Shown one piece after another: positions 1 to 64,000 of a stretch of DNA of 64,000 nt; positions within the stretch are counted from its first letter, which is position 1, and every line of letters begins with the position of its first letter. The notes beneath the pieces were generated by a model. It searched no databases, was not told the origin of the DNA, and saw only the letters and a program-made list of their open reading frames with translations. The position numbers were made by a program, and so were the translations under genes. The stretch lies in contig JAZKBK010000003.1 in NCBI GenBank assembly GCA_040388625.1, positions 372,001 through 436,000 of the forward strand. Direction: 5' to 3'. This stretch comes from Gemmatimonadota bacterium (lineage in GTDB: Bacteria > Gemmatimonadota > Gemmatimonadetes > Gemmatimonadales > Gemmatimonadaceae).

Positions 1-171
1 ACGCCATTCTCGCGCAACGGTCAAGGGAGATCCGTGCGCGCGCCAGTCGCTCAGATAGTCGTCGATTGCGGAAAGGAGAACGGACTCCCGCTCCTTGGAC
101 AGCTCGTCCGCACTTCCAAACACCCAGACTCGCGCATCGTCGGGCAGAGAGGTGAACGCAACAAGAGGCAT
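1..171 (-). CDS. Hypothetical protein, N-terminal part, runs off the left edge
   Basis: An open frame on the minus strand starts with ATG at 171 and is still open at base 1, giving the first 57 residues, beginning MPLVAFTSLPDDARVWVFGS. The start resembles small proteins in Bacteroidetes and Gemmatimonadota that are often mislabelled ABC transporter ATPase and have a similar R(V/L)W(V/I) motif near the N terminus; no ATPase motif is visible. It points away from the flagellar genes, is separated from the receiver gene by 69 bases, and its function is unknown. The family link is from memory and is weak. Confidence 0.5.
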   Translation of the reverse strand, partial: MPLVAFTSLPDDARVWVFGSADELSKERESVLLSAIDDYLSDWRAHGSPLTVAREWR

Positions 172-240
172 ATCGCAATATAACCGCGGTATGCCTCTCT
201 CCATCTCAAAAAAAACGCGTCAACCAACCGTCTGGCGAAG

Positions 241-1005
241 CTACATTCCGCTTGCGGCCATTGGTGTCGGAGCGTGCCCGGTGCCGCCAATCGGCGACGG
301 AACTTCACCCTGCGACGCGCGGTTCTTGATGGCGTCGTCGAATGCCGCGAGCTCGATCACCATCGCGGCCCGCAGATGCTCGACTTCGTCCGCCGCGCCG
401 TCGCCCTTCCACAACTTGTCGATCTGCTGCACGGTACGAATCGCGCCGACGTTGAGCGCGGCACCGCGAGCGCGGGTAACCACCGAGTTGAGCAACGGAA
501 CATCGGCGGGTCCGACCTGCGCCTGTGCCAGAGCGTCGTCCAGCTCGTGCAGAACCTGATTCGCGATGGCCAGCATCGGCTGGATCGTCCGGCTGTAGAA
601 GCGCAGACGCTTGCTCATCTCGCGCCACGACTCCCAGCGCACCGGCGAGCGTTCCATGGCGCGATTGATGCGCCCCGCGAACGACTGGATTGCGATCGGT
701 TTCTTCACGAAATCGATTGCGCCAAAACCGAGCGCTGCTTCCACCGTTTCGATATCCGCCTGAGCGGTGCAGCAGAGCACTGGAATGTCACGCAGATGAG
801 GCATGCTGTGCTTCTGCTTCAGCAGATCCAGGCCATTCATGTCAGGCAGCATCATGTCGGCAATCACCATGTCGATCGGCTGCGTTCGGAGCTGCTGCAG
901 AGCCTCGGCGCCAGTGTGCGCTTCGCAGTGCGCGTAACGCATACGCTTGAGCAACGCGGAGATGATGTGGCACGTGACGAGGTCGTCTTCGATGATCTGG
1001 ATCAT
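241..1005 (-). CDS. Response regulator receiver protein with helical C-terminal region
   Basis: A 254-residue protein starting MIQIIEDDLVTCHIIS. Residues 1-120 form a CheY-like receiver: the acidic pair is in IIEDD, the phospho-acceptor Asp is in VIADMMLPDMNG, and the conserved Lys is in FVKKP. The remaining ~130 residues are helical, alanine-rich and without a DNA-binding motif, so the output is probably protein-protein. I chose the ATG at 1005 rather than the longer frame from 1074, because the receiver begins right there. It lies 72 bases downstream of the hybrid kinase and is a natural phosphorelay partner of its Hpt domain (inference). A sigma-28-like site ends only a few bases before the start codon. 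Confidence 0.85.
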   Translation of the reverse strand: MIQIIEDDLVTCHIISALLKRMRYAHCEAHTGAEALQQLRTQPIDMVIADMMLPDMNGLDLLKQKHSMPHLRDIPVLCCTAQADIETVEAALGFGAIDFVKKPIAIQSFAGRINRAMERSPVRWESWREMSKRLRFYSRTIQPMLAIANQVLHELDDALAQAQVGPADVPLLNSVVTRARGAALNVGAIRTVQQIDKLWKGDGAADEVEHLRAAMVIELAAFDDAIKNRASQGEVPSPIGGTGHAPTPMAASGM

Positions 1006-1012
1006 ACTCCAA

Positions 1013-1039
1013 TTATCGGCGTCTCGGGGCCGGACTGTA
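1013..1039 (-). promoter_or_regulatory. Candidate sigma-28 promoter of the receiver gene
   Basis: On the minus strand the site reads TACA, 15 bases, then GCCGATAA. The -10 element is a full match to the FliA consensus; the -35 has three of four bases of TAAA. The ATG of the receiver gene follows the -10 by only 7 bases, so transcription would start at or next to the start codon, giving a nearly leaderless mRNA. GGAG also lies between the -10 and the ATG, which would suit translation from a longer upstream mRNA. Confidence 0.45.
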
Positions 1040-1077
1040 GAGGAGAACGTCCACCGTAAGGCCCGTGCTGCCAAGCC

Positions 1078-3435
1078 TCAGGCTGCTACCGCGTGACTCG
1101 GAAAAGCACTGTCCAGAACCCCTCTGACACGCATGAACTCAGCTTCCATCTCGTCGATCAGCGTCCGCGCGCCAGCCGCATCGTGCTTCTGCCCGGCCCC
1201 TTGCAGCGCCGCGCCCAGCGCGGCCATGGTCGTCGCACCCATGTTACCGCTGCTGCCCTTGAGCGCGTGACCCGTGCGCTCGATCAGAGGCAGGTCCCCG
1301 GTATCCAACGCAGCGCGAAGGGTGACAATTCGGGACGAAGTGTCCGATATGAATGTTCCTATGAGGCGTAACACGAAGTCATCCCCGCCTTCCGCCATGG
1401 CTGCGAGATTATCCAACACGGACAGGTCAACTGATGATTGATCCATGGACCCCCCTGAATTGTCGAACTGGGCCGCAAGGGCCGCGACCAGAGCTGGATC
1501 GGCCGCGAAGGACGTCGCCGGACCGGATTCGGCGGGTTCGCGCTGTCTGGCCGTCCCAGTGAACAGATAGTCACTGGCATTCGGTGTTGAACTCTCGGCA
1601 CCCGGTTTCGAATCGCTCGGGATCCAGCATTCCATGGCAGTTTCGAGCTCTTCCAGCGCGATCGGCTTTGGAATGAAGCCGTCCATGCCTGCGTCCAGGC
1701 AGCGCGCACGATCCTCGCGCATTGCGTTCGCAGTCATTGCGATGATCGGCGTATGCCGATCCTGAGCATCCTCGCGTTGCCGGATCGCACGAGTAGCGGT
1801 GTACCCGTCCATCTCCGGCATCTGACAATCCATCAGCACAAGATCATACGGGAGCTGGGCGAGCATCGCGACAGCTTCCAGACCGTTGGATGCAATGTCG
1901 CAGCGATACCCGAGCTTGTTCAGCATGTGCGACGCTACACGCTGGTTTACCGGATTGTCCTCTGCCACCAGTACGCGCGCGCGAGCCTTGCTCTGTGCAC
2001 CGGCAACTCCCGTTTCCGCGACCCGTCGTACCTTGGGCGCGAGATCCGGATGGAGCACCGATCCGAGAACGCCAAGCAGTCGCGTGGGACGGACTGGCAG
2101 GGCGAAGGTGACGTCGATGCCCGCTCTGGACGCCGTGTCGGCGCTGGGCTTTTGCCGGTTTGGTGCCAGCGCGACAACGCCGCCGATGCCCTCGGAAAAT
2201 TCGCGGCGCAGATCCCGAATCGACCGAAGAGGATCGGAGCCCAGCGTGGATAGATCGGCGATCACCAGGTCGTACCGCTGACCGGCGGCGATGCTGGCGC
2301 GAAGCAAAGCGCGTGCATCGGCAACCGTGCGTGCACCATCCACGAATGCACCCCAATCTGCGGCGTAACGTCGGAGCACTACACGTGTGAGCTTGCCACG
2401 AACGAGTACCAGGACGCGTGAATCCTTCATCACGTTCGCGCTCGGCGTCGACATCACTCGTGGTCCCCGCTGCGCTGCGATCGTGAAGTGAAATACACTT
2501 CCCTCACCCGGAACGCTCGCGACGTCCATGGCGCCGCCGAGCAGGCCGACGAGATGCTTCGAGATCGCGAGTCCCAGACCGGTGCCGCCGTACTTGCGCG
2601 TAGTGGAACTGTCTGCTTGCTGAAACGGCTGGAACAATCGCGTTCGCGCTTCAGCGGTGAGACCGATGCCGGTGTCATTGACGTCGAATCGCAACTGCAC
2701 GCCTGCGTCGGTTTCCGACTCGACGGTCACGTGGATGTAGATACGACCGACGTGTGTGAACTTGATGGCGTTGCCTACCAGGTTCAGGAGAATCTGACGC
2801 AGCCGGCCCTGATCCGTGCGAACCACCGCAGGCACGCGCTCGTCGACATAGAAGCCGAGCTCCAGTTTCTTCTGCATCGCCTGATCGGCAAGCAGCTCGA
2901 CGACTTCCTCTACCGTCGTGCGAACATTGCAATCGATGATCTCGATCTCGAGTCGCCCCGCTTCGATCTTGGAGAAATCGAGAATCTCATTGATGATCGT
3001 GAGGAGCGCCTGTCCCGATGATCGAACCGTGTCGACGTACTCGCGCTGTTCCTGATTGAGTCCCGTGTCGAGGAGCAGTCCCGTCATGCCGAGAATGCCG
3101 TTCATGGGAGTACGGATCTCGTGCGACATGCGCGCAAGAAATTCGCTCTTGGCCTGGTTCCCCTGCTCGGCCTTCTCCATCGCCTCTGCCAGTTCGAGCG
3201 TGCGCTCACGCACCTTCTGATCCAGCCCCGAGAGGATCTGCTGCATCTCGCGCATGAGCGTCTCGCGCTCCGTGAGTGCACCACGGATGCTCTGTGCGTG
3301 GCCCTCGTCCACGCGAGTCGTTGCTGCTGCGGCAGCACCAGCAAGCTTGAGGCGTCGTACGTGTCGAGCGAGCATGACGACGAGAACCGCCTCGATCGAG
3401 ATGCCGAGCCCAAGAATCAGAACTGACGCATGCAC
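1078..3435 (-). CDS. Hybrid (BarA-type) sensor histidine kinase
   Basis: About 785 residues from a GTG start at 3435, which overlaps the end of the upstream cheZ-like gene. Order: one membrane helix (residues ~4-25), a coiled linker, HisKA with phospho-acceptor His105 in [12 protein letters not shown], HATPase with N box (LVGNAIKF), G1 (DTGIGL) and G2 (GGTGLGL), a degenerate first receiver (~335-460), a complete receiver with Asp536 in [12 protein letters not shown], and an Hpt domain with His723 in [13 protein letters not shown]. There is no periplasmic or PAS sensor domain. The first receiver lacks the acidic pair. A longer frame to 3600 lies over the neighbouring gene and adds only low-complexity sequence, so I rejected it. 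Location suggests a role in motility signalling (inference). Confidence 0.88.
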
Positions 3436-3457
3436 TTTGTAGCTGGCTCTGCGTGGG

Positions 3458-4135
3458 CTACTGCGTGGTCTTGCCGGAGTGATCGCACCAGAACAGCGCG
3501 TCGGCCGTGGCCTGACGCTCGAACGAGTTTCTCGTGGAGGCGGACTCGCTGAACGTTGGCAGCTGTTCGTTGGTGATGACAGCCGCTTCCGCACGACCAC
3601 CGGACAACAGCGACGACGTTGCGTGCAGCCGACGCTCTATGTCGCGGAGCATCTGCGCGACATGCCCCAGCTGTTGCGATGTGATGTCCTGAAACTGCAG
3701 CGAGCCCATGACGGCGAAGAGCTCATCGCGCATCTTGGCCCGTACGGCCGCTGCTTCGACGATCGAGTCGTCGAAGGATCCGGAGGCATCGATCTCATCC
3801 AGGCGGTCGACGTATGCATGTGCGCGTTCCAGGCCGTCCATCATGCGTGTGGCGGCGAGCTCAGTGGCGGAACACACCTCGCCAAGCTTGGCCGTGCTGT
3901 CGTGAATCTCCTGAAGGGTCACACCCTGGAGGGCTTCGCGACTCGTGTGGAGTGTGCACAGGACCTGTGCAATCTCGCCCGTGGCGCGTTGCATCATGGC
4001 GAGCAGCACGCCGACGTTGTTTCCGCGAAGGCCGGTATCCCGCCCGTCGTCACGCAGCTCTTCGAGCTCGCTGTCGACCAGGCGGAGCATCGTCTCGGAA
4101 TCGTAAAGGACTTCGGCGATGCGTGAGTTGGACAT
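3458..4135 (-). CDS. cheZ: CheZ-like CheY-P phosphatase
   Basis: A 225-residue, mostly helical protein directly downstream of cheY (6 bases between them). It carries the CheZ signature [10 protein letters not shown], in which Asp150 and Gln154 occupy the positions of the catalytic Asp and Gln of E. coli CheZ. The rest is long amphipathic helices, as expected for the CheZ four-helix bundle. The C terminus contains ATADALF, loosely like the CheY-binding tail of CheZ, but extra residues follow. Role: dephosphorylation of CheY-P to set motor switching. The family assignment rests on the short signature plus the neighbour; overall similarity to proteobacterial CheZ is low. Confidence 0.75.
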
Positions 4136-4141
4136 TGGAAT

Positions 4142-4510
4142 CTATGCTGCTCTGGTAGCCAGTACCGCGTCGATCTTCTCGCGCAGAACCTGGGGGGTGA
4201 ATGGCTTGACGACGTAGCTGTCGACTCCCGCTTCCATGGCGGTGAGAATATCATCACGAACACTGCGTGCGGTGACCATGATGAGCGGCATCGACTTTGT
4301 CTCGTCGCAAGAGCGAATCGCTCTCGTGAGCTCCGCGCCACTGACCTTCGGCATGTTCCAGTCAGTAATGACGAAATCGACGGTGGCGATCTTCTCCAAT
4401 GCCTCTGCTCCGTCACTCGCCTCCACCACGTCGCTGAAGCCGACGCGTTGCAGGGAGTTCACCACTATGCGGCGCATGGTGGCAGAGTCGTCAACAACAA
4501 GGAAGCGCAT
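4142..4510 (-). CDS. cheY: Chemotaxis response regulator CheY
   Basis: A 122-residue stand-alone receiver with all key residues: Asp7/Asp8 (FLVVDDSATMRRIV), phospho-acceptor Asp50 (VITDWNMPKVSG), Thr80 and Lys102 (VVKPF). The DWNMP motif is typical of true CheY rather than of transcriptional regulators. It lies 33 bases after flgM and just ahead of the cheZ-like gene, so flgM, cheY, cheZ and the hybrid kinase probably form one late operon driven by the sigma-28 site before flgM. Phosphorylated CheY would bind the FliM N terminus, which is intact in this locus (LSQSEIDRLLGG). No cheA or cheW is in the window. Confidence 0.95.
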   Translation of the reverse strand: MRFLVVDDSATMRRIVVNSLQRVGFSDVVEASDGAEALEKIATVDFVITDWNMPKVSGAELTRAIRSCDETKSMPLIMVTARSVRDDILTAMEAGVDSYVVKPFTPQVLREKIDAVLATRAA

Positions 4511-4543
4511 GTGCTTGGCTCCAGAAATACTGAGAAAGTGCTG

Positions 4544-4843
4544 TTACAGGTCGCCGCTGCGAATTACAGCGCGCGCAACCTGATCGGCCATTTCAAGCGA
4601 ATTGTAGGCGCCCGAGAGAACGTTCGAGCGGATCTGATCGGCGCGTGCCGGATCGAGGGACGATGAGACCGGCGCGCTCGCGCCATCACTTGCAAGAGCG
4701 AGCCCCGCATCCGATATCTGAACCGCATCCGCGCCGCGTGTCGGCGAGATGGGATCGATGGGAACTTCTGGCGCAGCTGCACCCTGGACGCGCTGTAGCG
4801 CGTCGGTGCGAAGTGTGTCGGCTGCGATTTTGTTTACGTGCAT
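4544..4843 (-). CDS. flgM: Anti-sigma-28 factor FlgM
   Basis: A 99-residue protein with a disordered N-terminal half and a C-terminal FlgM segment (about residues 62-98, containing ARADQIRSNVLSGAYNSLEM). In FlgM this region wraps around FliA and blocks it until the hook is finished and FlgM is exported. A clear ribosome site, AAGGAG, precedes the ATG. Its partner FliA is encoded at 33157. A candidate sigma-28 promoter lies just upstream, which would give the usual FliA-FlgM feedback. Confidence 0.9.
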   Translation of the reverse strand: MHVNKIAADTLRTDALQRVQGAAAPEVPIDPISPTRGADAVQISDAGLALASDGASAPVSSSLDPARADQIRSNVLSGAYNSLEMADQVARAVIRSGDL

Positions 4844-4866
4844 GTGTAGTTTCTCCTTCCCTTCGA

Positions 4867-4894
4867 ATATCGGGTTACGGGGGCCGTTACTTTA
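4867..4894 (-). promoter_or_regulatory. Candidate sigma-28 promoter of flgM-cheY
   Basis: On the minus strand: TAAA, a 16-base spacer, then CCCGATAT. Compare TAAA-N15-GCCGATAA in enterics and N14-16 in Bacillus. The start would fall near 4859, 16 bases before the flgM ATG and ahead of its AAGGAG ribosome site. Confidence 0.65.
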
Positions 4895-4917
4895 CCGCCG
4901 CCCGGTCGTACCTGTGC

Positions 4918-5208
4918 CTAGCGGACCAGATTGAGCGTAGGGGCGGCTGCTGGTGCTTCGGGTGCCCTATACGTGGCTGTGGCACGTGGTTGAGTATCGA
5001 GCGCTCTCAGCGCATGCGCGACGTGGCCGCACAGGTCGGCCATTGTCTCTCGCGCCTCCACCTCGTCGAGTGACGCGCGGTCGGTCGCATCCATCGCATG
5101 CATGGAATCAGGGTTCGGCACCGCCCCTCGTCCCGCGTTGACGTTCCGAACGACGGAATCGATCACGCGGTCTAGGTTTTCCTCGAGGAGCGATCCCGCC
5201 GTTGGCAC
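4918..5208 (-). CDS. Small hypothetical protein between fliS and flgM
   Basis: A 96-residue frame from GTG at 5208, one base after the fliS stop codon, with a GAGGGCGG ribosome-site-like stretch before it. A longer frame to 5286 would overlap fliS and is less likely. The sequence begins with an acidic helix (LLEENLDRVIDSVVRNV), has a second helical stretch (ASLDEVEARETMADLCGHVA), and ends in an Ala/Pro-rich tail. There is no signal peptide, membrane segment or domain I recognise. Tight coupling to fliS suggests a flagellar filament-assembly or chaperone role, but that is inference only. Confidence 0.6.
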   Translation of the reverse strand: MPTAGSLLEENLDRVIDSVVRNVNAGRGAVPNPDSMHAMDATDRASLDEVEARETMADLCGHVAHALRALDTQPRATATYRAPEAPAAAPTLNLVR

Positions 5209-5209
5209 G

Positions 5210-5641
5210 TTACCGCCCTCTGGGATCGTACAGCGAATCGCCGGGCTGAGCCGTGCTTCCTGCCGGCCATTGAGTCCGTGCGGCAATCACCCAGGATTCA
5301 TGCAGGCTGGAAGCCATCTCCATGATCTTGGTGAGTCGTCCGGTATCCAGGGTCCGGCCAATGGCCAGGATCTCCGTACCGAAGTACGCATACAGCGCTG
5401 CGAGCCGCTGGGCGAGTTCCCCACCCTTCTCACGATCGAGAGATCCCATCAACTCGATGACTATCGCTGAAGCCTTCTCGAGGCTCGCTGCCTTGCCCTC
5501 GAAATCGCGTTGCTGGATCTGGACCTGAGCGCGGCGGAGCTGCGCCAGCAGGTGCTCGTACAGCAGGGGAACCAGCCATTCCTTCGACCGGCTCACGACA
5601 TCATTCTCAAGGTACTTGGAGGTATAAGCGCTATATCCCAT
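5210..5641 (-). CDS. fliS: Flagellin export chaperone FliS
   Basis: A 143-residue helical protein of the usual FliS length. The N terminus (YSAYTSKYLENDV) matches the conserved FliS start, which normally has Y-x-x-(N/T) and a block of helix 1, followed by LLYEHLLAQLRRAQ, the equivalent of the LYDGAIRFL segment. FliS binds the C-terminal helices of flagellin in the cytoplasm and delivers it to FlhA. It lies downstream of fliD and the fliT-like gene, the common fliD-fliS-fliT arrangement. The C terminus is slightly extended by ~20 polar residues. Confidence 0.92.
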   Translation of the reverse strand: MGYSAYTSKYLENDVVSRSKEWLVPLLYEHLLAQLRRAQVQIQQRDFEGKAASLEKASAIVIELMGSLDREKGGELAQRLAALYAYFGTEILAIGRTLDTGRLTKIMEMASSLHESWVIAARTQWPAGSTAQPGDSLYDPRGR

Positions 5642-5714
5642 GCTGGCCAGTGTCGGGTGAGCGGGTGCAAAACTTGAACGTCACCGGTCCTCCTGGCGAC
5701 GCTGAAGGCCGCGT

Positions 5715-6182
5715 TCAGCCGCGACGGTCGATGAAGCGCTGTGATCCGGTACGATATGCGGGCGGGAGACCAGCCCCTGGGCTCGCCGATGCCCCGCCGC
5801 GGAGTTCACGCCCCATGATGTCGCGCTGCACGCTGCACACGCCAGCGAGACGCGACGCGGAGCCATCCAGCGTTTCGGCCTGCGAGCGGGAGGCGAAGCT
5901 TCGCCGCTGGATGTCATTCGCACGGGGGCCAGCAAACTGTCCCGACGCAATCGCGCTCACGAGCGGCGTGAAGCGCTTGCCACACAGTGCCGCGTCGCGT
6001 GCAAGCCTGTCTCCGCGTGATGCCATCTCGAAGAGTCCGGCGAAGTTCGCCGTGCGCACAAGCGCCTGCTGCGTGTCGAGCAACATCTCATACTTCGATA
6101 CGAGCGCGTCGAATTCATCGAGCGCATGCACCGCCTTGGCGTATGCAGCGACCGGTACGTCAGCGATGAGTGCCCGCGTCAC
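5715..6182 (-). CDS. FliT/FlgN-like export chaperone (putative)
   Basis: A 155-residue protein whose ATG overlaps the fliD stop codon as ATGA, so it is translationally coupled to fliD. The first ~95 residues are predicted helical with a repeated hydrophobic pattern (ALDEFDALVSKYEMLLDTQQ), as in FlgN/FliT chaperones; the remaining ~60 are polar, probably disordered. The position between fliD and fliS is that of fliT, the FliD chaperone, in many genomes. No specific family motif is visible, so the assignment rests on context and helical character. Confidence 0.6.
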   Translation of the reverse strand: MTRALIADVPVAAYAKAVHALDEFDALVSKYEMLLDTQQALVRTANFAGLFEMASRGDRLARDAALCGKRFTPLVSAIASGQFAGPRANDIQRRSFASRSQAETLDGSASRLAGVCSVQRDIMGRELRGGASASPGAGLPPAYRTGSQRFIDRRG

Positions 6183-9100
6183 TGGCCGAGCCCGTTCGAG
6201 GTGGTTTTATTCGTGCTGGTGTTGGACGGGTTCGTGAACGCTGCCAGGAAGGAATTCCCCTGGGCCATGATCTGCTGTACTGTGCTGTCCATCGTCGAGT
6301 ATTCCTTGAGCAGCGCGGCACGCTGCAGCGCGATTCTCGCGTTGAAATCAGTGAGACGCGACTGCTGCATGCTTATCGTGTCGTTGAGCTGCTGGTTCTG
6401 TGCATCGATCGTTCCGCCGGTCTGCGTCCAGCTGGTGAGAAGCCGGTCGATCACGGAGCCGAATCCCTGCGTCAGCGTGAGATTGCCGATCGCACCAGGT
6501 GTCGTACCGAGATAGGCCATGCTCAGGCCATCGACGGGTGTTCCGGACGCTCCGACGAGCTGGCGTCCCGACCCGGTAGCGGTGTAGCCGCCAATCGTGC
6601 CCTGCACATCCGCGCCGTACGCACTTCCCGCCGCGATCCCCAGCTGTGTCGCCGGAGTCCCCGTGCCGGAGTAAGCGATCGAGAATCCGGCCGACGCACC
6701 GTACGCATTGTGCTGAATCTGAACCTGCCCGCCTACAGCGGTGGCAGTCATCGACAGGACACCGTGACCGGTTGCAGTCACGTTCATCGTCCCCAGGTTG
6801 AGCTGGCCGCCACCTTCGTTGTTCGCTGTAAGCGACATCGCGAGCTGCGACGTCCCGCTGGTGGCCGCCTTCACTGAGATCTGCCCATTGACGAACGATA
6901 CCGTTGCACCGGTGCCAACCGATGACTGCAGCTGCGTAACGAAGTCTGCAACTGTCGATGTGGAAGTCGTGGTGAATGTGCCACTGTAGGCAGAGCCATC
7001 GGAACGCGTGCCGCTGTAACCGCTCGTATCACCGGCAACCACTCCGGCGGACGAGCCGTTTGACAGATGAAGATCGGTCAGCAGTGTCGCGGACGTCGCG
7101 GCTGCCGTTCCGGTTGCGTCGTTCAGTGTCACCGACCCCAACAGCGCACGATTCTCCGGCGTGCCGAACGATGCGTTCAGGGCAGCCACGATCTGATCGG
7201 TGGTCATTCCTCCACTCAGCTGAATCTGCGCGGTGGAGTTCGATGCGAGGTCAGTCACGGTCATCGTATCCGGCGCGCCAGGCTGGTTGTAGACGCCGCT
7301 GAAGCCGGCGCCGAGCATCTGCGCCTGAGCAGCGGCCTGCGTGATGTTGACAGCGTAGCTACCGGGCTGAGTTGCGGTCGTCGAGGCTGTGTACACAAGC
7401 GACGGATTGGTAGAGACCCCGGATTCCTCGAACAGCTTGGTCACGTCGGAATACCTGCTCGTGAACGCGGTCTGGAATTTCGTGGAATCGAACGAGAGAT
7501 GACCGTCCTTCGTGAGCGATATGCCGACAGTGTCCGGCGTCGCCATGTCCGATGCCGCACCGGTGACTGGCGTGAGCATCGACGTGGAGAGTGCGCTCCG
7601 CGCGGTGCGCAGCAGCGGGTCGTTGTACAGAGTCGGGTTGCTGGTGGGATCGGTTCCAGGCGTCTGTTGCGTCTTGATGAAATCGACGACTGCGTTGTAT
7701 GCGTTGACGTAGTTCTGAACGGCCGACGTCGCCGCGCTGCTGCTGAGCGATACGTTCACGTTCGCTATCGTATTCGGATCCGCAGCGGTGAGCGTGAGCG
7801 TCGTGTTTGCTATTACGTCCGAAACCGTATTGCTCGAGCGCGTGAATGCGACGCCGTCGACCGAGAATTTTGCATCTGTCCCGGTCACGAGCTCACGCGC
7901 GCGACCCGTGGATGTAGTCGCGAAGGCGCCGAAATCGAGCCGACCGCCGCCTTGATTGTTCGCCACCATCTGGAGCGATAGACCGCTCTGACCGGCAGTC
8001 CCGTCGCTGACGACGATATGACCGCTCGCGTCGACGGATGCCGTCGCCGGCCGCGCGCCTGCGCCGAAGCCGGTAGTTGCGTCGTTGAGCGTGTTGAGCA
8101 GATCCTGCACCGTGCTGCCTGCAGCGACGGTGAACGAGACGTTCACAGCCGAGCCATCACCGCGGGTTCCCGATATCGTCAGCGTGTCGCCGACCTGGGT
8201 GCCCGATGCGGAGCCGCCATTCCACAGATTGGTAAGAAGCGTGGACGCCGTTGCCGGCGTGCTGCCGTTGCCGTCCGTCATCGCGCTACTCTGCAGCTGC
8301 TGCGCTACGGCCGACCGGCCGGCGGTGAGAATGCCGAGCTGTTGCAATGTGTTTCCGCCATCGACAAAGCTCGTCGTGTTTCGGACGTCGAGGTAATACT
8401 GCGTGGTGCCGTTGGCGGTCGTGCTCTGGACTGTCGCCTGGATCCCCGGTACCGCCGAGAATTTCGCCGCGAGCGAAGTGAGCGAGTCGGTGCTGAGATC
8501 GACCGAGACAGCCTGACCTGCTATCGTGACCGTCTGCGCGCCTGGCGCAACGGTGAGTCCGAGCTGAGATCCGATGCTCGTCGTGGCAGAGGCGAAGTTA
8601 TCGCTCTGCGCTCCCGCGCTGGTAACGTGCTTGATCGCAGTGGTCGAGTCGATCCAGCCCAACGACTGGGCGATGCCCTGCGAGCCATCCACGAGGTTGA
8701 TTCCCTTGGAACCAGTCTGCACACTCGTGAGGACGAGCCGTTGCGCGTTTGACGAATCGGTAACGATCGCCGCGCTGACACCACTGGCCGTCGCGCCGGA
8801 GTTGACTGCGTTGATCCTGTCGCGAACCGAGGCCAGTGTATCGGTAGCGGCTATCGTCACGGTCTTGCCATTGATGACGAAGTCGCCCGAAAGACCGAGG
8901 GCCGTGGTGCTGCTCGCGAAGGTGTTGCCGGAGAGTTTTTCGGCCTGTGCGGTCTGGAGCACCTGGACTGCGTAGGATCCTGGTGATGCGCCGCTCAGCG
9001 CCGAGGCGGAGAGGATCGTCTGGCCGTTTGCAGCAGTCGCGTTGGAAACGGTGGCGTTGACGCCCTGAAACGCCGTTCCATCGCGCATGAGGCTGGTGGT

Positions 9101-9283
9101 AGCCTCGAGGTTCGAGAGCAGTCCGCTGTAGGTCTGGTACGCGCTCTGTTGAGCCTGTGCGGTCGTGATGCGTGTCTGCATCGCGACGCCTGGCTGCGAC
9201 TGGATCTGAATGAGGCTATCGACCAGCGAGCTGTAGTCGAAGGTGCTGCCGAGACCTGGGAATGACCCTACAGGGGTGCTCAT
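6179..9283 (-). CDS. fliD: Filament cap protein FliD, unusually long
   Basis: 1034 residues, about twice the usual 450-500. The N-terminal FliD domain (residues ~1-115) begins with GLGSTFDYSSLVDSLIQIQS, the characteristic cap N terminus. The C-terminal FliD domain ends in a coiled coil (~970-1020; GTIDAQNQQLNDTISMQQSR). Between them are several exposed beta-rich domains, including two related blocks at ~344-460 and ~727-840 that share a GTR(G/S)DGSA motif and an MVANNQGGG/LTANNEGGG motif. FliD pentamers cap the growing filament and fold flagellin. A strong GGAGG ribosome site precedes the ATG. Enlargement seems to come from internal duplication of the outer, variable domains (inference). Confidence 0.93.
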   Translation of the reverse strand: MSTPVGSFPGLGSTFDYSSLVDSLIQIQSQPGVAMQTRITTAQAQQSAYQTYSGLLSNLEATTSLMRDGTAFQGVNATVSNATAANGQTILSASALSGASPGSYAVQVLQTAQAEKLSGNTFASSTTALGLSGDFVINGKTVTIAATDTLASVRDRINAVNSGATASGVSAAIVTDSSNAQRLVLTSVQTGSKGINLVDGSQGIAQSLGWIDSTTAIKHVTSAGAQSDNFASATTSIGSQLGLTVAPGAQTVTIAGQAVSVDLSTDSLTSLAAKFSAVPGIQATVQSTTANGTTQYYLDVRNTTSFVDGGNTLQQLGILTAGRSAVAQQLQSSAMTDGNGSTPATASTLLTNLWNGGSASGTQVGDTLTISGTRGDGSAVNVSFTVAAGSTVQDLLNTLNDATTGFGAGARPATASVDASGHIVVSDGTAGQSGLSLQMVANNQGGGRLDFGAFATTSTGRARELVTGTDAKFSVDGVAFTRSSNTVSDVIANTTLTLTAADPNTIANVNVSLSSSAATSAVQNYVNAYNAVVDFIKTQQTPGTDPTSNPTLYNDPLLRTARSALSTSMLTPVTGAASDMATPDTVGISLTKDGHLSFDSTKFQTAFTSRYSDVTKLFEESGVSTNPSLVYTASTTATQPGSYAVNITQAAAQAQMLGAGFSGVYNQPGAPDTMTVTDLASNSTAQIQLSGGMTTDQIVAALNASFGTPENRALLGSVTLNDATGTAAATSATLLTDLHLSNGSSAGVVAGDTSGYSGTRSDGSAYSGTFTTTSTSTVADFVTQLQSSVGTGATVSFVNGQISVKAATSGTSQLAMSLTANNEGGGQLNLGTMNVTATGHGVLSMTATAVGGQVQIQHNAYGASAGFSIAYSGTGTPATQLGIAAGSAYGADVQGTIGGYTATGSGRQLVGASGTPVDGLSMAYLGTTPGAIGNLTLTQGFGSVIDRLLTSWTQTGGTIDAQNQQLNDTISMQQSRLTDFNARIALQRAALLKEYSTMDSTVQQIMAQGNSFLAAFTNPSNTSTNKTTSNGLGQ

Positions 9284-9315
9284 CGTGTTTTCCTCCGTAT
9301 GCGACGAGCCCGCAG

Positions 9316-9336
9316 GAGCCCATTCGGGCCCCTACG
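9316..9336. repeat. Short hairpin followed by CCTACG, between fliC and fliD
   Basis: GAGCCC-ATTC-GGGCCC (one mismatch), followed by CTACG. It resembles the hairpins at 12124 and 45069, which also end in TACG. It lies in the 117-base gap between the fliC stop and the fliD start. It may act as a weak terminator or mRNA processing element; no T-run follows. Confidence 0.35.
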
Positions 9337-9400
9337 GTCTCGTAGCCGAGCTTGGGGAGACAGGAGATTCCTCTCCGCTGCCCTCACCCGGTTAGTTCAT

Positions 9401-10501
9401 TTACTGGAAGAGCTTCAGCACGCTCTGCTGGCTCGAGTTCGCCTGCGCGAGCATGGCCGTACCGGCCTGCTGGAGGATCGAGAGCTTGCTGTAGTTCGTG
9501 TATTCCTGCGCCATGTTGGTGTCGCGGATGACCGACTCCGCGGCCGACACGTTCTGGTACAGAGAAGCAACGTTCGTGGTCGCGTAGTTGAGGCGGTTCT
9601 CAGCCGCACCGAGCGAACCGATGACGGTGTTGACCTTGGAGACAGCGGTCGTGATCGAAGCGAGGGCTGCCGTGGCATTCGCCATCGTATCGACCGAGAC
9701 GCTGGCGAGGTTGAGGCCGGCGGCTGAGCTAGCGCGAAGATCGCCGAGGCTCACGCTCACGAGGTTATCCGAATCACTGGTTGCGCCGCTGCCGACGCGG
9801 AAGGCTGCGCTGGTGCCCGTCGGCAGAATCGTCTTGCCATCAAGGCCGACAGTCGGGTCGCCGTTGAACGTGAAGGCTACGCCAAGCTTGTCGAAGTTGA
9901 AGGTCTGCGATCCAGACGCGGCGCTGGTCAACTCCTGGGTGAGCGTTCCGTCGCTGAGGGTGATATGCGTCGCATCGACCTTCGCGATCGTGTACGTCGC
10001 GCCGGAGGTTGCGCCGGAAACCGTGATGCCTGAAATACCCACGACCGCGTTGGCGGTACCCGTACCGCTATCGCTCACGCCGAAGCTGCCGTTCAACAGC
10101 TGAGAGCCCTGGTACACGGTGCTGCCGACGGTACGGTTGATTTCCTGATACAGCTGCGTGAACTCGGCGTTGATCTTCTGACGATCGGGATCCGTGACGT
10201 TAGCTGATGCAGACTCGGTGGCGAGCTGCTTCATGCGATCGAGTATGGACGAGATCGTCTGAGTCGCGCCATCCGCGATCTGGAGCAGCGAGCCTGCCTG
10301 CGATGCATTCTGCTGGGCCTGCTGCAAGCCGACACCGTTGTTGCGAAGCGAGTTCGCGATGCTGAGGCCTGCCGCGTCGTCGCCTGCACGATTGAGACGG
10401 AAGCCAGATGACAGCTTCTGGATCGAGCTGGTCAGCTGGGTCTCGTTCGTGTTCAGGTTGTTCAACGCGTTCATCGAGTTGATGTTGTTCTGAATAAACA
10501 T
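9401..10501 (-). CDS. fliC: Flagellin FliC
   Basis: 366 residues. The conserved N-terminal D0/D1 region includes FIQNNINSMNALNNL, the helix with QKLSSGFRLNRAGDDAAGLS, and further helices to ~140. The variable D2 part is ~145-275. The C-terminal D1/D0 region ends in LQQAGTAMLAQANSSQQSVL followed by KLFQ. It polymerises into the filament after export. The gene has its own sigma-28 promoter, a ~70-base leader with several GGA motifs, and the ribosome site AAAGGAG. With fliW and csrA in the same locus it is probably under CsrA translational control. It is the only flagellin gene in the window. Confidence 0.97.
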   Translation of the reverse strand: MFIQNNINSMNALNNLNTNETQLTSSIQKLSSGFRLNRAGDDAAGLSIANSLRNNGVGLQQAQQNASQAGSLLQIADGATQTISSILDRMKQLATESASANVTDPDRQKINAEFTQLYQEINRTVGSTVYQGSQLLNGSFGVSDSGTGTANAVVGISGITVSGATSGATYTIAKVDATHITLSDGTLTQELTSAASGSQTFNFDKLGVAFTFNGDPTVGLDGKTILPTGTSAAFRVGSGATSDSDNLVSVSLGDLRASSAAGLNLASVSVDTMANATAALASITTAVSKVNTVIGSLGAAENRLNYATTNVASLYQNVSAAESVIRDTNMAQEYTNYSKLSILQQAGTAMLAQANSSQQSVLKLFQ

Positions 10502-10511
10502 TACGGTGTGG

Positions 10512-10546
10512 CTCCTTTAGCGGTTTGTGGCAGAGCTTCCTTGCTC
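10512..10546 (-). promoter_or_regulatory. Candidate CsrA-binding region in the fliC leader
   Basis: On the minus strand the leader holds a small hairpin, GAGC-AAGGAA-GCTC (10533-10546), that presents GGA in its loop, and a second GGA within the AAAGGAG ribosome site (10512-10518). Two further GGA triplets lie just upstream. A looped GGA plus one at the ribosome site is the classic CsrA arrangement in flagellin leaders such as Bacillus hag. This is supported by fliW and csrA in the same locus; binding is not shown. Confidence 0.6.
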
Positions 10547-10580
10547 CACCCGGTCCGGCCGGTCTGGCCGTATGGACTAT

Positions 10581-10607
10581 TTATCGGCAGTGCCGAGGAA
10601 AGCTTTA
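10581..10607 (-). promoter_or_regulatory. Sigma-28 promoter of fliC
   Basis: On the minus strand: TAAAGCTT, 11 bases, GCCGATAA. This matches the enteric FliA consensus TAAAGTTT-N11-GCCGATAA at all but one position with exact spacing. The start should be near 10574, leaving a leader of ~73 bases. Confidence 0.92.
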
Positions 10608-10610
10608 ACA

Positions 10611-10640
10611 CGAAAGGCGTGGATAAATCCACGCCTTTCG
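10611..10640 (-). terminator. Perfect hairpin between fliW and fliC
   Basis: A 13-base perfect stem, CGAAAGGCGTGGA / TCCACGCCTTTCG, with a TAAA loop, 48 bases after the fliW stop and just upstream of the fliC promoter. It probably ends the flgL-fliW transcript so that fliC is expressed separately. The T-run after the stem is poor, so it could instead be a pause or mRNA stabiliser. Confidence 0.6.
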
Positions 10641-10688
10641 GTTTGGCCGATTCCCCACGCAATGGGAAGCAGCAGATACATCCGTGTC

Positions 10689-11141
10689 CTACAGCTCGAA
10701 TGACTCGCGGATGCCGTAGCTGCTCTCGGCGAGCACCACCTGGCTGCCTTCGCTGAGGCGGGTGTTGATCACCACGGGCCCCTGAAGATTGGCCGTGGGC
10801 AGCTCGCCAGGTGCGCCGGGCAGCGTTACGATTGCGAGGACGCTTACCTCATCGGGCGAGGCAGCGTGGGTTTCCGTCGCATCCAGGTCGAGCGTGTAGC
10901 CTTCGAAGAACATGAACGGATCGACGAGGAGAAAGGCGAGCGACGAGTAGTCGGCTGACTGGAGCCAGTACACGTGCGACCGTTCGGACGGAAGAAGGAC
11001 GAAGGACCGACACTCGGGAAAGCCGAGCAATCCCTGCGGAAAGGTGAGCAAGGAACCGGGCTCGACGGCGATCGTGCCTAGTATGTCGGAGGAGATGGTG
11101 ACGGTGCTGGGCATCGAGTAAGCCAGGGCGGCGGATGTCAT
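10689..11141 (-). CDS. fliW: Flagellar assembly factor FliW (CsrA antagonist)
   Basis: 150 residues with the FliW core: LTFPQGLLGFPECRSFVLLP, then YWLQSADYSSLAFLLVDP, and later ANLQGPVVINTRLSEGSQVV. FliW binds either flagellin or CsrA. When free flagellin falls, FliW is released, sequesters CsrA, and flagellin translation resumes. The ATG overlaps the flgL stop codon as ATGA, so it is coupled to flgL. csrA lies at 40366 and flagellin just downstream, so all three parts of the switch are here. The usual FliW length is 140-150, which fits. Confidence 0.95.
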   Translation of the reverse strand: MTSAALAYSMPSTVTISSDILGTIAVEPGSLLTFPQGLLGFPECRSFVLLPSERSHVYWLQSADYSSLAFLLVDPFMFFEGYTLDLDATETHAASPDEVSVLAIVTLPGAPGELPTANLQGPVVINTRLSEGSQVVLAESSYGIRESFEL

Positions 11142-12019
11142 TTCAGATAGTCTGTCAGGGTCATGCCCAGCACGCGCGACGTTGCGAGCATCGCGGATTG
11201 GTACGCCGTCTGGCGGGTCACCAGATCGGTTATCGCCTGTTCCTGGTCCACGTTCGAGAGATTTGACTTGAACGTGGTGAGGTTCTGCTGAAGCGCGGTG
11301 ATGTTGGAGCTGGTGACCTGAAGCTGGTTCTCGCGCGCGCCGAGATCGCCGACGAGCGACTGGATTCCCTGTTGGGAATTATTGAGGCTCGTGAGGGCCG
11401 CACCAATGCCGGCCTGGTCGTTGTTGCCCAGCGCGGTCGAAAGATCCTTGAGCGACTGAAGCGTGCCGGTGTCGAGCAGCAGCTCCTTCGCATTGTGGTT
11501 GGACTTGAACAACTGGCCCGCACCGATCTCTGTCGTGTGCGTTCCGGATGGCGCGGTTCCGGTATAGAATGGTGCTGTGGTCGTGACGGGCGCGGTCGTG
11601 GTGTTGTCACCACCGAAGAGATACGTGCCCTGGTACTGAGTGTTGCCAGCGGCCACGGCGGAACTGAGAAGGTTGTCGACTTCCTGTTTCGCGGCGAGGC
11701 GGTCGGACGCGCTCGCTGTTGCAGTGCCCTGTTGCGTTGCGATTGCCGTCGCGCGTGTCACGGTGTCGGTGAGCTGTTGCAGCACCGTGTCTTCCATGTT
11801 TGCGCGGGCTGTGGCATCGTTGACATTGCGCTGATACTGATTGAGCGCATTGAGGGCGGTGGAGGTCTGCATGACCGACGACTGCGCCTGCGGGTCGTCG
11901 GCGAATGAGCTGTACTTGAGACCGGTGCTCACCTGATTCTGAGCGGTGCTCATTGCTTGCAAATTCGACTGTAGCGACAGAGTCGCGTTAGTCTGGATCA
12001 TGCTGTTCGTGATGCGCAT
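11138..12019 (-). CDS. flgL: Hook-filament junction protein FlgL (HAP3)
   Basis: 293 residues starting MRITNSMIQTNATLSLQSNL, the FlgL/flagellin-type N terminus. The C terminus (AYQSAMLATSRVLGMTLTDY) is the HAP3 form rather than flagellin. I chose the ATG at 12019 because GAGGAG lies before it and the family N terminus starts there; the open frame continues upstream but adds non-homologous residues. FlgL joins FlgK to the filament. It is the first gene of a flgL-fliW unit with a candidate sigma-28 promoter upstream; flgK is separate at 38881. Confidence 0.93.
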   Translation of the reverse strand: MRITNSMIQTNATLSLQSNLQAMSTAQNQVSTGLKYSSFADDPQAQSSVMQTSTALNALNQYQRNVNDATARANMEDTVLQQLTDTVTRATAIATQQGTATASASDRLAAKQEVDNLLSSAVAAGNTQYQGTYLFGGDNTTTAPVTTTAPFYTGTAPSGTHTTEIGAGQLFKSNHNAKELLLDTGTLQSLKDLSTALGNNDQAGIGAALTSLNNSQQGIQSLVGDLGARENQLQVTSSNITALQQNLTTFKSNLSNVDQEQAITDLVTRQTAYQSAMLATSRVLGMTLTDYLK

Positions 12020-12057
12020 CGTATTGCTTTGCTCCTCGCAAAAGCGTATGCTGTGGA

Positions 12058-12085
12058 GTATCGAGCGCATGCCGCCCGCTCTTTA
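12058..12085 (-). promoter_or_regulatory. Candidate sigma-28 promoter of flgL-fliW
   Basis: On the minus strand: TAAA, 16 bases, CTCGATAC. The CGATA core and spacing match the flgM site, but the first two bases of the -10 differ from consensus. The start would be near 12051, ~32 bases before the flgL ATG. Confidence 0.45.
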
Positions 12086-12123
12086 GGCTCGAAGAAAGGG
12101 CGGACGCGTAGCCTGACAATTTT

Positions 12124-12151
12124 GGGGCGGGCACGGGGACCCGCCCCTACG
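12124..12151. repeat. GC-rich hairpin followed by TACG
   Basis: An 8-base perfect stem GGGGCGGG / CCCGCCCC with an 8-base loop, then TACG, in the divergent region between flgL and the sigma-54 activator. Similar hairpin-TACG elements occur at 9316 and 45069, suggesting a dispersed short palindromic repeat. Confidence 0.45.
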
Positions 12152-12184
12152 CCAACCATATCCGGACTCGTACTCTACCAAATA

Positions 12185-13627
12185 ATGGCAACCATTCTAT
12201 ATGTAGATGACGAGCCATCGGTCGGGTTGATACTGGAGGATACGCTACGGCGCGCCGGGCATGACGCTGTCGGCGCCCGGAATGTTCCGGAGGCTCTCCA
12301 GGCGTTGGCGCGTGGCAACGTGGATCTGATAATCTCGGACTACCGCATGCCAGGATTGACGGGCCTGGAGTTTCTGTCGCTCATCAGGCGCGAGGGGTAC
12401 GAGGTGCCTCTCATAATGTTGACCGGTTATGCCAGCATCGAGCACGCGGTGTCGTCGATCAAGGCCGGGGCGGTGGATTACATCACCAAGCCAGTTCGCC
12501 CGCAGCAGCTTGAGCTCGCCGTCGATCAGGCACTGAAGCTGGTTCGCCTCAAGAAGGAGAACGACGCGCTCAGGCGTGAGGTGATGGAGTTCCGGAACGA
12601 GCGCCAGATCGTGGGCGACAGCGTTGCCATTCGCCGGATAATGCAGACGGTCGCGACGGCGGCTCCTACGCGGGCGACGGTGCTGCTGCAGGGTGAGTCC
12701 GGTACGGGAAAGGAATTGTTCGCCCGTTCGGTCCACGACCAGAGCGACCGCCGTGACAGGCCTTTCATACAGCTCAACTGCGCCGCGCTGCCCGAGGGTC
12801 TGGTGGAGAGCGCGCTGTTCGGCCATGAGAAGGGCGCGTTCACGGGGGCGATCAAGCGCGTCGAGGGAGCATTCGAGCGCGCCAACCGTGGTACGCTCCT
12901 GCTGGACGAAATATCCGAGATGCGGCTGGACCTTCAGGCGAAGCTGCTGCGCGTGCTACAGGAGCAGGAGTTTGAGCGGGTTGGTGGCACGTCCACCATA
13001 CGGGTGGACGTTCGGATCATCGCGACGACGAACCGGGACCTGGCGGCCGAAGCCGCGCGTGGAGCGTTCCGGCAGGATCTATACTATAGGTTGAGCACGA
13101 TCCCGATCGCGATCCCGCCGCTGCGGGACCGAAAGGACGACATTCCAGCCCTTGCCTACAGGTTCGCGATCCGAATTGGCGCGGAGATGGGCAAGGAAGT
13201 GCGGGCGATATCGCAGGAAGGGCTCGAGGTCCTGCAAAGATACGACTGGCCAGGAAATGTCCGGGAGCTTCAGCACGTTGTGGAGCGGGCGGTGATCCTT
13301 TCGTCTGACCCAATCGTGCCGGCCCATGCGTTCGAGGGGCTCAGATTCGGGTTGGCCAACGTGCTCGCCGGCCCGGTATCGGCGACGCAACGGGCGCTGA
13401 TCGCTGCGGGACTGGTACCGATTCCGGACGACGACCGGGATGACGGAGTACTGGTGCGGTTGACCTCGCTGAATGTCGAGGATGCCGAGCGTGCGATGAT
13501 TCAGAAAGCACTCGAGATGTCGGGCAACAATCGCACGAAAGCGGCCGAATTGCTGGGGCTGAGTGTCCGGACGCTCAGGAACAAACTGAACGGTCCGGCG
13601 AACGGCGAGGCAAGCTTGACCCTGTAA
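12185..13627 (+). CDS. Sigma-54-dependent response regulator (FlrC/FleR/NtrC type)
   Basis: 480 residues from ATG at 12185, where the receiver begins (MATILYVDDEPS); the frame is open further upstream but carries no domain sequence. Receiver ~1-115 with Asp8/Asp9, phospho-acceptor Asp52 and Lys102. AAA+ domain ~140-375 with Walker A GESGTGKE (170-177), the sigma-54 contact loop GAFTGA (217-222) and Walker B LLLDEIS. A Fis-type helix-turn-helix at the C terminus contains NNRTKAAELLGLSVRTLRNK. It should bind enhancers and remodel sigma-54 polymerase. Three candidate sigma-54 sites precede the flgB, fliL and flgF operons, its probable targets. No cognate kinase is adjacent; the hybrid kinase or the orphan at 40616 are candidates. 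Confidence 0.93.
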   Translation: MATILYVDDEPSVGLILEDTLRRAGHDAVGARNVPEALQALARGNVDLIISDYRMPGLTGLEFLSLIRREGYEVPLIMLTGYASIEHAVSSIKAGAVDYITKPVRPQQLELAVDQALKLVRLKKENDALRREVMEFRNERQIVGDSVAIRRIMQTVATAAPTRATVLLQGESGTGKELFARSVHDQSDRRDRPFIQLNCAALPEGLVESALFGHEKGAFTGAIKRVEGAFERANRGTLLLDEISEMRLDLQAKLLRVLQEQEFERVGGTSTIRVDVRIIATTNRDLAAEAARGAFRQDLYYRLSTIPIAIPPLRDRKDDIPALAYRFAIRIGAEMGKEVRAISQEGLEVLQRYDWPGNVRELQHVVERAVILSSDPIVPAHAFEGLRFGLANVLAGPVSATQRALIAAGLVPIPDDDRDDGVLVRLTSLNVEDAERAMIQKALEMSGNNRTKAAELLGLSVRTLRNKLNGPANGEASLTL

Positions 13628-13720
13628 AGTCCGGCAAGATGTGCCGATCCGGCACTTTCTTCCTCTTTTTGCCGCTAGGCAAATAGTGCCGTAATAAGCC
13701 ATTTCGAACCAGTTCCAAGA

Positions 13721-13756
13721 CGCTAAGTGATTGTTATATAATCACTTAGCGTTTTT
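13721..13756 (+). terminator. Rho-independent terminator after the sigma-54 activator
   Basis: A 12-base perfect stem CGCTAAGTGATT / AATCACTTAGCG with a 7-base loop, followed by TTTTT. It separates the regulator from the flgB operon. Confidence 0.85.
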
Positions 13757-13787
13757 GCGTATCCGCCCAAGCAGCCCGTAATCGGTT

Positions 13788-13803
13788 TGGTCCTGCGGTT
13801 GCT
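13788..13803 (+). promoter_or_regulatory. Candidate sigma-54 promoter of the flgB operon
   Basis: TGGTCCTGCGGTTGCT has the invariant GG and GC separated by 10 bases and a TTGCT -12 element (consensus TGGCACG-N4-TTGCW). The flgB start codon follows the site by only 16 bases, so the leader would be very short, which is a caution. Confidence 0.6.
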
Positions 13804-13819
13804 TTAGCACGATCCCGAG

Positions 13820-14116
13820 ATGATCACAGGATTCATTAGCCGAGTAGTTCCGGCAGCCGAGCTGAAGGACGCTCTCGACATCGGGACCCAGAGGGTTCGG
13901 GCGATCGCCGATCGTGTGTCCAAGGCATCGCTCCAGAATCAGGACGGCTTCGCTCTTCCGGGCACGCCTGGAGCCAGCGGGGCCGTTGCGAACTCGTCCG
14001 GTGTGGACATCGAGAGTGAGATGATCAGTCTGGCCGATGAGCAGCTGCGCTACGAGGCAACATCGAAGCTGCTGTCGAAGGCCTACGATCAGGTTCGGAC
14101 CGCCCTCAAGCCCTGA
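13820..14116 (+). CDS. flgB: Flagellar rod protein FlgB, short and divergent
   Basis: 98 residues, against ~130 in most FlgB. The C-terminal part (VDIESEMISLADEQLRYEAT) is the conserved FlgB/rod C terminus. The N-terminal helix (ELKDALDIGTQRVRAIADRV) aligns in position with the usual rod helix, but the hallmark NIANADTPGYK is replaced by SKASLQNQD. The middle region is strongly shortened. FlgB is the proximal rod part nearest FliE and the MS ring. Its place before flgC and fliE supports the call. No frameshift is evident, so it looks like a reduced, working form. Confidence 0.75.
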   Translation: MITGFISRVVPAAELKDALDIGTQRVRAIADRVSKASLQNQDGFALPGTPGASGAVANSSGVDIESEMISLADEQLRYEATSKLLSKAYDQVRTALKP

Positions 14117-14122
14117 TAACCG

Positions 14123-14719
14123 ATGCCTCGTCCAGTCGGATTACTTCCGTCACCAGCGGTAAACCAGCCGCAGCCGATGTTCCGGTCTCTCGCGATCTCA
14201 GCGAGCGGACTGTCGGCGCAGCGGGTTCGCATGGAGACAATTGCATCGAACATCGCCAATGCGGAAACGACGCACGACGTAAACGGGCAACCATACAAAC
14301 GGCGCGTTGCCGTTCTGGCAGCAGGCGACGGTGGAACTGCGACGGGCGATCCGGTTGCGCCGGGACAGCCGTCGGGAACTTCGGGCGTATTCAACGGCAT
14401 CAACGCGTTTCAGGTACCGAGCGGCGATTTCCCGACCGACGGACCGCGTCGGTTCGAAGTGCCGGTGCTCGAAACGAACGGGCCCAGCGGCGGCGGCACT
14501 GGTGTGCATGTCGCGGGCATCAAGGAAGACAATACCGACGGACAGCTGGTCTACGATCCTGGACATCCGGACGCAGACAAGAACGGATATGTGCATTACC
14601 CGAACGTGCGTGTGACGGATGAGATGGTGGACATGATGGATGCGCGCCGGGTGTACGAGGCGAACGCCAGCGTGTTTCAGACGGCGAAGGGAATGCTGAA
14701 GCAAGCTCTGAACATTTAA
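14123..14719 (+). CDS. flgC: Flagellar basal-body rod protein FlgC
   Basis: 198 residues from the ATG at 14123, 6 bases after the flgB stop. Homology begins at the second ATG (14177, MFRSLAISASGLSAQRVRME), which would give 180 residues and is a possible true start; neither has a clear ribosome site. The rod motif ASNIANAETTHD and the C-terminal VTDEMVDMMDARRVYEANAS are typical of FlgC (~135-150 residues). It carries a longer middle segment than usual. It forms the proximal rod with FlgB and FlgF. Confidence 0.9.
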   Translation: MPRPVGLLPSPAVNQPQPMFRSLAISASGLSAQRVRMETIASNIANAETTHDVNGQPYKRRVAVLAAGDGGTATGDPVAPGQPSGTSGVFNGINAFQVPSGDFPTDGPRRFEVPVLETNGPSGGGTGVHVAGIKEDNTDGQLVYDPGHPDADKNGYVHYPNVRVTDEMVDMMDARRVYEANASVFQTAKGMLKQALNI

Positions 14720-14735
14720 GCCACAAGCGAACAGA

Positions 14736-15095
14736 ATGGCGATCAACGGAATTGGCGGCGGCGGGTTCAATCCATACGCAACGGGCGTAACGCGTCCGAG
14801 TGCGGGCGTGCCGCGTCAGGCGCCGCCGACGTCGAGCGACGTCGCAGCAATGGATCCAAAGTCGCTCGCCAACGCGATCAAGAGCGACGCAGCGGCCCGC
14901 ACGGCACAACTGAACTCCGGAACGGCGCCGAGTGGCGTGGATCAGGATCTGTGGAGCGTGTTGAGCAAGGAAGAGCGCTCGTTCTTCATGAAGGCGGGAA
15001 CGATGGGGCCGTTGACGTACGGCCGCACGAGCTCGTCGCAGGGTCCGGCACCAGCGCCGATTCTGCGTGGCGGACGTCTGGACATCAAGGCCTGA
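14736..15095 (+). CDS. Hypothetical protein between flgC and fliE
   Basis: 119 residues in the usual place of fliE, but fliE is the next gene. N-terminal half Gly/Pro/Ala-rich and probably disordered; a compact segment follows (~67-95) containing DLWSVLSKEERSFF and GPLTYGR, and the end is GGRLDIKA. No signal peptide or membrane helix. The ordered aromatic/charged block looks conserved rather than random. The gene is 16 bases after flgC and 7 bases before fliE, so it is cotranscribed with rod genes and may assist rod or export-gate assembly (inference). No family recognised. Confidence 0.65.
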   Translation: MAINGIGGGGFNPYATGVTRPSAGVPRQAPPTSSDVAAMDPKSLANAIKSDAAARTAQLNSGTAPSGVDQDLWSVLSKEERSFFMKAGTMGPLTYGRTSSSQGPAPAPILRGGRLDIKA

Positions 15096-15102
15096 GAATC
15101 CA

Positions 15103-15429
15103 ATGTCGAATCCAATTGGTGGGATAAGCAACGCTATCGCGAGTACTGGACTGGACACCGGTGCCAAACAGATACCGGTGTTGCAGGACCGTGGTGGTAG
15201 CGCGAGCGGGACGAGCTTCGGCGATACGCTCAAGGGACTCGTCAACAACGTTTCGGACCAGCAGGACGTGGCCGCTGACTACGCGCAGCGTTTTGCGCGG
15301 GGCGAGCCGGTCGAGCTGCATCAGGTGATGGCGGCTTCCGAGGAAGCGTCGATTTCGCTGGAGATGTTGGTACAGGTGCGCAACAAGTTCCAGGATGCGT
15401 ATCGAACGTTGATCAGCATGCAATCGTGA
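15103..15429 (+). CDS. fliE: Hook-basal body adapter FliE
   Basis: 108 residues from ATG at 15103 (MSNPIGGISNAIAS). The C-terminal half carries the FliE signature: GEPVELHQVMAASEEASISL then QVRNKFQDAYRTLISMQ, near the family end. FliE links the FliF MS ring and export gate to the rod. The longer frame from 15067 overlaps the previous gene and is unlikely. Normal length for the family (~100-110). Confidence 0.93.
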   Translation: MSNPIGGISNAIASTGLDTGAKQIPVLQDRGGSASGTSFGDTLKGLVNNVSDQQDVAADYAQRFARGEPVELHQVMAASEEASISLEMLVQVRNKFQDAYRTLISMQS

Positions 15430-15452
15430 TCGAGAACCGGGGATTATAAACC

Positions 15453-17036
15453 GTGGCTGACGCAATTCAGGACATGCTCGACCGCATCGGCGGTCGCCAA
15501 CGTGCCATGTTGTTGATGGTGGGCGTTGGCGTGGCCGCGGTGATTTTCGGTGTATCGAAGTGGGCTACGGCGCCGGACTGGGTACCGGCCTTCACCAATC
15601 AGCCGATCGAGACGGTCGGGCAGATGACGGACAAGCTCACGGCTGCCGGAATCGGGTTCAAGCTGGATCGCGGCGGCAGCGACATTCTGGTGAGCGCCAA
15701 CGACGTTGCGCGTGCGCGGGTGACTCTGGCGCAGGCGGGGCTTCCGTCGGCTGGACGTCCCGGCATGGAGCTGTTCGATCAGCCATCGTGGGGAATGACT
15801 GACTTCACGCAGCGAATCAATTACAGGCGCGCACTAGAAGGAGAGCTCGAGCGCACGATCGGCAAGATGACGGGGGTGCAGTCGGCGCAGGTTCACCTCG
15901 CGCTGCACGAGCAGGCGACGTTCCGTTCTCAGGACAAGCCGGCGAACGCATCCGTGGTATTGAAGACCGGTGGCGCCGCACCATCGCAGGATGTCGTGCA
16001 GGGTATCGCGCATCTCGTGGCGGGCAGCGTGGACGGGATCACGGCGGACCACGTGACGATACTCGACGATGCCGGAAGAATGTTGTCCACTCCGGACGAT
16101 GGCTCGATGGCTTCCCTTACGAACGCGCAGCTTTCGACCCAGCGCGAGGTCGAGGGATATCTACAGACCAAGGCGGAAAGCCTGGTCGATGACATCGTAG
16201 GCAGCGGCAATGCGCGCGTTCGCGTATCCGCCGCGCTCAACTTCGACAAGATCGAGCGGTCATCGCAGCTCGTGGATCCCGACAAGCAGGCCACCAGCAC
16301 GGAGCAGCGTTACGAGATCACGCCTGGAGCGCAGGGCGGCGCTGCGTCGTCGAACGTCGCGATGAGCTATGACAATTCCAAGGTCACCGAGAACTTCTCC
16401 GGAGCGATCGGCAACATCAAGAGACTGTCGGTTGCCGTTCTGCTGAATGACCGCATGATTCAGCCGCCGGCCAATGCAGGCCCCAACGCGAAGCCGACAT
16501 ATGTTGCGCGCACTCCGGAAGAGATCGCGCGCATAGAATCGCTTATCCGCGGTGCCGTGGGAGCTGACAGCACGCGCGGTGACGTCGTCACGGTAGTCGC
16601 GACCCACTTTGACGCGGCGCCTGTCGCGGACGTGGAGAAGACCGCGCCACAGACGATCATCAATACCGTTCAGCAATTCGAGAAGCCGGCGATCTCCGTG
16701 TTTGCCATTCTGGTGCTCTTCATCGTCGCGATGATGCTCATCAAGGCGATCAAGTCTCTACCGGCGTCGAACTCACGCTCGGCGTACGCTCCGCTCGCGC
16801 TTCCTGCACCCGGCGGTCAACACTCCAACCAGTTCGCCACCGCGGCGCACGATATGGCTAACGCGATCTCCGCGAACGCGCATCAGCAGCACCAGAGCTA
16901 CGCAGTTCAGCCTCCGCCTCAACCGCTCGCGTTTCCGGAACAGAATCAGACTCGCGGTCGTGTAGCGGCAACCATCGCGGCCAAGCCTGAAGTCTCGACC
17001 CGCGTTGTACGCGCGTGGCTGAAGGAAGCTGTATAA
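15453..17036 (+). CDS. fliF: Flagellar MS-ring protein FliF
   Basis: 527 residues from a GTG start at 15453 with a GGGGA ribosome site. First membrane helix ~20-37 (MLLMVGVGVAAVIFG), then the ring-building YscJ/FliF domain with GLPSAGRPGMELFD and FTQRINYRRALEGELERTI, then the FliF C-terminal domain. A second membrane helix lies near residue 415 (SVFAILVLFIVAMMLIKAI). The cytoplasmic tail ends in RVVRAWLKEAV, the FliG-binding type of sequence. The gene stop abuts the fliG start (TAAATG). FliF forms the ring on which rod, C ring and export gate are assembled. Confidence 0.96.
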   Translation: MADAIQDMLDRIGGRQRAMLLMVGVGVAAVIFGVSKWATAPDWVPAFTNQPIETVGQMTDKLTAAGIGFKLDRGGSDILVSANDVARARVTLAQAGLPSAGRPGMELFDQPSWGMTDFTQRINYRRALEGELERTIGKMTGVQSAQVHLALHEQATFRSQDKPANASVVLKTGGAAPSQDVVQGIAHLVAGSVDGITADHVTILDDAGRMLSTPDDGSMASLTNAQLSTQREVEGYLQTKAESLVDDIVGSGNARVRVSAALNFDKIERSSQLVDPDKQATSTEQRYEITPGAQGGAASSNVAMSYDNSKVTENFSGAIGNIKRLSVAVLLNDRMIQPPANAGPNAKPTYVARTPEEIARIESLIRGAVGADSTRGDVVTVVATHFDAAPVADVEKTAPQTIINTVQQFEKPAISVFAILVLFIVAMMLIKAIKSLPASNSRSAYAPLALPAPGGQHSNQFATAAHDMANAISANAHQQHQSYAVQPPPQPLAFPEQNQTRGRVAATIAAKPEVSTRVVRAWLKEAV

Positions 17037-18098
17037 ATGGGAACCGCGGTAGTGCCGGTGGAAGAAAAGAAGAGTGTTGCGAAACTCACCGCTGCCGACC
17101 TGACCGGACCGCAGAAGGTCGCGGTGTTGTGCATGTCGCTCGGCGCTGATGAGGCGGTGAAACTGACGCAGTCGCTCACGCCTGAAGAGGCCGAGGAGAT
17201 CAGCTTCCATATCGCGCAGATGGAACAGGTGAGCGCCGGCACGGTCGAAGCAGTCCTGACCGAGTGGATGCAGATGGCACTTGCCGTTGACTCGATCGCC
17301 CAGGGCGGTATCAGCTACGCCGGTGAGGTTCTGGAAAAGGCGTTCGGCAGTCACAGAGCCAGCGCGACGCTGACGCGAATTCAGTCGCAGCTGGCAGACT
17401 CAGCTGGATTGCACCGGCTACGGAGCGCTGACCCGCAGCAGCTCGCGACGACGCTGCGCGGCGAGCATCCTCAGACTATCGCACTTGTTCTCGCTCATCT
17501 CGAGCCGCAACAGACCGCGACGATTCTGCGCGACCTGGATCCATCGCTCGGCGGCGAGGTGATGTACCGCATCGGCTGCATGGAAAAGGTGGCTCCTGAC
17601 ATGATGCTGCTGGTGGAGAAGGCTCTCAGTAACGAGACCGACCTCAGCTTTACTCGCGGCTTGCGCGCGGCTGGTGGACCGGATGCAGTTGCGAGCGTGC
17701 TCAACCATGTCTCGGGCTCGCTCGAGAAAGACCTGCTCGATCACATCGGCGAGCGGGACACGCAGCTTTGCGAGCAGATCAAGAACCTCATGTTCGTCTT
17801 CGACGACGTGGGCAAGCTGGACGACCGCTCGTTGCAGCGACTGCTGCGCGAAATCGACGCCCGTACTCTATCGCTGGCGCTCAAGACCGCAAAGGAAGAG
17901 ATGCGCGAGCGCATCATGGCCGGCATGTCGGCACGCGCGGTCACGGCGCTCAAGGAAGAGATATCGATGCTCGGCGCCGTTCGTGTCCGCGACGTGGAAG
18001 CGGCCCAGGCACAGATCGTCGCACAGGTTCGGGCGCTCGAAGCGGCCGGAGAAATCACCATCGGTGCCGGAGCCTCGGAAGATGCGTTCATCGAATAG
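17037..18098 (+). CDS. fliG: Flagellar motor switch protein FliG
   Basis: 353 residues, a normal length. N-terminal FliF-binding domain, middle domain with the EHPQ motif (RGEHPQTIALVLAHLEPQQT), and C-terminal torque domain with LMFVFDDVGKLDDRSLQRLL, containing the charged residues that meet MotA. Starts directly after the fliF stop. It sits at the cytoplasmic face and transmits stator torque; MotA and MotB are encoded at 41264-42974. Confidence 0.97.
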   Translation: MGTAVVPVEEKKSVAKLTAADLTGPQKVAVLCMSLGADEAVKLTQSLTPEEAEEISFHIAQMEQVSAGTVEAVLTEWMQMALAVDSIAQGGISYAGEVLEKAFGSHRASATLTRIQSQLADSAGLHRLRSADPQQLATTLRGEHPQTIALVLAHLEPQQTATILRDLDPSLGGEVMYRIGCMEKVAPDMMLLVEKALSNETDLSFTRGLRAAGGPDAVASVLNHVSGSLEKDLLDHIGERDTQLCEQIKNLMFVFDDVGKLDDRSLQRLLREIDARTLSLALKTAKEEMRERIMAGMSARAVTALKEEISMLGAVRVRDVEAAQAQIVAQVRALEAAGEITIGAGASEDAFIE

Positions 18099-18753
18099 GC
18101 CCGGAGTGCTTGCGGCCGGTGCGCTGCCCGCAAATCCGACGCGATGGGCGCCGGATGACATGGCGACGCTCAACTGGACGACAGCTGTCAATACGCAGCC
18201 CGCGTCACAGATGGAGCAGGAAGCGCATGCTCGTATCGAGTTGGAGCAGCGCCTGGCGGAGGCGCAGGCCGCTGGCTACGACGCCGGCAGGCTGGACGGC
18301 GAGCTGGCGGAGGCGACACGCCTGCGCAATGCGGTCGCGGCAGCCGAGCAGGCGCTCGACACGATTCGCACCAGCGAATCCAAGTGGCAGGAATGTGTTA
18401 CCGAAAACATTGCGGCTCTCGCCGTTACTGTGGCGCGCCACATAGTTGGACGTGAACTGCGCACCGACGCGGCGTCTGTCGCAGATCTGGTCAAGCGCGC
18501 GCTGGCGGAATTTCCGATCGATCAGCCGATGCGCGTTCGTGTGAATCCACACGACCTATCGCTTCTGTCGCATCCCACGCCGACCGGCGGCGAGCCTGTT
18601 CCGATCGCGCCGAATCGTGACGTTCGGTGGCTGGCAGACTCCCGTATTCAGCCGGGCGGCTGTGTCGTCGAGGGACGCGAGAGGATCGTGGACGGCCGCG
18701 TCGATACGGCACTTGAACGACTCTATAGAAAGTTGACGGACAATGTTGCCTGA
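18082..18753 (+). CDS. fliH: Flagellar assembly protein FliH
   Basis: 223 residues from ATG at 18082, overlapping the fliG end by 17 bases. The N terminus is non-conserved; residues ~45-110 form a long helix with ELEQRLAEAQAAGYDAGRLD, a GxxxG-like run typical of FliH. The C-terminal part (AALAVTVARHIVGRELRTD, later RWLADSRIQPGGCVVEG) matches FliH/YscL. FliH dimers bind FliI and regulate or tether the export ATPase. The reading frame also runs open far upstream inside fliG, but only in the wrong frame for that gene. Overlaps fliI by 11 bases. Confidence 0.9.
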   Translation: MRSSNRPGVLAAGALPANPTRWAPDDMATLNWTTAVNTQPASQMEQEAHARIELEQRLAEAQAAGYDAGRLDGELAEATRLRNAVAAAEQALDTIRTSESKWQECVTENIAALAVTVARHIVGRELRTDAASVADLVKRALAEFPIDQPMRVRVNPHDLSLLSHPTPTGGEPVPIAPNRDVRWLADSRIQPGGCVVEGRERIVDGRVDTALERLYRKLTDNVA

Positions 18754-20077
18754 TACTTTCGCGGATGTCGTTGCGGATACGCCGCGATTCGATCGCTATG
18801 GTCGTGTCACACGAGTCGTTGGTCTCGTCATCGAGGCAACGGGAATCGACGTGGGCGTTGGCGAGCTCTGTCGTGTCACGAGCTTGACGGACGACAGATC
18901 GGTGCTGGCGGAAGTCGTGGGGTTCCACGAAGACAACGTCATCCTGATGCCGCTCGGCGAGCTCGACGGGCTACACGCTGGAAGCTTCGTTCAGCCACTC
19001 GGCCGCTCCTTCGGTGTCGACGTCGGACCGTCGCTACTTGGTCGCGTTCTGAATGGACTCGGGCATCCAATCGACGACAAGGGTCCGATCGAATTCACAG
19101 ACCGCGTTCCGCTTGCAGCCGAGCCTCCGAATCCACTCGAGCGGCGCATGATCGACGAGCCACTGGAGACGGGCGTTCGTGCAATCGACGGGATGCTCAC
19201 GATCGGTCGCGGCCAGCGCGTCGGAATATTCGCCGGATCGGGCGTCGGAAAGAGCACGCTTCTGGGGATGATCGCGCGGCACGCCAAGGCGGACGTCAAC
19301 GTGATCGCACTACTCGGCGAGCGTGGCCGCGAGGTACGCGACTTCATCGAGCATTCGCTTGGCGAGGAAGGACTCGCGCGCTCCGTAATCATTGTCGCCA
19401 CCGGCGATCAGGCTGCGCTGGTTCGCGCTCGTGGCGCGCTCGTGGCGACTGCAATCGCCGAATATTTTCGCGACCAGGGCAAGCAAGTGATGCTGATGCT
19501 CGATTCAGTGACGCGTGTAGCAATGGCGTGGCGCGAGATCGGGCTGGCAACCGGCGAACCGCCGACCACAAAGGGCTACCCGCCTTCGGTGTTCGCGTCA
19601 CTCCCGCGTCTTCTCGAGCGTGCAGGCAATGCGCGTGTCGGCGGCATCACCGGCATTTACACGGTGCTGGTGGATGGCGACGATTTCAACGAACCGGTTG
19701 CCGACGCAACGCGCTCCATACTCGACGGTCACATAGTGCTCACACGCAAGCTGGCATCGGCGGGACACTTTCCTTCCATCGACATACTCGACAGCAAGAG
19801 CCGAGTTCGGGATCAGGTGGTGTCACCGAGCCATCGCACGGCGGCGGAGACGATTCTGCGCACCGAGGCTACATATCGCGAGAAGGAAGATCTCATACTC
19901 GTGGGCGCGTACCAGAAAGGAACGAGTGCGATGGTGGACTCCGCCGTGGAGCATCGCGAAGCGGTACTGTCCCTGCTACGGCAGCGTGCAGACGAGACCA
20001 CGACTATCGGCGAGACACATGCGACGATGCGCGATCTCGCGGCACGCATCACGGCCTCCAATCGGCAGGCGGCGTAA
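18743..20077 (+). CDS. fliI: Flagellum-specific export ATPase FliI
   Basis: 444 residues. Walker A GSGVGKST (165-172), the downstream ALLGERGREVRDFIEH that is conserved in FliI/F1-beta, and the Walker B-type LMLDSVTRVAMA. The C-terminal domain includes YREKEDLILVGAYQKG. It is the hexameric ATPase that dissociates chaperone-substrate complexes at the export gate, with FliH and FliJ encoded on either side. Confidence 0.97.
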   Translation: MLPDTFADVVADTPRFDRYGRVTRVVGLVIEATGIDVGVGELCRVTSLTDDRSVLAEVVGFHEDNVILMPLGELDGLHAGSFVQPLGRSFGVDVGPSLLGRVLNGLGHPIDDKGPIEFTDRVPLAAEPPNPLERRMIDEPLETGVRAIDGMLTIGRGQRVGIFAGSGVGKSTLLGMIARHAKADVNVIALLGERGREVRDFIEHSLGEEGLARSVIIVATGDQAALVRARGALVATAIAEYFRDQGKQVMLMLDSVTRVAMAWREIGLATGEPPTTKGYPPSVFASLPRLLERAGNARVGGITGIYTVLVDGDDFNEPVADATRSILDGHIVLTRKLASAGHFPSIDILDSKSRVRDQVVSPSHRTAAETILRTEATYREKEDLILVGAYQKGTSAMVDSAVEHREAVLSLLRQRADETTTIGETHATMRDLAARITASNRQAA

Positions 20078-20079
20078 CG

Positions 20080-20520
20080 ATGTTTCGTTTTCGTCTTCAG
20101 CAGGTTCTGGATCTCAGAGAGAAGCAGGAGCGTCATCTCGCAACTCAACTGGCTGCCGCTCTCGGAGCTGAGCGCGAGGCGAAAGACGCGCTCAACGGGC
20201 TGCGCGCGGAACGAGCAGCTGGCTCGGAAGCCGTGAAGGAGGGTGAGAGCCACTCGGTTGGTGAGCTCGCGAATCTCGCATTCATGATGCAGCAACTCGA
20301 CGACAGGATCGCGGGCGCGAACGATACCGTCGGCGCAGCGAACAACAGCGTCTCGCAGGTGCAGGAAGCACTTACCGCAGCGTTCAAGGATCGCCGCGTT
20401 CTGGATCGTCTTCGTGAGCGTCACGAAGAGACATATCGCGCAACTGCGGAGCAGACAGACCGGAGAGCGATGGACGACATCGCGCTCTCCCGCTTCGTGC
20501 ACAACGACAACGGGCAATGA
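20080..20520 (+). CDS. fliJ: Flagellar export protein FliJ
   Basis: 146 residues from ATG at 20080, starting MFRFRLQQVLDLREKQER, the standard FliJ opening. The whole protein is an antiparallel coiled coil (about 10-135), as in FliJ, which inserts in the FliI ring as a stalk. It begins 2 bases after the fliI stop. Open sequence upstream belongs to fliI in another frame. Confidence 0.93.
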   Translation: MFRFRLQQVLDLREKQERHLATQLAAALGAEREAKDALNGLRAERAAGSEAVKEGESHSVGELANLAFMMQQLDDRIAGANDTVGAANNSVSQVQEALTAAFKDRRVLDRLRERHEETYRATAEQTDRRAMDDIALSRFVHNDNGQ

Positions 20521-21218
20521 AGAAACTTCTAATTCCATTTATCGCGTCATTCGGACTCAGCCTCGGCATCGCAACCGGAGTGGTGATGGTTCGCGCGCCG
20601 AAGCCGGTGGTTTTGGCGAAAACCGACAAGGTTGCGGCGGCGAATCGGAAGCCGGATTCGACGGGAGCGGCGAAGGACAGCATTGCAGCACCAGCGGCCG
20701 ACTCGACCAACTCCGTCAATGCCGTGGCGAATGCGCAGACAGCCAATCCGAATGCCGCGGGTCCTTCTGGTGCCAGCGCGCCGGCGGGAGCACCAGCCGG
20801 ATCCGGCGCTACGGCGGCACCGGCGGCACCGGCGGCACCGACGGCAAGTCATGACGTCGCTTCCGCGCAGGACAAGGCAACCGGGTCCGGCCGGCCAGCT
20901 TCTGCGACGCAAACGCCAAATGCGAAGCTTGCATCGACTGCCCAATCCGGTGGCGCTGCACCCAAACCGGTGATTCGGCCAATCAGACCCGCGACAGATT
21001 CGCTCATCGGCCGACGCCTGGCGCAGGTATTTGGTGCGATGCAGCCCAAGGATGCCGCGCGTGTGCTCGAGCAGATGGATGACAACGACGTTCGCGCGAT
21101 ACTGGGCTCGCTATCGAGCAAGCAACAGGCCGCCATTCTCGGGTCCTTCCCGACGCAGCGCGCCGCGCTGATCCTGCAGGCAACGCTTCGCACCGCATCC
21201 AGCGGAGGCACGGAATGA
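20517..21218 (+). CDS. MotE-like flagellar protein (MgtE N-terminal domain)
   Basis: 233 residues, overlapping fliJ by ATGA. One N-terminal membrane/signal helix (LLIPFIASFGLSLGIATGVV), a long Ala/Pro/Ser/Gly-rich linker (~35-165), then a C-terminal MgtE-N-type helical repeat (~168-225) with LAQVFGAMQPKDAARVLEQM, followed by a second DVRAILGSLSSKQQAAI repeat. Similar proteins lie between fliJ and fliK in many flagellar loci; in alphaproteobacteria the family includes MotE, a MotC chaperone. Probably anchored in the inner membrane with a periplasmic domain. Specific function here not shown. Confidence 0.8.
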   Translation: MKKLLIPFIASFGLSLGIATGVVMVRAPKPVVLAKTDKVAAANRKPDSTGAAKDSIAAPAADSTNSVNAVANAQTANPNAAGPSGASAPAGAPAGSGATAAPAAPAAPTASHDVASAQDKATGSGRPASATQTPNAKLASTAQSGGAAPKPVIRPIRPATDSLIGRRLAQVFGAMQPKDAARVLEQMDDNDVRAILGSLSSKQQAAILGSFPTQRAALILQATLRTASSGGTE

Positions 21219-22873
21219 GTATGCTGCCAGTCAACTTTGCTCCTGCAGAACCTGCATCGGCGGAGCCGACGTCGTCGTCGCGCTCCAGGCGCGACGCGGA
21301 TGGTCCCAGCACGTCTGGTACGAATGCATTCGCTGCAACGCTTGCGACAGCGATGCACGCACCCGCACCTCACGCTGCGAAGCTGAAGAAGGACGGCGCC
21401 AACTCCGAGCTCGACGCACGGGCATCCACAGCCACGTCCAGCGCTGCATCAAGTGCTGAGGCCGGTGCCGCATCAAGTACTGCATCCAGTGCTGCATCTA
21501 CCGCTGCATCTACCGCTGCATCTACCGCAGCATCCAAGACCGGCGCGTCTGGCGTCGGCAGTGGGGTTCACGCCGGAAAGCCGGCCTTCGCTGCAGCCGC
21601 GGAAGCGCGCGCAGCCGCGGCCACTGTTTCCGTCGACACCCCCAACGCTGACGCCGACGCGCTCAATCCGGATTTCCGCACGCGGCTTGCCCGCGTGGTG
21701 AGTCGGATGCATGACGAGTTCGGCAAGGATGTCAATCTCGTGGAAGGATTCAGGACTCAGTCGCGGCAGGATCATCTATATGATCAGGGGCGCGTGAATC
21801 CAGGTGAAGTGGTGACCTGGACCAAGTCGAGCAAGCACACGCTTGGACTTGCGGCGGACGTCACCATCGATGGGGGATACACCGACACCGCGGGCTTCCA
21901 GCAGCTGGCGCAGATCGCCGCGCAGGAAGGACTTCGCACGCTCGGTCCCAAGGATCCGGGTCACATCGAGATGCCGACGCGCGGAGGGGCCGCTGCGTGG
22001 GGCGACAGCAGTCCCATCGACACCCTGAACATCGATGACAATGTATCTCGCGCAATCGGTATTGCGATGGATCAGAGCAATGTGACTGACAATGCGCGCG
22101 ACGACAGCGACAGTCTCAACAACTTCAATGGTTTGCTGAGCAGGGTTGGCCGCAGTGCGTCCACCGGGATGCCGCAGATCCAGATGCCGATGATGGCCGG
22201 CAACGGAATGGCGGGTAACGGAATGGCCGGCAACGGTGGCGGAATGTCTGGCAACATGTCTCAGCGCGATCGCGGAGATATTCTGAAGGATAGCGCGATA
22301 ACGGGTGACACCGCGAAGGTAGCCGATGTCGCGAGCGTCGCAAGCGTTGCATCAGTTGCCCAGGTAGCGCAGGTGGCACACGTTGCTGCGCCGGCGCAAC
22401 CGATGGTCGTCGGAGCGCAGATGCCTCAGACCGTACAGGTAGCCAGCGGTACAGATGCCGCCGACAAGGTCGGCAAGCTGCTGGATGCGCGCGACGCGGC
22501 ACCAGCGCAACCGCTCTCGCAGGTGACCCTCAACGTCGACAACGCAGCCGGAGGCTCCGACAAGATCACGGTTCAGCTGCGTGCGGGCGTCGTGGACACG
22601 GCAATATCGGTTGCAGATCCGAATCGCGCGGACAAGATGTCATTGCGCGTCGGAGAATTGCAGCACGCATTGGAGCAGCACGGACTGGATGCAACGGCTA
22701 TCAACGTGGCATCCACGTCGGCTGGCTCAGGGCCGGGATGGAACCCGCGCCAAGGCAGCGATCAGAGCGCCCAGAACGGGCGCCCTTCGCTCAATTACCG
22801 GGACAACCGACAGGACGCGGATGCGACCCGACAGCGCTCTCGTAGAGAGCAGCAGGGAGGAAGACAGAAATGA
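21215..22873 (+). CDS. fliK: FliK-type hook-length protein with inserted M15 peptidase domain
   Basis: 552 residues; start overlaps the previous gene stop (ATGA). Residues 1-145 are Ala/Ser-rich and repetitive. Residues ~150-255 form a D-Ala-D-Ala/L-Ala-D-Glu peptidase (M15) domain: VEGFRTQSRQDHLYDQGRVN, the metal motif SKHTLGLAAD (His208, Asp215), and DPGH (Asp247, His250). Another low-complexity stretch follows, with MAGNG and VASVA repeats. The C-terminal ~435-505 is a hook-length (Flg_hook) domain: ITVQLRAGVVDTAISV and LRVGELQHALEQHGLDA. The place before flgD-flgE fits FliK. The FlgJ here has no hydrolase domain, so this fusion may clear peptidoglycan for the rod or hook (inference). Confidence 0.85.
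   Translation: MSMLPVNFAPAEPASAEPTSSSRSRRDADGPSTSGTNAFAATLATAMHAPAPHAAKLKKDGANSELDARASTATSSAASSAEAGAASSTASSAASTAASTAASTAASKTGASGVGSGVHAGKPAFAAAAEARAAAATVSVDTPNADADALNPDFRTRLARVVSRMHDEFGKDVNLVEGFRTQSRQDHLYDQGRVNPGEVVTWTKSSKHTLGLAADVTIDGGYTDTAGFQQLAQIAAQEGLRTLGPKDPGHIEMPTRGGAAAWGDSSPIDTLNIDDNVSRAIGIAMDQSNVTDNARDDSDSLNNFNGLLSRVGRSASTGMPQIQMPMMAGNGMAGNGMAGNGGGMSGNMSQRDRGDILKDSAITGDTAKVADVASVASVASVAQVAQVAHVAAPAQPMVVGAQMPQTVQVASGTDAADKVGKLLDARDAAPAQPLSQVTLNVDNAAGGSDKITVQLRAGVVDTAISVADPNRADKMSLRVGELQHALEQHGLDATAINVASTSAGSGPGWNPRQGSDQSAQNGRPSLNYRDNRQDADATRQRSRREQQGGRQK
21447..21537 (+). repeat. Imperfect 12-base repeats in the fliK-like gene
   Basis: Tandem GCATCTACCGCT-type units (with GCATCAAGTGCT variants) encode an Ala-Ser/Ala-Ala-Ser-Thr tract, residues ~78-108. 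A second set of 15-base units at 22194-22240 encodes MAGNG repeats, and a third set of 9-base units at 22325-22390 encodes VASVA/VAQVA. Such repeats could change length by slippage; FliK length sets hook length. Confidence 0.7.
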
Positions 22874-23202
22874 TTACCGCGCCCACTGGCGGCATCGCTC
22901 CGATGCGTGACACGAACGCACCGAACTCCTCGTCGGGTTCGGCAAGCAACGCGATCACCAACGCAGCAGGCGGTGCTATGGGAAAGGACCAGTTCGTCAA
23001 GTTGCTCGTGACGGAAATGCAGAACCAGGATCCTATGAATCCGATGGACGGAAAGGATCTCGCTGCGCAGCTGGCGCAGTTCTCGAGTGTCGAGCAGTTG
23101 ATGAACATCAACACCAAACTCGACAACTTCGCTGCGCTGTTCGCGCCGACGACCCCGACTTCGGGCTCAACGGGCTCGAGCTCATCGACCACGGGCGCGT
23201 AA
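22870..23202 (+). CDS. flgD: Hook-cap scaffold FlgD, short form
   Basis: 110 residues with the N-terminal FlgD signature: KDQFVKLLVTEMQNQDPMNP and LAAQLAQFSSVEQLMNINTK. It then stops in a Ser/Thr/Gly tail. Typical FlgD has ~220 residues, with Tudor and Ig-like domains after this segment, which are missing. The ATGA overlap with fliK and position before flgE support function as the hook cap. The stop is followed by 42 bases and then flgE, with no downstream remnant visible, so it seems a genuinely short version. Confidence 0.9.
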   Translation: MITAPTGGIAPMRDTNAPNSSSGSASNAITNAAGGAMGKDQFVKLLVTEMQNQDPMNPMDGKDLAAQLAQFSSVEQLMNINTKLDNFAALFAPTTPTSGSTGSSSSTTGA

Positions 23203-23244
23203 GCGCCTGAATGACCATACACACACTCATAGGACTTTAACGAC

Positions 23245-24585
23245 ATGGATCGCTCGCTATTCTCCGCCGTATCAGGCCTGCGGAACAATCAGACCCGAAT
23301 GGACGTCATCGGTAACAACATCGCGAACGTCAACACGACGGCATTCAAGGCAAGTCGTGCAAACTTCACGGAGAGCTTCTCGCAGGTTCTCTCCGGCGCG
23401 ACGCGTCCCGGCACCACGACAGGCGGCATCAACTCGATGGCCGTCGGACTTGGCTCTCAGCTAAGCAGCATCGACACCGTCTTCACGCAGGGAAACCGCG
23501 AGACGACCAACGTCGCGACCAACCTCGCGATACAGGGCAATTCGTTCTTCGTCGTCTCGAATGGCGCGCAGAACTCGTTCACGCGTGACGGTAACTTCAA
23601 GTGGGATTCCAACGGTACGCTCGTCGCAGGCAATGGCGGAATCGTCCAGGGCCTGATGGCGAAGAACGGCGTCCTGGGCGGAGGTCTCACCGGCATCTCG
23701 GTGCCGATCGGCCAGACCACTCCCGCTGCCGCAACCACCAAGGCGACGGTCGCGGGCAACTTCAACTCCGAAGCCCCGAACTTCGTCGCAGTCGATCCAA
23801 ATAATCCGACTGCCGCCGAGCTTGCTGACCCGGTGAACGCGGGCTCGAAGGTCGAGACCACACTCGGTGTCTTCGATTCGCTCGGCTCGAAGCACAACCT
23901 CACGCTCGTTGCCTGGAAGACCGGCCCGAACACGTGGGAGTGCAAGATCGACCCCAGCAGCCTGAACTACGACGCGACACAACCGTATACTTTCGGACCG
24001 GGCGCCCAGTCGTCGCCGGCAGCCGCCGCGACTCCGTGGCAGTTCACCTTCAAGAGCGACGGCACGATCGATAGCGCAAATTCCAATCTGCCAAGTGTGA
24101 CGTTTACACCGGCCGGTGGCGGCGCCGCAGTTTCACTCAAGCTCGATCCTGGCACCGGGTCGACTGGCGTCACATCACTCGCGGTCGGGAATTCCGCGGT
24201 GCTGCGCGACCAGAACGGTTACGCGTCAGGTGTTCTGCAGAATGTATCGATCGGCCAGGATGGAGTCGTTACTGGATCCTTCTCGAACGGCACCAATCAG
24301 ACGCTCGCACAGATCGCCCTCGCGGACTTCAACAACCCCGAGGGTCTGGATCAGGCCGCCGACAGCATGTACACGGTCTCCGCGAACTCGGGAACGCCCC
24401 TTATCGGCTACTCGGGAAAGGACACCACTTCGACGATTGCGAGCGGCGCGCTCGAAATGTCGAACGTCGATCTGGCGCAGGAATTCACCGACATGATCAT
24501 CACGCAGCGCGGCTTCGAAGCCAACGGCAAGATGATCACGACCAGCGACCAGATGCTTCAGACTCTCATAAACATGCGTCAGTAG
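23245..24585 (+). CDS. flgE: Flagellar hook protein FlgE
   Basis: 446 residues. N terminus MDRSLFSAVSGLRNNQTRMD and GNNIANVNTTAFKASRANF are the rod/hook family signature; the C terminus has LEMSNVDLAQEFTDMIITQR and ANGKMITTSDQMLQTLINMR. The middle holds the FlgE D1/D2 domains. The length is normal. It ends the flgB-flgE operon and is followed by a strong terminator. Confidence 0.95.
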   Translation: MDRSLFSAVSGLRNNQTRMDVIGNNIANVNTTAFKASRANFTESFSQVLSGATRPGTTTGGINSMAVGLGSQLSSIDTVFTQGNRETTNVATNLAIQGNSFFVVSNGAQNSFTRDGNFKWDSNGTLVAGNGGIVQGLMAKNGVLGGGLTGISVPIGQTTPAAATTKATVAGNFNSEAPNFVAVDPNNPTAAELADPVNAGSKVETTLGVFDSLGSKHNLTLVAWKTGPNTWECKIDPSSLNYDATQPYTFGPGAQSSPAAAATPWQFTFKSDGTIDSANSNLPSVTFTPAGGGAAVSLKLDPGTGSTGVTSLAVGNSAVLRDQNGYASGVLQNVSIGQDGVVTGSFSNGTNQTLAQIALADFNNPEGLDQAADSMYTVSANSGTPLIGYSGKDTTSTIASGALEMSNVDLAQEFTDMIITQRGFEANGKMITTSDQMLQTLINMRQ

Positions 24586-24635
24586 TGATGTAGGACAGTC
24601 GCTCAAAGATTCACTGCTGCGGCAATATTAGCCGA

Positions 24636-24672
24636 GGGCAGCCCGGAAGAAATTGCCGGGCTGCCCTTTTTT
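24636..24672 (+). terminator. Rho-independent terminator after flgE
   Basis: An 11-base perfect stem GGGCAGCCCGG / CCGGGCTGCCC with a 9-base loop, then TTTTTT. It lies 50 bases after the flgE stop and closes the flgB operon. Confidence 0.95.
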
Positions 24673-24777
24673 GTCCATCACAGACCTCCGATGCTGGAAC
24701 CGGCCACTCTCACGCAACTGCTTATGGGACAATGACTTAGATCCTCCGATAAATCGTGCCAGATTCTCGTTTTCGTG

Positions 24778-24793
24778 TGGTATGTCGCCTGCT
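24778..24793 (+). promoter_or_regulatory. Candidate sigma-54 promoter of the fliL operon
   Basis: TGGTATGTCGCCTGCT: GG and GC are exactly 10 bases apart, with a TGGTATG -24 region and TGCT at -12. Transcription would begin near 24804, ~42 bases before fliL and after the flgE terminator, so the position is right for a second operon start. Confidence 0.6.
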
Positions 24794-24845
24794 TTTACCG
24801 CTGCTGCGAAGTCCGCGATAGAACTACTTCCGAAAGGCGACACGC

Positions 24846-25388
24846 ATGGCAGAAGAGAAACCATCAGAGAGTGAACAAGCCGCTGCGCCGGCCGCCAAGG
24901 GCGGGATGGCGAAGCTGCTGCCGCTGATAGGCGGCATTGTTGGAGGTCTCGCGCTTGGCGGGATCCTCGGGTTCACACTGCTCGGCCCCAAACTCTCGCA
25001 CAAGGCCACGGCTGCACCGGCTGCCGCGGACAGTGCGGCAACCGCCAAGAAGGACGCCGGGCCAGAGGCCAAAAAGGGCGACGCGCCGCCACCGATCTAT
25101 CAGGTGGACAACCTCGTAATGAATCCCGCTGGATCGGGCGGCTCGCACTTCCTGTTGATGTCGGTTGCGTTGCAGCTGAAGGATGCCAGCTCGCTCGAGG
25201 TCATCAAGGGACGTGACGCCGAGCTGCGCGACGCGATCCTCCGGCTCTTCTCGCGAAAGACCAGCGATCAGATCTCCGATATCTCGGCGCGCGATCAGTT
25301 CGCCGCTGAATTGATGGCTGTGCTCGACAGGATGTTCGGCGCCGGCACCGTGGCGAAGATCTACTTCCCTCAATTCGTAATTCAGTGA
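24846..25388 (+). CDS. fliL: Basal-body associated protein FliL
   Basis: 180 residues. A short cytoplasmic N terminus, one membrane helix (~22-45; LLPLIGGIVGGLALGGILGF), an Ala-rich linker, then the periplasmic FliL domain (~85-180) with YQVDNLVMNPAGSGGSHFLL and SVALQLKDASSLEVIKGRDA, ending YFPQFVIQ. FliL surrounds stators and supports torque. It opens the fliL-fliM-fliN-fliO-fliP-fliQ-fliR-flhB-flhA operon behind a candidate sigma-54 site. Confidence 0.93.
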   Translation: MAEEKPSESEQAAAPAAKGGMAKLLPLIGGIVGGLALGGILGFTLLGPKLSHKATAAPAAADSAATAKKDAGPEAKKGDAPPPIYQVDNLVMNPAGSGGSHFLLMSVALQLKDASSLEVIKGRDAELRDAILRLFSRKTSDQISDISARDQFAAELMAVLDRMFGAGTVAKIYFPQFVIQ

Positions 25389-26473
25389 GCGCCGATGCAC
25401 GCCCGATGGCATCGGGCACGCTCTCGCAGAGCGAGATCGACCGCCTGCTGGGTGGTGCGAGCAATGTTCCGTTCGCCGGCGCGTCGGAAGAATCGCCGGT
25501 TCAGATGTACGACTTCCGCCGCCCGCACCGCGTTTCCAAGGAGCGCCTTCGGACGCTGGAGGCGATCTACGAGAGACTGGTGAAGTCGCTCGAGAGCTGG
25601 GTGATTGGTCGTGTACGCGGACAGATCGAGATGCGGCTGCAGGGTGTCGAGCAGTTCTCGTTCGGCGAGTTCACGCTTTCGCTCCCGACGCCATGCGCGT
25701 CGTTCATCTGCGAGATCAACGACTCCGGCGGACAGCTGGGCGTCGTCGATATCGGTGAGGAGTTCGCCTTCTATATGGTGGACAGGCTGTTCGGCGGCAG
25801 TGGCCAGCAGATGTCGACATCGCGGCCGCTCACGCGTGTGGAGCGCATGGCGCTGCGCGGCCTGGTCGAAAAGGTAAACTCGCTGCTGGCTGAAGTCTGG
25901 TCCGACTACATAACGATGTCGCTCGAGATCAGCTCGTTCGAGTCGTTCCCCGATATTCTGCTTCAGAGCGCGAATCGCGACGATCCGGTTCTGGTCGCCA
26001 ACATCGAGGTGACAGCAGGTGACGTCAGTTCGCTGATGCTCGTGTGTCTTCCGTTCGCGGTGCTTGACAAGTTCTTCACCAACACGGCGACACGCAGCTT
26101 CGCGAATGCAACCGGTTCCGAGCACGAGCGCGCAGTCAGTCGTGCGCTTGCTGAACATTCGTTGCGTGCAACGCGCGTCAACGTATCCGCGCGGCTTCCT
26201 GAATTTCGCATGTCGATGCGCGACCTTGCCTCGCTGTCTCAGGGCGGTGTCATCACGACTGCGTTACCGAGCGACAGTCCCATCCGCGTCATGGTCGGCG
26301 ACCAGGAGCGTTTCGCCGGCACCGCCGGCCGCGTGGGCCACAAGCTCGCCATTCGCCTCGAGGGCGCCCTCACACAGTCGGGTGAAGTACGAGGTGCAGC
26401 ACCAGTTGTTCCACAATTCGATGCTTCGGTGATCGCCGAAGCGCTTCATACCCAACCGATCTCCGCCGAGTAA
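25385..26473 (+). CDS. fliM: Flagellar motor switch protein FliM
   Basis: 362 residues from GTG at 25385, overlapping the fliL stop as GTGA; an ATG at 25406 is the alternative. The N-terminal CheY-P-binding peptide LSQSEIDRLLGG is intact. The middle domain follows (RRPHRVSKERLRTLEAIYER; MVDRLFGGSGQQM), then a C-terminal SpoA/FliN-like domain. It forms the C ring with FliG and FliN and receives CheY-P; cheY is at 4142. Confidence 0.95.
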   Translation: MSADARPMASGTLSQSEIDRLLGGASNVPFAGASEESPVQMYDFRRPHRVSKERLRTLEAIYERLVKSLESWVIGRVRGQIEMRLQGVEQFSFGEFTLSLPTPCASFICEINDSGGQLGVVDIGEEFAFYMVDRLFGGSGQQMSTSRPLTRVERMALRGLVEKVNSLLAEVWSDYITMSLEISSFESFPDILLQSANRDDPVLVANIEVTAGDVSSLMLVCLPFAVLDKFFTNTATRSFANATGSEHERAVSRALAEHSLRATRVNVSARLPEFRMSMRDLASLSQGGVITTALPSDSPIRVMVGDQERFAGTAGRVGHKLAIRLEGALTQSGEVRGAAPVVPQFDASVIAEALHTQPISAE

Positions 26474-26474
26474 C

Positions 26475-26816
26475 ATGGATCAGAATGTGAACGTCGCCGC
26501 TGGCGCCGAGTCTGTCAACGCAGTGGACGCCGGATTTGCGGGCGTCAACAACGAAGTGCCCATCTCGATGCTGCTCGATCTCACGCTGCCGATCTCGATC
26601 GAGCTCGGCAGGACGTCGATGACCGTGCAGGACATCCTGCGTCTCGGACGCGGATCCGTAATTCAGCTGGATCGCCTCGCGGGCGAGCCAATCGACGTAT
26701 TCGTTGGAGATCGTCGATTTGCAGAGGGCGAGGTTGTTCTGTTGGGTGAGACGTTCGGCGTGCGCATCACGCGAATCCTCCCACGCGCCAATGCAGTCGA
26801 GGAAATCGCAGCGTGA
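26475..26816 (+). CDS. fliN: Flagellar motor switch protein FliN
   Basis: 113 residues. A short linker and then the SpoA domain: ISMLLDLTLPISIELGRTSM, LRLGRGSVIQLDRLAGEPID, and FAEGEVVLLGETFGVRITRI, all standard FliN. It starts 1 base after the fliM stop. It forms the base of the C ring and docks FliH-FliI. Confidence 0.96.
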   Translation: MDQNVNVAAGAESVNAVDAGFAGVNNEVPISMLLDLTLPISIELGRTSMTVQDILRLGRGSVIQLDRLAGEPIDVFVGDRRFAEGEVVLLGETFGVRITRILPRANAVEEIAA

Positions 26817-27325
26817 GTGCTCCTTCCTTCCTGATGGTCATGGCAATGCTCGCCATCGTGCTCGGCGCGATGGGTGTTGCAATGCGTTTGCTGCGACGCT
26901 ATGCGGTGACCAACGCATCGAAGAAAGGCAGCGTCAAGATGGAAATCATCCAGCGGCTGTCGCTCGGGCAGCGCCAGGGACTCGCCGTCGTGCGCATCGG
27001 TACGCGCGTGCTCGCCGTGTCGATGGGCGAGGGTGGAGTGCATCAGGTCGCGGAACTCGGCGAGGCCGACCTGGCATCGACGGCTGACGCAGCCAGGGGA
27101 GCTGCAAGTGCGCCAATTCACGCGATCGCAGACGGGATCCGCAAGCTGGTTCTGATCCGCGGTAACGGAGAGGCCACCGCGAAGTACACGTCCGGGGGCG
27201 CCGTGCTGGATGGATCTGCAGCAGGTCGTAGCGGCAAGAAGGACGGCAAGCGCATCTCCTACGTCGCACCAATGGAAGACTTCCAGGCTGTGCTGAGCAT
27301 GGCGATGGCAGGCGGTACCAAGTAG
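26813..27325 (+). CDS. fliO: Flagellar export-gate assembly protein FliO
   Basis: 170 residues from a GTG that overlaps the fliN stop (GTGA). One N-terminal membrane helix (LMVMAMLAIVLGAMGVAM), then the FliO domain (MEIIQRLSLGQRQGLAVVRI), and an extended C-terminal part. FliO helps the FliP-FliR complex assemble. FliO is poorly conserved; the FliN-FliO-FliP order confirms the call. Confidence 0.88.
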   Translation: MSAPSFLMVMAMLAIVLGAMGVAMRLLRRYAVTNASKKGSVKMEIIQRLSLGQRQGLAVVRIGTRVLAVSMGEGGVHQVAELGEADLASTADAARGAASAPIHAIADGIRKLVLIRGNGEATAKYTSGGAVLDGSAAGRSGKKDGKRISYVAPMEDFQAVLSMAMAGGTK

Positions 27326-28335
27326 TGACGATTCGCGGCGCTGTCATCGGACTCGCGACTCTGCTGGCATTCTCGCCAGCGAGCGCGTCGTTGCTCGCGC
27401 AGGGAACTGCGCAACCTGCGCCGCAGCCGGCCACGCAGCAGTCGACCGCACAGCAGTCGACCGCGCAGCCAAACGCGATTCCAGCACCGCCGAAGATCAC
27501 GGCGCCAGCGACCAACGCAGCTGCGCGAGGTGCGGTCACTCCTCCCTCCGCACGCGCCGGCGCGCAGCCCGCAGCGCCAAAGGCCGCCAACACGGCAGCA
27601 GCGAATGCACCGTTGACGCCGTCGCCCAGCGTGGACAACATGGTCTCCAAGTTGGCGCCGCAGATGGACCTGCGCGTCGGTGGCGGCAAGGATGACGGCG
27701 GTCTTCGCCTGAGTGGAACGGTAGGCATCGTCGTGATGATGGGGCTGCTGACGCTGCTCCCGACGCTCGTGCTCCTCATGACGGGCTTCACGCGCATCCT
27801 CATCGTCCTCAACTTCCTCCGCCAGGCGCTCGGCACGCAGAACGCTCCGCCGGCACAGATGGTCGCCGCGCTTTCGCTCATCCTGACAGGCTTCGTGATG
27901 GCACCGACGCTCAACAAGGTGAACGAGACAGCGCTGCAGCCGTGGATGAACGGCAAGATCGAGCAGGGTGAGATGATGAAGATCGCGGTCGTACCATTCC
28001 GCGAATTCATGCTCGCACATACGCGCGATCACGACCTGCAGGTGTTCATCGACATGAGCAGCGGCGTTGCGCCGCGCAACGAGGACGAGATTCCGCTCGT
28101 GACGCTGGTGTCTGCATTCGCGACCAGCGAGCTGCGCACGGCATTCCAGATCGGCTTTGCATTGTTCCTGCCCTTCATCATCATCGACATCGTCGTGTCG
28201 AGCGTGCTGATGAGCATGGGCATGTTCATGCTTCCACCGGCGATGATATCGCTGCCGTTCAAGTTGCTGCTCTTCGTCCTCGTGGACGGCTGGACGCTCG
28301 TCGTCCAGTCGCTCGTGACCAGCTTCCGGGTCTAG
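27325..28335 (+). CDS. fliP: Flagellar export-gate protein FliP with long N-terminal extension
   Basis: 336 residues against ~245 usual. GTG start overlaps the fliO stop. Signal peptide ~1-28, then ~95 residues rich in Ala, Pro, Gln and Thr with a repeated QQSTAQQSTA, then the FliP core from ~130: LVLLMTGFTRILIVLNFLRQ, then PPAQMVAALSLILTGFVMAP, and helices ending SLPFKLLLFVLVDGWTLVVQ. FliP pentamers with FliQ and FliR form the helical export gate in the MS ring. The periplasmic extension is an odd feature of this copy. Confidence 0.95.
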   Translation: MTIRGAVIGLATLLAFSPASASLLAQGTAQPAPQPATQQSTAQQSTAQPNAIPAPPKITAPATNAAARGAVTPPSARAGAQPAAPKAANTAAANAPLTPSPSVDNMVSKLAPQMDLRVGGGKDDGGLRLSGTVGIVVMMGLLTLLPTLVLLMTGFTRILIVLNFLRQALGTQNAPPAQMVAALSLILTGFVMAPTLNKVNETALQPWMNGKIEQGEMMKIAVVPFREFMLAHTRDHDLQVFIDMSSGVAPRNEDEIPLVTLVSAFATSELRTAFQIGFALFLPFIIIDIVVSSVLMSMGMFMLPPAMISLPFKLLLFVLVDGWTLVVQSLVTSFRV

Positions 28336-28338
28336 AGC

Positions 28339-28608
28339 ATGTCACACGTCCTCGTCGTCGATCTCGCGCGCAACATGATCATGACAGCACTTCTGATCGC
28401 GTCGCCGATGCTGGTGGTCGCGCTCGCTGTCGGTCTCGTGGTTTCGATCATCCAGGCGGTGACACAGATCCAGGAGCAGACGCTCTCGTTCGTGCCCAAG
28501 CTCGTAGCTGTCGCGGTCACGTTCATCATCGCGCTGCCGTGGATCATCCAGATCATGGTCAAGTACACGAGCGAGCTGTTTCGCTCACTGCCGTCCATGA
28601 TTTCGTGA
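28339..28608 (+). CDS. fliQ: Flagellar export-gate protein FliQ
   Basis: 89 residues, two membrane helices (~14-38 and ~52-75), with IIQAVTQIQEQTLSFVPKLV, the FliQ signature. It has the normal family length and lies between fliP and fliR. FliQ subunits surround the FliP-FliR core of the gate. Confidence 0.95.
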   Translation: MSHVLVVDLARNMIMTALLIASPMLVVALAVGLVVSIIQAVTQIQEQTLSFVPKLVAVAVTFIIALPWIIQIMVKYTSELFRSLPSMIS

Positions 28609-29402
28609 CGGACATTCGCCCATTCGACCTGTTCGCGCCCGGCTCCGGAAACGTAGCCGTGCTCGTTGCATTGCGTCTCACAGGACTCATGCTCATCGCG
28701 CCGGTCTTCTCCGCTGCGACGGTGCCGGTCAAGTGGCGCACATCGCTCCTGATCGTGCTGACGATCGTGATCCAGCCGATCGCGTATGCCAACATGCGCG
28801 TGATCCCGCAGATCACGCCGGCCTCTGCGATGGGCGAGCTGCTCGTGGGCTTCGGGATCGGACTCGGCGCTGCGCTGCTGGTTGGCGCCGCCGAGAGTGC
28901 GGGCGACCTGTTGGCGATTCAGATCGGACTGTCGGGTGCGTCGTTGCTCGACCCGCTCACCAAGCAGACCTCGCCGGTGCTCGCCAATTTCCTCTCACTG
29001 TTTGCAATAACGATTCTTCTCGCGCTCAACGTACACCTCGGCATGATCGAGGCACTCGCTTCGAGCCTCCGCGCCGTGCCGGTCGGCAGCGCGCTGGATC
29101 TGCACGCGGGACTTGCGAATCTTCTCGCGCTCGCAAGTACGCTGTTCCTGGCCGGACTCCGGTTCGCCGCTCCGGTCATCGCAACCGTAATGGTTGGTAA
29201 CGCGGCGCTCGCGGTACTCAGCCGCGCAACACCGCAGCTGAACATTCTTTCCGTAGCCTTCCCGCTTCAGATCGGCCTCGGTCTGTTCGCGCTCGGCATC
29301 GCGCTCCCATTCATCGCCAGCGCGCTCGGCAACTGGCCGACCGCCTACGATCAGCAGCTCTCATCGTTCTTCACGGCGATTGCGCCGGGAGGGATTCACT
29401 GA
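28605..29402 (+). CDS. fliR: Flagellar export-gate protein FliR
   Basis: 265 residues from GTG at 28605, overlapping the fliQ stop. Six membrane helices; FliR motifs ALRLTGLMLIAPVFSAATVP, VGFGIGLGAALLVGAAESAG and FALGIALPF. The frame is open further upstream inside fliQ but without FliR sequence. FliR completes the FliP5-FliQ4-FliR1 gate. Confidence 0.94.
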   Translation: MTDIRPFDLFAPGSGNVAVLVALRLTGLMLIAPVFSAATVPVKWRTSLLIVLTIVIQPIAYANMRVIPQITPASAMGELLVGFGIGLGAALLVGAAESAGDLLAIQIGLSGASLLDPLTKQTSPVLANFLSLFAITILLALNVHLGMIEALASSLRAVPVGSALDLHAGLANLLALASTLFLAGLRFAAPVIATVMVGNAALAVLSRATPQLNILSVAFPLQIGLGLFALGIALPFIASALGNWPTAYDQQLSSFFTAIAPGGIH

Positions 29403-29404
29403 GC

Positions 29405-30520
29405 ATGGCTGATGACTACGGCGACAAAACAGAAGAAGCGACCCCCAAGAAACGTCAGGAAGCTCAGGACGAAGGACGCATCCCGAAGAGTCCTGAACTC
29501 TCGGTCGCTGTCCTGTTACTTGGAATCGCGCTCGTGCTGACCGCGATCGTGCCGCACGTTGCAAGCCGCCTGTTCGCCATCATGGGCGAGGGCCTCGCTT
29601 CTGCTGGTGACACGTCGTTCTCAGCGGAGAGCGCGATCAAGACTCTGCAGGCCCTCGGGTGGCGCACGCTATCCGCAATCATGCTCGTGGCGTCGGCGAT
29701 GGCCGGCATCTCGCTCGTCATCAATGCCGTGCAGGCTCGAGGTGTATTCTCGCTCAAGCCCATCACACCACAGTTCAAGCGCATCAGTCCCGCGTCCAAT
29801 GTCAAGCGTCTGGTCGGCATGCAGGCGCTCGTCGAGCTCGCGAAATCACTCTTCAAGCTCATCATCGTCGGCTTCGCGATACACGCCGCCCTTGGACGCG
29901 AAGCCATCAACGCGATCGTCGTCACCACTCAGCAGTCGCCGATTGCCCTGCTGCAGGTCGTCACGCACTACTCGGTCAAGCTCATCATGACCGCTGGACT
30001 GGCGTACCTGGCGCTCGCGTTGGCGGATTATCTCTGGCAGTACTGGCAGTTCTCAAAGGAAATGCGCATGAGCAAGGCGGAGATCAAGCAGGAGTTCAAG
30101 AACTCCGAAGGTGATCCTCTGCTCAAGCAGCGCATGCGCTCGATCGGCCGCGCGATGGCACGCAAGCAGATGCTCCGGGATGTGCCGAGTGCCGATGTCG
30201 TCATCGTCAACCCGACTCACCGCGCAATTGCGCTCAAGTATGATGCCTCCAAGGCGCCAGCGCCGATCGTCCTTGCCATGGGTCAACGCAAGGTTGCGGA
30301 GCGCATCAAGAAGATCGCGCTCGAGAACGGCGTTCCGATCGTCGAAAACCGTCCACTCGCAATCGCGCTCATCAAGCATGCTCGTGTGGGAATGGTGATT
30401 CCTGTCGAGCTGTATCTCGCGGTCGCTGAAGTTCTTGCATTCGTGATTCGCCAGCGGCATGAACGCGGCGCACGCTGGGCATATCGCCCGATATCGCATC
30501 TCGTTGGAGACACGGTCTGA
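29405..30520 (+). CDS. flhB: Flagellar export-gate switch protein FlhB
   Basis: 371 residues. N-terminal GDKTEEATPKKRQEAQDEGR, four membrane helices, then a cytoplasmic domain with the autocleavage motif NPTH (269-272) in VIVNPTHRAIALKYD. It self-cleaves between Asn and Pro and switches export from rod/hook to filament type when FliK signals; the FliK-like protein is at 21215. Confidence 0.97.
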   Translation: MADDYGDKTEEATPKKRQEAQDEGRIPKSPELSVAVLLLGIALVLTAIVPHVASRLFAIMGEGLASAGDTSFSAESAIKTLQALGWRTLSAIMLVASAMAGISLVINAVQARGVFSLKPITPQFKRISPASNVKRLVGMQALVELAKSLFKLIIVGFAIHAALGREAINAIVVTTQQSPIALLQVVTHYSVKLIMTAGLAYLALALADYLWQYWQFSKEMRMSKAEIKQEFKNSEGDPLLKQRMRSIGRAMARKQMLRDVPSADVVIVNPTHRAIALKYDASKAPAPIVLAMGQRKVAERIKKIALENGVPIVENRPLAIALIKHARVGMVIPVELYLAVAEVLAFVIRQRHERGARWAYRPISHLVGDTV

Positions 30521-32616
30521 TGGCGGCAATAGCAGCAAAACCGGTGACCACAACGGCAGCGCCCAGCAAGGGAGGCGCGGAAGTCGGACTCGCCGTAGCA
30601 GTCGTCCTCGTCATCGGCCTGCTGATCATTCCGCTGCCTGGCGTCATGCTGGACATGCTGCTCGTGACGAGCATCTCGCTCTCACTCGTAGTCCTGCTCT
30701 CGGCGCTGTACACGACCAACCCTCTCGAGTTCAGCTCGTTCCCTGGCCTGCTGCTGCTGCTCACGCTCTTCCGGCTCGCGCTCAACGTCGCGAGTACGCG
30801 ACTGATCCTGACGCACGGCCAGGCCGGACACGTCATTCAGGCATTCGGTGAGTTCGTGATCGGCGGCAACTACGCCGTCGGACTCGTGTTGTTCCTGATT
30901 CTCATCGGCATCAATTTCATCGTCATTACAAAGGGTGCCGGACGCGTCGCAGAGGTCGCTGCGCGATTCACACTCGACGCAATGCCGGGCAAGCAGATGG
31001 CGATCGACGCCGATCTGAATGCCGGGCTCATCGACGAGAACGAAGCACGCCGCCGGCGCGCCGAGATCTCGAGCCAGGCCGATTTCTACGGCGCGATGGA
31101 CGGCTCGTCCAAGTTCGTGAAGGGAGACGCGATCGCTGCGCTGATCATCACGTTCATCAACATCATCGGCGGAATATTCATCGGTGTCGTGCAGAAGGGC
31201 CTTCCCTTCTCGCAGGCAGTGAGCACCTATACAATCCTCACCGTTGGTGAAGGACTGGTATCGCAGATTCCGTCGCTGGTCGTATCGACGGCTGCCGGTA
31301 TCATGGTTACCCACTCTGCCGGCTCCACGCAGATGGGAACCGTCGTAGCGTCGCAGATGACGAGACACCCGCGCGCCATGTGGATCGCGGCCGGCGTGCT
31401 GGCGCTGTTCTCCGTTGTTCCAGGCCTTCCCATGCTGCCGTTCCTGTCGCTCGCCTGCATCCTCGGGATGCTTGCACGCGCGGCATCAGCGGCGGAAAAG
31501 AAGCGCGCGGCAACCGCCGTCTCCGCGCTGTCCGCACCGAAGTCCGAATCGCCAACGTCAACCGATCCGATGAAGGATCTGCTCCAGATCGATCCGATCG
31601 AGCTCGAGGTTGGCTACGCACTAATTCCACTCGTCGACGAGCGTCAGGGCGGCGATCTGCTCGACCGCATCTCCATGTTGCGCAAACAGGCGGCAGTCGA
31701 GCTCGGGATTCTCATTCCGCCAGTTCGCATCCGCGACGACATCAGACTGCCGTCGAACGAATACGTGATCAAGCTCCGCGGAAGCGAGATGGCTCGTGGT
31801 GAGGTCATGCCACGCTTCCTCATGGCGCTCAACACCGGCGCAGTGATCTCACCGATCGAAGGAATCGACGCGGTCGATCCGAGCTTCGGCATGCCTGCAC
31901 GATGGATCGCAACCAATCGTCGCGCGGATGCGGAAGCCTACGGCTACGTGGTCGTCGAGCCATCAACCGTCGTGGCCACGCATCTCATGGAAGTCCTGAA
32001 AGCGAATGCGGCCGAGTTGCTCGGACGCCAGGACGTTCAGGAGATGGTCGAGACACTCAAGAAGACGCATCCGGCACTGGTCGACGACATCGTTCCAACC
32101 AAGATCTCGCTCGGCACGCTGCACCGCGTGCTACAGCGTCTTCTCCGCGAGCGCATTCCTATCCGGGATCTCGTCACGATCCTCGAAGCGCTCGGCGATT
32201 CCGCCGACACCACCAAGGACCCGGAAGCGCTCACCGAGCACGTACGCCGATCGCTGTCGAACGTCATCGCGCGGTTGTACGCCGAACCGGATTCGTCGGT
32301 GCGCGGAATCACGATGGGGCCACGGTTGGAGCAGGCGCTTACAGGCCTCTTCTCACCGCGCACAGCGCAGCCTGGAGTATCGATGCTCAATCCGGACGCA
32401 CTCGCGAGAATGCTCCGGGATCTCAACGAGATGTCGCAGGCGTATTCGACGGAAGGACGTCCCATACCGCTCGTCACGCCGCCAAGTCTGCGTGTTGGCG
32501 TGCGGCGCCTCATCGAGCCGGTGCTTCCAGCGCTGCCGGTCATCTCGCTTGCGGAGCTTCCCACAGCGGTGAATCTGCACAGCGTAGGCATGTGGGAGAT
32601 GGCGAATGCCGCATGA
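30520..32616 (+). CDS. flhA: Flagellar export-gate protein FlhA
   Basis: 698 residues, normal length. Eight membrane helices in the first ~330 residues, with the FHIPEP motif region including LVVLLSALYTTNPLEFSSFP, LLLLLTLFRLALNVASTRLI and RFTLDAMPGKQMAIDADLNA. The C-terminal cytoplasmic ring domain binds chaperone-substrate complexes. The start codon overlaps the flhB stop (TGATG). FlhA forms the nonameric ring of the gate. Confidence 0.97.
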   Translation: MAAIAAKPVTTTAAPSKGGAEVGLAVAVVLVIGLLIIPLPGVMLDMLLVTSISLSLVVLLSALYTTNPLEFSSFPGLLLLLTLFRLALNVASTRLILTHGQAGHVIQAFGEFVIGGNYAVGLVLFLILIGINFIVITKGAGRVAEVAARFTLDAMPGKQMAIDADLNAGLIDENEARRRRAEISSQADFYGAMDGSSKFVKGDAIAALIITFINIIGGIFIGVVQKGLPFSQAVSTYTILTVGEGLVSQIPSLVVSTAAGIMVTHSAGSTQMGTVVASQMTRHPRAMWIAAGVLALFSVVPGLPMLPFLSLACILGMLARAASAAEKKRAATAVSALSAPKSESPTSTDPMKDLLQIDPIELEVGYALIPLVDERQGGDLLDRISMLRKQAAVELGILIPPVRIRDDIRLPSNEYVIKLRGSEMARGEVMPRFLMALNTGAVISPIEGIDAVDPSFGMPARWIATNRRADAEAYGYVVVEPSTVVATHLMEVLKANAAELLGRQDVQEMVETLKKTHPALVDDIVPTKISLGTLHRVLQRLLRERIPIRDLVTILEALGDSADTTKDPEALTEHVRRSLSNVIARLYAEPDSSVRGITMGPRLEQALTGLFSPRTAQPGVSMLNPDALARMLRDLNEMSQAYSTEGRPIPLVTPPSLRVGVRRLIEPVLPALPVISLAELPTAVNLHSVGMWEMANAA

Positions 32617-33160
32617 TCCGGGCGCGCCGCGAATCATCGTGGCGTCGGGCATGTCGGGGACCGGCGTCTCGTCGGTCAGCGCCTGTCTGCAGGATGCTGC
32701 ACCGGCCTTGAACGTCATCGACGCTGGATCTCGATGGGCGGACATTGCCGAAGCATGCGCACCGGGGTTCACGCGCATGATCGTCGTAACGACGCACGAC
32801 ATCATCGCGATCACGTCGTCCTACGCGTTGATCAAGATGGTGCGGGATCATTTCACGGATGCACCGCTCGAGTTGCTCGTCAACGCGAGTGAAGAGCGCG
32901 ATGCGCTCAAGACGTACGAGAGGATACAGGTGGCGTGCAGTCACTTCCTCGGCGAAACAGTCGGCTACGCGGGTTCCGTACCGACTGACTCTGGTGAGCA
33001 AGAACCTGGCGAGAACGACGCGATGAAACGGGCCCGTGCCGCACTCGGCACTACCGCTACCATGGCGATCCATAATCTCGCGACGCGATTGGATGAAGAA
33101 CTTGAAGCGACAGTGCTACGAGGCTCGTGGCGTCACGGTGAGCGAAGAGGAGTCCTATGA
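32606..33160 (+). CDS. FlhG/FleN-like protein with lost P-loop
   Basis: 184 residues overlapping flhA by 11 bases. The fold matches the MinD/FlhG family: an N-terminal strand and loop (IIVASGMSGTGVSSVSACL), then VVTTHDIIAITSSYALIKMV, which matches the TPE-A-TDAYALIK block of FlhG, then LLVNASEERDALKTYERIQV. In the loop, where FlhG has GKGGVGKSS, this protein has GMSGTGVSS: the signature Lys and the P-loop Lys are both lost, so ATP binding is unlikely. Family length is ~270-290, so it is also shorter. flhF, the usual partner, is absent. It may have kept only a protein-binding role. Confidence 0.75.
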   Translation: MPHDPGAPRIIVASGMSGTGVSSVSACLQDAAPALNVIDAGSRWADIAEACAPGFTRMIVVTTHDIIAITSSYALIKMVRDHFTDAPLELLVNASEERDALKTYERIQVACSHFLGETVGYAGSVPTDSGEQEPGENDAMKRARAALGTTATMAIHNLATRLDEELEATVLRGSWRHGERRGVL

Positions 33161-33921
33161 CAAAAATGGATATGCAGCTTTGGAAGGAATTTGCGCAGGG
33201 CAGCCAGGAAGCCCGCGATAGTCTCCTCGCCGAGCATCTCGGTCTGGTCCACCATGTCGCGCGGCAGTTGTCGCGCACACTCGCGGCGAAAGCCGACGTC
33301 GATGAGATGGTGAGCGCCGGCACAATGGGATTGATGAGCGCATTGTCGGGTTTCGACCCGTCGCGTGGACTCGCGTTCAGCACGTTCGCGGCTCCGCGGA
33401 TTCGCGGAGCGATTCTGGACGAGCTGCGGCGACAGGATCACGTCCCGCGCTCCGTTCGCCGCAAGGCGCGCGAGCTCTCCGGCGCTCGTGAAACACTCCA
33501 GCGCATCTTCGGCCGACCGCCCGAGCCGCAGGAGATGGCCGAGCACCTGGGCGTCGACGTCGCCACGCTCTGGCGTTGGGAAGCGGACGTCGAGAACGCG
33601 GTGCATCTCTCGATCGACCGTCAGCCGGGCGAGCCCGATTCCGGAATGGCCGCGCCGGCCGAGATGCTCGCCGACGAGACGCACGGCGATATCGAGGAAA
33701 CGCTCAACCATGAGCAGGAAGTCTCGCTTCTCCGGGACGCCATCATGGAGCTCAAGGAACAGGAGCGCGTGGTACTGTCGCTGTACTACTTCGAGGAGCT
33801 CAAGCTCCACGAAATCGCGTCGGTGCTGAACCTCACCGAGAGCCGCGTAAGCCAGATCCGCTCCAAGGCGCTAGGAAAATTGCGCACCGAGCTGGGCCCG
33901 ATGCGTAGCTTCGTCGCCTGA
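33157..33921 (+). CDS. fliA: RNA polymerase sigma-28 factor FliA
   Basis: 254 residues, start overlapping the previous gene stop (ATGA). Region 2: HHVARQLSRTLAAKADVDEM, MSALSGFDPSRGLAFSTFA. Region 3: FGRPPEPQEMAEHLGVD. Region 4 with the helix-turn-helix LHEIASVLNLTESRVSQIRS. It reads TAAA-N15/16-GCCGATAA-type promoters; candidate sites lie before fliC, flgM and flgL. It is inhibited by FlgM (4544). Last gene of the fliL operon. Confidence 0.97.
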   Translation: MTKMDMQLWKEFAQGSQEARDSLLAEHLGLVHHVARQLSRTLAAKADVDEMVSAGTMGLMSALSGFDPSRGLAFSTFAAPRIRGAILDELRRQDHVPRSVRRKARELSGARETLQRIFGRPPEPQEMAEHLGVDVATLWRWEADVENAVHLSIDRQPGEPDSGMAAPAEMLADETHGDIEETLNHEQEVSLLRDAIMELKEQERVVLSLYYFEELKLHEIASVLNLTESRVSQIRSKALGKLRTELGPMRSFVA

Positions 33922-34049
33922 TTTGTAGCGGCAATTATTGCCGACAGGCAGAAATTACCGACCAAGAGTATGGTTTCAGTATCGCGTAGCGCTAGCGTAA
34001 GTCGTTATCTAGCAAGCAGTTATACGCTCTGTCAACATGCGGTTGAAGG

Positions 34050-34065
34050 TGGTATCCGTGTTGCC
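34050..34065 (+). promoter_or_regulatory. Candidate sigma-54 promoter of the flgF operon
   Basis: TGGTATCCGTGTTGCC: GG-N10-GC with a TTGC -12 element and the same TGGTAT as the site before fliL. The start would be near 34076, 23 bases before the flgF ATG and upstream of its GGAG ribosome site. Confidence 0.65.
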
Positions 34066-34098
34066 AATACGGACTATGTCAAACCGGAGATCCGAACA

Positions 34099-34824
34099 AT
34101 GGGTACAAGTGTCCGACCGAATGGAATGTCCAGCGCAGCCGCCGCGCTCCGCTACTGGGAGCGCAGGCAGGAGGTTGCGGCGAACAACCTGGCGAACGTT
34201 TCGACCGACGGCTTCAAGGGCCAGAAGGTCTTCGCGCGCATGGTCGAAGGTGCACTTCCCGCCGCTGACGCGGTGACGGATTTCTCGCAAGGGACTCTCC
34301 AGAACACCGGCAATCCTCGCGACATAGCGCTGGACGGTCCCGGCTTTTTCGTAGTCAAGACTGCGAACGGCGAGCGATACAGCCGCGGCGGGTCCGTGCA
34401 GGTCAACGAATCCGGAGACCTCACCGATTCGGCTGGTCACCAGCTGCTCGGCGAAAACGGTCCCATTCGCGTCGCGGCCCGCGGCGACGACCAGATCGGA
34501 AACCTCCAGATCGCGAAGGACGGGACGGTGTCCGTGGGTAACGCCGAGGTAGGGCGCCTGCGCATCGAGACGATCCCGGCAAAAACAACACTTCTAACGG
34601 AAGGCAGTGGGCTCTTCATCCCACCTGCTTCACGCACGAAAATAGATCCCGACGCCCGAATCGTCCGACAGGGCGCTCTCGAGCAGAGCAACGTGACGCC
34701 GATCAGCGAGATGGTGGACATGATCTCGATTCAGCGCTCGTTCACAGCAGTGCAGCAGGCAGTGACCGCGCTCGACACGGCGCGTCAGATCGCGACAACC
34801 GAGCTGGCCCGCCCCGCAAACTAA
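34099..34824 (+). CDS. flgF: Flagellar proximal rod protein FlgF
   Basis: 241 residues from ATG at 34099, chosen because the rod signature begins there and GGAG precedes it; open sequence upstream to 33970 is the promoter region. Motifs: AALRYWERRQEVAANNLANV, STDGFKGQKVF, DGPGFFVVKT, and the C terminus GALEQSNVTPISEMVDMISI. It lies directly before flgG, the usual order. FlgF is part of the proximal rod. Confidence 0.93.
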   Translation: MGTSVRPNGMSSAAAALRYWERRQEVAANNLANVSTDGFKGQKVFARMVEGALPAADAVTDFSQGTLQNTGNPRDIALDGPGFFVVKTANGERYSRGGSVQVNESGDLTDSAGHQLLGENGPIRVAARGDDQIGNLQIAKDGTVSVGNAEVGRLRIETIPAKTTLLTEGSGLFIPPASRTKIDPDARIVRQGALEQSNVTPISEMVDMISIQRSFTAVQQAVTALDTARQIATTELARPAN

Positions 34825-34836
34825 GGAGACTGACAC

Positions 34837-35631
34837 GTGGATCCCGCACTTCGAACAGCAGCGACAGGCATGCAGGCGCAGCAGACGCGCACCGACGTCA
34901 TCGCCAACAATCTTGCCAACGTCAACACAACCGGCTTCAAGCGGAGCCGCGCACACTTCGAAGACCTGCTGTACCAGACGCTCCAGGGACCGGCAACACT
35001 CGGCTCGCGCGACACCGAGCAGCTTCCCGCCATCCAGGTTGGATTGGGTACGCGCCTCACCGCGGTGCAGCGAATCGATTCGCAGGGCTCGCTCGAGCAG
35101 ACGTCTCGCCCGCTGGATCTCGCGATTCAGGGCGAGGGCTACTTCGAGGTGCAGATGCCGAACGGCAATACAGCGTACACCCGTGACGGAAGTCTTCAGG
35201 TTTCGGATCAGGGCGTGCTGGTGACTGGCCAGGGCTACGCGATCCAGCCGCCCATCAGAGTTCCGAAGGAAGCGACATCGATCACCGTATCCGAGACTGG
35301 CGTCGTGACCGCAAACGGATTGACGGCAGCCGCTGGCGGTACACAGGAGCTCGGCCGCATAGAGCTGGCGCGCTTCCCCAACTCATCCGGCCTGGAATCG
35401 ATGGGACAGAATCTCTTCACGGAGACCACGTCGTCCGGCGAGCCGATCAGAGGTATGCCGACCGAGAATGGTAACGGCAGCATCGCGCAGGGTTACCTCG
35501 AGTCCAGCAACGTCGAGATCGTCACCGAAATGGTCGACATGATCACTGCTCAGCGTGCCTACGAGATCAACTCCAAGGCGATCAAGAACAGCGAAGACAT
35601 GGCACAGACCGCCAACTCGTTGATGCGATAA
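34837..35631 (+). CDS. flgG: Flagellar distal rod protein FlgG
   Basis: 264 residues from GTG at 34837, with AAGGAG upstream. ALRTAATGMQAQQTRTDVIA, NNLANVNTTGFKRSRAHFED and the C-terminal GYLESSNVEIVTEMVDMITA are diagnostic of FlgG. The length equals the family norm (~262). FlgG builds the distal rod through the P and L rings. Confidence 0.97.
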   Translation: MDPALRTAATGMQAQQTRTDVIANNLANVNTTGFKRSRAHFEDLLYQTLQGPATLGSRDTEQLPAIQVGLGTRLTAVQRIDSQGSLEQTSRPLDLAIQGEGYFEVQMPNGNTAYTRDGSLQVSDQGVLVTGQGYAIQPPIRVPKEATSITVSETGVVTANGLTAAAGGTQELGRIELARFPNSSGLESMGQNLFTETTSSGEPIRGMPTENGNGSIAQGYLESSNVEIVTEMVDMITAQRAYEINSKAIKNSEDMAQTANSLMR

Positions 35632-35633
35632 AG

Positions 35634-36089
35634 ATGAAGAGACACAATGCCGCATTTCTGGCCGGACTCATGTGCGTCGTGCACAGCGCACGCGCGCAAT
35701 CGGTCAGTCGCGGCACGAACAGGATCCCCGTAGCCGCGCGCGATCTCATGCGCGGAACGATTCTGTCATCCACGGACATCAAGTGGACCGACACTACGTT
35801 GACCGATGGAAGCACGCCGACAGCGGCAACGGACGTCGCGCCCGGATGGGTCGCGCGCCGAGTGATTCGCGCTGGTGAGATTCTTCAGGAACCTGGCGTC
35901 GCCAAGCCCGATCTCGTCAATGCCGGCGACGCGGTCGAGGTGATCTACTCCGTACCTGGTGTTGCAATAAGAATGCATGGAACAGCGGTCGGCCGCGGCA
36001 GCAAGGGCGACGAAGTGTATGTACGACTCGACAACAGACGGCGCCTGCGCGGCATAATCGCGGGACCGAACACCGTGAGGGTGATGTAA
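35634..36089 (+). CDS. flgA: P-ring assembly chaperone FlgA
   Basis: 151 residues with a signal peptide ending near residue 22 (VVHSARAQS). A SAF-type domain follows: IPVAARDLMRGTILSSTDIK, ARRVIRAGEILQEPGVAKPD, LVNAGDAVEVIYSVPGVAIR. FlgA binds FlgI in the periplasm before P-ring formation. It is on the short side for FlgA but has the full C-terminal domain. The start follows the flgG stop by 2 bases. Confidence 0.9.
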   Translation: MKRHNAAFLAGLMCVVHSARAQSVSRGTNRIPVAARDLMRGTILSSTDIKWTDTTLTDGSTPTAATDVAPGWVARRVIRAGEILQEPGVAKPDLVNAGDAVEVIYSVPGVAIRMHGTAVGRGSKGDEVYVRLDNRRRLRGIIAGPNTVRVM

Positions 36090-36802
36090 TGGGTGATGCA
36101 ACGAGGAACAGAATCACCCGCGCGATCGCATGTGCAGCGATCGCATGTGCAGCGATCGCATCTGCGGCAATCGCAGGCGCGTCCGTCGCGGGCGCGCAGG
36201 CACCGAGCACAGCTGCGCGAGCCGGAACGCAGGCTCCTGCCGGTGGCCAGGCGGCAGGGCAATCAGCGCAGAGTACGCCTCCGCTCACGTCGACAGCCGT
36301 AGCAGGCAGACAGTCGTGGCTCTCGGATCGCAGGGATTTCCATCTGGGCGACATCGTGACCGTGCTGGTGGACGAGTACACGCTCACTTCGCTGGACAAG
36401 GAAGTGAATGCGACGGAGAACCGTCAACGTGGCCTCGGACTCGGCATCAACACGCCGTCCAGCAACAAGACCTACGGTATCAACTCGAACAACAACAATC
36501 AATCCCAGAACAGCGGATTGGATGCAAGAACGAATCGGCTCACAACGGAGATGAGCGCACGCGTGGTAGCGATCGCGCCCAACGGAGTGATGCAGCTCAA
36601 GGGGAACAAGATCATCAAGGTCGAGGAGAGCAAGGTCAACCTGACTCTCACCGGCTGGGTGCGCGTGCAGGACGTGGCTCCCGACAACAGCGTACAATCA
36701 TTCCGCATGGCTGACGCCGATCTCGATTACCAGGCCGAAGGCCCGCTTGGCAAGGCGAAGAGCGGAATAATCGGCAGGTTGCTGGGAGCGTTCTGGCCAT
36801 GA
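36089..36802 (+). CDS. flgH: Flagellar L-ring protein FlgH
   Basis: 237 residues. The signal region carries AIACA/AIASA repeats encoded by 15-base DNA repeats. The mature part has SWLSDRRDFHLGDIVTVLVD, VVAIAPNGVMQLKGNKIIKV and the C-terminal VQSFRMADADLDYQAEG, typical of FlgH. FlgH is an outer-membrane lipoprotein; Cys residues are in the signal repeats but no clear lipobox is obvious. Its presence shows an outer membrane. Start overlaps the flgA stop (TAATG). Confidence 0.93.
   Translation: MGDATRNRITRAIACAAIACAAIASAAIAGASVAGAQAPSTAARAGTQAPAGGQAAGQSAQSTPPLTSTAVAGRQSWLSDRRDFHLGDIVTVLVDEYTLTSLDKEVNATENRQRGLGLGINTPSSNKTYGINSNNNNQSQNSGLDARTNRLTTEMSARVVAIAPNGVMQLKGNKIIKVEESKVNLTLTGWVRVQDVAPDNSVQSFRMADADLDYQAEGPLGKAKSGIIGRLLGAFWP
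36122..36181 (+). repeat. Four 15-base repeats in the flgH signal sequence
   Basis: The unit GCGATCGCATGTGCA occurs twice exactly, then GCGATCGCATCTGCG and GCAATCGCAGGCGCG. They encode AIACA-AIACA-AIASA-AIAGA within the signal peptide hydrophobic core. The unit contains the palindrome GCGATCGC. Copy-number change would alter signal length in steps of five residues. Confidence 0.8.
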
Positions 36803-37893
36803 AGCGTATAATCGAAACGATCACCGTTGCGCTCGGCTGCTTCGCCGTACTCGCGTTTCAGGCAGGCGCACAATCAGCACGCATTCGCGACATAACGATG
36901 GCCGATGGATCGATGCCCGTTCGCCTGCTCGGCTACGGCATCGTCGTTGGCTTGGATGGAACCGGCGATCGCGGCATCGGCGGACAACAGGGCGGCCAGA
37001 CTGTGCAGTCAGTCGCGAACCTGCTGCGTCGCTTCGATATCGAGATTCCCGCCCAGGCGCTGCGGACACGCAACGCGGCAGCGGTGCTGGTCACGGCCGA
37101 AGTATCACCGTACCTCCGGCCCGGCGGAAAGTTCGACATCACCATTTCGTCGTTGGGCGATGCTCGCTCGCTACGCGGAGGTACGCTGTGGATGACACCA
37201 CTCGTCACCGATGCGGGCGCTCAGGCAGTTGGAACTGCGCAGGGCTCCATAGTCATAAGCGACGGCAACATCAACTCGCGCGACTTCAATACGGTAGAAA
37301 CGTCGGGCCGCATCCCGAGCGGCGGACTACTCGAAGGATCGGTGACGACCGCGAGCTTCGCCAACTCGTCGCGACTTCTATTGAAGGATCCTGACATTGG
37401 AACTGCAACCAAGATCGCTGCCGCAATCAATCAGGCGATCGGCGCGAACACTGCAAAGGTGGAAGACCCTGGCTCCGTAGCGCTCACGCTTCCAGCAACG
37501 GGCGACCGCGCGACCACCATCGTCAAGATTCAGGATCTCAAGGTCACTCCGGACCGATCCAACAGACTCGTCATCGATGGACGCGACGGTACCGTGGTAG
37601 CGGGTGGCGACATAACTGTAGGTGAGGCTGTGGTGAGTCATGGCGGAGTCACGCTGACGATTGGCGGGCCCGCGGCAGCAACGCCTGGTCCATCGGCGCC
37701 AGCGGCCGGACCACCGGGGCCGGACGGGGCGGGCGGTAATGGAAACCAGGCTGTACGAGTCGCGACGGGAGCGTCGGTTCAGGCGGTAGCGTCGGCATTG
37801 CAGGCGGTCCAGACATCGCCATCCGAAATCGCGGCGATCTTCGAATCGCTGCGCGAAGTCGGCGCGCTCGCGGCCGAGGTCACCATCAGATGA
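36799..37893 (+). CDS. flgI: Flagellar P-ring protein FlgI
   Basis: 364 residues, ATGA overlap with flgH. Signal peptide ending near residue 25 (FQAGAQS), then ARIRDITMADGSMPVRLLGY and GIVVGLDGTGDRGIGGQQGG, which are nearly invariant in FlgI. The C-terminal half is normal up to a small Pro/Gly-rich insert near residue 300. FlgI forms the P ring in the peptidoglycan around the rod. Confidence 0.96.
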   Translation: MKRIIETITVALGCFAVLAFQAGAQSARIRDITMADGSMPVRLLGYGIVVGLDGTGDRGIGGQQGGQTVQSVANLLRRFDIEIPAQALRTRNAAAVLVTAEVSPYLRPGGKFDITISSLGDARSLRGGTLWMTPLVTDAGAQAVGTAQGSIVISDGNINSRDFNTVETSGRIPSGGLLEGSVTTASFANSSRLLLKDPDIGTATKIAAAINQAIGANTAKVEDPGSVALTLPATGDRATTIVKIQDLKVTPDRSNRLVIDGRDGTVVAGGDITVGEAVVSHGGVTLTIGGPAAATPGPSAPAAGPPGPDGAGGNGNQAVRVATGASVQAVASALQAVQTSPSEIAAIFESLREVGALAAEVTIR

Positions 37894-38246
37894 CGCCAAT
37901 CGGCGGGCCGGCGCCGGTTCGTAACAGTGGATCCGTCGATCCCATCGCAGCTGCTCAGGATGCCAAGCTTCATAAGGTATCGAGCCAGCTGGAGGGCGTC
38001 TTCGTCCAGGAGATGTACAAGTCAATGCGCTCCACCGTACCAAGCGGTGGGCTGTTCGACGGTGGAACTGGTGAAGAAATGTTTACAGGAATGCTGGACG
38101 AACACATTGCTGCCGATACTCCACAACACTGGAAACATGGCCTGAGCGAGTCGATCTACCGGCAACTCCGGGAGAAGATACACGCACAGAATCCATCGCT
38201 TCCACCCGACAGCAGCCTCGTGACGGCGACCAGCGTGGACAAGTGA
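37890..38246 (+). CDS. flgJ: Rod-binding protein FlgJ, single domain
   Basis: 118 residues, ATGA overlap with flgI. The rod-cap domain is clear: KLHKVSSQLEGVFVQEMYKS, MRSTVPSGGLFDGGTGEEMF, and ESIYRQLREKI. It has no C-terminal glucosaminidase domain, which is fused in E. coli and Salmonella FlgJ. The peptidase-bearing FliK at 21215 is the only cell-wall hydrolase seen in the locus and might replace it (inference). Confidence 0.92.
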   Translation: MTPIGGPAPVRNSGSVDPIAAAQDAKLHKVSSQLEGVFVQEMYKSMRSTVPSGGLFDGGTGEEMFTGMLDEHIAADTPQHWKHGLSESIYRQLREKIHAQNPSLPPDSSLVTATSVDK

Positions 38247-38313
38247 AGCACATCGCAGAGTACAGCGCAGCGCACATCGTGTTGATCACGCAGTCGATCG
38301 AGAGACTATCGTA

Positions 38314-38871
38314 ATGATGCAGACGTATCAGGAACACCCGGTCCAGGAAGGCAACTTTCGGACGAGCACCGCGCCGGTGTCACCCGCCGCGCTGGAGGCG
38401 CTGTGCGATGCGCTGCTATCCGAGCGCAAGCTCATCGACGATCTCACGGACGTCGTTCTGCGCCAGCGCTCCGCTGTTGCCACGGACGACCTGCAGGCGG
38501 TCGACGATTCCGTATTCGCGACACACCGTCTCCTTCTCACGCTTGGCGAGGCACGCAAGCGGCGCCGCTCGATCAACGCGATGGTCGGCTGCAAGGAAGA
38601 GACTGGGGTAAAACACCTTGAAGATGCGCTGGGCAAGTGGATGACGCCGCGTCTTCGTCAGGCCCGCGAGGAGCTGCAGATCGCCGCAGGGCGCCTCTCG
38701 CGCGAGATAGGCATCAACCGACGCATCCTGCGCGAAGCGATATCGAATAGCGATTCGTTCGTCAGAGCGGTCGTCGGCGCACCTACAGACGCAACCCAAC
38801 AGGGCTACGGCTCAGCAACGCCGTCCGCTTACACGCGCAGCGACGCCATCGCCTTCTCGCGCACCGCATAA
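38314..38871 (+). CDS. flgN: FlgN-like export chaperone
   Basis: 185 residues, mostly helical, upstream of flgK, the FlgK/FlgL chaperone position. Helices such as ALCDALLSERKLIDDLTDVV and FATHRLLLTLGEARKRRRSI match the FlgN pattern. ATG at 38314 is followed at once by another ATG. The tail (~150-185) is polar. Family identity is low, so the gene order is important to the call. Confidence 0.82.
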   Translation: MMQTYQEHPVQEGNFRTSTAPVSPAALEALCDALLSERKLIDDLTDVVLRQRSAVATDDLQAVDDSVFATHRLLLTLGEARKRRRSINAMVGCKEETGVKHLEDALGKWMTPRLRQAREELQIAAGRLSREIGINRRILREAISNSDSFVRAVVGAPTDATQQGYGSATPSAYTRSDAIAFSRTA

Positions 38872-38880
38872 GGGCCGATC

Positions 38881-40317
38881 ATGTCAATCAATTCCATCTT
38901 CAATACGGCAACGCTTGCCATCCAGGCACAGCAGACGGCCATCGATACCGCGGCGCACAACATCGCGAACGCCGGTGTCGCTGGCTACAGCCGCCAGGTG
39001 GTAAATCTTCAGCCCAACACCCCGCTCTACACACCGACCGGCGCGATCGGCACCGGCGTGGTCGTCCAGGATATCTCGCGCGTCCGCGATACGATGCTGG
39101 ACACCAATTACCGCGCGCAGTCATCGCAGGCGGCGGGTTACTCCACGCGCGGCGACATCCTCACCTCGATCGGACAGGTCTTCGGCGAGCCGTCCACCAC
39201 CGGACTGTCCAGCACGCTGGATCAGTTCTACGCCTCATGGGGCGATCTGGCCAACAACCCGACCAGCTCGGCGGCCAAGAGCGTCGTTCAGGAGCGTGGA
39301 TCGCAGGTCGCGTCGATGCTCAATCAGTTCTCGACCAACCTGGATCAGCTGTCATCCAACACGTTGGCGGACGCCACGCAGAAAGTAAGCGACATCAACC
39401 AGTACACGGCGCAGATCGCGAACATCAACAAGCAGATCGTCGCAGCCGAAGCAGACGGCAAGACAACGGCGAACGATCTGCGTGACATGCGCGACAACGC
39501 AATCGACGCGCTCAGCAAGATCGTGCCGGTGCGCGTGATCGATCAACCGAACGGCTCTGACACGATCTACGTTGCGGGAGCAACAGTTGTCGATGGCTCA
39601 TCGTCTTCGACGTTCGGCCTGCAGCAGTCCAGCGGCAAGGTCAGCCTTCAGCTCAACGGACGTGCGTTCTCCACTCAGTCGCCTGGCGGTGCGCTGGGTG
39701 CCGATCTCGACGGGCTGAACACCGACATTCCGAACGCGAAGAGTCAGCTCGACACTCTCGCTGCCGGCATCGTCACGAGTGTCAACACGGTCCACACTAC
39801 CGGATGGACCGCCGCCGGCGATGCCGCGGGTGGTTCCAACTGGAACGCCTCCGCTCCGCCGACCGGATCGAACATCAACTTCTTCGATCCCACCAAGACG
39901 ACCGCTGCAAGCATCAGCCTGTCATCGCAGGTTGCTTCGAATGCGTCGTACATTGCGGCCGGCGATACACAGGGCGCCACCGGCAACAACAACGTCGCGA
40001 ACGCCCTGGCCGCGCTCGGAAGCAACATGACGACGATGACGAAGTACGGATCGACGACCGAGACCACATCGATCAGTGAGTTCTATCGCGATCTCGTCAC
40101 GCGCGTCGGCGTCGCGACCAGCGATGCCACATCGTCGGCAACGGTATATCAGACACTCACGCAGCAGGCTGAAACGCAGCGTCAGAGCGTGAGCGGAGTA
40201 TCCACCGACGAAGAGCTCATCTCGCTCACGAAAAGTCAGCAGGCGTACGCCGCGGCAGCCAAGGTCATCACGACCGCGGCCAGCATGTCGCAGACTCTGC
40301 TCGACATGATTCGCTAG
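38881..40317 (+). CDS. flgK: Hook-filament junction protein FlgK (HAP1)
   Basis: 478 residues. N terminus SIFNTATLAIQAQQTAIDTA and HNIANAGVAGYSRQVVNLQP are FlgK-type. A long helical D1 region has ANNPTSSAAKSVVQERGSQV, and the C terminus has VSGVSTDEELISLTKSQQAY and ITTAASMSQTLLDMIR. The family is usually 540-650, so the outer domain is small. It joins hook to FlgL. Confidence 0.95.
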   Translation: MSINSIFNTATLAIQAQQTAIDTAAHNIANAGVAGYSRQVVNLQPNTPLYTPTGAIGTGVVVQDISRVRDTMLDTNYRAQSSQAAGYSTRGDILTSIGQVFGEPSTTGLSSTLDQFYASWGDLANNPTSSAAKSVVQERGSQVASMLNQFSTNLDQLSSNTLADATQKVSDINQYTAQIANINKQIVAAEADGKTTANDLRDMRDNAIDALSKIVPVRVIDQPNGSDTIYVAGATVVDGSSSSTFGLQQSSGKVSLQLNGRAFSTQSPGGALGADLDGLNTDIPNAKSQLDTLAAGIVTSVNTVHTTGWTAAGDAAGGSNWNASAPPTGSNINFFDPTKTTAASISLSSQVASNASYIAAGDTQGATGNNNVANALAALGSNMTTMTKYGSTTETTSISEFYRDLVTRVGVATSDATSSATVYQTLTQQAETQRQSVSGVSTDEELISLTKSQQAYAAAAKVITTAASMSQTLLDMIR

Positions 40318-40365
40318 CTCGTTCGCTAGCTTAGTTCGGCAACCGGGTTATCTTCCGCGTATCCC

Positions 40366-40608
40366 ATGCTGATTCTGGGGCGGCGGCCCGGAGACACGCT
40401 AATCATCGACGGCGGCATCAAGATCGTCGTGCTCCAGTGCGACCGGAGCGGCGTGCGTCTGGGCATCGAAGCGCCCAGCGACGTAACGATTCTGCGCGGT
40501 GAGATAGTCAATCAGATCGCGGATGAGAACAAGCGCGCCAACGTCGTTTCTGAAGCGAAGGAGTGGGCCACGACCATTCCGCTCAAAAAGAAAGAATCGC
40601 CGCGTTAA
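40366..40608 (+). CDS. csrA: Translational regulator CsrA
   Basis: 80 residues starting MLILGRRPGDTLIIDGGIKI. The RNA-binding residues are kept: Leu4 and Arg6 in the first strand, and Arg44 in EAPSDVTILRGEI. The C-terminal helix is longer than in the 61-residue E. coli protein, as in FliW-controlled CsrA. It follows flgK by 48 bases. With fliW (10689) and a fliC leader bearing GGA motifs it probably forms the FliW-CsrA-flagellin control loop. Confidence 0.96.
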   Translation: MLILGRRPGDTLIIDGGIKIVVLQCDRSGVRLGIEAPSDVTILRGEIVNQIADENKRANVVSEAKEWATTIPLKKKESPR

Positions 40609-40615
40609 TTCCGGT

Positions 40616-41185
40616 TCAGTTCCGCCCCGCGCTGAGCAAGCGCGCTCGCACCACCGATGATCCGGCGTGAATCAGCAGATCATCCACATCGCACGAAAAC
40701 ACGATCTGAATTCGAGCTGGTGCGCCCGTCCCTCCCGCACTGCCGTCCGGGCCGGCCAACCTGGACGCCGCCGCCACTAGTGCGGCCACTATTTCATGGG
40801 TGAGAGCCGTCGGTCGCGCTATGACCGGTGGCACCTCCCGTCTCCCCTCGACCTCGAAACGAACGTTCCGGCAGGCCGGATGAAGGCTGGCCAGCGAAAT
40901 CGCGTCGTCCGTTGCCCGCGTGGCTTCGAGCGCCTCCTCACCCTCATCGTCCGGCACGGCAAGCAGTCGCAATAGCCGAATTCCCTCCTCCAGCCTCGGG
41001 ACTTCGTCGGCCAGGGCCCGCAATATCGGCGGAATTGTCGGATCCCCAGACAGAATGTCTGAAACTCCGGCAAGCGTAGCTACGCGATTGCTGATGTTGT
41101 GGGTGACGCCGAGTAGCAGTTTGTCCAGCACCACGGCCCAACCTTCGGGGCGCCCGGCGCGGGTATCCATGTCCAGTTTTGCCAT
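40616..41185 (-). CDS. Orphan histidine-phosphotransfer (HisKA/ChpT-like) protein
   Basis: 189 residues, minus strand, between csrA and motA. Residues ~18-45 read VVLDKLLLGVTHNISNRVAT, which matches an H box with candidate phospho-His29 followed by Asn. The helix that follows (ILRALADEVPRLEEGIRLLR) fits the second helix of a DHp dimer. The C-terminal ~100 residues have the size of a reduced HATPase domain but show no N, G1 or G2 box, as in ChpT or Spo0B. It could pass phosphate to the orphan sigma-54 activator or another receiver here (inference). Confidence 0.65.
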   Translation of the reverse strand: MAKLDMDTRAGRPEGWAVVLDKLLLGVTHNISNRVATLAGVSDILSGDPTIPPILRALADEVPRLEEGIRLLRLLAVPDDEGEEALEATRATDDAISLASLHPACRNVRFEVEGRREVPPVIARPTALTHEIVAALVAAASRLAGPDGSAGGTGAPARIQIVFSCDVDDLLIHAGSSVVRARLLSAGRN

Positions 41186-41263
41186 CTGTTCGCCGATACT
41201 GACACCTATGCGAAGAACTTGGGCCAGTTACACGCTGGCTGACGGAAGTCAGGAAAGATACGC

Positions 41264-42121
41264 GTGTTCGTAATCATTGGTTTGGTGGTCGTATTCGGCA
41301 GCATCCTCGGCGGATTCATAATGGAGCACGGCAAGGTAGCTGCCCTGATCCAGATATCTGAATTCGTCGTCATTGGCGGCGCCGCATTCGGATCAATGGT
41401 CGTCGGCAACCCGCCGGCGCTCATCAAGCGCGTATTCGGGTCGGTGTTCGGGCTTCTCAAGACGAGCCCGTACACGGAAAAGGCGTATGGTGAGCTGCTG
41501 CAGCTGTTGTACGACGTATTCCAGAAGGCGCGCAAGGAAGGCCTTATCGGCCTTGAAGCTCATATCGAAGATCCGGAGAAGTCCGACATCTTCAACAAGT
41601 ATCCATCGGTCGCGAAGAATCATCATGCGGTCGCGTTCCTCACGGACACGCTGAAGGTGCTTCTGACGGGCGCAGTGGAAGACCATCATCTCGCGGAGAT
41701 TCTGGATCTCGATCTCGAGCGCCAGCACGAGGAAGCGATGCTCGTGCCCGGCGCGTTGAACAGAGTCGGTGACGCGATGCCTGGTTTCGGAATCGTGGCC
41801 GCCGTGCTTGGCGTCGTGATCACGATGGGATCGATTGGCGGCGCTGCGTCGGAGATCGGCGAGAAGGTGGCCGCCGCACTGGTCGGAACGTTCCTTGGAA
41901 TTCTGCTGTCGTACGGAGTGGTCGGTCCGATCGCGTCTGCAGTCGAGACGAGGATACGCGCGGAGGAGGCATACATGATGTCGATCCGCACTGCCCTGCT
42001 CGCGTTTGCGCGTGGCGATTCGCCGATGACAGCTGTCGAATTCGCGCGCCGCAACATAGAGCCAGGCGATCGTCCAAGTTTCTCCGAGCTGGAGAACTTG
42101 ACTCGCCGCCGCGCTGCCTGA
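41264..42121 (+). CDS. motA: Flagellar stator protein MotA
   Basis: 285 residues from GTG at 41264. Four membrane helices: ~1-20 (FVIIGLVVVFGSILGGFIM), ~30-50, ~165-190 (FGIVAAVLGVVITMGSIGG) and ~200-225. The cytoplasmic loop between helices 2 and 3 holds the charged residues that meet FliG, and VGDAMPGFGIV has the conserved Pro before helix 3. Precedes motB. Proton-type or sodium-type cannot be fixed from sequence. Confidence 0.95.
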   Translation: MFVIIGLVVVFGSILGGFIMEHGKVAALIQISEFVVIGGAAFGSMVVGNPPALIKRVFGSVFGLLKTSPYTEKAYGELLQLLYDVFQKARKEGLIGLEAHIEDPEKSDIFNKYPSVAKNHHAVAFLTDTLKVLLTGAVEDHHLAEILDLDLERQHEEAMLVPGALNRVGDAMPGFGIVAAVLGVVITMGSIGGAASEIGEKVAAALVGTFLGILLSYGVVGPIASAVETRIRAEEAYMMSIRTALLAFARGDSPMTAVEFARRNIEPGDRPSFSELENLTRRRAA

Positions 42122-42128
42122 GTAGATC

Positions 42129-42974
42129 GTGGCAATGCCGGGCAAGGAAAAACAGATCATCCGCATCGTCAAGAGGAAGAAAACACATGCGGCTCATCAT
42201 GGCGGAAGCTGGAAGGTCGCGTATGCGGACTTCGTAACTGCCATGATGGCGTTCTTCATGGTCATGTGGCTGTTAAGCATGGACCAGAAGATGAAGGACG
42301 CAATCGAAGGTTACTTTTCAAATCCAGTCGGTTTCAAGAAGGGCTTCTCCGCTGGAACGAACATCATCTCCAGTGGAAACTCGCCTGCTGGCGAGGTCAA
42401 GCCGCCACTCAGAATCCTGATTCGGACAGCGGAAGAGAAGAAGTTCGGCGATCTGGCCAAGGATCTTCGCACGAGACTCAACGGCTCGCCGGATCTTCGC
42501 GCGCTCGGCGCACACATCGAGGCCGTGCAGACAAAGAGCGGTCTTCGCATCGAGCTGATCGAAAGCGGCAGCGGCCAGACGTTCTTTCGCAACGGATCGG
42601 CGGAGCCGTTGCCGATCACCGTCGCGGCACTGCGCCTTATCGGCGCCGAGCTGAGTCGATTGCAAACGCCGATCATCATCGAAGGTCATACCGACTCCCA
42701 ACAGTTCGGCAGCTCCGCGTCATACACCAACTGGGAGCTGTCTTCGGACCGGGCAAACGCCGCGCGACGGCTGGTACAGGCGGCGGGGGTCGATCCGTCC
42801 CGAATCGTGGAAGTGCGTGGCATGGCTGACAGGGATCTGCGGGTGCCGAGCAATCCAATGGATCCGGCAAACCGACGAATATCGATCCTGCTTCCGTTCA
42901 CGGTTCTGCCGGGCGACGCCGATCCGGCTGAAGCAGTCTCGGGCGATGCGGAGATCGTGAAGCGATCGAGTTAG
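42129..42974 (+). CDS. motB: Flagellar stator protein MotB
   Basis: 281 residues from GTG at 42129, 7 bases after motA. A basic cytoplasmic start (IIRIVKRKKTHAAHHGGSWK), one membrane helix with the ion-binding Asp34 (VAYADFVTAMMAFFMVMWLL), a plug region, and a C-terminal OmpA-like peptidoglycan-binding domain (IIIEGHTDSQQFG then WELSSDRANAARRLVQAAGV). It anchors the stator to the cell wall. Confidence 0.96.
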   Translation: MAMPGKEKQIIRIVKRKKTHAAHHGGSWKVAYADFVTAMMAFFMVMWLLSMDQKMKDAIEGYFSNPVGFKKGFSAGTNIISSGNSPAGEVKPPLRILIRTAEEKKFGDLAKDLRTRLNGSPDLRALGAHIEAVQTKSGLRIELIESGSGQTFFRNGSAEPLPITVAALRLIGAELSRLQTPIIIEGHTDSQQFGSSASYTNWELSSDRANAARRLVQAAGVDPSRIVEVRGMADRDLRVPSNPMDPANRRISILLPFTVLPGDADPAEAVSGDAEIVKRSS

Positions 42975-43066
42975 CGCCGAGTGCACCATACGCGCACAAC
43001 AGGTGTCTGATATGCACTGGCCGGGAACATTCGGCGGTGCATATTTCGTATGAGGAGCGAAACCCG

Positions 43067-45052
43067 ATGCCCGATCCAACGTACACTCGCGAGCAGGAAT
43101 TCGAGGATGTCCAGCGAGCGCTAGCGGGACAGTACTCGCTTCATCGCGAACTGGGCCGCGGTGGAATGGGCGTGGTGTATCTCGCGCGCGAGGTCGAGCT
43201 GGATCGATTCGTCGCGATAAAGGTGCTTCCGGCAGCGCTCGCGCTTCGCGCCGACATGCGCGAGCGGTTCATGCGTGAGGCACGCGCATCCGCGCGGCTT
43301 TCGCATCCCAACATCGTGCCAATCTTCCGCGTTGGCGAGCAGAACGGCGTCGCGTTCTTCTCGATGGCATATGTCGACGGCGAATCACTCGGCGAGCGAC
43401 TTCGTTCGCGCGGCGTTCTGCCCCCTCGCGAAGTGACTCGCATTCTCCGTGATGCCGCGTGGGCGCTCGCGTATGCGCATGCCCAGGGCGTCGTGCATCG
43501 TGACGTCAAGCCCGACAACATCCTTATAGAGCGTGACAGCGAGCGAGTGTTCGTCACGGACTTCGGGATCGCCGCTGTTGAAGATGCAGCGACGGCCATT
43601 ACGGGGGCACACGAGGTCGTCGGGACCGCGCAGTACATGTCGCCGGAGCAGGCGTCGTCGGGCGCAATTGACGGACGCGCGGATCTGTATTCACTGGGCA
43701 TCATAGGATTTCTTGCCACTACAGGTCGGCTTCCATTCGATGGCAGGACTGCCGCAGTTGTCATCGCCAAGCAGGTATCGGAACCCGCACCATCGATGGC
43801 GCGAGAGACCGGGGTTCCGGCGCAGCTTGCCGCAGTGATCGACAGAGTTCTGCGCAAGGATCCCGCCGAGCGATTTGCCAACGGTGAAGCGATGGCCGAG
43901 GCGTTGAGCGAGAGCACGATCCCGACACGCCGGCTGCCGCCCGCGCTGCGACTCTGGGTGGACAATCGCGATCCGATGCGTGTGCCGTACAGCGCGTGGT
44001 CCTTCGCATTTGGTTTCGGGGCGGTGGTGACGATTGTTCGCGGTCATTCCGGTTGGCTTCCGCTGATCGGGATGGCTGCATTGCCACTCATTCCGCACCT
44101 GATCTTCCGCGCGCGTCAAACACGACGCGTGTTGAGTGCGGGACATGGTGTGGAAGACATGCAGTTCGCGCTGGCCGAGGTCAACGATCGCCGACGGGAG
44201 GAGATGAGCATCGAGCTGCACGAGGGGCAGACGCCGGCGCTCAAGTTTCTGCGGGCGATCACGACTGCGGTCGTGGTGGCCGACGTCGGACTCGTCATCG
44301 GCGCGCAGAGTGTCTCGAACGCGTTCCTCAAGGCATTCTATCAGAACCATACCATCGCGATGCGTGCGGGTTTCGCGGCAGCCGTTCTACTGCCGCTCAT
44401 TCTGATTCCGATGAGCATGGCGCTCGGCGTACCATTGCTCGGCCGCCGATTCAAGAACTTCAATTCCGGGACGTTGCGCGAGCGGTTGTGGAACAGTCGC
44501 GTCGGCATTGCGATCGCAAAGTGGCTTCGCCCGAAAAACACCAGGCCGGCAGCCGCGTTCGTGTCGCAGCCCACCGAAGTCGCGCTCGGCAGCGCGGCGG
44601 GCAATCTCTTTACTGCATTGCCGCAGACCGTTCGCGATCAGTTTCCGGAATTGCCCAGCGTCGTGAGCGGGCTCGAAGCTCACGCTGCCAAGTGCAGAGT
44701 CAGGATTCAGGAACTGGATCGGTTGTACAACGAGGCGATCAACGACACCGCAATCTCGCGGCTTCGCGGTGCCGATCCATTGAGCGAGGACACGAGTATA
44801 TCAGCGCAGCGCAAGCAGACCGTGGATGAGCTCGACGCTGCGCGCGGAATTGCACGAGCTGATCTGGCGCACACGGTGGCCGCACTGGAATCGATACGAC
44901 TCGATCTTCTCAAGATGCACGCTGGCGGCGATGCGTCGCGCCAGATCGCTACGTCGATCGAAGCGGCGCGTGAGCTCAAGCATGGACTGGAGCTCGCGCT
45001 CTCGGCGAAGCATGAAGTGAGCTCGATATTGCGACCGTCGGCTGCCGAGTAG
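43067..45052 (+). CDS. Membrane Ser/Thr protein kinase (PknB type)
   Basis: 661 residues from ATG at 43067, with GAGGAG upstream; an ATG at 43037 lacks one. Kinase domain ~22-285: glycine loop ELGRGGMGVVYLA, Lys52, catalytic HRDVKPDN (Asp146), DFG (165-167), and GTAQYMSPEQA. Several hydrophobic segments (~310-470) form a membrane region, followed by a soluble helical tail. The N-terminal layout before the kinase is common in Gemmatimonadota. Substrates unknown. It is not tied to the flagellar operons except by position after motB. Confidence 0.93.
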   Translation: MPDPTYTREQEFEDVQRALAGQYSLHRELGRGGMGVVYLAREVELDRFVAIKVLPAALALRADMRERFMREARASARLSHPNIVPIFRVGEQNGVAFFSMAYVDGESLGERLRSRGVLPPREVTRILRDAAWALAYAHAQGVVHRDVKPDNILIERDSERVFVTDFGIAAVEDAATAITGAHEVVGTAQYMSPEQASSGAIDGRADLYSLGIIGFLATTGRLPFDGRTAAVVIAKQVSEPAPSMARETGVPAQLAAVIDRVLRKDPAERFANGEAMAEALSESTIPTRRLPPALRLWVDNRDPMRVPYSAWSFAFGFGAVVTIVRGHSGWLPLIGMAALPLIPHLIFRARQTRRVLSAGHGVEDMQFALAEVNDRRREEMSIELHEGQTPALKFLRAITTAVVVADVGLVIGAQSVSNAFLKAFYQNHTIAMRAGFAAAVLLPLILIPMSMALGVPLLGRRFKNFNSGTLRERLWNSRVGIAIAKWLRPKNTRPAAAFVSQPTEVALGSAAGNLFTALPQTVRDQFPELPSVVSGLEAHAAKCRVRIQELDRLYNEAINDTAISRLRGADPLSEDTSISAQRKQTVDELDAARGIARADLAHTVAALESIRLDLLKMHAGGDASRQIATSIEAARELKHGLELALSAKHEVSSILRPSAAE

Positions 45053-45068
45053 GGCGCGGATGCTCCCC

Positions 45069-45094
45069 GGGCGCGGATATATCCGCGCCCTACG
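45069..45094. terminator. Palindrome followed by TACG between convergent genes
   Basis: The arms GGGCGCGGATA / TATCCGCGCCC form a perfect 11-base inverted repeat, followed by TACG. It lies between the kinase (+) and the DNA glycosylase (-), where it could terminate both. Its form and TACG end recall the hairpins at 9316 and 12124. Confidence 0.6.
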
Positions 45095-45719
45095 TCCCCT
45101 GGCGGTTCTCCGCGGTCGCGTCCAGACTGCGCCATAGATACCACGACGCAATCGTGCGATGCGGTGCCCATTTCGCACCGACCTCGAGCACGCGCTTTGG
45201 AGTTGGAAGCTTGCGCATTTGGTAGGCGCGCTGAATTCCCTTCTGGATTCCGAGATCGAGATCCGGGAGCACATCCGGGCGTCCGAGACGGAACATGAGG
45301 AACATCTGCGCCGTCCAGCGCCCTATGCCTTTGATCGATGTGAGAGCCGTGATGATGTCGTCATCGGACAATTCATCCAGCTTGTCGATCGGCACGTCAC
45401 CGGTGTGTACGCGGGTTGCGAGATCGCGCAGGTAGCCGATCTTCTGACGCGAGAGCCCGACAGCGCGCATTTGCTCGTCGGACAGGTCGATCAACTTGTG
45501 TGGGACGGGGGTCTCGTCGTCGAACAATGCCGCGAAACGGTTGTAGATGGTGGATGCGGCCTTGCCCGAGAGTTGCTGGAAAACGATCGAGCGCGTGATG
45601 GCCGTGAAGTGCGCCATGTGTTCGGCGGGCGCAAAGGTGCAGGGACCGATGGCATCGATGACAGCGGCGAGCTTGGGATCAGCCTTTCGGAGATGGGTGA
45701 TGGCGCGTTTGTGGGACAT
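45090..45719 (-). CDS. DNA-3-methyladenine glycosylase (AlkA family)
   Basis: 209 residues. A helix-hairpin-helix-GPD protein: hairpin LTSIKGIGRWTAQMFLMFRL, followed by the catalytic Asp155 in PDLDLGIQKG. The N terminus (ITRSIVFQQLSGKAAS) matches the family helix before the hairpin. It removes alkylated bases in base excision repair. Size fits the short AlkA-type forms without the N-terminal domain of E. coli AlkA. Convergent with the kinase gene. Confidence 0.93.
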   Translation of the reverse strand: MSHKRAITHLRKADPKLAAVIDAIGPCTFAPAEHMAHFTAITRSIVFQQLSGKAASTIYNRFAALFDDETPVPHKLIDLSDEQMRAVGLSRQKIGYLRDLATRVHTGDVPIDKLDELSDDDIITALTSIKGIGRWTAQMFLMFRLGRPDVLPDLDLGIQKGIQRAYQMRKLPTPKRVLEVGAKWAPHRTIASWYLWRSLDATAENRQGT

Positions 45720-45928
45720 GTGACGAAGTTATTCGATCCATCATTTGCGAGGAGCCGCCCGTATGCCGAGGGTGAGTGCGGCGCAGATCGTGCTTGCCGA
45801 TGGGGGGCCGGCTCCGAATGAGCCGGATTTCGCATCAAAATTGTGATTCTCGCGGGGCGAATCAGGTGACTTTTACGGTATTGGCCCGCTAACTTTCAAG
45901 ATTCATCCGAAACCAGGAGTAGCAGTAA

Positions 45929-47455
45929 ATGACGATCTCGTTGCGCAGCGCCATTCCGGCGCTCCTGTGCGCGGCCGCCTATGCCGGCCTGGCCGGCGCC
46001 CAGGGAACGCCAGCGCCAGCCGCGCCGGCATGTGACCCGGGCGCGAGTCAGGCAGTCGCCAAGGCGACCTTGTTTCTTCAACAGGCTGCCGCGAGCGTCA
46101 ATGCGAAGCAGGACGCCACCAAGCCTCTCAAGCTCGCGATCACGGCGCTGACGACACCGACCAAGGACGCAAAGGACGCCGCCGACTCTGTCGGACGGGC
46201 GTACTATCTGGGTCAGGCATACATCCTCATGTTGCAGCAGGCGGGGGTGCCGGCGTCCGGACCGCGCTCGACTTACGGAATAGCGACGCAGCCGACTGCG
46301 AACATCGACCTGCTCTCAGCCGCCGATTCCGCTTTCACCACTGTAGAGAAGGCACAGCCCGGCTGCAAATCGGAGATCGAGCAGTGGCGCGAACAGAAGC
46401 CGTGGCTCGAGTCTGTCAACGCCGCAATTGCGGCCGTCAACGCGGAGCACTACGACTCGGCTGAAGTTTACGCCAAGCGTGCACTGACGATCGACCGAAA
46501 GGCGCCGTACGCGTACACCGTGCTCGCATCAGTCGCGTCCAGCAAGAAGGATTACGCGACCGCAACCGCAATGATGCGCAAGGCGATCGAGGCCGCGAGC
46601 GCGGATACGATCTACAACGACGCGAAACAGAACGCGATGTATGATCTCGCGAATACACTGTCCACGCAATACGACGGAGCCACGGGCGCCGACAAGGCGA
46701 CGATCGGCAAGCAGGCTATCGAAGCGTGGGAAGCATACATCCCCGTCGGCACGATGGACGCACGCGTGGGACATGCGCAGGCACTTGCGTCCCAGATCGC
46801 GCTCGCGATAAAGGACACCACCGAGTATGCGAAGATCTACGCGCCGGTTGCAGCGAATCCGGCCAGGTTCGGCGATCAGGCGCTGCTCAACGCTGGTGTA
46901 ATCGCAACGCAGGCCGAAAAGCCCGACGACGCGATCAAGCTGTTCGCAACCGTGGTCGAGCGCAATCCATATCAGCGTGATGCGCTCAAGAATCTCGCGG
47001 CGAGTTATGTCGGCGCCAAGCAGCCGGAGAAAGTCGCGCCTGTCGTCGACAAGCTGGTTGCGCTGGATCCAAACAGCGCGTCGAACTGGTTGCTTTACGC
47101 GTACGGATATTCGGGAATGCTCAAGGAGACGAAGGATCCCAAGCTGACAAAGGCGTACACGGATTCGCTGGTGAAGTACAACACCAAGTCCGAGAAGATG
47201 ACGCCGAACGTCGAGATCCAGCAGTTCGCCGTGGACAGCGCCGCCAAGTCGGCGACGCTCAGCGGAACGATCGAGAATCGTGGCGCGGCTGCCAAGTCGT
47301 ACACGATGACGGTAGAGTTCCTGGACAGGAGCGGTACCGTTGTAGGGACGCAGTCGGTGACGGTTGGTCCGGTTGCACCGAAGGCTTCGGCACCGTTCAA
47401 GGCGACGGCGCAGGCAGCTGGTGTTGCGGGATACCGGTACAAGCCGATCGTGTAG
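45929..47455 (+). CDS. Secreted TPR-repeat protein
   Basis: 508 residues with a signal peptide (~1-24; LLCAAAYAGLAGAQG) and a CAGGAG ribosome site. Helical TPR-like repeats fill much of ~140-400 (for example HYDSAEVYAKRALTIDRKAP and KPDDAIKLFATVVERNPYQR). The last ~100 residues form a beta domain (SGTIENRGAAAKSYTMTVEF). Probably periplasmic or cell-surface scaffolding; no enzyme motif. It stands alone and is followed by a strong terminator. Confidence 0.88.
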   Translation: MTISLRSAIPALLCAAAYAGLAGAQGTPAPAAPACDPGASQAVAKATLFLQQAAASVNAKQDATKPLKLAITALTTPTKDAKDAADSVGRAYYLGQAYILMLQQAGVPASGPRSTYGIATQPTANIDLLSAADSAFTTVEKAQPGCKSEIEQWREQKPWLESVNAAIAAVNAEHYDSAEVYAKRALTIDRKAPYAYTVLASVASSKKDYATATAMMRKAIEAASADTIYNDAKQNAMYDLANTLSTQYDGATGADKATIGKQAIEAWEAYIPVGTMDARVGHAQALASQIALAIKDTTEYAKIYAPVAANPARFGDQALLNAGVIATQAEKPDDAIKLFATVVERNPYQRDALKNLAASYVGAKQPEKVAPVVDKLVALDPNSASNWLLYAYGYSGMLKETKDPKLTKAYTDSLVKYNTKSEKMTPNVEIQQFAVDSAAKSATLSGTIENRGAAAKSYTMTVEFLDRSGTVVGTQSVTVGPVAPKASAPFKATAQAAGVAGYRYKPIV

Positions 47456-47483
47456 TCTCGCGATCGACGTACCGCAGTATTAT

Positions 47484-47518
47484 AAAAGGGGCTCACGGAA
47501 CGTTCGTGAGCCCCTTTT
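47484..47518 (+). terminator. Strong terminator after the TPR gene
   Basis: A 14-base perfect stem AAAAGGGGCTCACG / CGTGAGCCCCTTTT with a 7-base loop; the closing TTTT belongs to the stem. 29 bases after the stop codon. Because the stem starts with AAAA it can act in either direction. Confidence 0.88.
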
Positions 47519-47549
47519 GCAAATCCCGCGTTTCACACTCAGTGGGGTC

Positions 47550-47954
47550 ATGATGACGTCGGCATTGTTCAAGAAGATGAACTTGAAGGATCAGAGTGAA
47601 ATCGTCGTCGTGAATGCACCGGCGTCGTTCGAGCCCGAGCTGGCGACGCTTGGCTCCGTGGGCGTTGTGCGCGATCCGGGCAAGGTGAAGAAGATTGGAT
47701 TTGCCATTGCGTTTGCGATTACGCAGACGGAACTGGATCGCGCATCCAAGGCGTTGAGTGCGAAGGCGGAAGGCGATGCAATCCTGTGGATTGCGTATCC
47801 CAAGGGAACGTCGAAGCGGTACAAGTGCGAGTTCAATCGGGATTCCGGGTGGACGGTGCTCAGTGACGCAGGATTCGAGAGTGTCCGGATGGTTGCGATA
47901 GACGAGGACTGGTCGGCGCTGAGATTTCGGAGAGGGGAGTATGTAAAGCGGTGA
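47550..47954 (+). CDS. DUF3052-like small protein
   Basis: 134 residues from ATG at 47550 (a second ATG follows at once). LNLKDQSEIVVVNAPASFEP-like sequence, ADILWIAYPKGTSKRYKCEF-like core and a final GFESVRMVAIDEDWSALRFR are typical of DUF3052 proteins, often encoded as small stand-alone genes. The YPKGTSK block is the most conserved. Function unknown. The open frame extends upstream through the terminator, which I rejected. Confidence 0.8.
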   Translation: MMTSALFKKMNLKDQSEIVVVNAPASFEPELATLGSVGVVRDPGKVKKIGFAIAFAITQTELDRASKALSAKAEGDAILWIAYPKGTSKRYKCEFNRDSGWTVLSDAGFESVRMVAIDEDWSALRFRRGEYVKR

Positions 47955-48031
47955 CGATGTCGATTGCGCGTCCGCAGTTCCGTCATTCGGATGTGCAGCA
48001 TCACAATCCACCCGACTCAGGAAATCCGACC

Positions 48032-48409
48032 ATGCGTTACGCTCTTCTCATCCACTACCCGCAGCCCGCCGTCTCCACCCTTACCGCGGACCAAATCAAG
48101 GAAGGCATGGCCGCCTTCCAGGCCTACGCCAAGGCGCTCGACGACGCCGGCGTGCTGCTCTCCGCCGAGGTGCTCCAGACCATCGCCACCGCCACCAGCG
48201 TGTCGATGAAACAGGGCAAGCTCCAGGTGCAGGACGGTCCATTCGCTGATACGAAGGAAGCGTTTGCCGGCATCTTCATGCTCGACGTCCCCGACCTCGA
48301 CGCCGCGCTTGCGTGGGCCGAAAAGTGCCCGGCGGCGCAGTGGGGCACGGTCGAGATCCGCCCATCGGGAGTCCGCTTCGTCGACGGCGCGTGGACGAGC
48401 GCGCGATGA
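48032..48409 (+). CDS. DGPF (YCII-related) domain protein
   Basis: 125 residues from ATG at 48032 (MRYALLIHYPQPAVSTLTAD). The QDGPFADTKEAFAGIFMLDV block holds the DGPF motif, followed by ALAWAEKCPAAQWGTVEIRP. These proteins are normally next to ECF42 sigma factors, which is the case here (55 bases). They are thought to be regulated by that sigma factor; biochemical function unknown. Confidence 0.92.
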   Translation: MRYALLIHYPQPAVSTLTADQIKEGMAAFQAYAKALDDAGVLLSAEVLQTIATATSVSMKQGKLQVQDGPFADTKEAFAGIFMLDVPDLDAALAWAEKCPAAQWGTVEIRPSGVRFVDGAWTSAR

Positions 48410-48463
48410 AGCCGTCCCTTCTGTCATCGTGACTGCTCTCACCCGGCCGGGATCGCTTCCCGC

Positions 48464-49705
48464 ATGACCCATGATGCCGCGGCGCGCGCCGAGGAACTGG
48501 CCCGCGCCGCGTACGGTCGCCTGCTCGCCGTCCTCGCTGCGAAGGACGGCGACATCGAGTCGGCCGAGGACTGCCTCGCCGAGGCCTTCGCGCAGGCGCT
48601 GTCCTCGTGGCCTGAGACGGGCGTCCCGCGCAACCCCGAAGCCTGGCTCCTCACCGTGGCGCGCAATCGTCGGCACGACCTTCGCCGCTCGGCGGCACAC
48701 CGGCTGTCCGATTCGCTGGACGACGTCGCGCGCGGCGGTGCGCTGCCGGTCGTGGAGGAGCTCGACCCTGACGCGATCCCCGACCGGCGACTCGCACTGC
48801 TCTTCGTCTGTGCACACCCGGCGATCGATCCGGCTGTGCGCACGCCGCTCATGCTCCAGGCGGTGCTCGGCTTCGACGCCGATCAGATCGCGCGCGCGTT
48901 CGCGATACCGGCGGCGGCGATGGCGCAACGACTCGTGCGTGCCAAGCGCCGCATCCGCGACGCGCGCATCCCGTTCGTCGTACCCGAGCGCGGCCACATG
49001 CCGGAGCGCCTCGCGCCGGTACTCGAGGCGGTGTACGGCACCTACGCCATCGACTTCCCTCTCGTCGCCGGTACCGAGCTGCGCGATTCCCTCGCCGCCG
49101 AGTCGCACTATCTCGCCACCACTCTGGCCGAGTTGCTTCCGGAGGAGCCCGAGGCGCTGGGCCTTGCCGCGCTCATCTCGCTTTCTCTCGCGCGGGAACC
49201 CGCGCGCGGAACGGTTGGCGAGTTCATTCCGCTCGACGAGCAGGATTCGTCGCTGTGGGACGCGGAGCTCATCGCGCTCGGCGAGCGTCTGCTGCATCGC
49301 GCCCGCTCTCTCGGTGGCATGGGTCGCTTTCAGATCGAGGCGGCAATCCAGTCCGTCCACTGTGCGCGCGCGACCTCCGGCGTGACCGACTGGCATGCGC
49401 TGCTGACACTCCACACCGCGCTCGTGGTGATCGCGCCGACGCTCGGCGCGCGCGTCGCCCACGCGGCGGCGGTCGGGCGGGTCGAGGGCTCGCAGGCAGG
49501 GCTCGAGGCGCTCGACACGATCACCGATGACGCCGTGCAACGCTTACAGCCCGCGTGGGCGACGCGCGCGCACCTGCTCGCCGAGGCGGGACGTGCGGAA
49601 GCGGCGGCGGTGGCGTTCGAGCGTGCGCTCTCGCTCACGACGGACAACGGTGCACGCAGATACCTCGAGCGGCGACGCGCGCAACCGTCCGGCGCCAGCC
49701 GGTGA
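48464..49705 (+). CDS. ECF42-type RNA polymerase sigma factor with TPR-like C terminus
   Basis: 413 residues. Sigma region 2 (~1-80; YGRLLAVLAAKDGDIESAED, then ETGVPRNPEAWLLTVARNRR), region 4 (~125-170; LGFDADQIARAFAIPAAAMA then QRLVRAKRRIR), and a C-terminal helical/TPR-like domain of ~230 residues, typical of ECF42. There is no anti-sigma gene; in this group the C-terminal domain itself appears to control activity. Paired with the DGPF gene upstream. Confidence 0.93.
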   Translation: MTHDAAARAEELARAAYGRLLAVLAAKDGDIESAEDCLAEAFAQALSSWPETGVPRNPEAWLLTVARNRRHDLRRSAAHRLSDSLDDVARGGALPVVEELDPDAIPDRRLALLFVCAHPAIDPAVRTPLMLQAVLGFDADQIARAFAIPAAAMAQRLVRAKRRIRDARIPFVVPERGHMPERLAPVLEAVYGTYAIDFPLVAGTELRDSLAAESHYLATTLAELLPEEPEALGLAALISLSLAREPARGTVGEFIPLDEQDSSLWDAELIALGERLLHRARSLGGMGRFQIEAAIQSVHCARATSGVTDWHALLTLHTALVVIAPTLGARVAHAAAVGRVEGSQAGLEALDTITDDAVQRLQPAWATRAHLLAEAGRAEAAAVAFERALSLTTDNGARRYLERRRAQPSGASR

Positions 49706-49787
49706 CGGACGGTTGCGGTTCACAATGGACCGTGTAGGCTGTATGATCCGCAAACGCGCAGCGCCCTCAACCAGCTAGCCAAGCACC

Positions 49788-50594
49788 ATGCCGAACTCAA
49801 AAACGTGTTTCTCGTGGACGTCGCGTCCCGTATTTCCGCTCGTGGCGGCGGCTGCCGCCCTCGCCTTGATGGGCCGCCCCGCCGCCGCGCAGGGACCAGT
49901 TGACGAGATCCAGGTCTACGACGCCGGCATCGCCGCGCCTGGCAAGTTCAGTCTCACGCTGCACACCAACTTCACCCCCGATGGCGCCAAAGCTCCGGCC
50001 TTTCCCGGCGCCATCGTCTCCAACCATTCGTTCGACGGCGGCTTCGAGTGGGCTTACGGTGCCAGGCCCTGGCTCGAGCTCGGCGTCTACATGCCGCTCT
50101 ACAGCGTCACTGACAAGTACGGTCCCACTGTGAACGGCGGCAAACTGCGTGTGCTCTTTGTTTCACCCAACGCCGACGATCGCCCCTTCTTCTACGGCGC
50201 CAACTTCGAGTTCAGCTACAACTCCGCCAGATGGGATTCGCACCGCTACAGCTCCGAGATCCGTCCCATTATCGGCTGGCATGTCCGTCCGTGGGACTTC
50301 ATTTTCAACCCGATTCTCGACAATTCCTGGGCTGGCGGAGTCCCAGCGCTCGAATTCAACCCCGCGGCGCGCGTTGCGTACCACGTCAACTCGCAGTGGG
50401 CCGTGGCTGCAGAGCACTACTCCGGGTTCGGCACGCTCCACGAGCTGCTTCCCCATGGGCAGCAAGTCCAGCAGATCTGGGCGGCGTTCGATCACTACTC
50501 CACGATGAACATCGAAGGCGGCATCGGCTTTGGCCTCACCCCCGCCTCGGACAAGGTCACGCTCAAGTTGATGTTTTCACGGGACCTGAATTAG
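49788..50594 (+). CDS. Putative outer-membrane beta-barrel protein
   Basis: 268 residues with a signal peptide (~1-35; VAAAAALALMGRPAAAQG). The mature part has alternating aromatic/polar strands (GKFSLTLHTNFTPDG, WLELGVYMPLYSVT, YGANFEFSYNSARWD, RVAYHVNSQWAVAAEHYS), consistent with a small barrel, ending in FGLTPASDKVTLKLMFSRDL. I recognise no family beyond transporter-like barrel proteins. Stands alone after the ECF gene. Confidence 0.75.
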   Translation: MPNSKTCFSWTSRPVFPLVAAAAALALMGRPAAAQGPVDEIQVYDAGIAAPGKFSLTLHTNFTPDGAKAPAFPGAIVSNHSFDGGFEWAYGARPWLELGVYMPLYSVTDKYGPTVNGGKLRVLFVSPNADDRPFFYGANFEFSYNSARWDSHRYSSEIRPIIGWHVRPWDFIFNPILDNSWAGGVPALEFNPAARVAYHVNSQWAVAAEHYSGFGTLHELLPHGQQVQQIWAAFDHYSTMNIEGGIGFGLTPASDKVTLKLMFSRDLN

Positions 50595-50623
50595 CGAGTG
50601 TGAGAGCCGGGAGTCGCCCGGAA

Positions 50624-51112
50624 CTACTTCATCCCCATCACGTGCTCGACGAACTGATCGAGCGCGATCTCGGTGCCCTCGTAAAAGCCTGACGTCTTGT
50701 TCTTCTCGAGGTCTGCTTCATCCCGGTGCAGCGCAGTGAACACGTAGCGCGTGCCGGTGCCCACGGGTTCCATCGTCATGATGGCGGTGATCGGAATGTC
50801 GTCAAATACAGCCGGACGATAGTCAGGGAACAACATTGAGGTCCAGACAAGGCGTTCCATCGGAACGACTTCCAGGACACACCCGACGTTGGGAACCTCC
50901 GGGCCGTCCGTCACCGCGATGTCGATGCTGATGATGCCGCCCGGCCGCAGGTCCAATTGGGCGCGCGACACACGGCCCCAGACCTTCGGCATGTACCACT
51001 CCTTCAGATGCTCCGGTTTCGTCAACGCTTCCCAGACGAGCCGCGTCGGCGCGTCGATGAAGCGTTCGATAGCGAAATCGAGTTTCGGATCGATCGTGAC
51101 TTGCTTGCTCAT
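50624..51112 (-). CDS. SRPBCC/AHSA1-domain protein
   Basis: 162 residues from ATG at 51112, overlapping the arsR-type stop as ATGA. AHSA1 motifs: FAIERFIDAPTRLVWEALTK, PEHLKEWYMPKVWGR, and the C terminus GFYEGTEIALDQFVEHV. This family binds small hydrophobic ligands in a helix-grip cavity. Coupling to an ArsR-family repressor is very common and suggests that the two form one autoregulated unit. A longer frame would lie within the repressor. Confidence 0.93.
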   Translation of the reverse strand: MSKQVTIDPKLDFAIERFIDAPTRLVWEALTKPEHLKEWYMPKVWGRVSRAQLDLRPGGIISIDIAVTDGPEVPNVGCVLEVVPMERLVWTSMLFPDYRPAVFDDIPITAIMTMEPVGTGTRYVFTALHRDEADLEKNKTSGFYEGTEIALDQFVEHVMGMK

Positions 51113-51462
51113 GAGTCTGACTCCTTCTGCTTGAGTTGTTTGACGTAGTTGTCGAACCGATCCAATCGGGCTTCCCACATCTGACGCCGCTCGGTCAGCC
51201 AGTGCTCAGCGACTTTGAACCGTTCGGGTGCGATCTCGTAAGTCCGCACGCGCCCTCGCTTTTTCGACTTTACCAGTCGGCTCCGTTCCAGCACCGATAG
51301 GTGCTGCACGAACGACGGGAGTTGCATGTCGAACGGTGCCGCGAGTTCACTCACGGTGGCCGGACCGACAGACAGTCGCTCCAGGACTCTCCGCCGAGTC
51401 GGGTTTGCCAGGGCATGAAAAACTTCGTCAGCGACTGCGGATTGAACCATTTGCGACACCAT
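51109..51462 (-). CDS. ArsR-family transcriptional repressor
   Basis: 117 residues with a winged helix: HALANPTRRRVLERLSVGPA, TVSELAAPFDMQLPSFVQHL, SVLERSRLVKSKKRGRVRTY. No metal-binding Cys pair (ELCVCDL) is present, so this is the ligand- or protein-responsive class found with AHSA1 partners. A minus-strand promoter with an inverted repeat over its -35 lies upstream (51495-51535), fitting autorepression. Start at 51462 (ATG) or 51450. Confidence 0.93.
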   Translation of the reverse strand: MVSQMVQSAVADEVFHALANPTRRRVLERLSVGPATVSELAAPFDMQLPSFVQHLSVLERSRLVKSKKRGRVRTYEIAPERFKVAEHWLTERRQMWEARLDRFDNYVKQLKQKESDS

Positions 51463-51494
51463 CCAGATGCTCGAGTTATCCGATCTGAACGAGA

Positions 51495-51535
51495 GATCTA
51501 CACCCGTTGAATACTTCTGTCAATACCTAAGTATT
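51495..51535 (-). promoter_or_regulatory. Promoter and operator of the arsR-AHSA1 pair
   Basis: On the minus strand: TTGACA (51518-51523), 17 bases, TAGATC (51495-51500). An inverted repeat AATAC-CTAA-GTATT (51522-51535) covers the -35 edge. The AT-rich palindrome stands out in GC-rich DNA and is the size expected for ArsR dimers. Confidence 0.65.
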
Positions 51536-51671
51536 TATTGCCTTGAGAGTTCCTGCCCGTCACCCGGACCGGATAGTTCCCAGCCCCCACGGCTTGACTC
51601 GGACGTTCGGCGTCAATGATGCACGGGAAGTGTAGGTCGAAGACTGTCGTTCAACGTCGAGGAGAAACATC

Positions 51672-52064
51672 GTGAAAGGCTTCATAGAGGACATCGAGAG
51701 CATTGCGGTGAAGAACCAGGACTTCCGCCAGGTGCTGTACACGGCGAAGAATTGCCAGCTCGTCGTCATGGCGTTGAAACCCGGCGAAGAGATCGGGGCA
51801 GAAGTGCACAAGCTGGATCAGTTCTTTCGCGTGGAAGAAGGGACCGGTGCGGCGATTCTCGACGGCGCGCGGACGGCGATCCAGGCCGGTTTTGCGGTAA
51901 TCGTTCCGGCCGGCACGAATCACAATATCATCAACACCGGCAGTTCCCCGCTCAAGCTGTACACGATCTACGCGCCCCCCAATCACCGGGACGGTGTTAT
52001 CCACCATACGCGCGCAGACGCAGAGGCCGACAAGGAAAAATTCGACGGCAAGACGACGGAATAG
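51672..52064 (+). CDS. Cupin-domain protein
   Basis: 130 residues from GTG at 51672, with GAGGAG upstream. Cupin motif 1: PGEEIGAEVHKLDQFFRVEE (His and Glu ligand positions), and motif 2: VIVPAGTNHNIINTGSSPLK (His). The IAPPNHRDGVIHHT-like end with an acidic tail is typical of small sugar-isomerase-like cupins. It may bind a metal; substrate unknown. Divergent from the arsR pair. Confidence 0.9.
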   Translation: MKGFIEDIESIAVKNQDFRQVLYTAKNCQLVVMALKPGEEIGAEVHKLDQFFRVEEGTGAAILDGARTAIQAGFAVIVPAGTNHNIINTGSSPLKLYTIYAPPNHRDGVIHHTRADAEADKEKFDGKTTE

Positions 52065-52250
52065 CTTTCCGGGGTCCCGGCGCATTCCTGCAACGTCACG
52101 AAGGTAGCGATCGGCGAACGCACCGTCGGCGAAGTGCGTATGCCTATTGGATCTGTCGGTGATCGGGACGGTCGGTCGCGGTCGCCAAGGCATGGGGCTA
52201 TCTTTACGTCTTCTTTCACCCTTCCCCGCCACGGCGGCAGCAGCAGACCT

Positions 52251-52871
52251 GTGAATCTCTCTCGCCTCTCCGCTACCGCCCTCGTTGCACTTGGGCTGAT
52301 ACTTGTCCACCAGCCGGCCACCGCACATGCGCAAGGCTCGATGGCGGGAATGAACATGGGCGACCATGGTCACATCACGATCCCCAAGGGCGTGCTCTAC
52401 ACGGTGCCTGACGTCGAGTTCATGCAAGGGATGATCGCCCATCACGGGCAGGCCATCTACATGTCGCGCCTGGCCGCAGCGCACAAGGCCGATCCCCGCG
52501 TGCTCAAGCTCGCAGACAAGATCGATCAATCCCAGGTCGCCGAGATCCGGATCATGCAGGACTGGCTGATTCGAAACAAACAGTTTGCACCCGATTCGGG
52601 GGCATGGCGCACGGTGACCATGCCGGGCATGCTGACGGCGGCCCAGCTCAAGGAACTCGACGCCGCCACCGGTACCGCTTTCGACCGTGCATACCTCACG
52701 TACATGACCCAGCACCACGAGGGAGCGCTGAAGATGGTGGATGATCTCTTTGCCACCCCTGGAGCCGGTCAGGACGTGGACGTGAACGTGTTCGCGAACG
52801 ATGTTGTCGCGGTTCAGACCGCCGAGATCAACGCGATGCGGCAGATGCTTTCGAAGTTGCCCGAGAACTGA
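52251..52871 (+). CDS. DUF305-domain secreted protein
   Basis: 206 residues from a likely GTG at 52251, giving a signal peptide (LSATALVALGLILVHQPATA). The open frame begins at 52134 but the added residues are not conserved. The mature part is His/Met-rich (MAGMNMGDHGH) with the DUF305 repeats: VEFMQGMIAHHGQAIYMSRL and AYLTYMTQHHEGALKMVDDL. These paired M-x2-H-H motifs form a ferritin-like bundle that may bind metal such as copper (family inference). Followed by the LVIVD protein, 32 bases away; possibly one operon. Confidence 0.88.
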   Translation: MNLSRLSATALVALGLILVHQPATAHAQGSMAGMNMGDHGHITIPKGVLYTVPDVEFMQGMIAHHGQAIYMSRLAAAHKADPRVLKLADKIDQSQVAEIRIMQDWLIRNKQFAPDSGAWRTVTMPGMLTAAQLKELDAATGTAFDRAYLTYMTQHHEGALKMVDDLFATPGAGQDVDVNVFANDVVAVQTAEINAMRQMLSKLPEN

Positions 52872-52903
52872 CCACTTTAACACACCACCCGGAGTCCTTC
52901 CTG

Positions 52904-54685
52904 ATGCACCTCGCCCGCCGGATGTTCGCGTTGATCGCGCCCCTTGTTCTCGTGCCTGCGATCCTGGCCGCGCAGACGTATCCCAGCACCAATGATCCAC
53001 GCTCCGGCCTCAAGCCGGGCCGCTTCGACGCAGGGACGGCCGCCGAGAACATGCGCCTCGTTTCATTCTCGCCCAAGCCGGCCGCGTTCGACACGGCACG
53101 TGGTCTGACGTTCATCAACTCGGATCTCGCCTTCAGTAACAAGTACGTCTACCAGGGTAACTTTGCCGGGTTCACGGTATGGGACGTGAGCGACCCTGTC
53201 GCGCCGAAGACCGTCGCTGTGGTGTCGTGCATCACCGCGCAGGCTGACCCGTCAGTGTACGGGAACCTGCTCTTCATCTCTGCAGAAGGTCGCGGAAATC
53301 GCAACGACTGCGCAAAGGGCGGCGTGCAGGATCCAAAGGACCACATGGCTGGCGTCCGCATCTACGACGTATCCAATCCAGCGGCGCCGCGACTCATCAA
53401 GAACGTGCAGACGTGCAAGGGATCGCACACTCACACGATCGTTCCCGATCCCAGGGACAAGGGCGTCATATACATCTACGTCTCCGGCAATCAGGAGGCG
53501 CGCCCAGCCACCGAGCTTGCGGGCTGCAACAACGGAACCGATCCGGCAGACGTGAACAACTCCCTCTTCCGGCTCGATGTGATTCGAGTTCCGCTCGCGC
53601 ACCCCGAACAGTCCGAAGTGGTGACTGGAGCCCGCATCTTCACAGGCCTCGGCGTTGCACCTCGGGCAGCTGGACGTCCCGTCCGCGCCCGTCCCGGCGC
53701 AGAGCCGGCGCTACCGACCGGCCCGCGCAACTGCCATGACGTAACTGCGTATCCCGAAATGAATCTCCTCGCCGGAGCGTGCGCGAGCTACGGCCTGCTG
53801 GTCGATATCTCGAATCCACTGAAGCCGATACGTCTCGACGCAGTCTCCGATACGAACTTCTCGCTCTGGCACACAGCCGTGTTCAGCAACGACGGCAAGC
53901 AAGTCGTGTTCACCGATGAGTGGGGCGGTGGCACGGGTCCGATGTGCCAGGCAACGTCGATGATGGAGATGGGCGGAAACACCACCCTGACGATCGACTC
54001 GAAGCGGAAGCTCACTCAACACGCGTACTTCAAGATCCCGACGGCGCAGTCGGCGCAGGAAAACTGCGTTTCGCACAACGGTGGACTCATCCCGGTGCCC
54101 GGCCGCGACATCATGGCGCAGGGGTGGTATCAGGGCGGAGTGAACGTCATCGACTTCACAGACCCCGACCATCCGAAGGAGCTGGCATACTTCGACCGCG
54201 GACCGATCGACGCCGCACCCACGGCGCCCGAGGGTGATCGTGGCACGCGCGGTACGATTGGTGGATCGTGGGGCGCTTACTGGTGGAACGGATTGATCTA
54301 TTCGTCGGAGCTCGATCGCGGATTCGATATCTACGAGCTCACGCCAAGCGATCAGCTCTCCGCAAATGAGATCGCAGCGGCGAAGCTCGTGCACCTGGAG
54401 CAGTACAATCCGCAGAGCCAGCCGCACATCGTGTGGCCCGCGGCGTTCCCCGTTGTCCGCTCGTATCTGGACCAGCTCGTTCGCGGCAACGGCCTTGCCA
54501 CGGAGCGTACGACAGCAATCGCGAAAGCGCTCGACGCCGCGGAGAAGCAGAACGGCTCGCAGCGGCGCGCCTCACTTCAGACGCTGGCCGCACAGGTGAA
54601 CAAGGACGTGAATGGCGCGCACGATCAGGCGCGAGTCAAGTCGATGGCGGCAGCAATCACGGCTCTCGCCAAGGCGACCGAGTAG
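52904..54685 (+). CDS. Secreted LVIVD beta-propeller protein
   Basis: 593 residues with a signal peptide (LAPLVLVPAILAAQ type, ~1-23). Repeated LVIVD-type blades: FAGFTVWDVSDPVAPKTVAV, GVRIYDVSNPAAPRLIKNVQ, LLVDISNPLKPIRLDAVSDT, GVNVIDFTDPDHPKELAYFD. Each has the D-(I/V)-S/T-(N/D)-P core. His/Asp clusters (SHTHTIVPD, LWHTAVFSND) could bind metal. C-terminal ~75 residues are helical (LDQLVRGNGLATERTTAIAK), like a FIMAH domain. Extracytoplasmic; function unknown, probably expressed with the DUF305 gene. Confidence 0.88.
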   Translation: MHLARRMFALIAPLVLVPAILAAQTYPSTNDPRSGLKPGRFDAGTAAENMRLVSFSPKPAAFDTARGLTFINSDLAFSNKYVYQGNFAGFTVWDVSDPVAPKTVAVVSCITAQADPSVYGNLLFISAEGRGNRNDCAKGGVQDPKDHMAGVRIYDVSNPAAPRLIKNVQTCKGSHTHTIVPDPRDKGVIYIYVSGNQEARPATELAGCNNGTDPADVNNSLFRLDVIRVPLAHPEQSEVVTGARIFTGLGVAPRAAGRPVRARPGAEPALPTGPRNCHDVTAYPEMNLLAGACASYGLLVDISNPLKPIRLDAVSDTNFSLWHTAVFSNDGKQVVFTDEWGGGTGPMCQATSMMEMGGNTTLTIDSKRKLTQHAYFKIPTAQSAQENCVSHNGGLIPVPGRDIMAQGWYQGGVNVIDFTDPDHPKELAYFDRGPIDAAPTAPEGDRGTRGTIGGSWGAYWWNGLIYSSELDRGFDIYELTPSDQLSANEIAAAKLVHLEQYNPQSQPHIVWPAAFPVVRSYLDQLVRGNGLATERTTAIAKALDAAEKQNGSQRRASLQTLAAQVNKDVNGAHDQARVKSMAAAITALAKATE

Positions 54686-54749
54686 CACGCAATGTGAAGA
54701 TGATGCACGTGTGACCGACTATCGCAACGTCGGGTAGCACTTGATAACA

Positions 54750-54797
54750 CCGCGGATCGCCATGCTGACGTCAGCACTGCGATCCGCGGTTTTGTTT
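54750..54797 (+). terminator. Terminator after the LVIVD gene
   Basis: An outer 11-base stem CCGCGGATCGC / GCGATCCGCGG, with the perfect inner palindrome TGCTGACGTCAGCA, followed by TTTTGTTT. Confidence 0.85.
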
Positions 54798-54889
54798 CCC
54801 CTGGGACCTGTCGGCGCCATCGCGTCAGCGTGCAGCAGTAAAGGTGTGACATGCGTCACGTTCTTGCACTGCCGTTTTCAGCGAAGGTA

Positions 54890-54905
54890 CATTGTAGATA
54901 CAATG
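54890..54905. promoter_or_regulatory. Candidate operator, TTGTA-GA-TACAA palindrome
   Basis: A 7-base inverted repeat CATTGTA / TACAATG separated by two bases, 111 bases upstream of the DinB gene. The TGTA-N2-TACA core is like operators of several winged-helix repressors. No regulator gene is adjacent. Confidence 0.4.
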
Positions 54906-55015
54906 ACCTCCCCCCGACGTCAGTCAGGGAACGGAGATGTTCGAGCTTTCATAGGCAGTCGACTGACGCGTCGATAGCATGTCCTGGCGACGCAAACATC
55001 AAATACGAGCAGATA

Positions 55016-55531
55016 ATGGCGAATACAGAGTGGTGGCAGCGCGGTCCGGTCGAGGGTGTTCCTTCTCTCCTGCAGCCGGTGGCGCACATCCTTCTCCAGG
55101 TCCGGGAAAGTGTCGGCGAGCTGACCGCGAATCTGACTGAAGCCGAGTGGAACGCGCGTCCGGCCAACGTTGCGTCGTCTGCGTTTCACGTGCGCCACAT
55201 CACCGGTGTCATCGATCGCCTCTTCACCTACGCACGAGGTGACGGCCTGTCACCGGAACAGTTCTCGGCGATTCGGTCCGAAGGCGATCATCTACCTGCC
55301 TCCGACGTCGCGGCGGTGCTCGACGCGCTGTCAGCACGCGTCGACTCGGCGGTCGCCGAGCTTCGCACGATAGATGTCGCCACGCTGGGCGACTTTCGCG
55401 CGGTCGGACGTGCAAAGCTCCCTTCGACGGTGATCGGGTGCCTTGTGCATGGTGCGGAACACTCGATGCGGCATGTCGGTCAGCTATCGGTAACGGCACG
55501 CATAGCGCGAGCGACGGATGCCAAGGCGTAA
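55016..55531 (+). CDS. DinB-family protein
   Basis: 171 residues from ATG at 55016; open sequence upstream to 54851 lies in the operator region. A four-helix DinB fold: LQPVAHILLQVRESVGELTA, SSAFHVRHITGVIDRLFTYA (metal His), VIGCLVHGAEHSMRHVGQLS (metal His pair). DinB proteins include thiol transferases and some damage-inducible proteins; the metal-binding His triad is present. Ends just before a methyltransferase frame. Confidence 0.88.
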   Translation: MANTEWWQRGPVEGVPSLLQPVAHILLQVRESVGELTANLTEAEWNARPANVASSAFHVRHITGVIDRLFTYARGDGLSPEQFSAIRSEGDHLPASDVAAVLDALSARVDSAVAELRTIDVATLGDFRAVGRAKLPSTVIGCLVHGAEHSMRHVGQLSVTARIARATDAKA

Positions 55532-56331
55532 TACGCGCCGGCCATACCGTACTCGCGAGAGATCTGTCTGAATCTCGCATTCCACACACTTCAACGAACG
55601 GCCAAGCACTGCTCACGATCACTGACTCGTACGTCGATCCCGATTTTGCGGCGCGATATGCGGCGGCGGTAGACGAAGCTCCGTACAATGCGTTGTACGA
55701 ACGGCCTGCAATGCTCGCTCTGCTGCCGCCGGTCGCGGACTGTCACATTCTCGACGCTGGCTGCGGTGGCGGATGGTACGCGGCGCAATTGTTGGAACGT
55801 GGCGCGAATGTTACGGCGATCGATGCCAGCGCCACGCTCGTCGAGCACGCCCGTCGTCGTCTCTCGTCCTTTCTTACCGGTGAGTCGGCACCGCTGCGTG
55901 TACGCGTAGCGAATCTCGCTGAACCGCTGGCGTTTCTGACGGACGCGAGCGTGGACGGCGTAGTATCACCACTCGTCCTTCATTACCTCGAGGACTGGCG
56001 GCCGACGTTGCGAGAGATCCGGCGGGTCCTCAAGCCTGGCGGCTGGTTACTTCTGTCCACGCATCATCCGGGCGCAGACGCGGCGCGCTTTCCGAGCAGT
56101 CCATACTACGAAACGCAACTGGTGGAAGACGACTGGAAGTGGGTCGGCAAGGTAAAGTTCTATCGGCGACCGCTTACCGAGATAGCGTCGGCGCTCACCG
56201 ACGTTGGGTTCGTGATCGAGCGGCTTGTCGAGCCGACACCGACAGAGGCCTTTCGACTCATCGATCCGGACGCGTACCGCCGGCTGCTCGAGCAACCCGA
56301 GTTTCTGATAGTTCGCGCTCGTGTCTCCTGA
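55438..56331 (+). CDS. SAM-dependent class I methyltransferase, start unclear
   Basis: The recognisable protein begins near 55630 (YVDPDFAARYAAAVDEAPYN) and runs to 56331, ~235 residues. SAM motif I: ILDAGCGGGWYAAQLLERGA; post I VTAIDAS; motif IV-like VDGVVSPLVLHYLEDWR; then VLKPGGWLLLSTHHPG. The nearest in-frame ATG/GTG/TTG starts are the GTG at 55438, inside the DinB gene, or an ATG well inside the domain. An uncommon start such as CTG near 55568 is possible, or the gene starts in the overlap. Substrate unknown. Confidence 0.75.
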   Translation: MPCAWCGTLDAACRSAIGNGTHSASDGCQGVIRAGHTVLARDLSESRIPHTSTNGQALLTITDSYVDPDFAARYAAAVDEAPYNALYERPAMLALLPPVADCHILDAGCGGGWYAAQLLERGANVTAIDASATLVEHARRRLSSFLTGESAPLRVRVANLAEPLAFLTDASVDGVVSPLVLHYLEDWRPTLREIRRVLKPGGWLLLSTHHPGADAARFPSSPYYETQLVEDDWKWVGKVKFYRRPLTEIASALTDVGFVIERLVEPTPTEAFRLIDPDAYRRLLEQPEFLIVRARVS

Positions 56332-56338
56332 ACTGTCA

Positions 56339-56998
56339 CTACCAGCCCCGGTATACCACCAATGACTTTGTGAGTCCACCAAGTCGCTCGCGATACAACA
56401 ATGCACCGGGAAATAGTGATTTCATCTCACTGCTATTGAGAAGTCGAATCTGCGACACCTCGCGGAGCGCATCCCGGTAGTCCGGTTGCCGATGCATCCA
56501 TCCCAGATCGTGTCGGCGCAACAGTTCCACCTGCAGGCGCCGCGGGTAGAACTGAAACAGAGGTAGGAGGAAGTGCGGCTCCAGGGGGAAGTAGCGGTTG
56601 GGCGTCTGAACGAAATATCGCGGAGCCACCCGCTGGACCTCTTCAGCCATCCTCTCCTGATCGCCGAGTGATCCGACGTGCTCGATGACGGAGTTCGAAA
56701 AAACCGCGTCGAATGCATTGTCGGCAAACATGTGCATGTCTCGGGCGTCGCAGGCCAGTTGCTTGATTGCCTGGTTTGCAGAAACGTAGGACTCCAGGTT
56801 GACAATCGTGACGCTAATCGCACCAGTCGTCACAAGCGTCTCGCCTTCCCAGAATTGTGGAGTTCCGCCGACGTCAAGCACCGACGACCCTCGTGGGAGT
56901 TTCTCTATCAACCCGCGGAACAACGCGAACCTTTTACGGCGCATGCGACTGGCGAGCGACGCAGGGTCGTTGAAATTCGCCAAACGTTTGAGTCCCAT
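56339..56998 (-). CDS. SAM-dependent methyltransferase
   Basis: 219 residues with SAM motif I in SVLDVGGTPQFWEGETLVTT, then the post-I Glu (TIVNLES), and FDAVFSNSVIEHVGSLGDQE, a type 11 methyltransferase form. The C-terminal region (PNRYFPLEPHFLLPLFQFYP) matches a group often found with cell-surface glycan genes. It converges on the previous methyltransferase with 7 bases between stops. Acceptor unknown. Confidence 0.87.
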   Translation of the reverse strand: MGLKRLANFNDPASLASRMRRKRFALFRGLIEKLPRGSSVLDVGGTPQFWEGETLVTTGAISVTIVNLESYVSANQAIKQLACDARDMHMFADNAFDAVFSNSVIEHVGSLGDQERMAEEVQRVAPRYFVQTPNRYFPLEPHFLLPLFQFYPRRLQVELLRRHDLGWMHRQPDYRDALREVSQIRLLNSSEMKSLFPGALLYRERLGGLTKSLVVYRGW

Positions 56999-57344
56999 GT
57001 TGGATCGGCCTCGTTACTGAACCAGAGAACACACATGCCTAATTCCCGCGCGAATTTCCCCGCGCCAGGCGACCAGGGATATACTACTGCATTCCGCAAG
57101 CAGCACGTGACCGTTACGCGAAAGAACACGCGGCTCGATGAATAAAGGCGGACAGTCAGCCGGCGAGGTCACCAGGCATCCACACCTCCTCGCCCCGCCG
57201 TCAACTCCGCACAAATAGGCGATATTGACGTGAAGCGTCTGGACCGACTTCTGCGATGGTTCCGAGCCCGACAAGCCTTACCAGCAAGCTCGATCGGGAC
57301 ATGCGGGACTTTCGCGGAGATCCGTACGTGTACGAAATTCAACC
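56999..57344. other. 346-base region with no sure gene
   Basis: It lies upstream of the methyltransferase (-) and the membrane protein (+), so it probably holds both promoters, but I cannot point to good -35/-10 elements. A possible 42-codon remnant at 57230 is listed separately. Otherwise nothing seen. Confidence 0.5.
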
Positions 57345-57358
57345 ATGATGATGGCTAG
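57230..57358 (+). pseudogene. Possible methyltransferase N-terminal remnant
   Basis: A 42-codon frame from GTG at 57230 begins VKRLDRLLRWFRARQALP, resembling the first helix of class I methyltransferases encoded near LPG-synthase-like genes, but then loses similarity, with no DIGCG motif. It ends inside the next gene. Too short to be sure; chance is possible. Confidence 0.25.
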
Positions 57359-58313
57359 AGCTCAAATCCGTGGCATCCTTCGAATCGTCGCAGCGATTCT
57401 CACAGTCCTGATTCTGGTTGTGCTCGTCCAGTCGATCCGGCGGGATGGACCGGCCGCTGTCGACGCCTGGCGCAGCGCTCATGTACGCTGGACGTGGGTT
57501 GCACTGTCGGTCGTATTGGGAGCGATGGGCCATGCATTCTATGTGATCGGATGGCGACGCCTCCTGAACGATGCAGGTATTCGCGTTCCGTTGTGGCAAC
57601 TGATTCGCTTCTTTCTCGTAAGCAACCTCGGGCGCTATCTGCCGGGCGGAAAGGCGTGGCAGATGGGCATCATCGGCGTGATGGCAGCAGAGCACGACCT
57701 CCCAGCCGCCGCCATCACTGCAAGCTCTCTCTTCCAGGGAGTCATAGGCGTCGGCGTCGGCGCGATCGTGTTGTTCGCGGCCGGCGGCGCCCTCGTTGGT
57801 CTGCCCACTCCGTGGCTGGCGCTGCCGTTGATCGGGGTGACGATCCTGCTCCTGTGTCCGGTGATCATCAAATCGTCCGATCGCCTGCGACAGTTGATCA
57901 CTCGGCACTGGCCCGATGTCACTTCAGTGACCGTTGGCACGATGTGGATGTTGATCTGGACCTCGGTCGGCAACTGGGTCATGTGGGGCGCGGCATTCTA
58001 CGCACTCGGCGGCGCGCTGCTGCCGTCACCCGTAGCTTCGATCAGCTCGTACATCGCTGCGTGGAGCGGATCGTTTCTCGCCGGCTTGATCGCAGTCGTG
58101 TCCCCAGCCGGACTGGGTGCGAGAGAAGGAGTGATGGAGGCGATTCTGCACAACGCCGGCATGAACGCTGCGGACGTACTGATAGTCGTCGTCATCGCGC
58201 GCGTGTGGTCGACGGTACTCGACGTGGTTCCCGCGGTGACGGTGCTGATCTTCCGAAAGCGCCGCCATGCGCGAGCAGCTGCCGATCAACTCGCGCAGGA
58301 AGTTGAGACGTGA
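57345..58313 (+). CDS. LPG-synthase-like membrane protein (UPF0104)
   Basis: 322 residues starting with two adjacent Met codons (MMM). Multiple membrane helices (~8 predicted), with the family features FLVSNLGRYLPGGKAWQMGI near residue 95 and FLAGLIAVVSPAGLGAREGV near residue 245. The family is the transmembrane part of lysylphosphatidylglycerol synthase/flippase; stand-alone members are usually linked to lipid or glycan transport. No C-terminal aminoacyl-transferase domain. Confidence 0.88.
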   Translation: MMMARAQIRGILRIVAAILTVLILVVLVQSIRRDGPAAVDAWRSAHVRWTWVALSVVLGAMGHAFYVIGWRRLLNDAGIRVPLWQLIRFFLVSNLGRYLPGGKAWQMGIIGVMAAEHDLPAAAITASSLFQGVIGVGVGAIVLFAAGGALVGLPTPWLALPLIGVTILLLCPVIIKSSDRLRQLITRHWPDVTSVTVGTMWMLIWTSVGNWVMWGAAFYALGGALLPSPVASISSYIAAWSGSFLAGLIAVVSPAGLGAREGVMEAILHNAGMNAADVLIVVVIARVWSTVLDVVPAVTVLIFRKRRHARAAADQLAQEVET

Positions 58314-58355
58314 GCGAGCGCATCCTTTAATGCACACATCTTTTACCCACGGACC

Positions 58356-58850
58356 ATGCGCTATATCCTGAAGCAGAAGCTGTTTTCGCTCGGCGACGAT
58401 TTCTTCATCAAGGACGAGTCCGGCCGCGACCTCTATTTCGTCGACGGCAAGATGTTCAGCTTCGGCAGTCAGCTCTCGTTCCAGGATCTCGAGCGCAACG
58501 AGCTTGCATTCATCAAACAACGCGTGTTCGCCTGGGGAAAGACCTACGAGATCATCCGAGACGGTCAGATAGCGGCGGTTGTGCAGAAGCATCTCTTCTC
58601 GCTGGTCCATCACCGGTTTACCGTGGACGTCCCCGGGCCGGACGATCTGGAAGCGGAAGGAAACTTTACCGACCACGAGTATGTCTTCCGGCGAGGCACG
58701 CTACCCGTTGCAACCGTCTCGAAGAAGTGGTTCAGCTGGGCTGATACTTACGGAATCGAGATCGCACCAGAGGAAGATCAGGTGCTGATATTGGCGAGTG
58801 CGGTAGTCGTTGATGAAGCGTGTCATCCGGATGATGGAAGGCGGCATTGA
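58356..58850 (+). CDS. LURP-one-related (YxjI-type) protein
   Basis: 164 residues with the family beta-barrel/central-helix pattern: YILKQKLFSLGDDFFIKDES, DLYFVDGKMFSFGSQLSF, LAFIKQRVFAWGKTYEI, VSKKWFSWADTYGIEI. It is related to the Tubby fold, whose function in bacteria is not known. It overlaps the start of a small helical-repeat gene. Confidence 0.92.
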   Translation: MRYILKQKLFSLGDDFFIKDESGRDLYFVDGKMFSFGSQLSFQDLERNELAFIKQRVFAWGKTYEIIRDGQIAAVVQKHLFSLVHHRFTVDVPGPDDLEAEGNFTDHEYVFRRGTLPVATVSKKWFSWADTYGIEIAPEEDQVLILASAVVVDEACHPDDGRRH

Positions 58851-59073
58851 GCTGCTTGCCGAGGCGATCAACATCTACCGTCAGGACATGGATACGAAAG
58901 TCCTTGATCTCGCCAATGCGATCAGGCCGTTTGCGCTCCTCATGATCGAAATTGGCGACGTCGATGCGGCTCGTCCGCTCTTGCAAGAGGCGTTGGTACT
59001 TTACTCGGCGCTCAATCTGACTGGGGGCGTCGCTGAATGCTCGACTCAGTTGGCAACGCTTGTCACTTCGTAG
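58813..59073 (+). CDS. Small TPR-like protein
   Basis: 86 residues from ATG at 58813; the alternative ATG at 58834/58837 lacks the first seven or eight residues. Helical repeats: LLAEAINIYRQDMDTKVLDL, then IEIGDVDAARPLLQEALVLY, then a final helix GGVAECSTQLATL. It resembles the C-terminal end of larger TPR proteins and overlaps the previous gene, so it may be a fragment or a small independent protein. Confidence 0.6.
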   Translation: MKRVIRMMEGGIELLAEAINIYRQDMDTKVLDLANAIRPFALLMIEIGDVDAARPLLQEALVLYSALNLTGGVAECSTQLATLVTS

Positions 59074-59164
59074 GCGTGCGATACGGCTGACTATTCGTCT
59101 GGATGGACGGCGGCATCAGACATGGACCAACACTGTGTCAGACGATTACAACTTCCTTTCTCAT

Positions 59165-59758
59165 ATGCCCCGCTATTCAGGCACTCCCCTCGCCCTCACG
59201 GCGCTTCGCGCGCTGCTTGCTCCTGTCGTCGTACTTCTGGCAATCTTTCACCCGAGCCGATCAGCGTTCGGTGCATGCCTCATCGCCGCGTTTGTCTCCG
59301 ACGTTTTCGACGGCATTCTTGCGCGGCGCATGAACGTTGCGACACCGATTCTACGCCGCCTGGACAGCATCACCGACACAATCTTCTATCTATGCACTGC
59401 GTTCGCGGTGTGGCATCTCTATCCATCTGTAGTCTCGCAGCACATGGCAGCGCTGGTGGCTCTCGCAGGCTTGGAAGTCGCACGGTACATCTTCGATCTT
59501 CGCAAATTCGGGCGCGAAGCGAGTTATCACATGTGGTCTTCCAAGATATGGGGAATTGCGCTGTTCCTTGGCATCTTCTCGCTGCTCGCGCTGGGGTCAT
59601 CCGGTATCGCGGTATCGGCGGCGATCTATCTTGGCATCGTAGCGGATATTGAAGGCCTGATTATCTCCATTATCATAAACGACTGGGAATCCGATATTCC
59701 CACTTTCGTGCACGCATACCGACGACGCGGCGCGAAGGCCGCCCGGGTTTCCGTGTGA
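59165..59758 (+). CDS. CDP-alcohol phosphatidyltransferase family protein
   Basis: 197 residues from ATG at 59165 (MPRYSGTPLALTALRALLAP); upstream in-frame codons give no domain. Membrane helices and the CDP-alcohol motif DVFDGILARR...LRRLDSITD. The first two Asp, Gly-Ala/Leu-Arg and final two Asp are present, but the usual Gly between (DG-x2-AR-x8-G-x3-D-x3-D) is replaced. Phospholipid head-group synthesis is the family role; the specific alcohol is not clear. Confidence 0.82.
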   Translation: MPRYSGTPLALTALRALLAPVVVLLAIFHPSRSAFGACLIAAFVSDVFDGILARRMNVATPILRRLDSITDTIFYLCTAFAVWHLYPSVVSQHMAALVALAGLEVARYIFDLRKFGREASYHMWSSKIWGIALFLGIFSLLALGSSGIAVSAAIYLGIVADIEGLIISIIINDWESDIPTFVHAYRRRGAKAARVSV

Positions 59759-59790
59759 CTACCGCCAACTGCCTGAGCAGGATTGAAACA

Positions 59791-60357
59791 ATGCGCAGAG
59801 TACGTTACAACGTAGCAGCAACCCTGGACGGCTACATCGCCGGCCCCAATGGCGAGTACGACTGGATTCCGGAGGACTCAACAGTCGATTTTGCATCGAT
59901 CTTCGCGCGTGTCGACACGGTGCTCCTGGGACGCCGCAGCTACGAGGTGGCGCGCGCAGTGCCCGAGGTGCCGTGGTCAGCTGGAACACGCGTCTATGTC
60001 TTCTCGCACACCCTCCGGCCGGAAGATCACCCGGGAGTAACCATCGTGCGCGACGACGCGGCGGGCGTGGTGGCGTCGCTCAGGGCAGAATCGGGAGATG
60101 GTGACATCTGGTTGTTCGGCGGCGGTGTGCTGTTCGCCGACCTGCTCGCCGCCGGACAGGTTGACGCAGTCGAAGTCACCGTCGCGCCGGTGCTGCTCGG
60201 CGAAGGTGTTCGACTACTGCCGCGCGGCGTACGGACCGTGCTTACGCTCACCGGTTCCCACGTGTACCCGAGCGGAATGGTGGGTCTTTACTACTCGGTG
60301 CCCAGCGCTGACAGAAAAGGGCCACACGCCAACCTTCTCGCCAACGCGCCAACCTGA
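59791..60357 (+). CDS. RibD C-terminal/DHFR-like reductase
   Basis: 188 residues from ATG at 59791. VRYNVAATLDGYIAGPNGEY is the family start; TVLLGRRSYEVARA and GDIWLFGGGVLFADLLAAGQ match the RibD C-terminal reductase fold, with VDAVEVTVAPVLLGEGVRLL. The partner substrate may be a pteridine or flavin precursor; a stand-alone reductase of unknown substrate. The next gene starts 8 bases later. Confidence 0.9.
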   Translation: MRRVRYNVAATLDGYIAGPNGEYDWIPEDSTVDFASIFARVDTVLLGRRSYEVARAVPEVPWSAGTRVYVFSHTLRPEDHPGVTIVRDDAAGVVASLRAESGDGDIWLFGGGVLFADLLAAGQVDAVEVTVAPVLLGEGVRLLPRGVRTVLTLTGSHVYPSGMVGLYYSVPSADRKGPHANLLANAPT

Positions 60358-60365
60358 GGATTCCC

Positions 60366-60890
60366 ATGGATTTTGATGTAACGACCGGAGTCGCGGTCCT
60401 CGAACGAACTCCCCACGCCCTGCGCGCAATGCTCACGGGACTGGGATCGGCATGGATCGACGCAAATGAAGGCGCGGAGACCTGGAGTCCCTATGACAAT
60501 GTCGGTCACCTGATCCATGGCGAGCGCACGGACTGGATTCCCCGTGCGCAGATCATTCTCGCCCAAGGTGAGAATCGTCGCTTCACACCATTCGACCGTT
60601 TCGCTCAGTTCCGTGAGAGCAAGGGCAAGTCGCTCGCCGATCTGTTGGACGAATTCTCAAACTTGCGATCGGCCAACCTGGCTACACTTGCAGGATGGAA
60701 GCTTTCCGACGAACAACTCGCGTTGAAGGGTGAGCATCCGGAACTCGGGACGGTCACGCTCCGGCAGTTATTGTCGGCATGGGTCGTACACGACCTCGGA
60801 CACATTGCTCAGATCGCTCGTGTGATGGCGAAACAATACCGCGACGCTGTCGGACCATGGCGCGTCTATCTTCCGGTGCTGGATCGCTGA
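60366..60890 (+). CDS. DinB-superfamily protein
   Basis: 174 residues. The DinB fold with metal His positions: YDNVGHLIHGERTDWIPRAQ and LSAWVVHDLGHIAQIARVMA. The middle has EFSNLRSANLATLAGWKLSD. Probably in one unit with the reductase gene. Different subgroup from the DinB protein at 55016. Confidence 0.9.
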   Translation: MDFDVTTGVAVLERTPHALRAMLTGLGSAWIDANEGAETWSPYDNVGHLIHGERTDWIPRAQIILAQGENRRFTPFDRFAQFRESKGKSLADLLDEFSNLRSANLATLAGWKLSDEQLALKGEHPELGTVTLRQLLSAWVVHDLGHIAQIARVMAKQYRDAVGPWRVYLPVLDR

Positions 60891-60947
60891 CCTGCTGAAA
60901 CACACCTGACGAGCAGACCCGTACCGCACGCACGTGGATGGCCGCGA

Positions 60948-60983
60948 GCCGCTGGCTTCATCTGATGGAATGAAGCCAGCGGC
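60948..60983. terminator. Bidirectional hairpin between convergent genes
   Basis: A 14-base perfect stem GCCGCTGGCTTCAT / ATGAAGCCAGCGGC with an 8-base loop, between the DinB gene (+) and the esterase (-). No T-run, so it may need Rho or act as a stabiliser. Confidence 0.7.
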
Positions 60984-60995
60984 ACGAAGGGGGCG

Positions 60996-62066
60996 TTACT
61001 TCGGAAAGATCACCGGGAACACTTCGTCCGTCGTGAAGATGCAGCGATCGTTGTGACCGCACTCCGGAACGATGATCGCGTGGTGCTTGGCGCCGAGTGT
61101 CTCGTTGACATACTTGAAGAACGCTTCGCCGCGTGCGCGTCGCGTCGGGCCCTGCGCCATCGCGGACGGAGATGAATCGAATCCGCCGAGCGGCAGTACG
61201 TCCACCTGGCCCAGCAGGTATGTCGTCGGACGCTCGACCAGCTGCTTCTTCAATTGCTCGTCCGACATCTTTGCAGTGTAGGAGTTGCGATTCTCGAGAC
61301 CGGACGGCCACTGATTGTACGTTGCAACCTTGGTCGAGTCGAACGGACCGTAGGTGAAATCCGCGTTCACCTTCTCTCCATTCGGACCCAGCGCTTCCTT
61401 GTATGCATCGACTGGATCTGCGTTGCCCGTGGGCAGCGGCCGCACGGCAGCCGGCCATGCGTAGCTCGACGGATTGGCTACGGCGTAACTCATCGTCACA
61501 CCCTTGAGCGTTCCGTCGACCTTGTTCGCCATCTCGTAGCGCGTCGCGAACTGTCCGCCCGCTGAATGTCCTGTGACGACGATGTGCTTGAGGTTCGGGA
61601 AATTCTTTTTGTTTGCGAGCTTGCGTACGATCTCGTCGACGAAGTCGAATGCGGAAAGGTCCGGATTGGTCGGCGACATGCCGCCCGATCGCCAGCTGTC
61701 ACGTCGCTCGGGCCAGATCACCTCGTTCGCCGCCGGCTTGTCGGTGCCAGCGGTGAAGTGTGGCGCGATGATGACCGTGTTGTTGAGCGCGTTAGCGAGA
61801 AATCCCGCTGACGTTGCTGTCTCGAAGTAGTGATCCGCATTGCGATTCGCACCGTGGACCATGATGAGCGCGCGTGTCATAGCCGCGTTCGGCTTGTCCA
61901 GGGAGTATGTCGAATACACCATCGACCGCGCGGGTCCACTGCCAAAGACTATCCATTGCTCGCAAGCCGTAGTCGCGTGCGTGCAGGGAGCGCCGGTTTG
62001 CGCCTGGCTCGCTGCCGGAATTAACATGAGAGCAGCGGCAGAAACAAAGAGGGAGGATTTTCGCAT
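60996..62066 (-). CDS. Secreted alpha/beta-hydrolase (esterase/depolymerase-like)
   Basis: 356 residues from ATG at 62066; signal peptide ~1-23 (LFVSAAALMLIPAASQAQ). Oxyanion HG in IMVHGANRNADHYFE, nucleophile Ser168 in the GHSAGG motif, and a C-terminal His in AIIVPECGHNDRCIF. The PHB-depolymerase/feruloyl esterase-like group has this arrangement. Upstream in-frame sequence to 62177 is non-coding-like. Substrate unknown. Confidence 0.88.
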   Translation of the reverse strand: MRKSSLFVSAAALMLIPAASQAQTGAPCTHATTACEQWIVFGSGPARSMVYSTYSLDKPNAAMTRALIMVHGANRNADHYFETATSAGFLANALNNTVIIAPHFTAGTDKPAANEVIWPERRDSWRSGGMSPTNPDLSAFDFVDEIVRKLANKKNFPNLKHIVVTGHSAGGQFATRYEMANKVDGTLKGVTMSYAVANPSSYAWPAAVRPLPTGNADPVDAYKEALGPNGEKVNADFTYGPFDSTKVATYNQWPSGLENRNSYTAKMSDEQLKKQLVERPTTYLLGQVDVLPLGGFDSSPSAMAQGPTRRARGEAFFKYVNETLGAKHHAIIVPECGHNDRCIFTTDEVFPVIFPK

Positions 62067-62230
62067 GAGAAACGGTTTCGAGGAAAAAGATGATCGCGAG
62101 GAGATCATCTCGGGGGCCATCCTGGTGCGCAGAAGAATACGCCCCGATGTCGCGACTCGTTGAGTCTCTCCGCGCAACGCATTACCGCGCGGCCTTCCCC
62201 ACGCGCATCAGTCGGACGCATATTCGACGC

Positions 62231-63934
62231 ATGACCTCACGGCGTGAATTTGTGGAGCAGGCGACCCTGTCTGCGCTCGGCCTGATGATGCCGATCCCTG
62301 ATGTGTCGAGCACGACGCGGAAGTTATCCGTGCCGCAATCGCGCAATGGCTTCCTTGACCTGCTTCGCATGCCGGATCGCGTGATTGTCCAGACGACCAC
62401 AGGCAATCAATCGCTTGATCACCACTCAGGCGAGAGCTGGACGGGCGACGCCGGCGTGGTCGTCACGACATCGATACGGACCGGGGCGCTTCACGTAGCG
62501 CTTTCTGCGCCGTCGATCGCGATAAGACGATTGTATCTCCGCTGGCGCGGCGACATGGCCGGCACGCGTCTCATCATGGGTGACGCTTGGGAGCGCGCGT
62601 ACGGCGATCTCGAGTGGCGTACGTGGATCCCCGATCGCGTCATGCCATGGTATTTCGCTACGCACGATGGCACACACACGAATACATATGGAGTTCGTAC
62701 TGGCGCCAATGCATTCTGCTTCTGGCAGATCGACAGACATGGCATCAGCCTTTGCGCGGACGTGAGGAGCGGCGCTCTGGGCGTGCAGCTCGGTGAGCGC
62801 ACTCTCGATGTCTGTGACATCGTCTGTCGCGCTGGTCGCGAGGGCGAGTCCGCGTTCGCGGCCGTGCATTCGTTCTGTCGCCAGATGTGTCCCGACCCGC
62901 GGCTCCCGTCGCAACCGGTTTATGGAAGCAACGACTGGTACTGGGCGTACGGAAAGAACAGCGCCGATTCGGTGCGCGTCGATGCTAGGCACATCGTAGA
63001 GCTTTCACCCGCAGGGAAGAACCGGCCATTCGTCGTGATCGACGACGGATGGCAGCCAGGACGCGGAAAGGATGAGACCGGCGCCGGGACATGGGATCGT
63101 GGCAACGAAAAATTCCCGCACATGCCAGGCCTCACCGCCGACATCCGAAACATCGGCGCACGTGCCGGCGTGTGGATTCGTCCGCTGCAGCCGACGGCGG
63201 ACACTCCGGACAGCTGGCGCCTGGCGCGTACACGCACCGTGCTCGATCCAACTGTGCCAGAAGTCCGCCAGAAGATCACCGACGACATCGCACGGTTACG
63301 CGGATGGGGCTTCGAGCTGATCAAGCACGACTACACGACCTTCGACATCTTCGGTCGCTGGGGCTTCCAGATGGACACCGATCTCACGCGCGGCGAATGG
63401 AAATTCGCGTCCGGCACAGGCAGGACGACGGCGGAAGTGATAAATGATCTCTACGGAACCATCCGTGCAGCTGCCGGCGAGAGCCTCGTCATCGGATGCA
63501 ACACGGTGAGCCACCTGTCGGCCGGACACTTCGAGCTGTGCAGGATCGGCGACGATACCAGTGGCACCGACTGGGCACGCACGCGGAAGATGGGCGTGAA
63601 CTCGCTCGCCTTCCGCGGTGCTCAACATGACGCGTTCTACGCTGCCGACGCGGATTGCGTGGGCGTGACTAACGACATTCCGTGGACGTTCAATCGGCAG
63701 TGGCTCGACCTGCTTGCCCGGAGCGGCACGACGCTCTTCGTGTCGCTCGCGCCGGACGCACTCGGTGCCCAGCAGCGCGCGGATCTCCGCAATGCACTCG
63801 CACTCGCCGCAACACGCCAGCCGCGAGGCGAGCCGCTCGATTGGCAGCGTACCGTCTATCCCGAACAGTGGAGACTGGGGAACGAAGAACGCAGTTTCGA
63901 CTGGGTGAGCGCCGACGGCATCGGGCTGCCGTGA
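62231..63934 (+). CDS. TAT-exported alpha-galactosidase-like glycoside hydrolase (GH36)
   Basis: 567 residues from ATG at 62231, starting MTSRREFVEQATLSALGLMM, a twin-arginine signal. GH36/melibiase-type barrel: FVVIDDGWQPGRG, a nucleophile in LIKHDYT (Asp367), and acid/base in CRIGDDTSGTDW (Asp441/442). Complete, ending 66 bases before the window end. Likely acts on alpha-galactosides outside the cytoplasm; exact sugar not clear. Upstream open sequence to 62090 is not conserved. Confidence 0.85.
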   Translation: MTSRREFVEQATLSALGLMMPIPDVSSTTRKLSVPQSRNGFLDLLRMPDRVIVQTTTGNQSLDHHSGESWTGDAGVVVTTSIRTGALHVALSAPSIAIRRLYLRWRGDMAGTRLIMGDAWERAYGDLEWRTWIPDRVMPWYFATHDGTHTNTYGVRTGANAFCFWQIDRHGISLCADVRSGALGVQLGERTLDVCDIVCRAGREGESAFAAVHSFCRQMCPDPRLPSQPVYGSNDWYWAYGKNSADSVRVDARHIVELSPAGKNRPFVVIDDGWQPGRGKDETGAGTWDRGNEKFPHMPGLTADIRNIGARAGVWIRPLQPTADTPDSWRLARTRTVLDPTVPEVRQKITDDIARLRGWGFELIKHDYTTFDIFGRWGFQMDTDLTRGEWKFASGTGRTTAEVINDLYGTIRAAAGESLVIGCNTVSHLSAGHFELCRIGDDTSGTDWARTRKMGVNSLAFRGAQHDAFYAADADCVGVTNDIPWTFNRQWLDLLARSGTTLFVSLAPDALGAQQRADLRNALALAATRQPRGEPLDWQRTVYPEQWRLGNEERSFDWVSADGIGLP

Positions 63935-64000
63935 TCGGCGGCTCGGCACCGCCAACGTTTCTCCAGCGAACGATCTAACCCGCGATCGGCGGCCCGAACC

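Follow-up and report, generated by a model that had tools for sequence, protein, structure and literature searches.

Which protein occupies the place of flhG in a flagellar locus that encodes no FlhF, when its own P-loop has lost both lysines? This question is raised by a 184-amino-acid open reading frame (ORF) in the window, by which we mean the whole 64,000-nucleotide stretch of DNA that was analyzed, from a Gemmatimonadota genome (G000) of 3.84 Mb that is 99.3% complete. A preliminary description had put the ORF in the flhG position, and Pfam confirmed flhA and fliA on either side of it (Table 1); the ORF overlaps these neighbors by 11 and 4 nt, respectively. The surrounding cluster is a standard flagellar set that includes fliF, fliG, fliI, flgD, flgE, fliL, fliM, fliN, fliO, fliP, fliQ, fliR, flhB, flgI, flgK, motA, and motB. 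The flagellar rod genes are directly preceded by a gene for a sigma-54 activator that carries a receiver domain, and motAB is directly followed by a serine/threonine kinase gene.

Table 1. Features of the flagellar locus in the window
Feature	Positions	Strand	Basis
Truncated, K-less (lysine-lacking) FlhG homolog, 184 aa, ATG start	32606..33160	+	homology, alignment, fold
Degenerate P-loop GMSGTGVSS, residues 15-23	32648..32674	+	alignment with FlhG
Junction of ~91-residue deletion, which spans beta2 to alpha4 of FlhG and takes out switch I (LLIDxD)	32702..32710	+	alignment
Retained Walker B strand NVIDAG, residues 36-41	32711..32728	+	alignment
YALIK block, residues 73-77; K77 aligns with GtFlhG K177 (FliY binding)	32822..32836	+	alignment
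Most conserved part within the genus, residues 97-127, holding R106 and F114	32894..32986	+	93% pairwise identity
flhA	30520..32616	+	Pfam PF00771 (FHIPEP), E 5.8e-262
fliA-type sigma factor	33157..33921	+	Sigma70 r2/r3/r4 (regions 2, 3, 4) and place after flhG
fliG	17037..18098	+	PF01706/14841/14842
fliM	25385..26473	+	PF02154
EIDAL-type motif of FliM	about 25433..25450
fliN	26475..26816	+	PF01052
Sigma-54 activator with receiver domain	12029..13627
Serine/threonine kinase	43037..45052

Searches of Pfam and NCBIfam with the 184-aa protein returned no matches. In a search of 60 related genomes, the ORF was found in all four genomes of its genus (72 to 99% identical; in one of them it is broken by a contig end), and it is therefore not a sequencing artifact. 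Matches to FlhG-type proteins came from about 18 related genomes outside the genus, with E values down to 3.5e-18. An AlphaFold2 prediction based on 39 aligned sequences (mean pLDDT, 82.8; pTM, 0.79) gave a core of five strands, most of which has a pLDDT of about 95. The prediction also places a C-terminal helix at residues 149 to 176; FlhG itself forms an ATP-dependent homodimer and has a membrane-targeting helix at its C terminus. Foldseek returned FlhG (4rz3/4rz2) as the best PDB matches (E, 4.4e-9), with FleN next. The family block around ALIK, noted in the preliminary description, is kept as YALIK. By sequence and fold homology, and by its place in the neighborhood flhA-(flhF)-flhG-fliA, the ORF belongs to FlhG and is a genuine descendant of flhG.

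The loss of both P-loop lysines was borne out by the alignment, in which M16 occupies the position of the signature lysine and V21 that of K36 of FlhG from G. thermodenitrificans (GtFlhG), so that the deviant Walker A motif KGGxGK[ST] is absent from the 184-aa protein. Alignment with six full-length FlhG proteins also disclosed a clean gap of about 91 residues, common to all four genus members, which extends from the end of the post-P-loop helix to just before the Walker B strand; switch I and its LLIDxD aspartates are consequently gone. The protein also lacks the N-terminal FlhF-stimulating helix (DQAxxLR), and the NR motif in this genus reads NA or TA. The K36A variant of GtFlhG cannot bind ATP (PMC12327844), and ATP binding by the 184-aa protein is predicted from its sequence to be absent.

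The lysine loss had been presented as the distinctive event at this locus, a view that did not hold once relatives were checked. Among 68 FlhG proteins of flagellated family members, the nucleotide-binding lysine position is occupied by T in 46, A in 15, V in 6, S in 1, and K in none, and the signature position holds K in 25 and R in 30. All six FlhG proteins from f4 and f5, two further families in the class, also lack the nucleotide-binding lysine, and every sampled FlhG of the genus Gemmatimonas (g23) reads GRGGxGxx, without either lysine, and adjoins an FlhF with an intact GPTGxGKT motif. Only the order-mates f2 retain GKGGVGKS, in nine of nine FlhG proteins. Sequencing error as a cause is ruled out by recurrence in dozens of genomes. 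In an FlhG tree made by a quick method, all K-less FlhG proteins form one clade (73 rows; SH-aLRT, 99). FlhA separates f1, f2, and f4/f5, and a single loss of the nucleotide-binding lysine therefore fits the gene tree, although f2 is labeled as the same order as f1; two losses or a transfer are possible alternatives. K-less FlhG is mostly still accompanied by FlhF. What distinguishes the window's genus is that the internal deletion is combined with the loss of both FlhF and the helix that activates it.

Two further variants were seen among these relatives. In the FlhF-negative loci L100 to L104 of genus g24, a diverged FlhG of about 230 aa has the P-loop GEEGVGAS or similar and has lost the Walker B aspartate, and it still keeps the K177-equivalent lysine. 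In genome G033, a K-less FlhG-like gene (L086, C1 at about 1900600) lies about 34 kb from flhA (L089, C1 at 1934699), outside the usual operon, and no FlhF was found at the locus. We found no published description of a K-less FlhG or of any Gemmatimonadota FlhG in a search that covered mostly freely accessible papers.

An alternative is that the protein is not a pseudo-ATPase but a variant ATPase that still binds nucleotide in an unusual, lysine-free way. The P-loop residues G18, G20, and S/T22 and the Walker B residue D39 are kept; full-length K-less relatives that have FlhF retain the switch I aspartate in 40 of 52 cases and the Walker B aspartate in 51 of 52; and NCBIfam contains a family with a KGGVGR variant, so that variant P-loops do exist among ParA-type proteins. 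In the genus of the window, however, the deletion has removed switch I, neither lysine remains, and the NR motif is altered, and the K36A result with GtFlhG also argues against nucleotide binding; we consider a variant ATPase quite unlikely here. Since much of the rest of the site is retained in the full-length relatives, those proteins could still bind nucleotide residually or in an unusual way; such binding would be much less likely in the window's genus.

FlhF had been reported missing from the locus, and the whole-genome search agreed: with the SRP54 profile, only Ffh and FtsY (the latter identified by TIGR00064) scored above the cutoff in this 99%-complete genome. The sub-threshold SRP54 matches, considered as a hidden FlhF, were all ABC transporters. 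A true FlhF/FlhG pair elsewhere in the genome, which would have undermined the preliminary description, was looked for and not found. Nor was a second FlhG or MinD found in the genome: the ParA-type proteins examined were of the Soj/ParA and Mrp types with a normal GKGGVGK[ST] motif, and an FlhG profile search matched only the window gene and an 872-aa frame. This frame and two other weaker ParA-type matches (405- and 546-aa open frames) were rejected as FlhG because they are far too long.

Flagellated relatives without FlhF at the locus comprise g1, g14, g15, most of g24, G029, and G033. Because the TIGR03499 cutoff misses the FlhF of this family, most of which matches the model only at positions of about 190 to 286, presence was scored on the locus DNA; a few FlhF proteins of g20 were found only by local search. 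The family's FlhF proteins are short, at about 270 to 290 aa (for example, L069, reverse strand, 2735-3586), and from this length and the partial match to the model they probably lack much of the N-terminal FliG-interacting part.

In FlhG, a Q-bearing N-terminal helix (DQAxxLR) stimulates FlhF (PMC12826062). None of the 17 FlhF-negative rows has this helix, and 51 of the 65 FlhF-positive rows keep it. The association rests on about four independent changes in FlhF, for which a tip-paired sign test cannot reach significance, and we therefore regard it as a consistent pattern and not as a significant test. FlhF is present beside an FlhG without the Q-bearing helix at L058, L034, L030, L043, L045, L046, L071, L090, L091, and L093. 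The FlhF-FlhG pair may have become uncoupled before FlhF was lost. The reciprocal case is seen in genus g4 (L069, L060, and L035; G006, G131, and G132), where flhF has intact GTP-binding motifs and FlhG was not found; at L069, fliA is preceded only by a stretch of a different kind, about 100 aa in length.

What the protein has retained is best judged against GtFlhG, in which changes at K177, R207 (printed once as 277), and F215 abolish binding to FliY, a binding that is independent of ATP (PMC12327844). Through the 4rz2 alignment, V21 corresponds to K36, K77 to K177, R106 to R207, and F114 to F215; the numbering takes the chain index minus 8, the difference being taken as an added tag, and all four residue types then agree with those of PMC12327844. 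All three C-ring-binding residues are thus present in the sequence of the 184-aa protein. The K177 equivalent is K in all 66 family members that cover the position, and the F215 equivalent is F in 56, W in 9, and L in 1, so that 65 of the 66 have F or W; the R207 equivalent is kept in the window's genus and is unconserved in the rest of the family. Set against the Walker A lysine, kept in none of 68, these counts show that the ATP site decayed and that the C-ring surface did not. By this alignment, the 184-aa protein has kept the predicted flagellar-motor-binding surface. FlhG of monotrichous bacteria binds the N terminus of FliM (PMC12826062), and the N terminus of FliM in the window (LSQSEIDRLL) carries an intact EIDAL-type motif.

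The ORF is under purifying selection, with a dN/dS of 0.09 to 0.20 between species of the genus at a dS near 1. In the same comparisons, flhA and fliA have a dN/dS of about 0.03; the ORF evolves about 3 to 7 times faster, and part of it may therefore be relaxed. This faster evolution could indicate that the ORF is a decaying remnant, left after loss of the FlhF-FlhG switch, whose sole remaining role is to bridge translation from flhA to fliA, as might also be read from the overlaps with both neighbors, the long stem branch (1.62 changes per column), and the lack of any Pfam or NCBIfam family match. We think this rather unlikely, since such a remnant would not be expected to show these dN/dS values across species, to be kept in all four genus members, to have a confidently predicted fold, or to be 93% identical at residues 97 to 127, where the P-loop part is 69% identical.

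The explanation that we hold to be on balance probable, if only just, is that the ORF encodes a nucleotide-free, FlhG-derived, monomeric C-ring adaptor that binds FliM (or FliN) and was left after the loss of FlhF. In the FlhG of Gemmatimonadota, the lysine that binds ATP would first have disappeared from the deviant Walker A motif; the window's lineage would then have lost FlhF, together with the FlhF-stimulating N-terminal helix of FlhG, and its FlhG would have shed the ATP-dependent half (switch I, beta2 to alpha4), an order of events that we infer from the comparisons above. The remainder would be a five-stranded core with the FliM/FliY-binding surface, consisting of the YALIK lysine, the HFLG phenylalanine, and, in this genus, the R207 equivalent. 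It would bind, as a monomer, to the N-terminal EIDAL-type motif of FliM (or to FliN) and aid the docking of FliM/FliN onto FliG. Neither a dimer driven by ATP nor a membrane cycle would be involved, and FlhF would exert no control; in this way the protein might affect flagellar assembly and number. The preliminary description had seen in a nucleotide-free FlhG a new variation on the FlhF-FlhG system; the nucleotide-free state is still the best reading, whereas the lysine loss itself is family-wide and often accompanies an intact FlhF.

A partner other than the C ring can also be envisioned, in that the protein could still act as a transcriptional regulator whose target is FliA or an NtrC-type activator, much as FleN binds FleQ. 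The adjoining fliA gene, the sigma-54 activator gene in the window, and the FleN-FleQ complexes among the best Foldseek matches would all suit such a role. However, the link between FlhG and FlrA/FleQ is known only in monotrichous flagellates (PMC12826062), and a Vibrio FlhG mutated at the ATP site no longer holds the master regulator FlaK in check (PMC7226244), and we regard this role as unlikely.

For the proposed adaptor, there are also findings that point the other way, among them the faster evolution of the ORF and the poor conservation of R207 beyond the genus. In Vibrio, a Walker A mutation inactivates FlhG and leads to hyperflagellation (PMC7226244), and the assays in which FlhG was reported to drive FliM/FliY/FliG assembly in vitro contained ATP and lipids (PMC12327844); an ATP-free form might therefore be inactive. 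Since the 184-aa protein lacks four features of the FlhG ATPase (the lysines, switch I, the enhancer helix, and the FlhF partner), we refer to it as an FlhG-derived protein and not as an FlhG ATPase. In C. jejuni, the ATPase domain of FlhG is reportedly dispensable for number control, which we mention as a lead only.

More tentatively, and as something that we consider possible but not quite probable, an entire clade within the Gemmatimonadota may assemble its flagella with an ATP-independent FlhG: the lysine would have been lost in the ancestor of the clade and C-ring binding kept, FlhF would later have become dispensable in some lineages, and a minimal nucleotide-free adaptor would have arisen in the window's genus. 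G. phototrophica is reported to have a single flagellum (PMC9862903), and its own FlhG, to judge from the genus, would have a GRGGxGxx P-loop. If the proposal is true, the ATP cycle of FlhG would not be needed for correct flagellation, as in G. phototrophica with its single flagellum and a genus whose sampled FlhG proteins lack both lysines. ATP-driven dimerization of FlhG is described as part of flagellar counting and placing, yet the function of the dimer has been called enigmatic (PMC12327844). These bacteria offer a natural separation-of-function series, from FlhG with FlhF and lysines (f2), through FlhG that has FlhF and lacks the ATP-binding lysine (Gemmatimonas and relatives) and FlhG without FlhF (g14 and g15), to the minimal core of the window's genus, which has neither, and this series would let the role of ATP binding be separated from that of C-ring binding in partly culturable organisms.

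Variant-P-loop ParA-type proteins (NCBIfam NF047398, the KGGVGR variant) resemble the 184-aa protein in belonging to the ParA/MinD superfamily without a canonical Walker A lysine; unlike it, they have no known flagellar link, and a K-less Gemmatimonas FlhG scores 21.5 bits, far below the 90-bit cutoff of this family, while the window-type protein gives no match. The K-less Gemmatimonadaceae FlhG proteins, including those of Gemmatimonas, share the lost Walker A lysine (GKGGVGTS, GRGGSGTS), the retained C-ring residues, and a single FlhG clade, but they are full length, and most have the N-terminal helix and a neighboring FlhF with the GTP-binding motif GPTGAGKT. With the MinD-type ATPases FlhG/FleN/YlxH (4rz2, 4rz3, and 5j1j), the 184-aa protein shares the flhA-fliA position, the fold, the YALxK and xFLG blocks with their C-ring-binding residues, and the Walker B aspartate; it differs from them in lacking both P-loop lysines, switch I, about 91 residues, and the FlhF-stimulating helix, in a genome where FlhF is absent. 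In conclusion, decay of the FlhF-FlhG switch extends across an entire family of Gemmatimonadota, and the 184-aa protein is its most extreme case.
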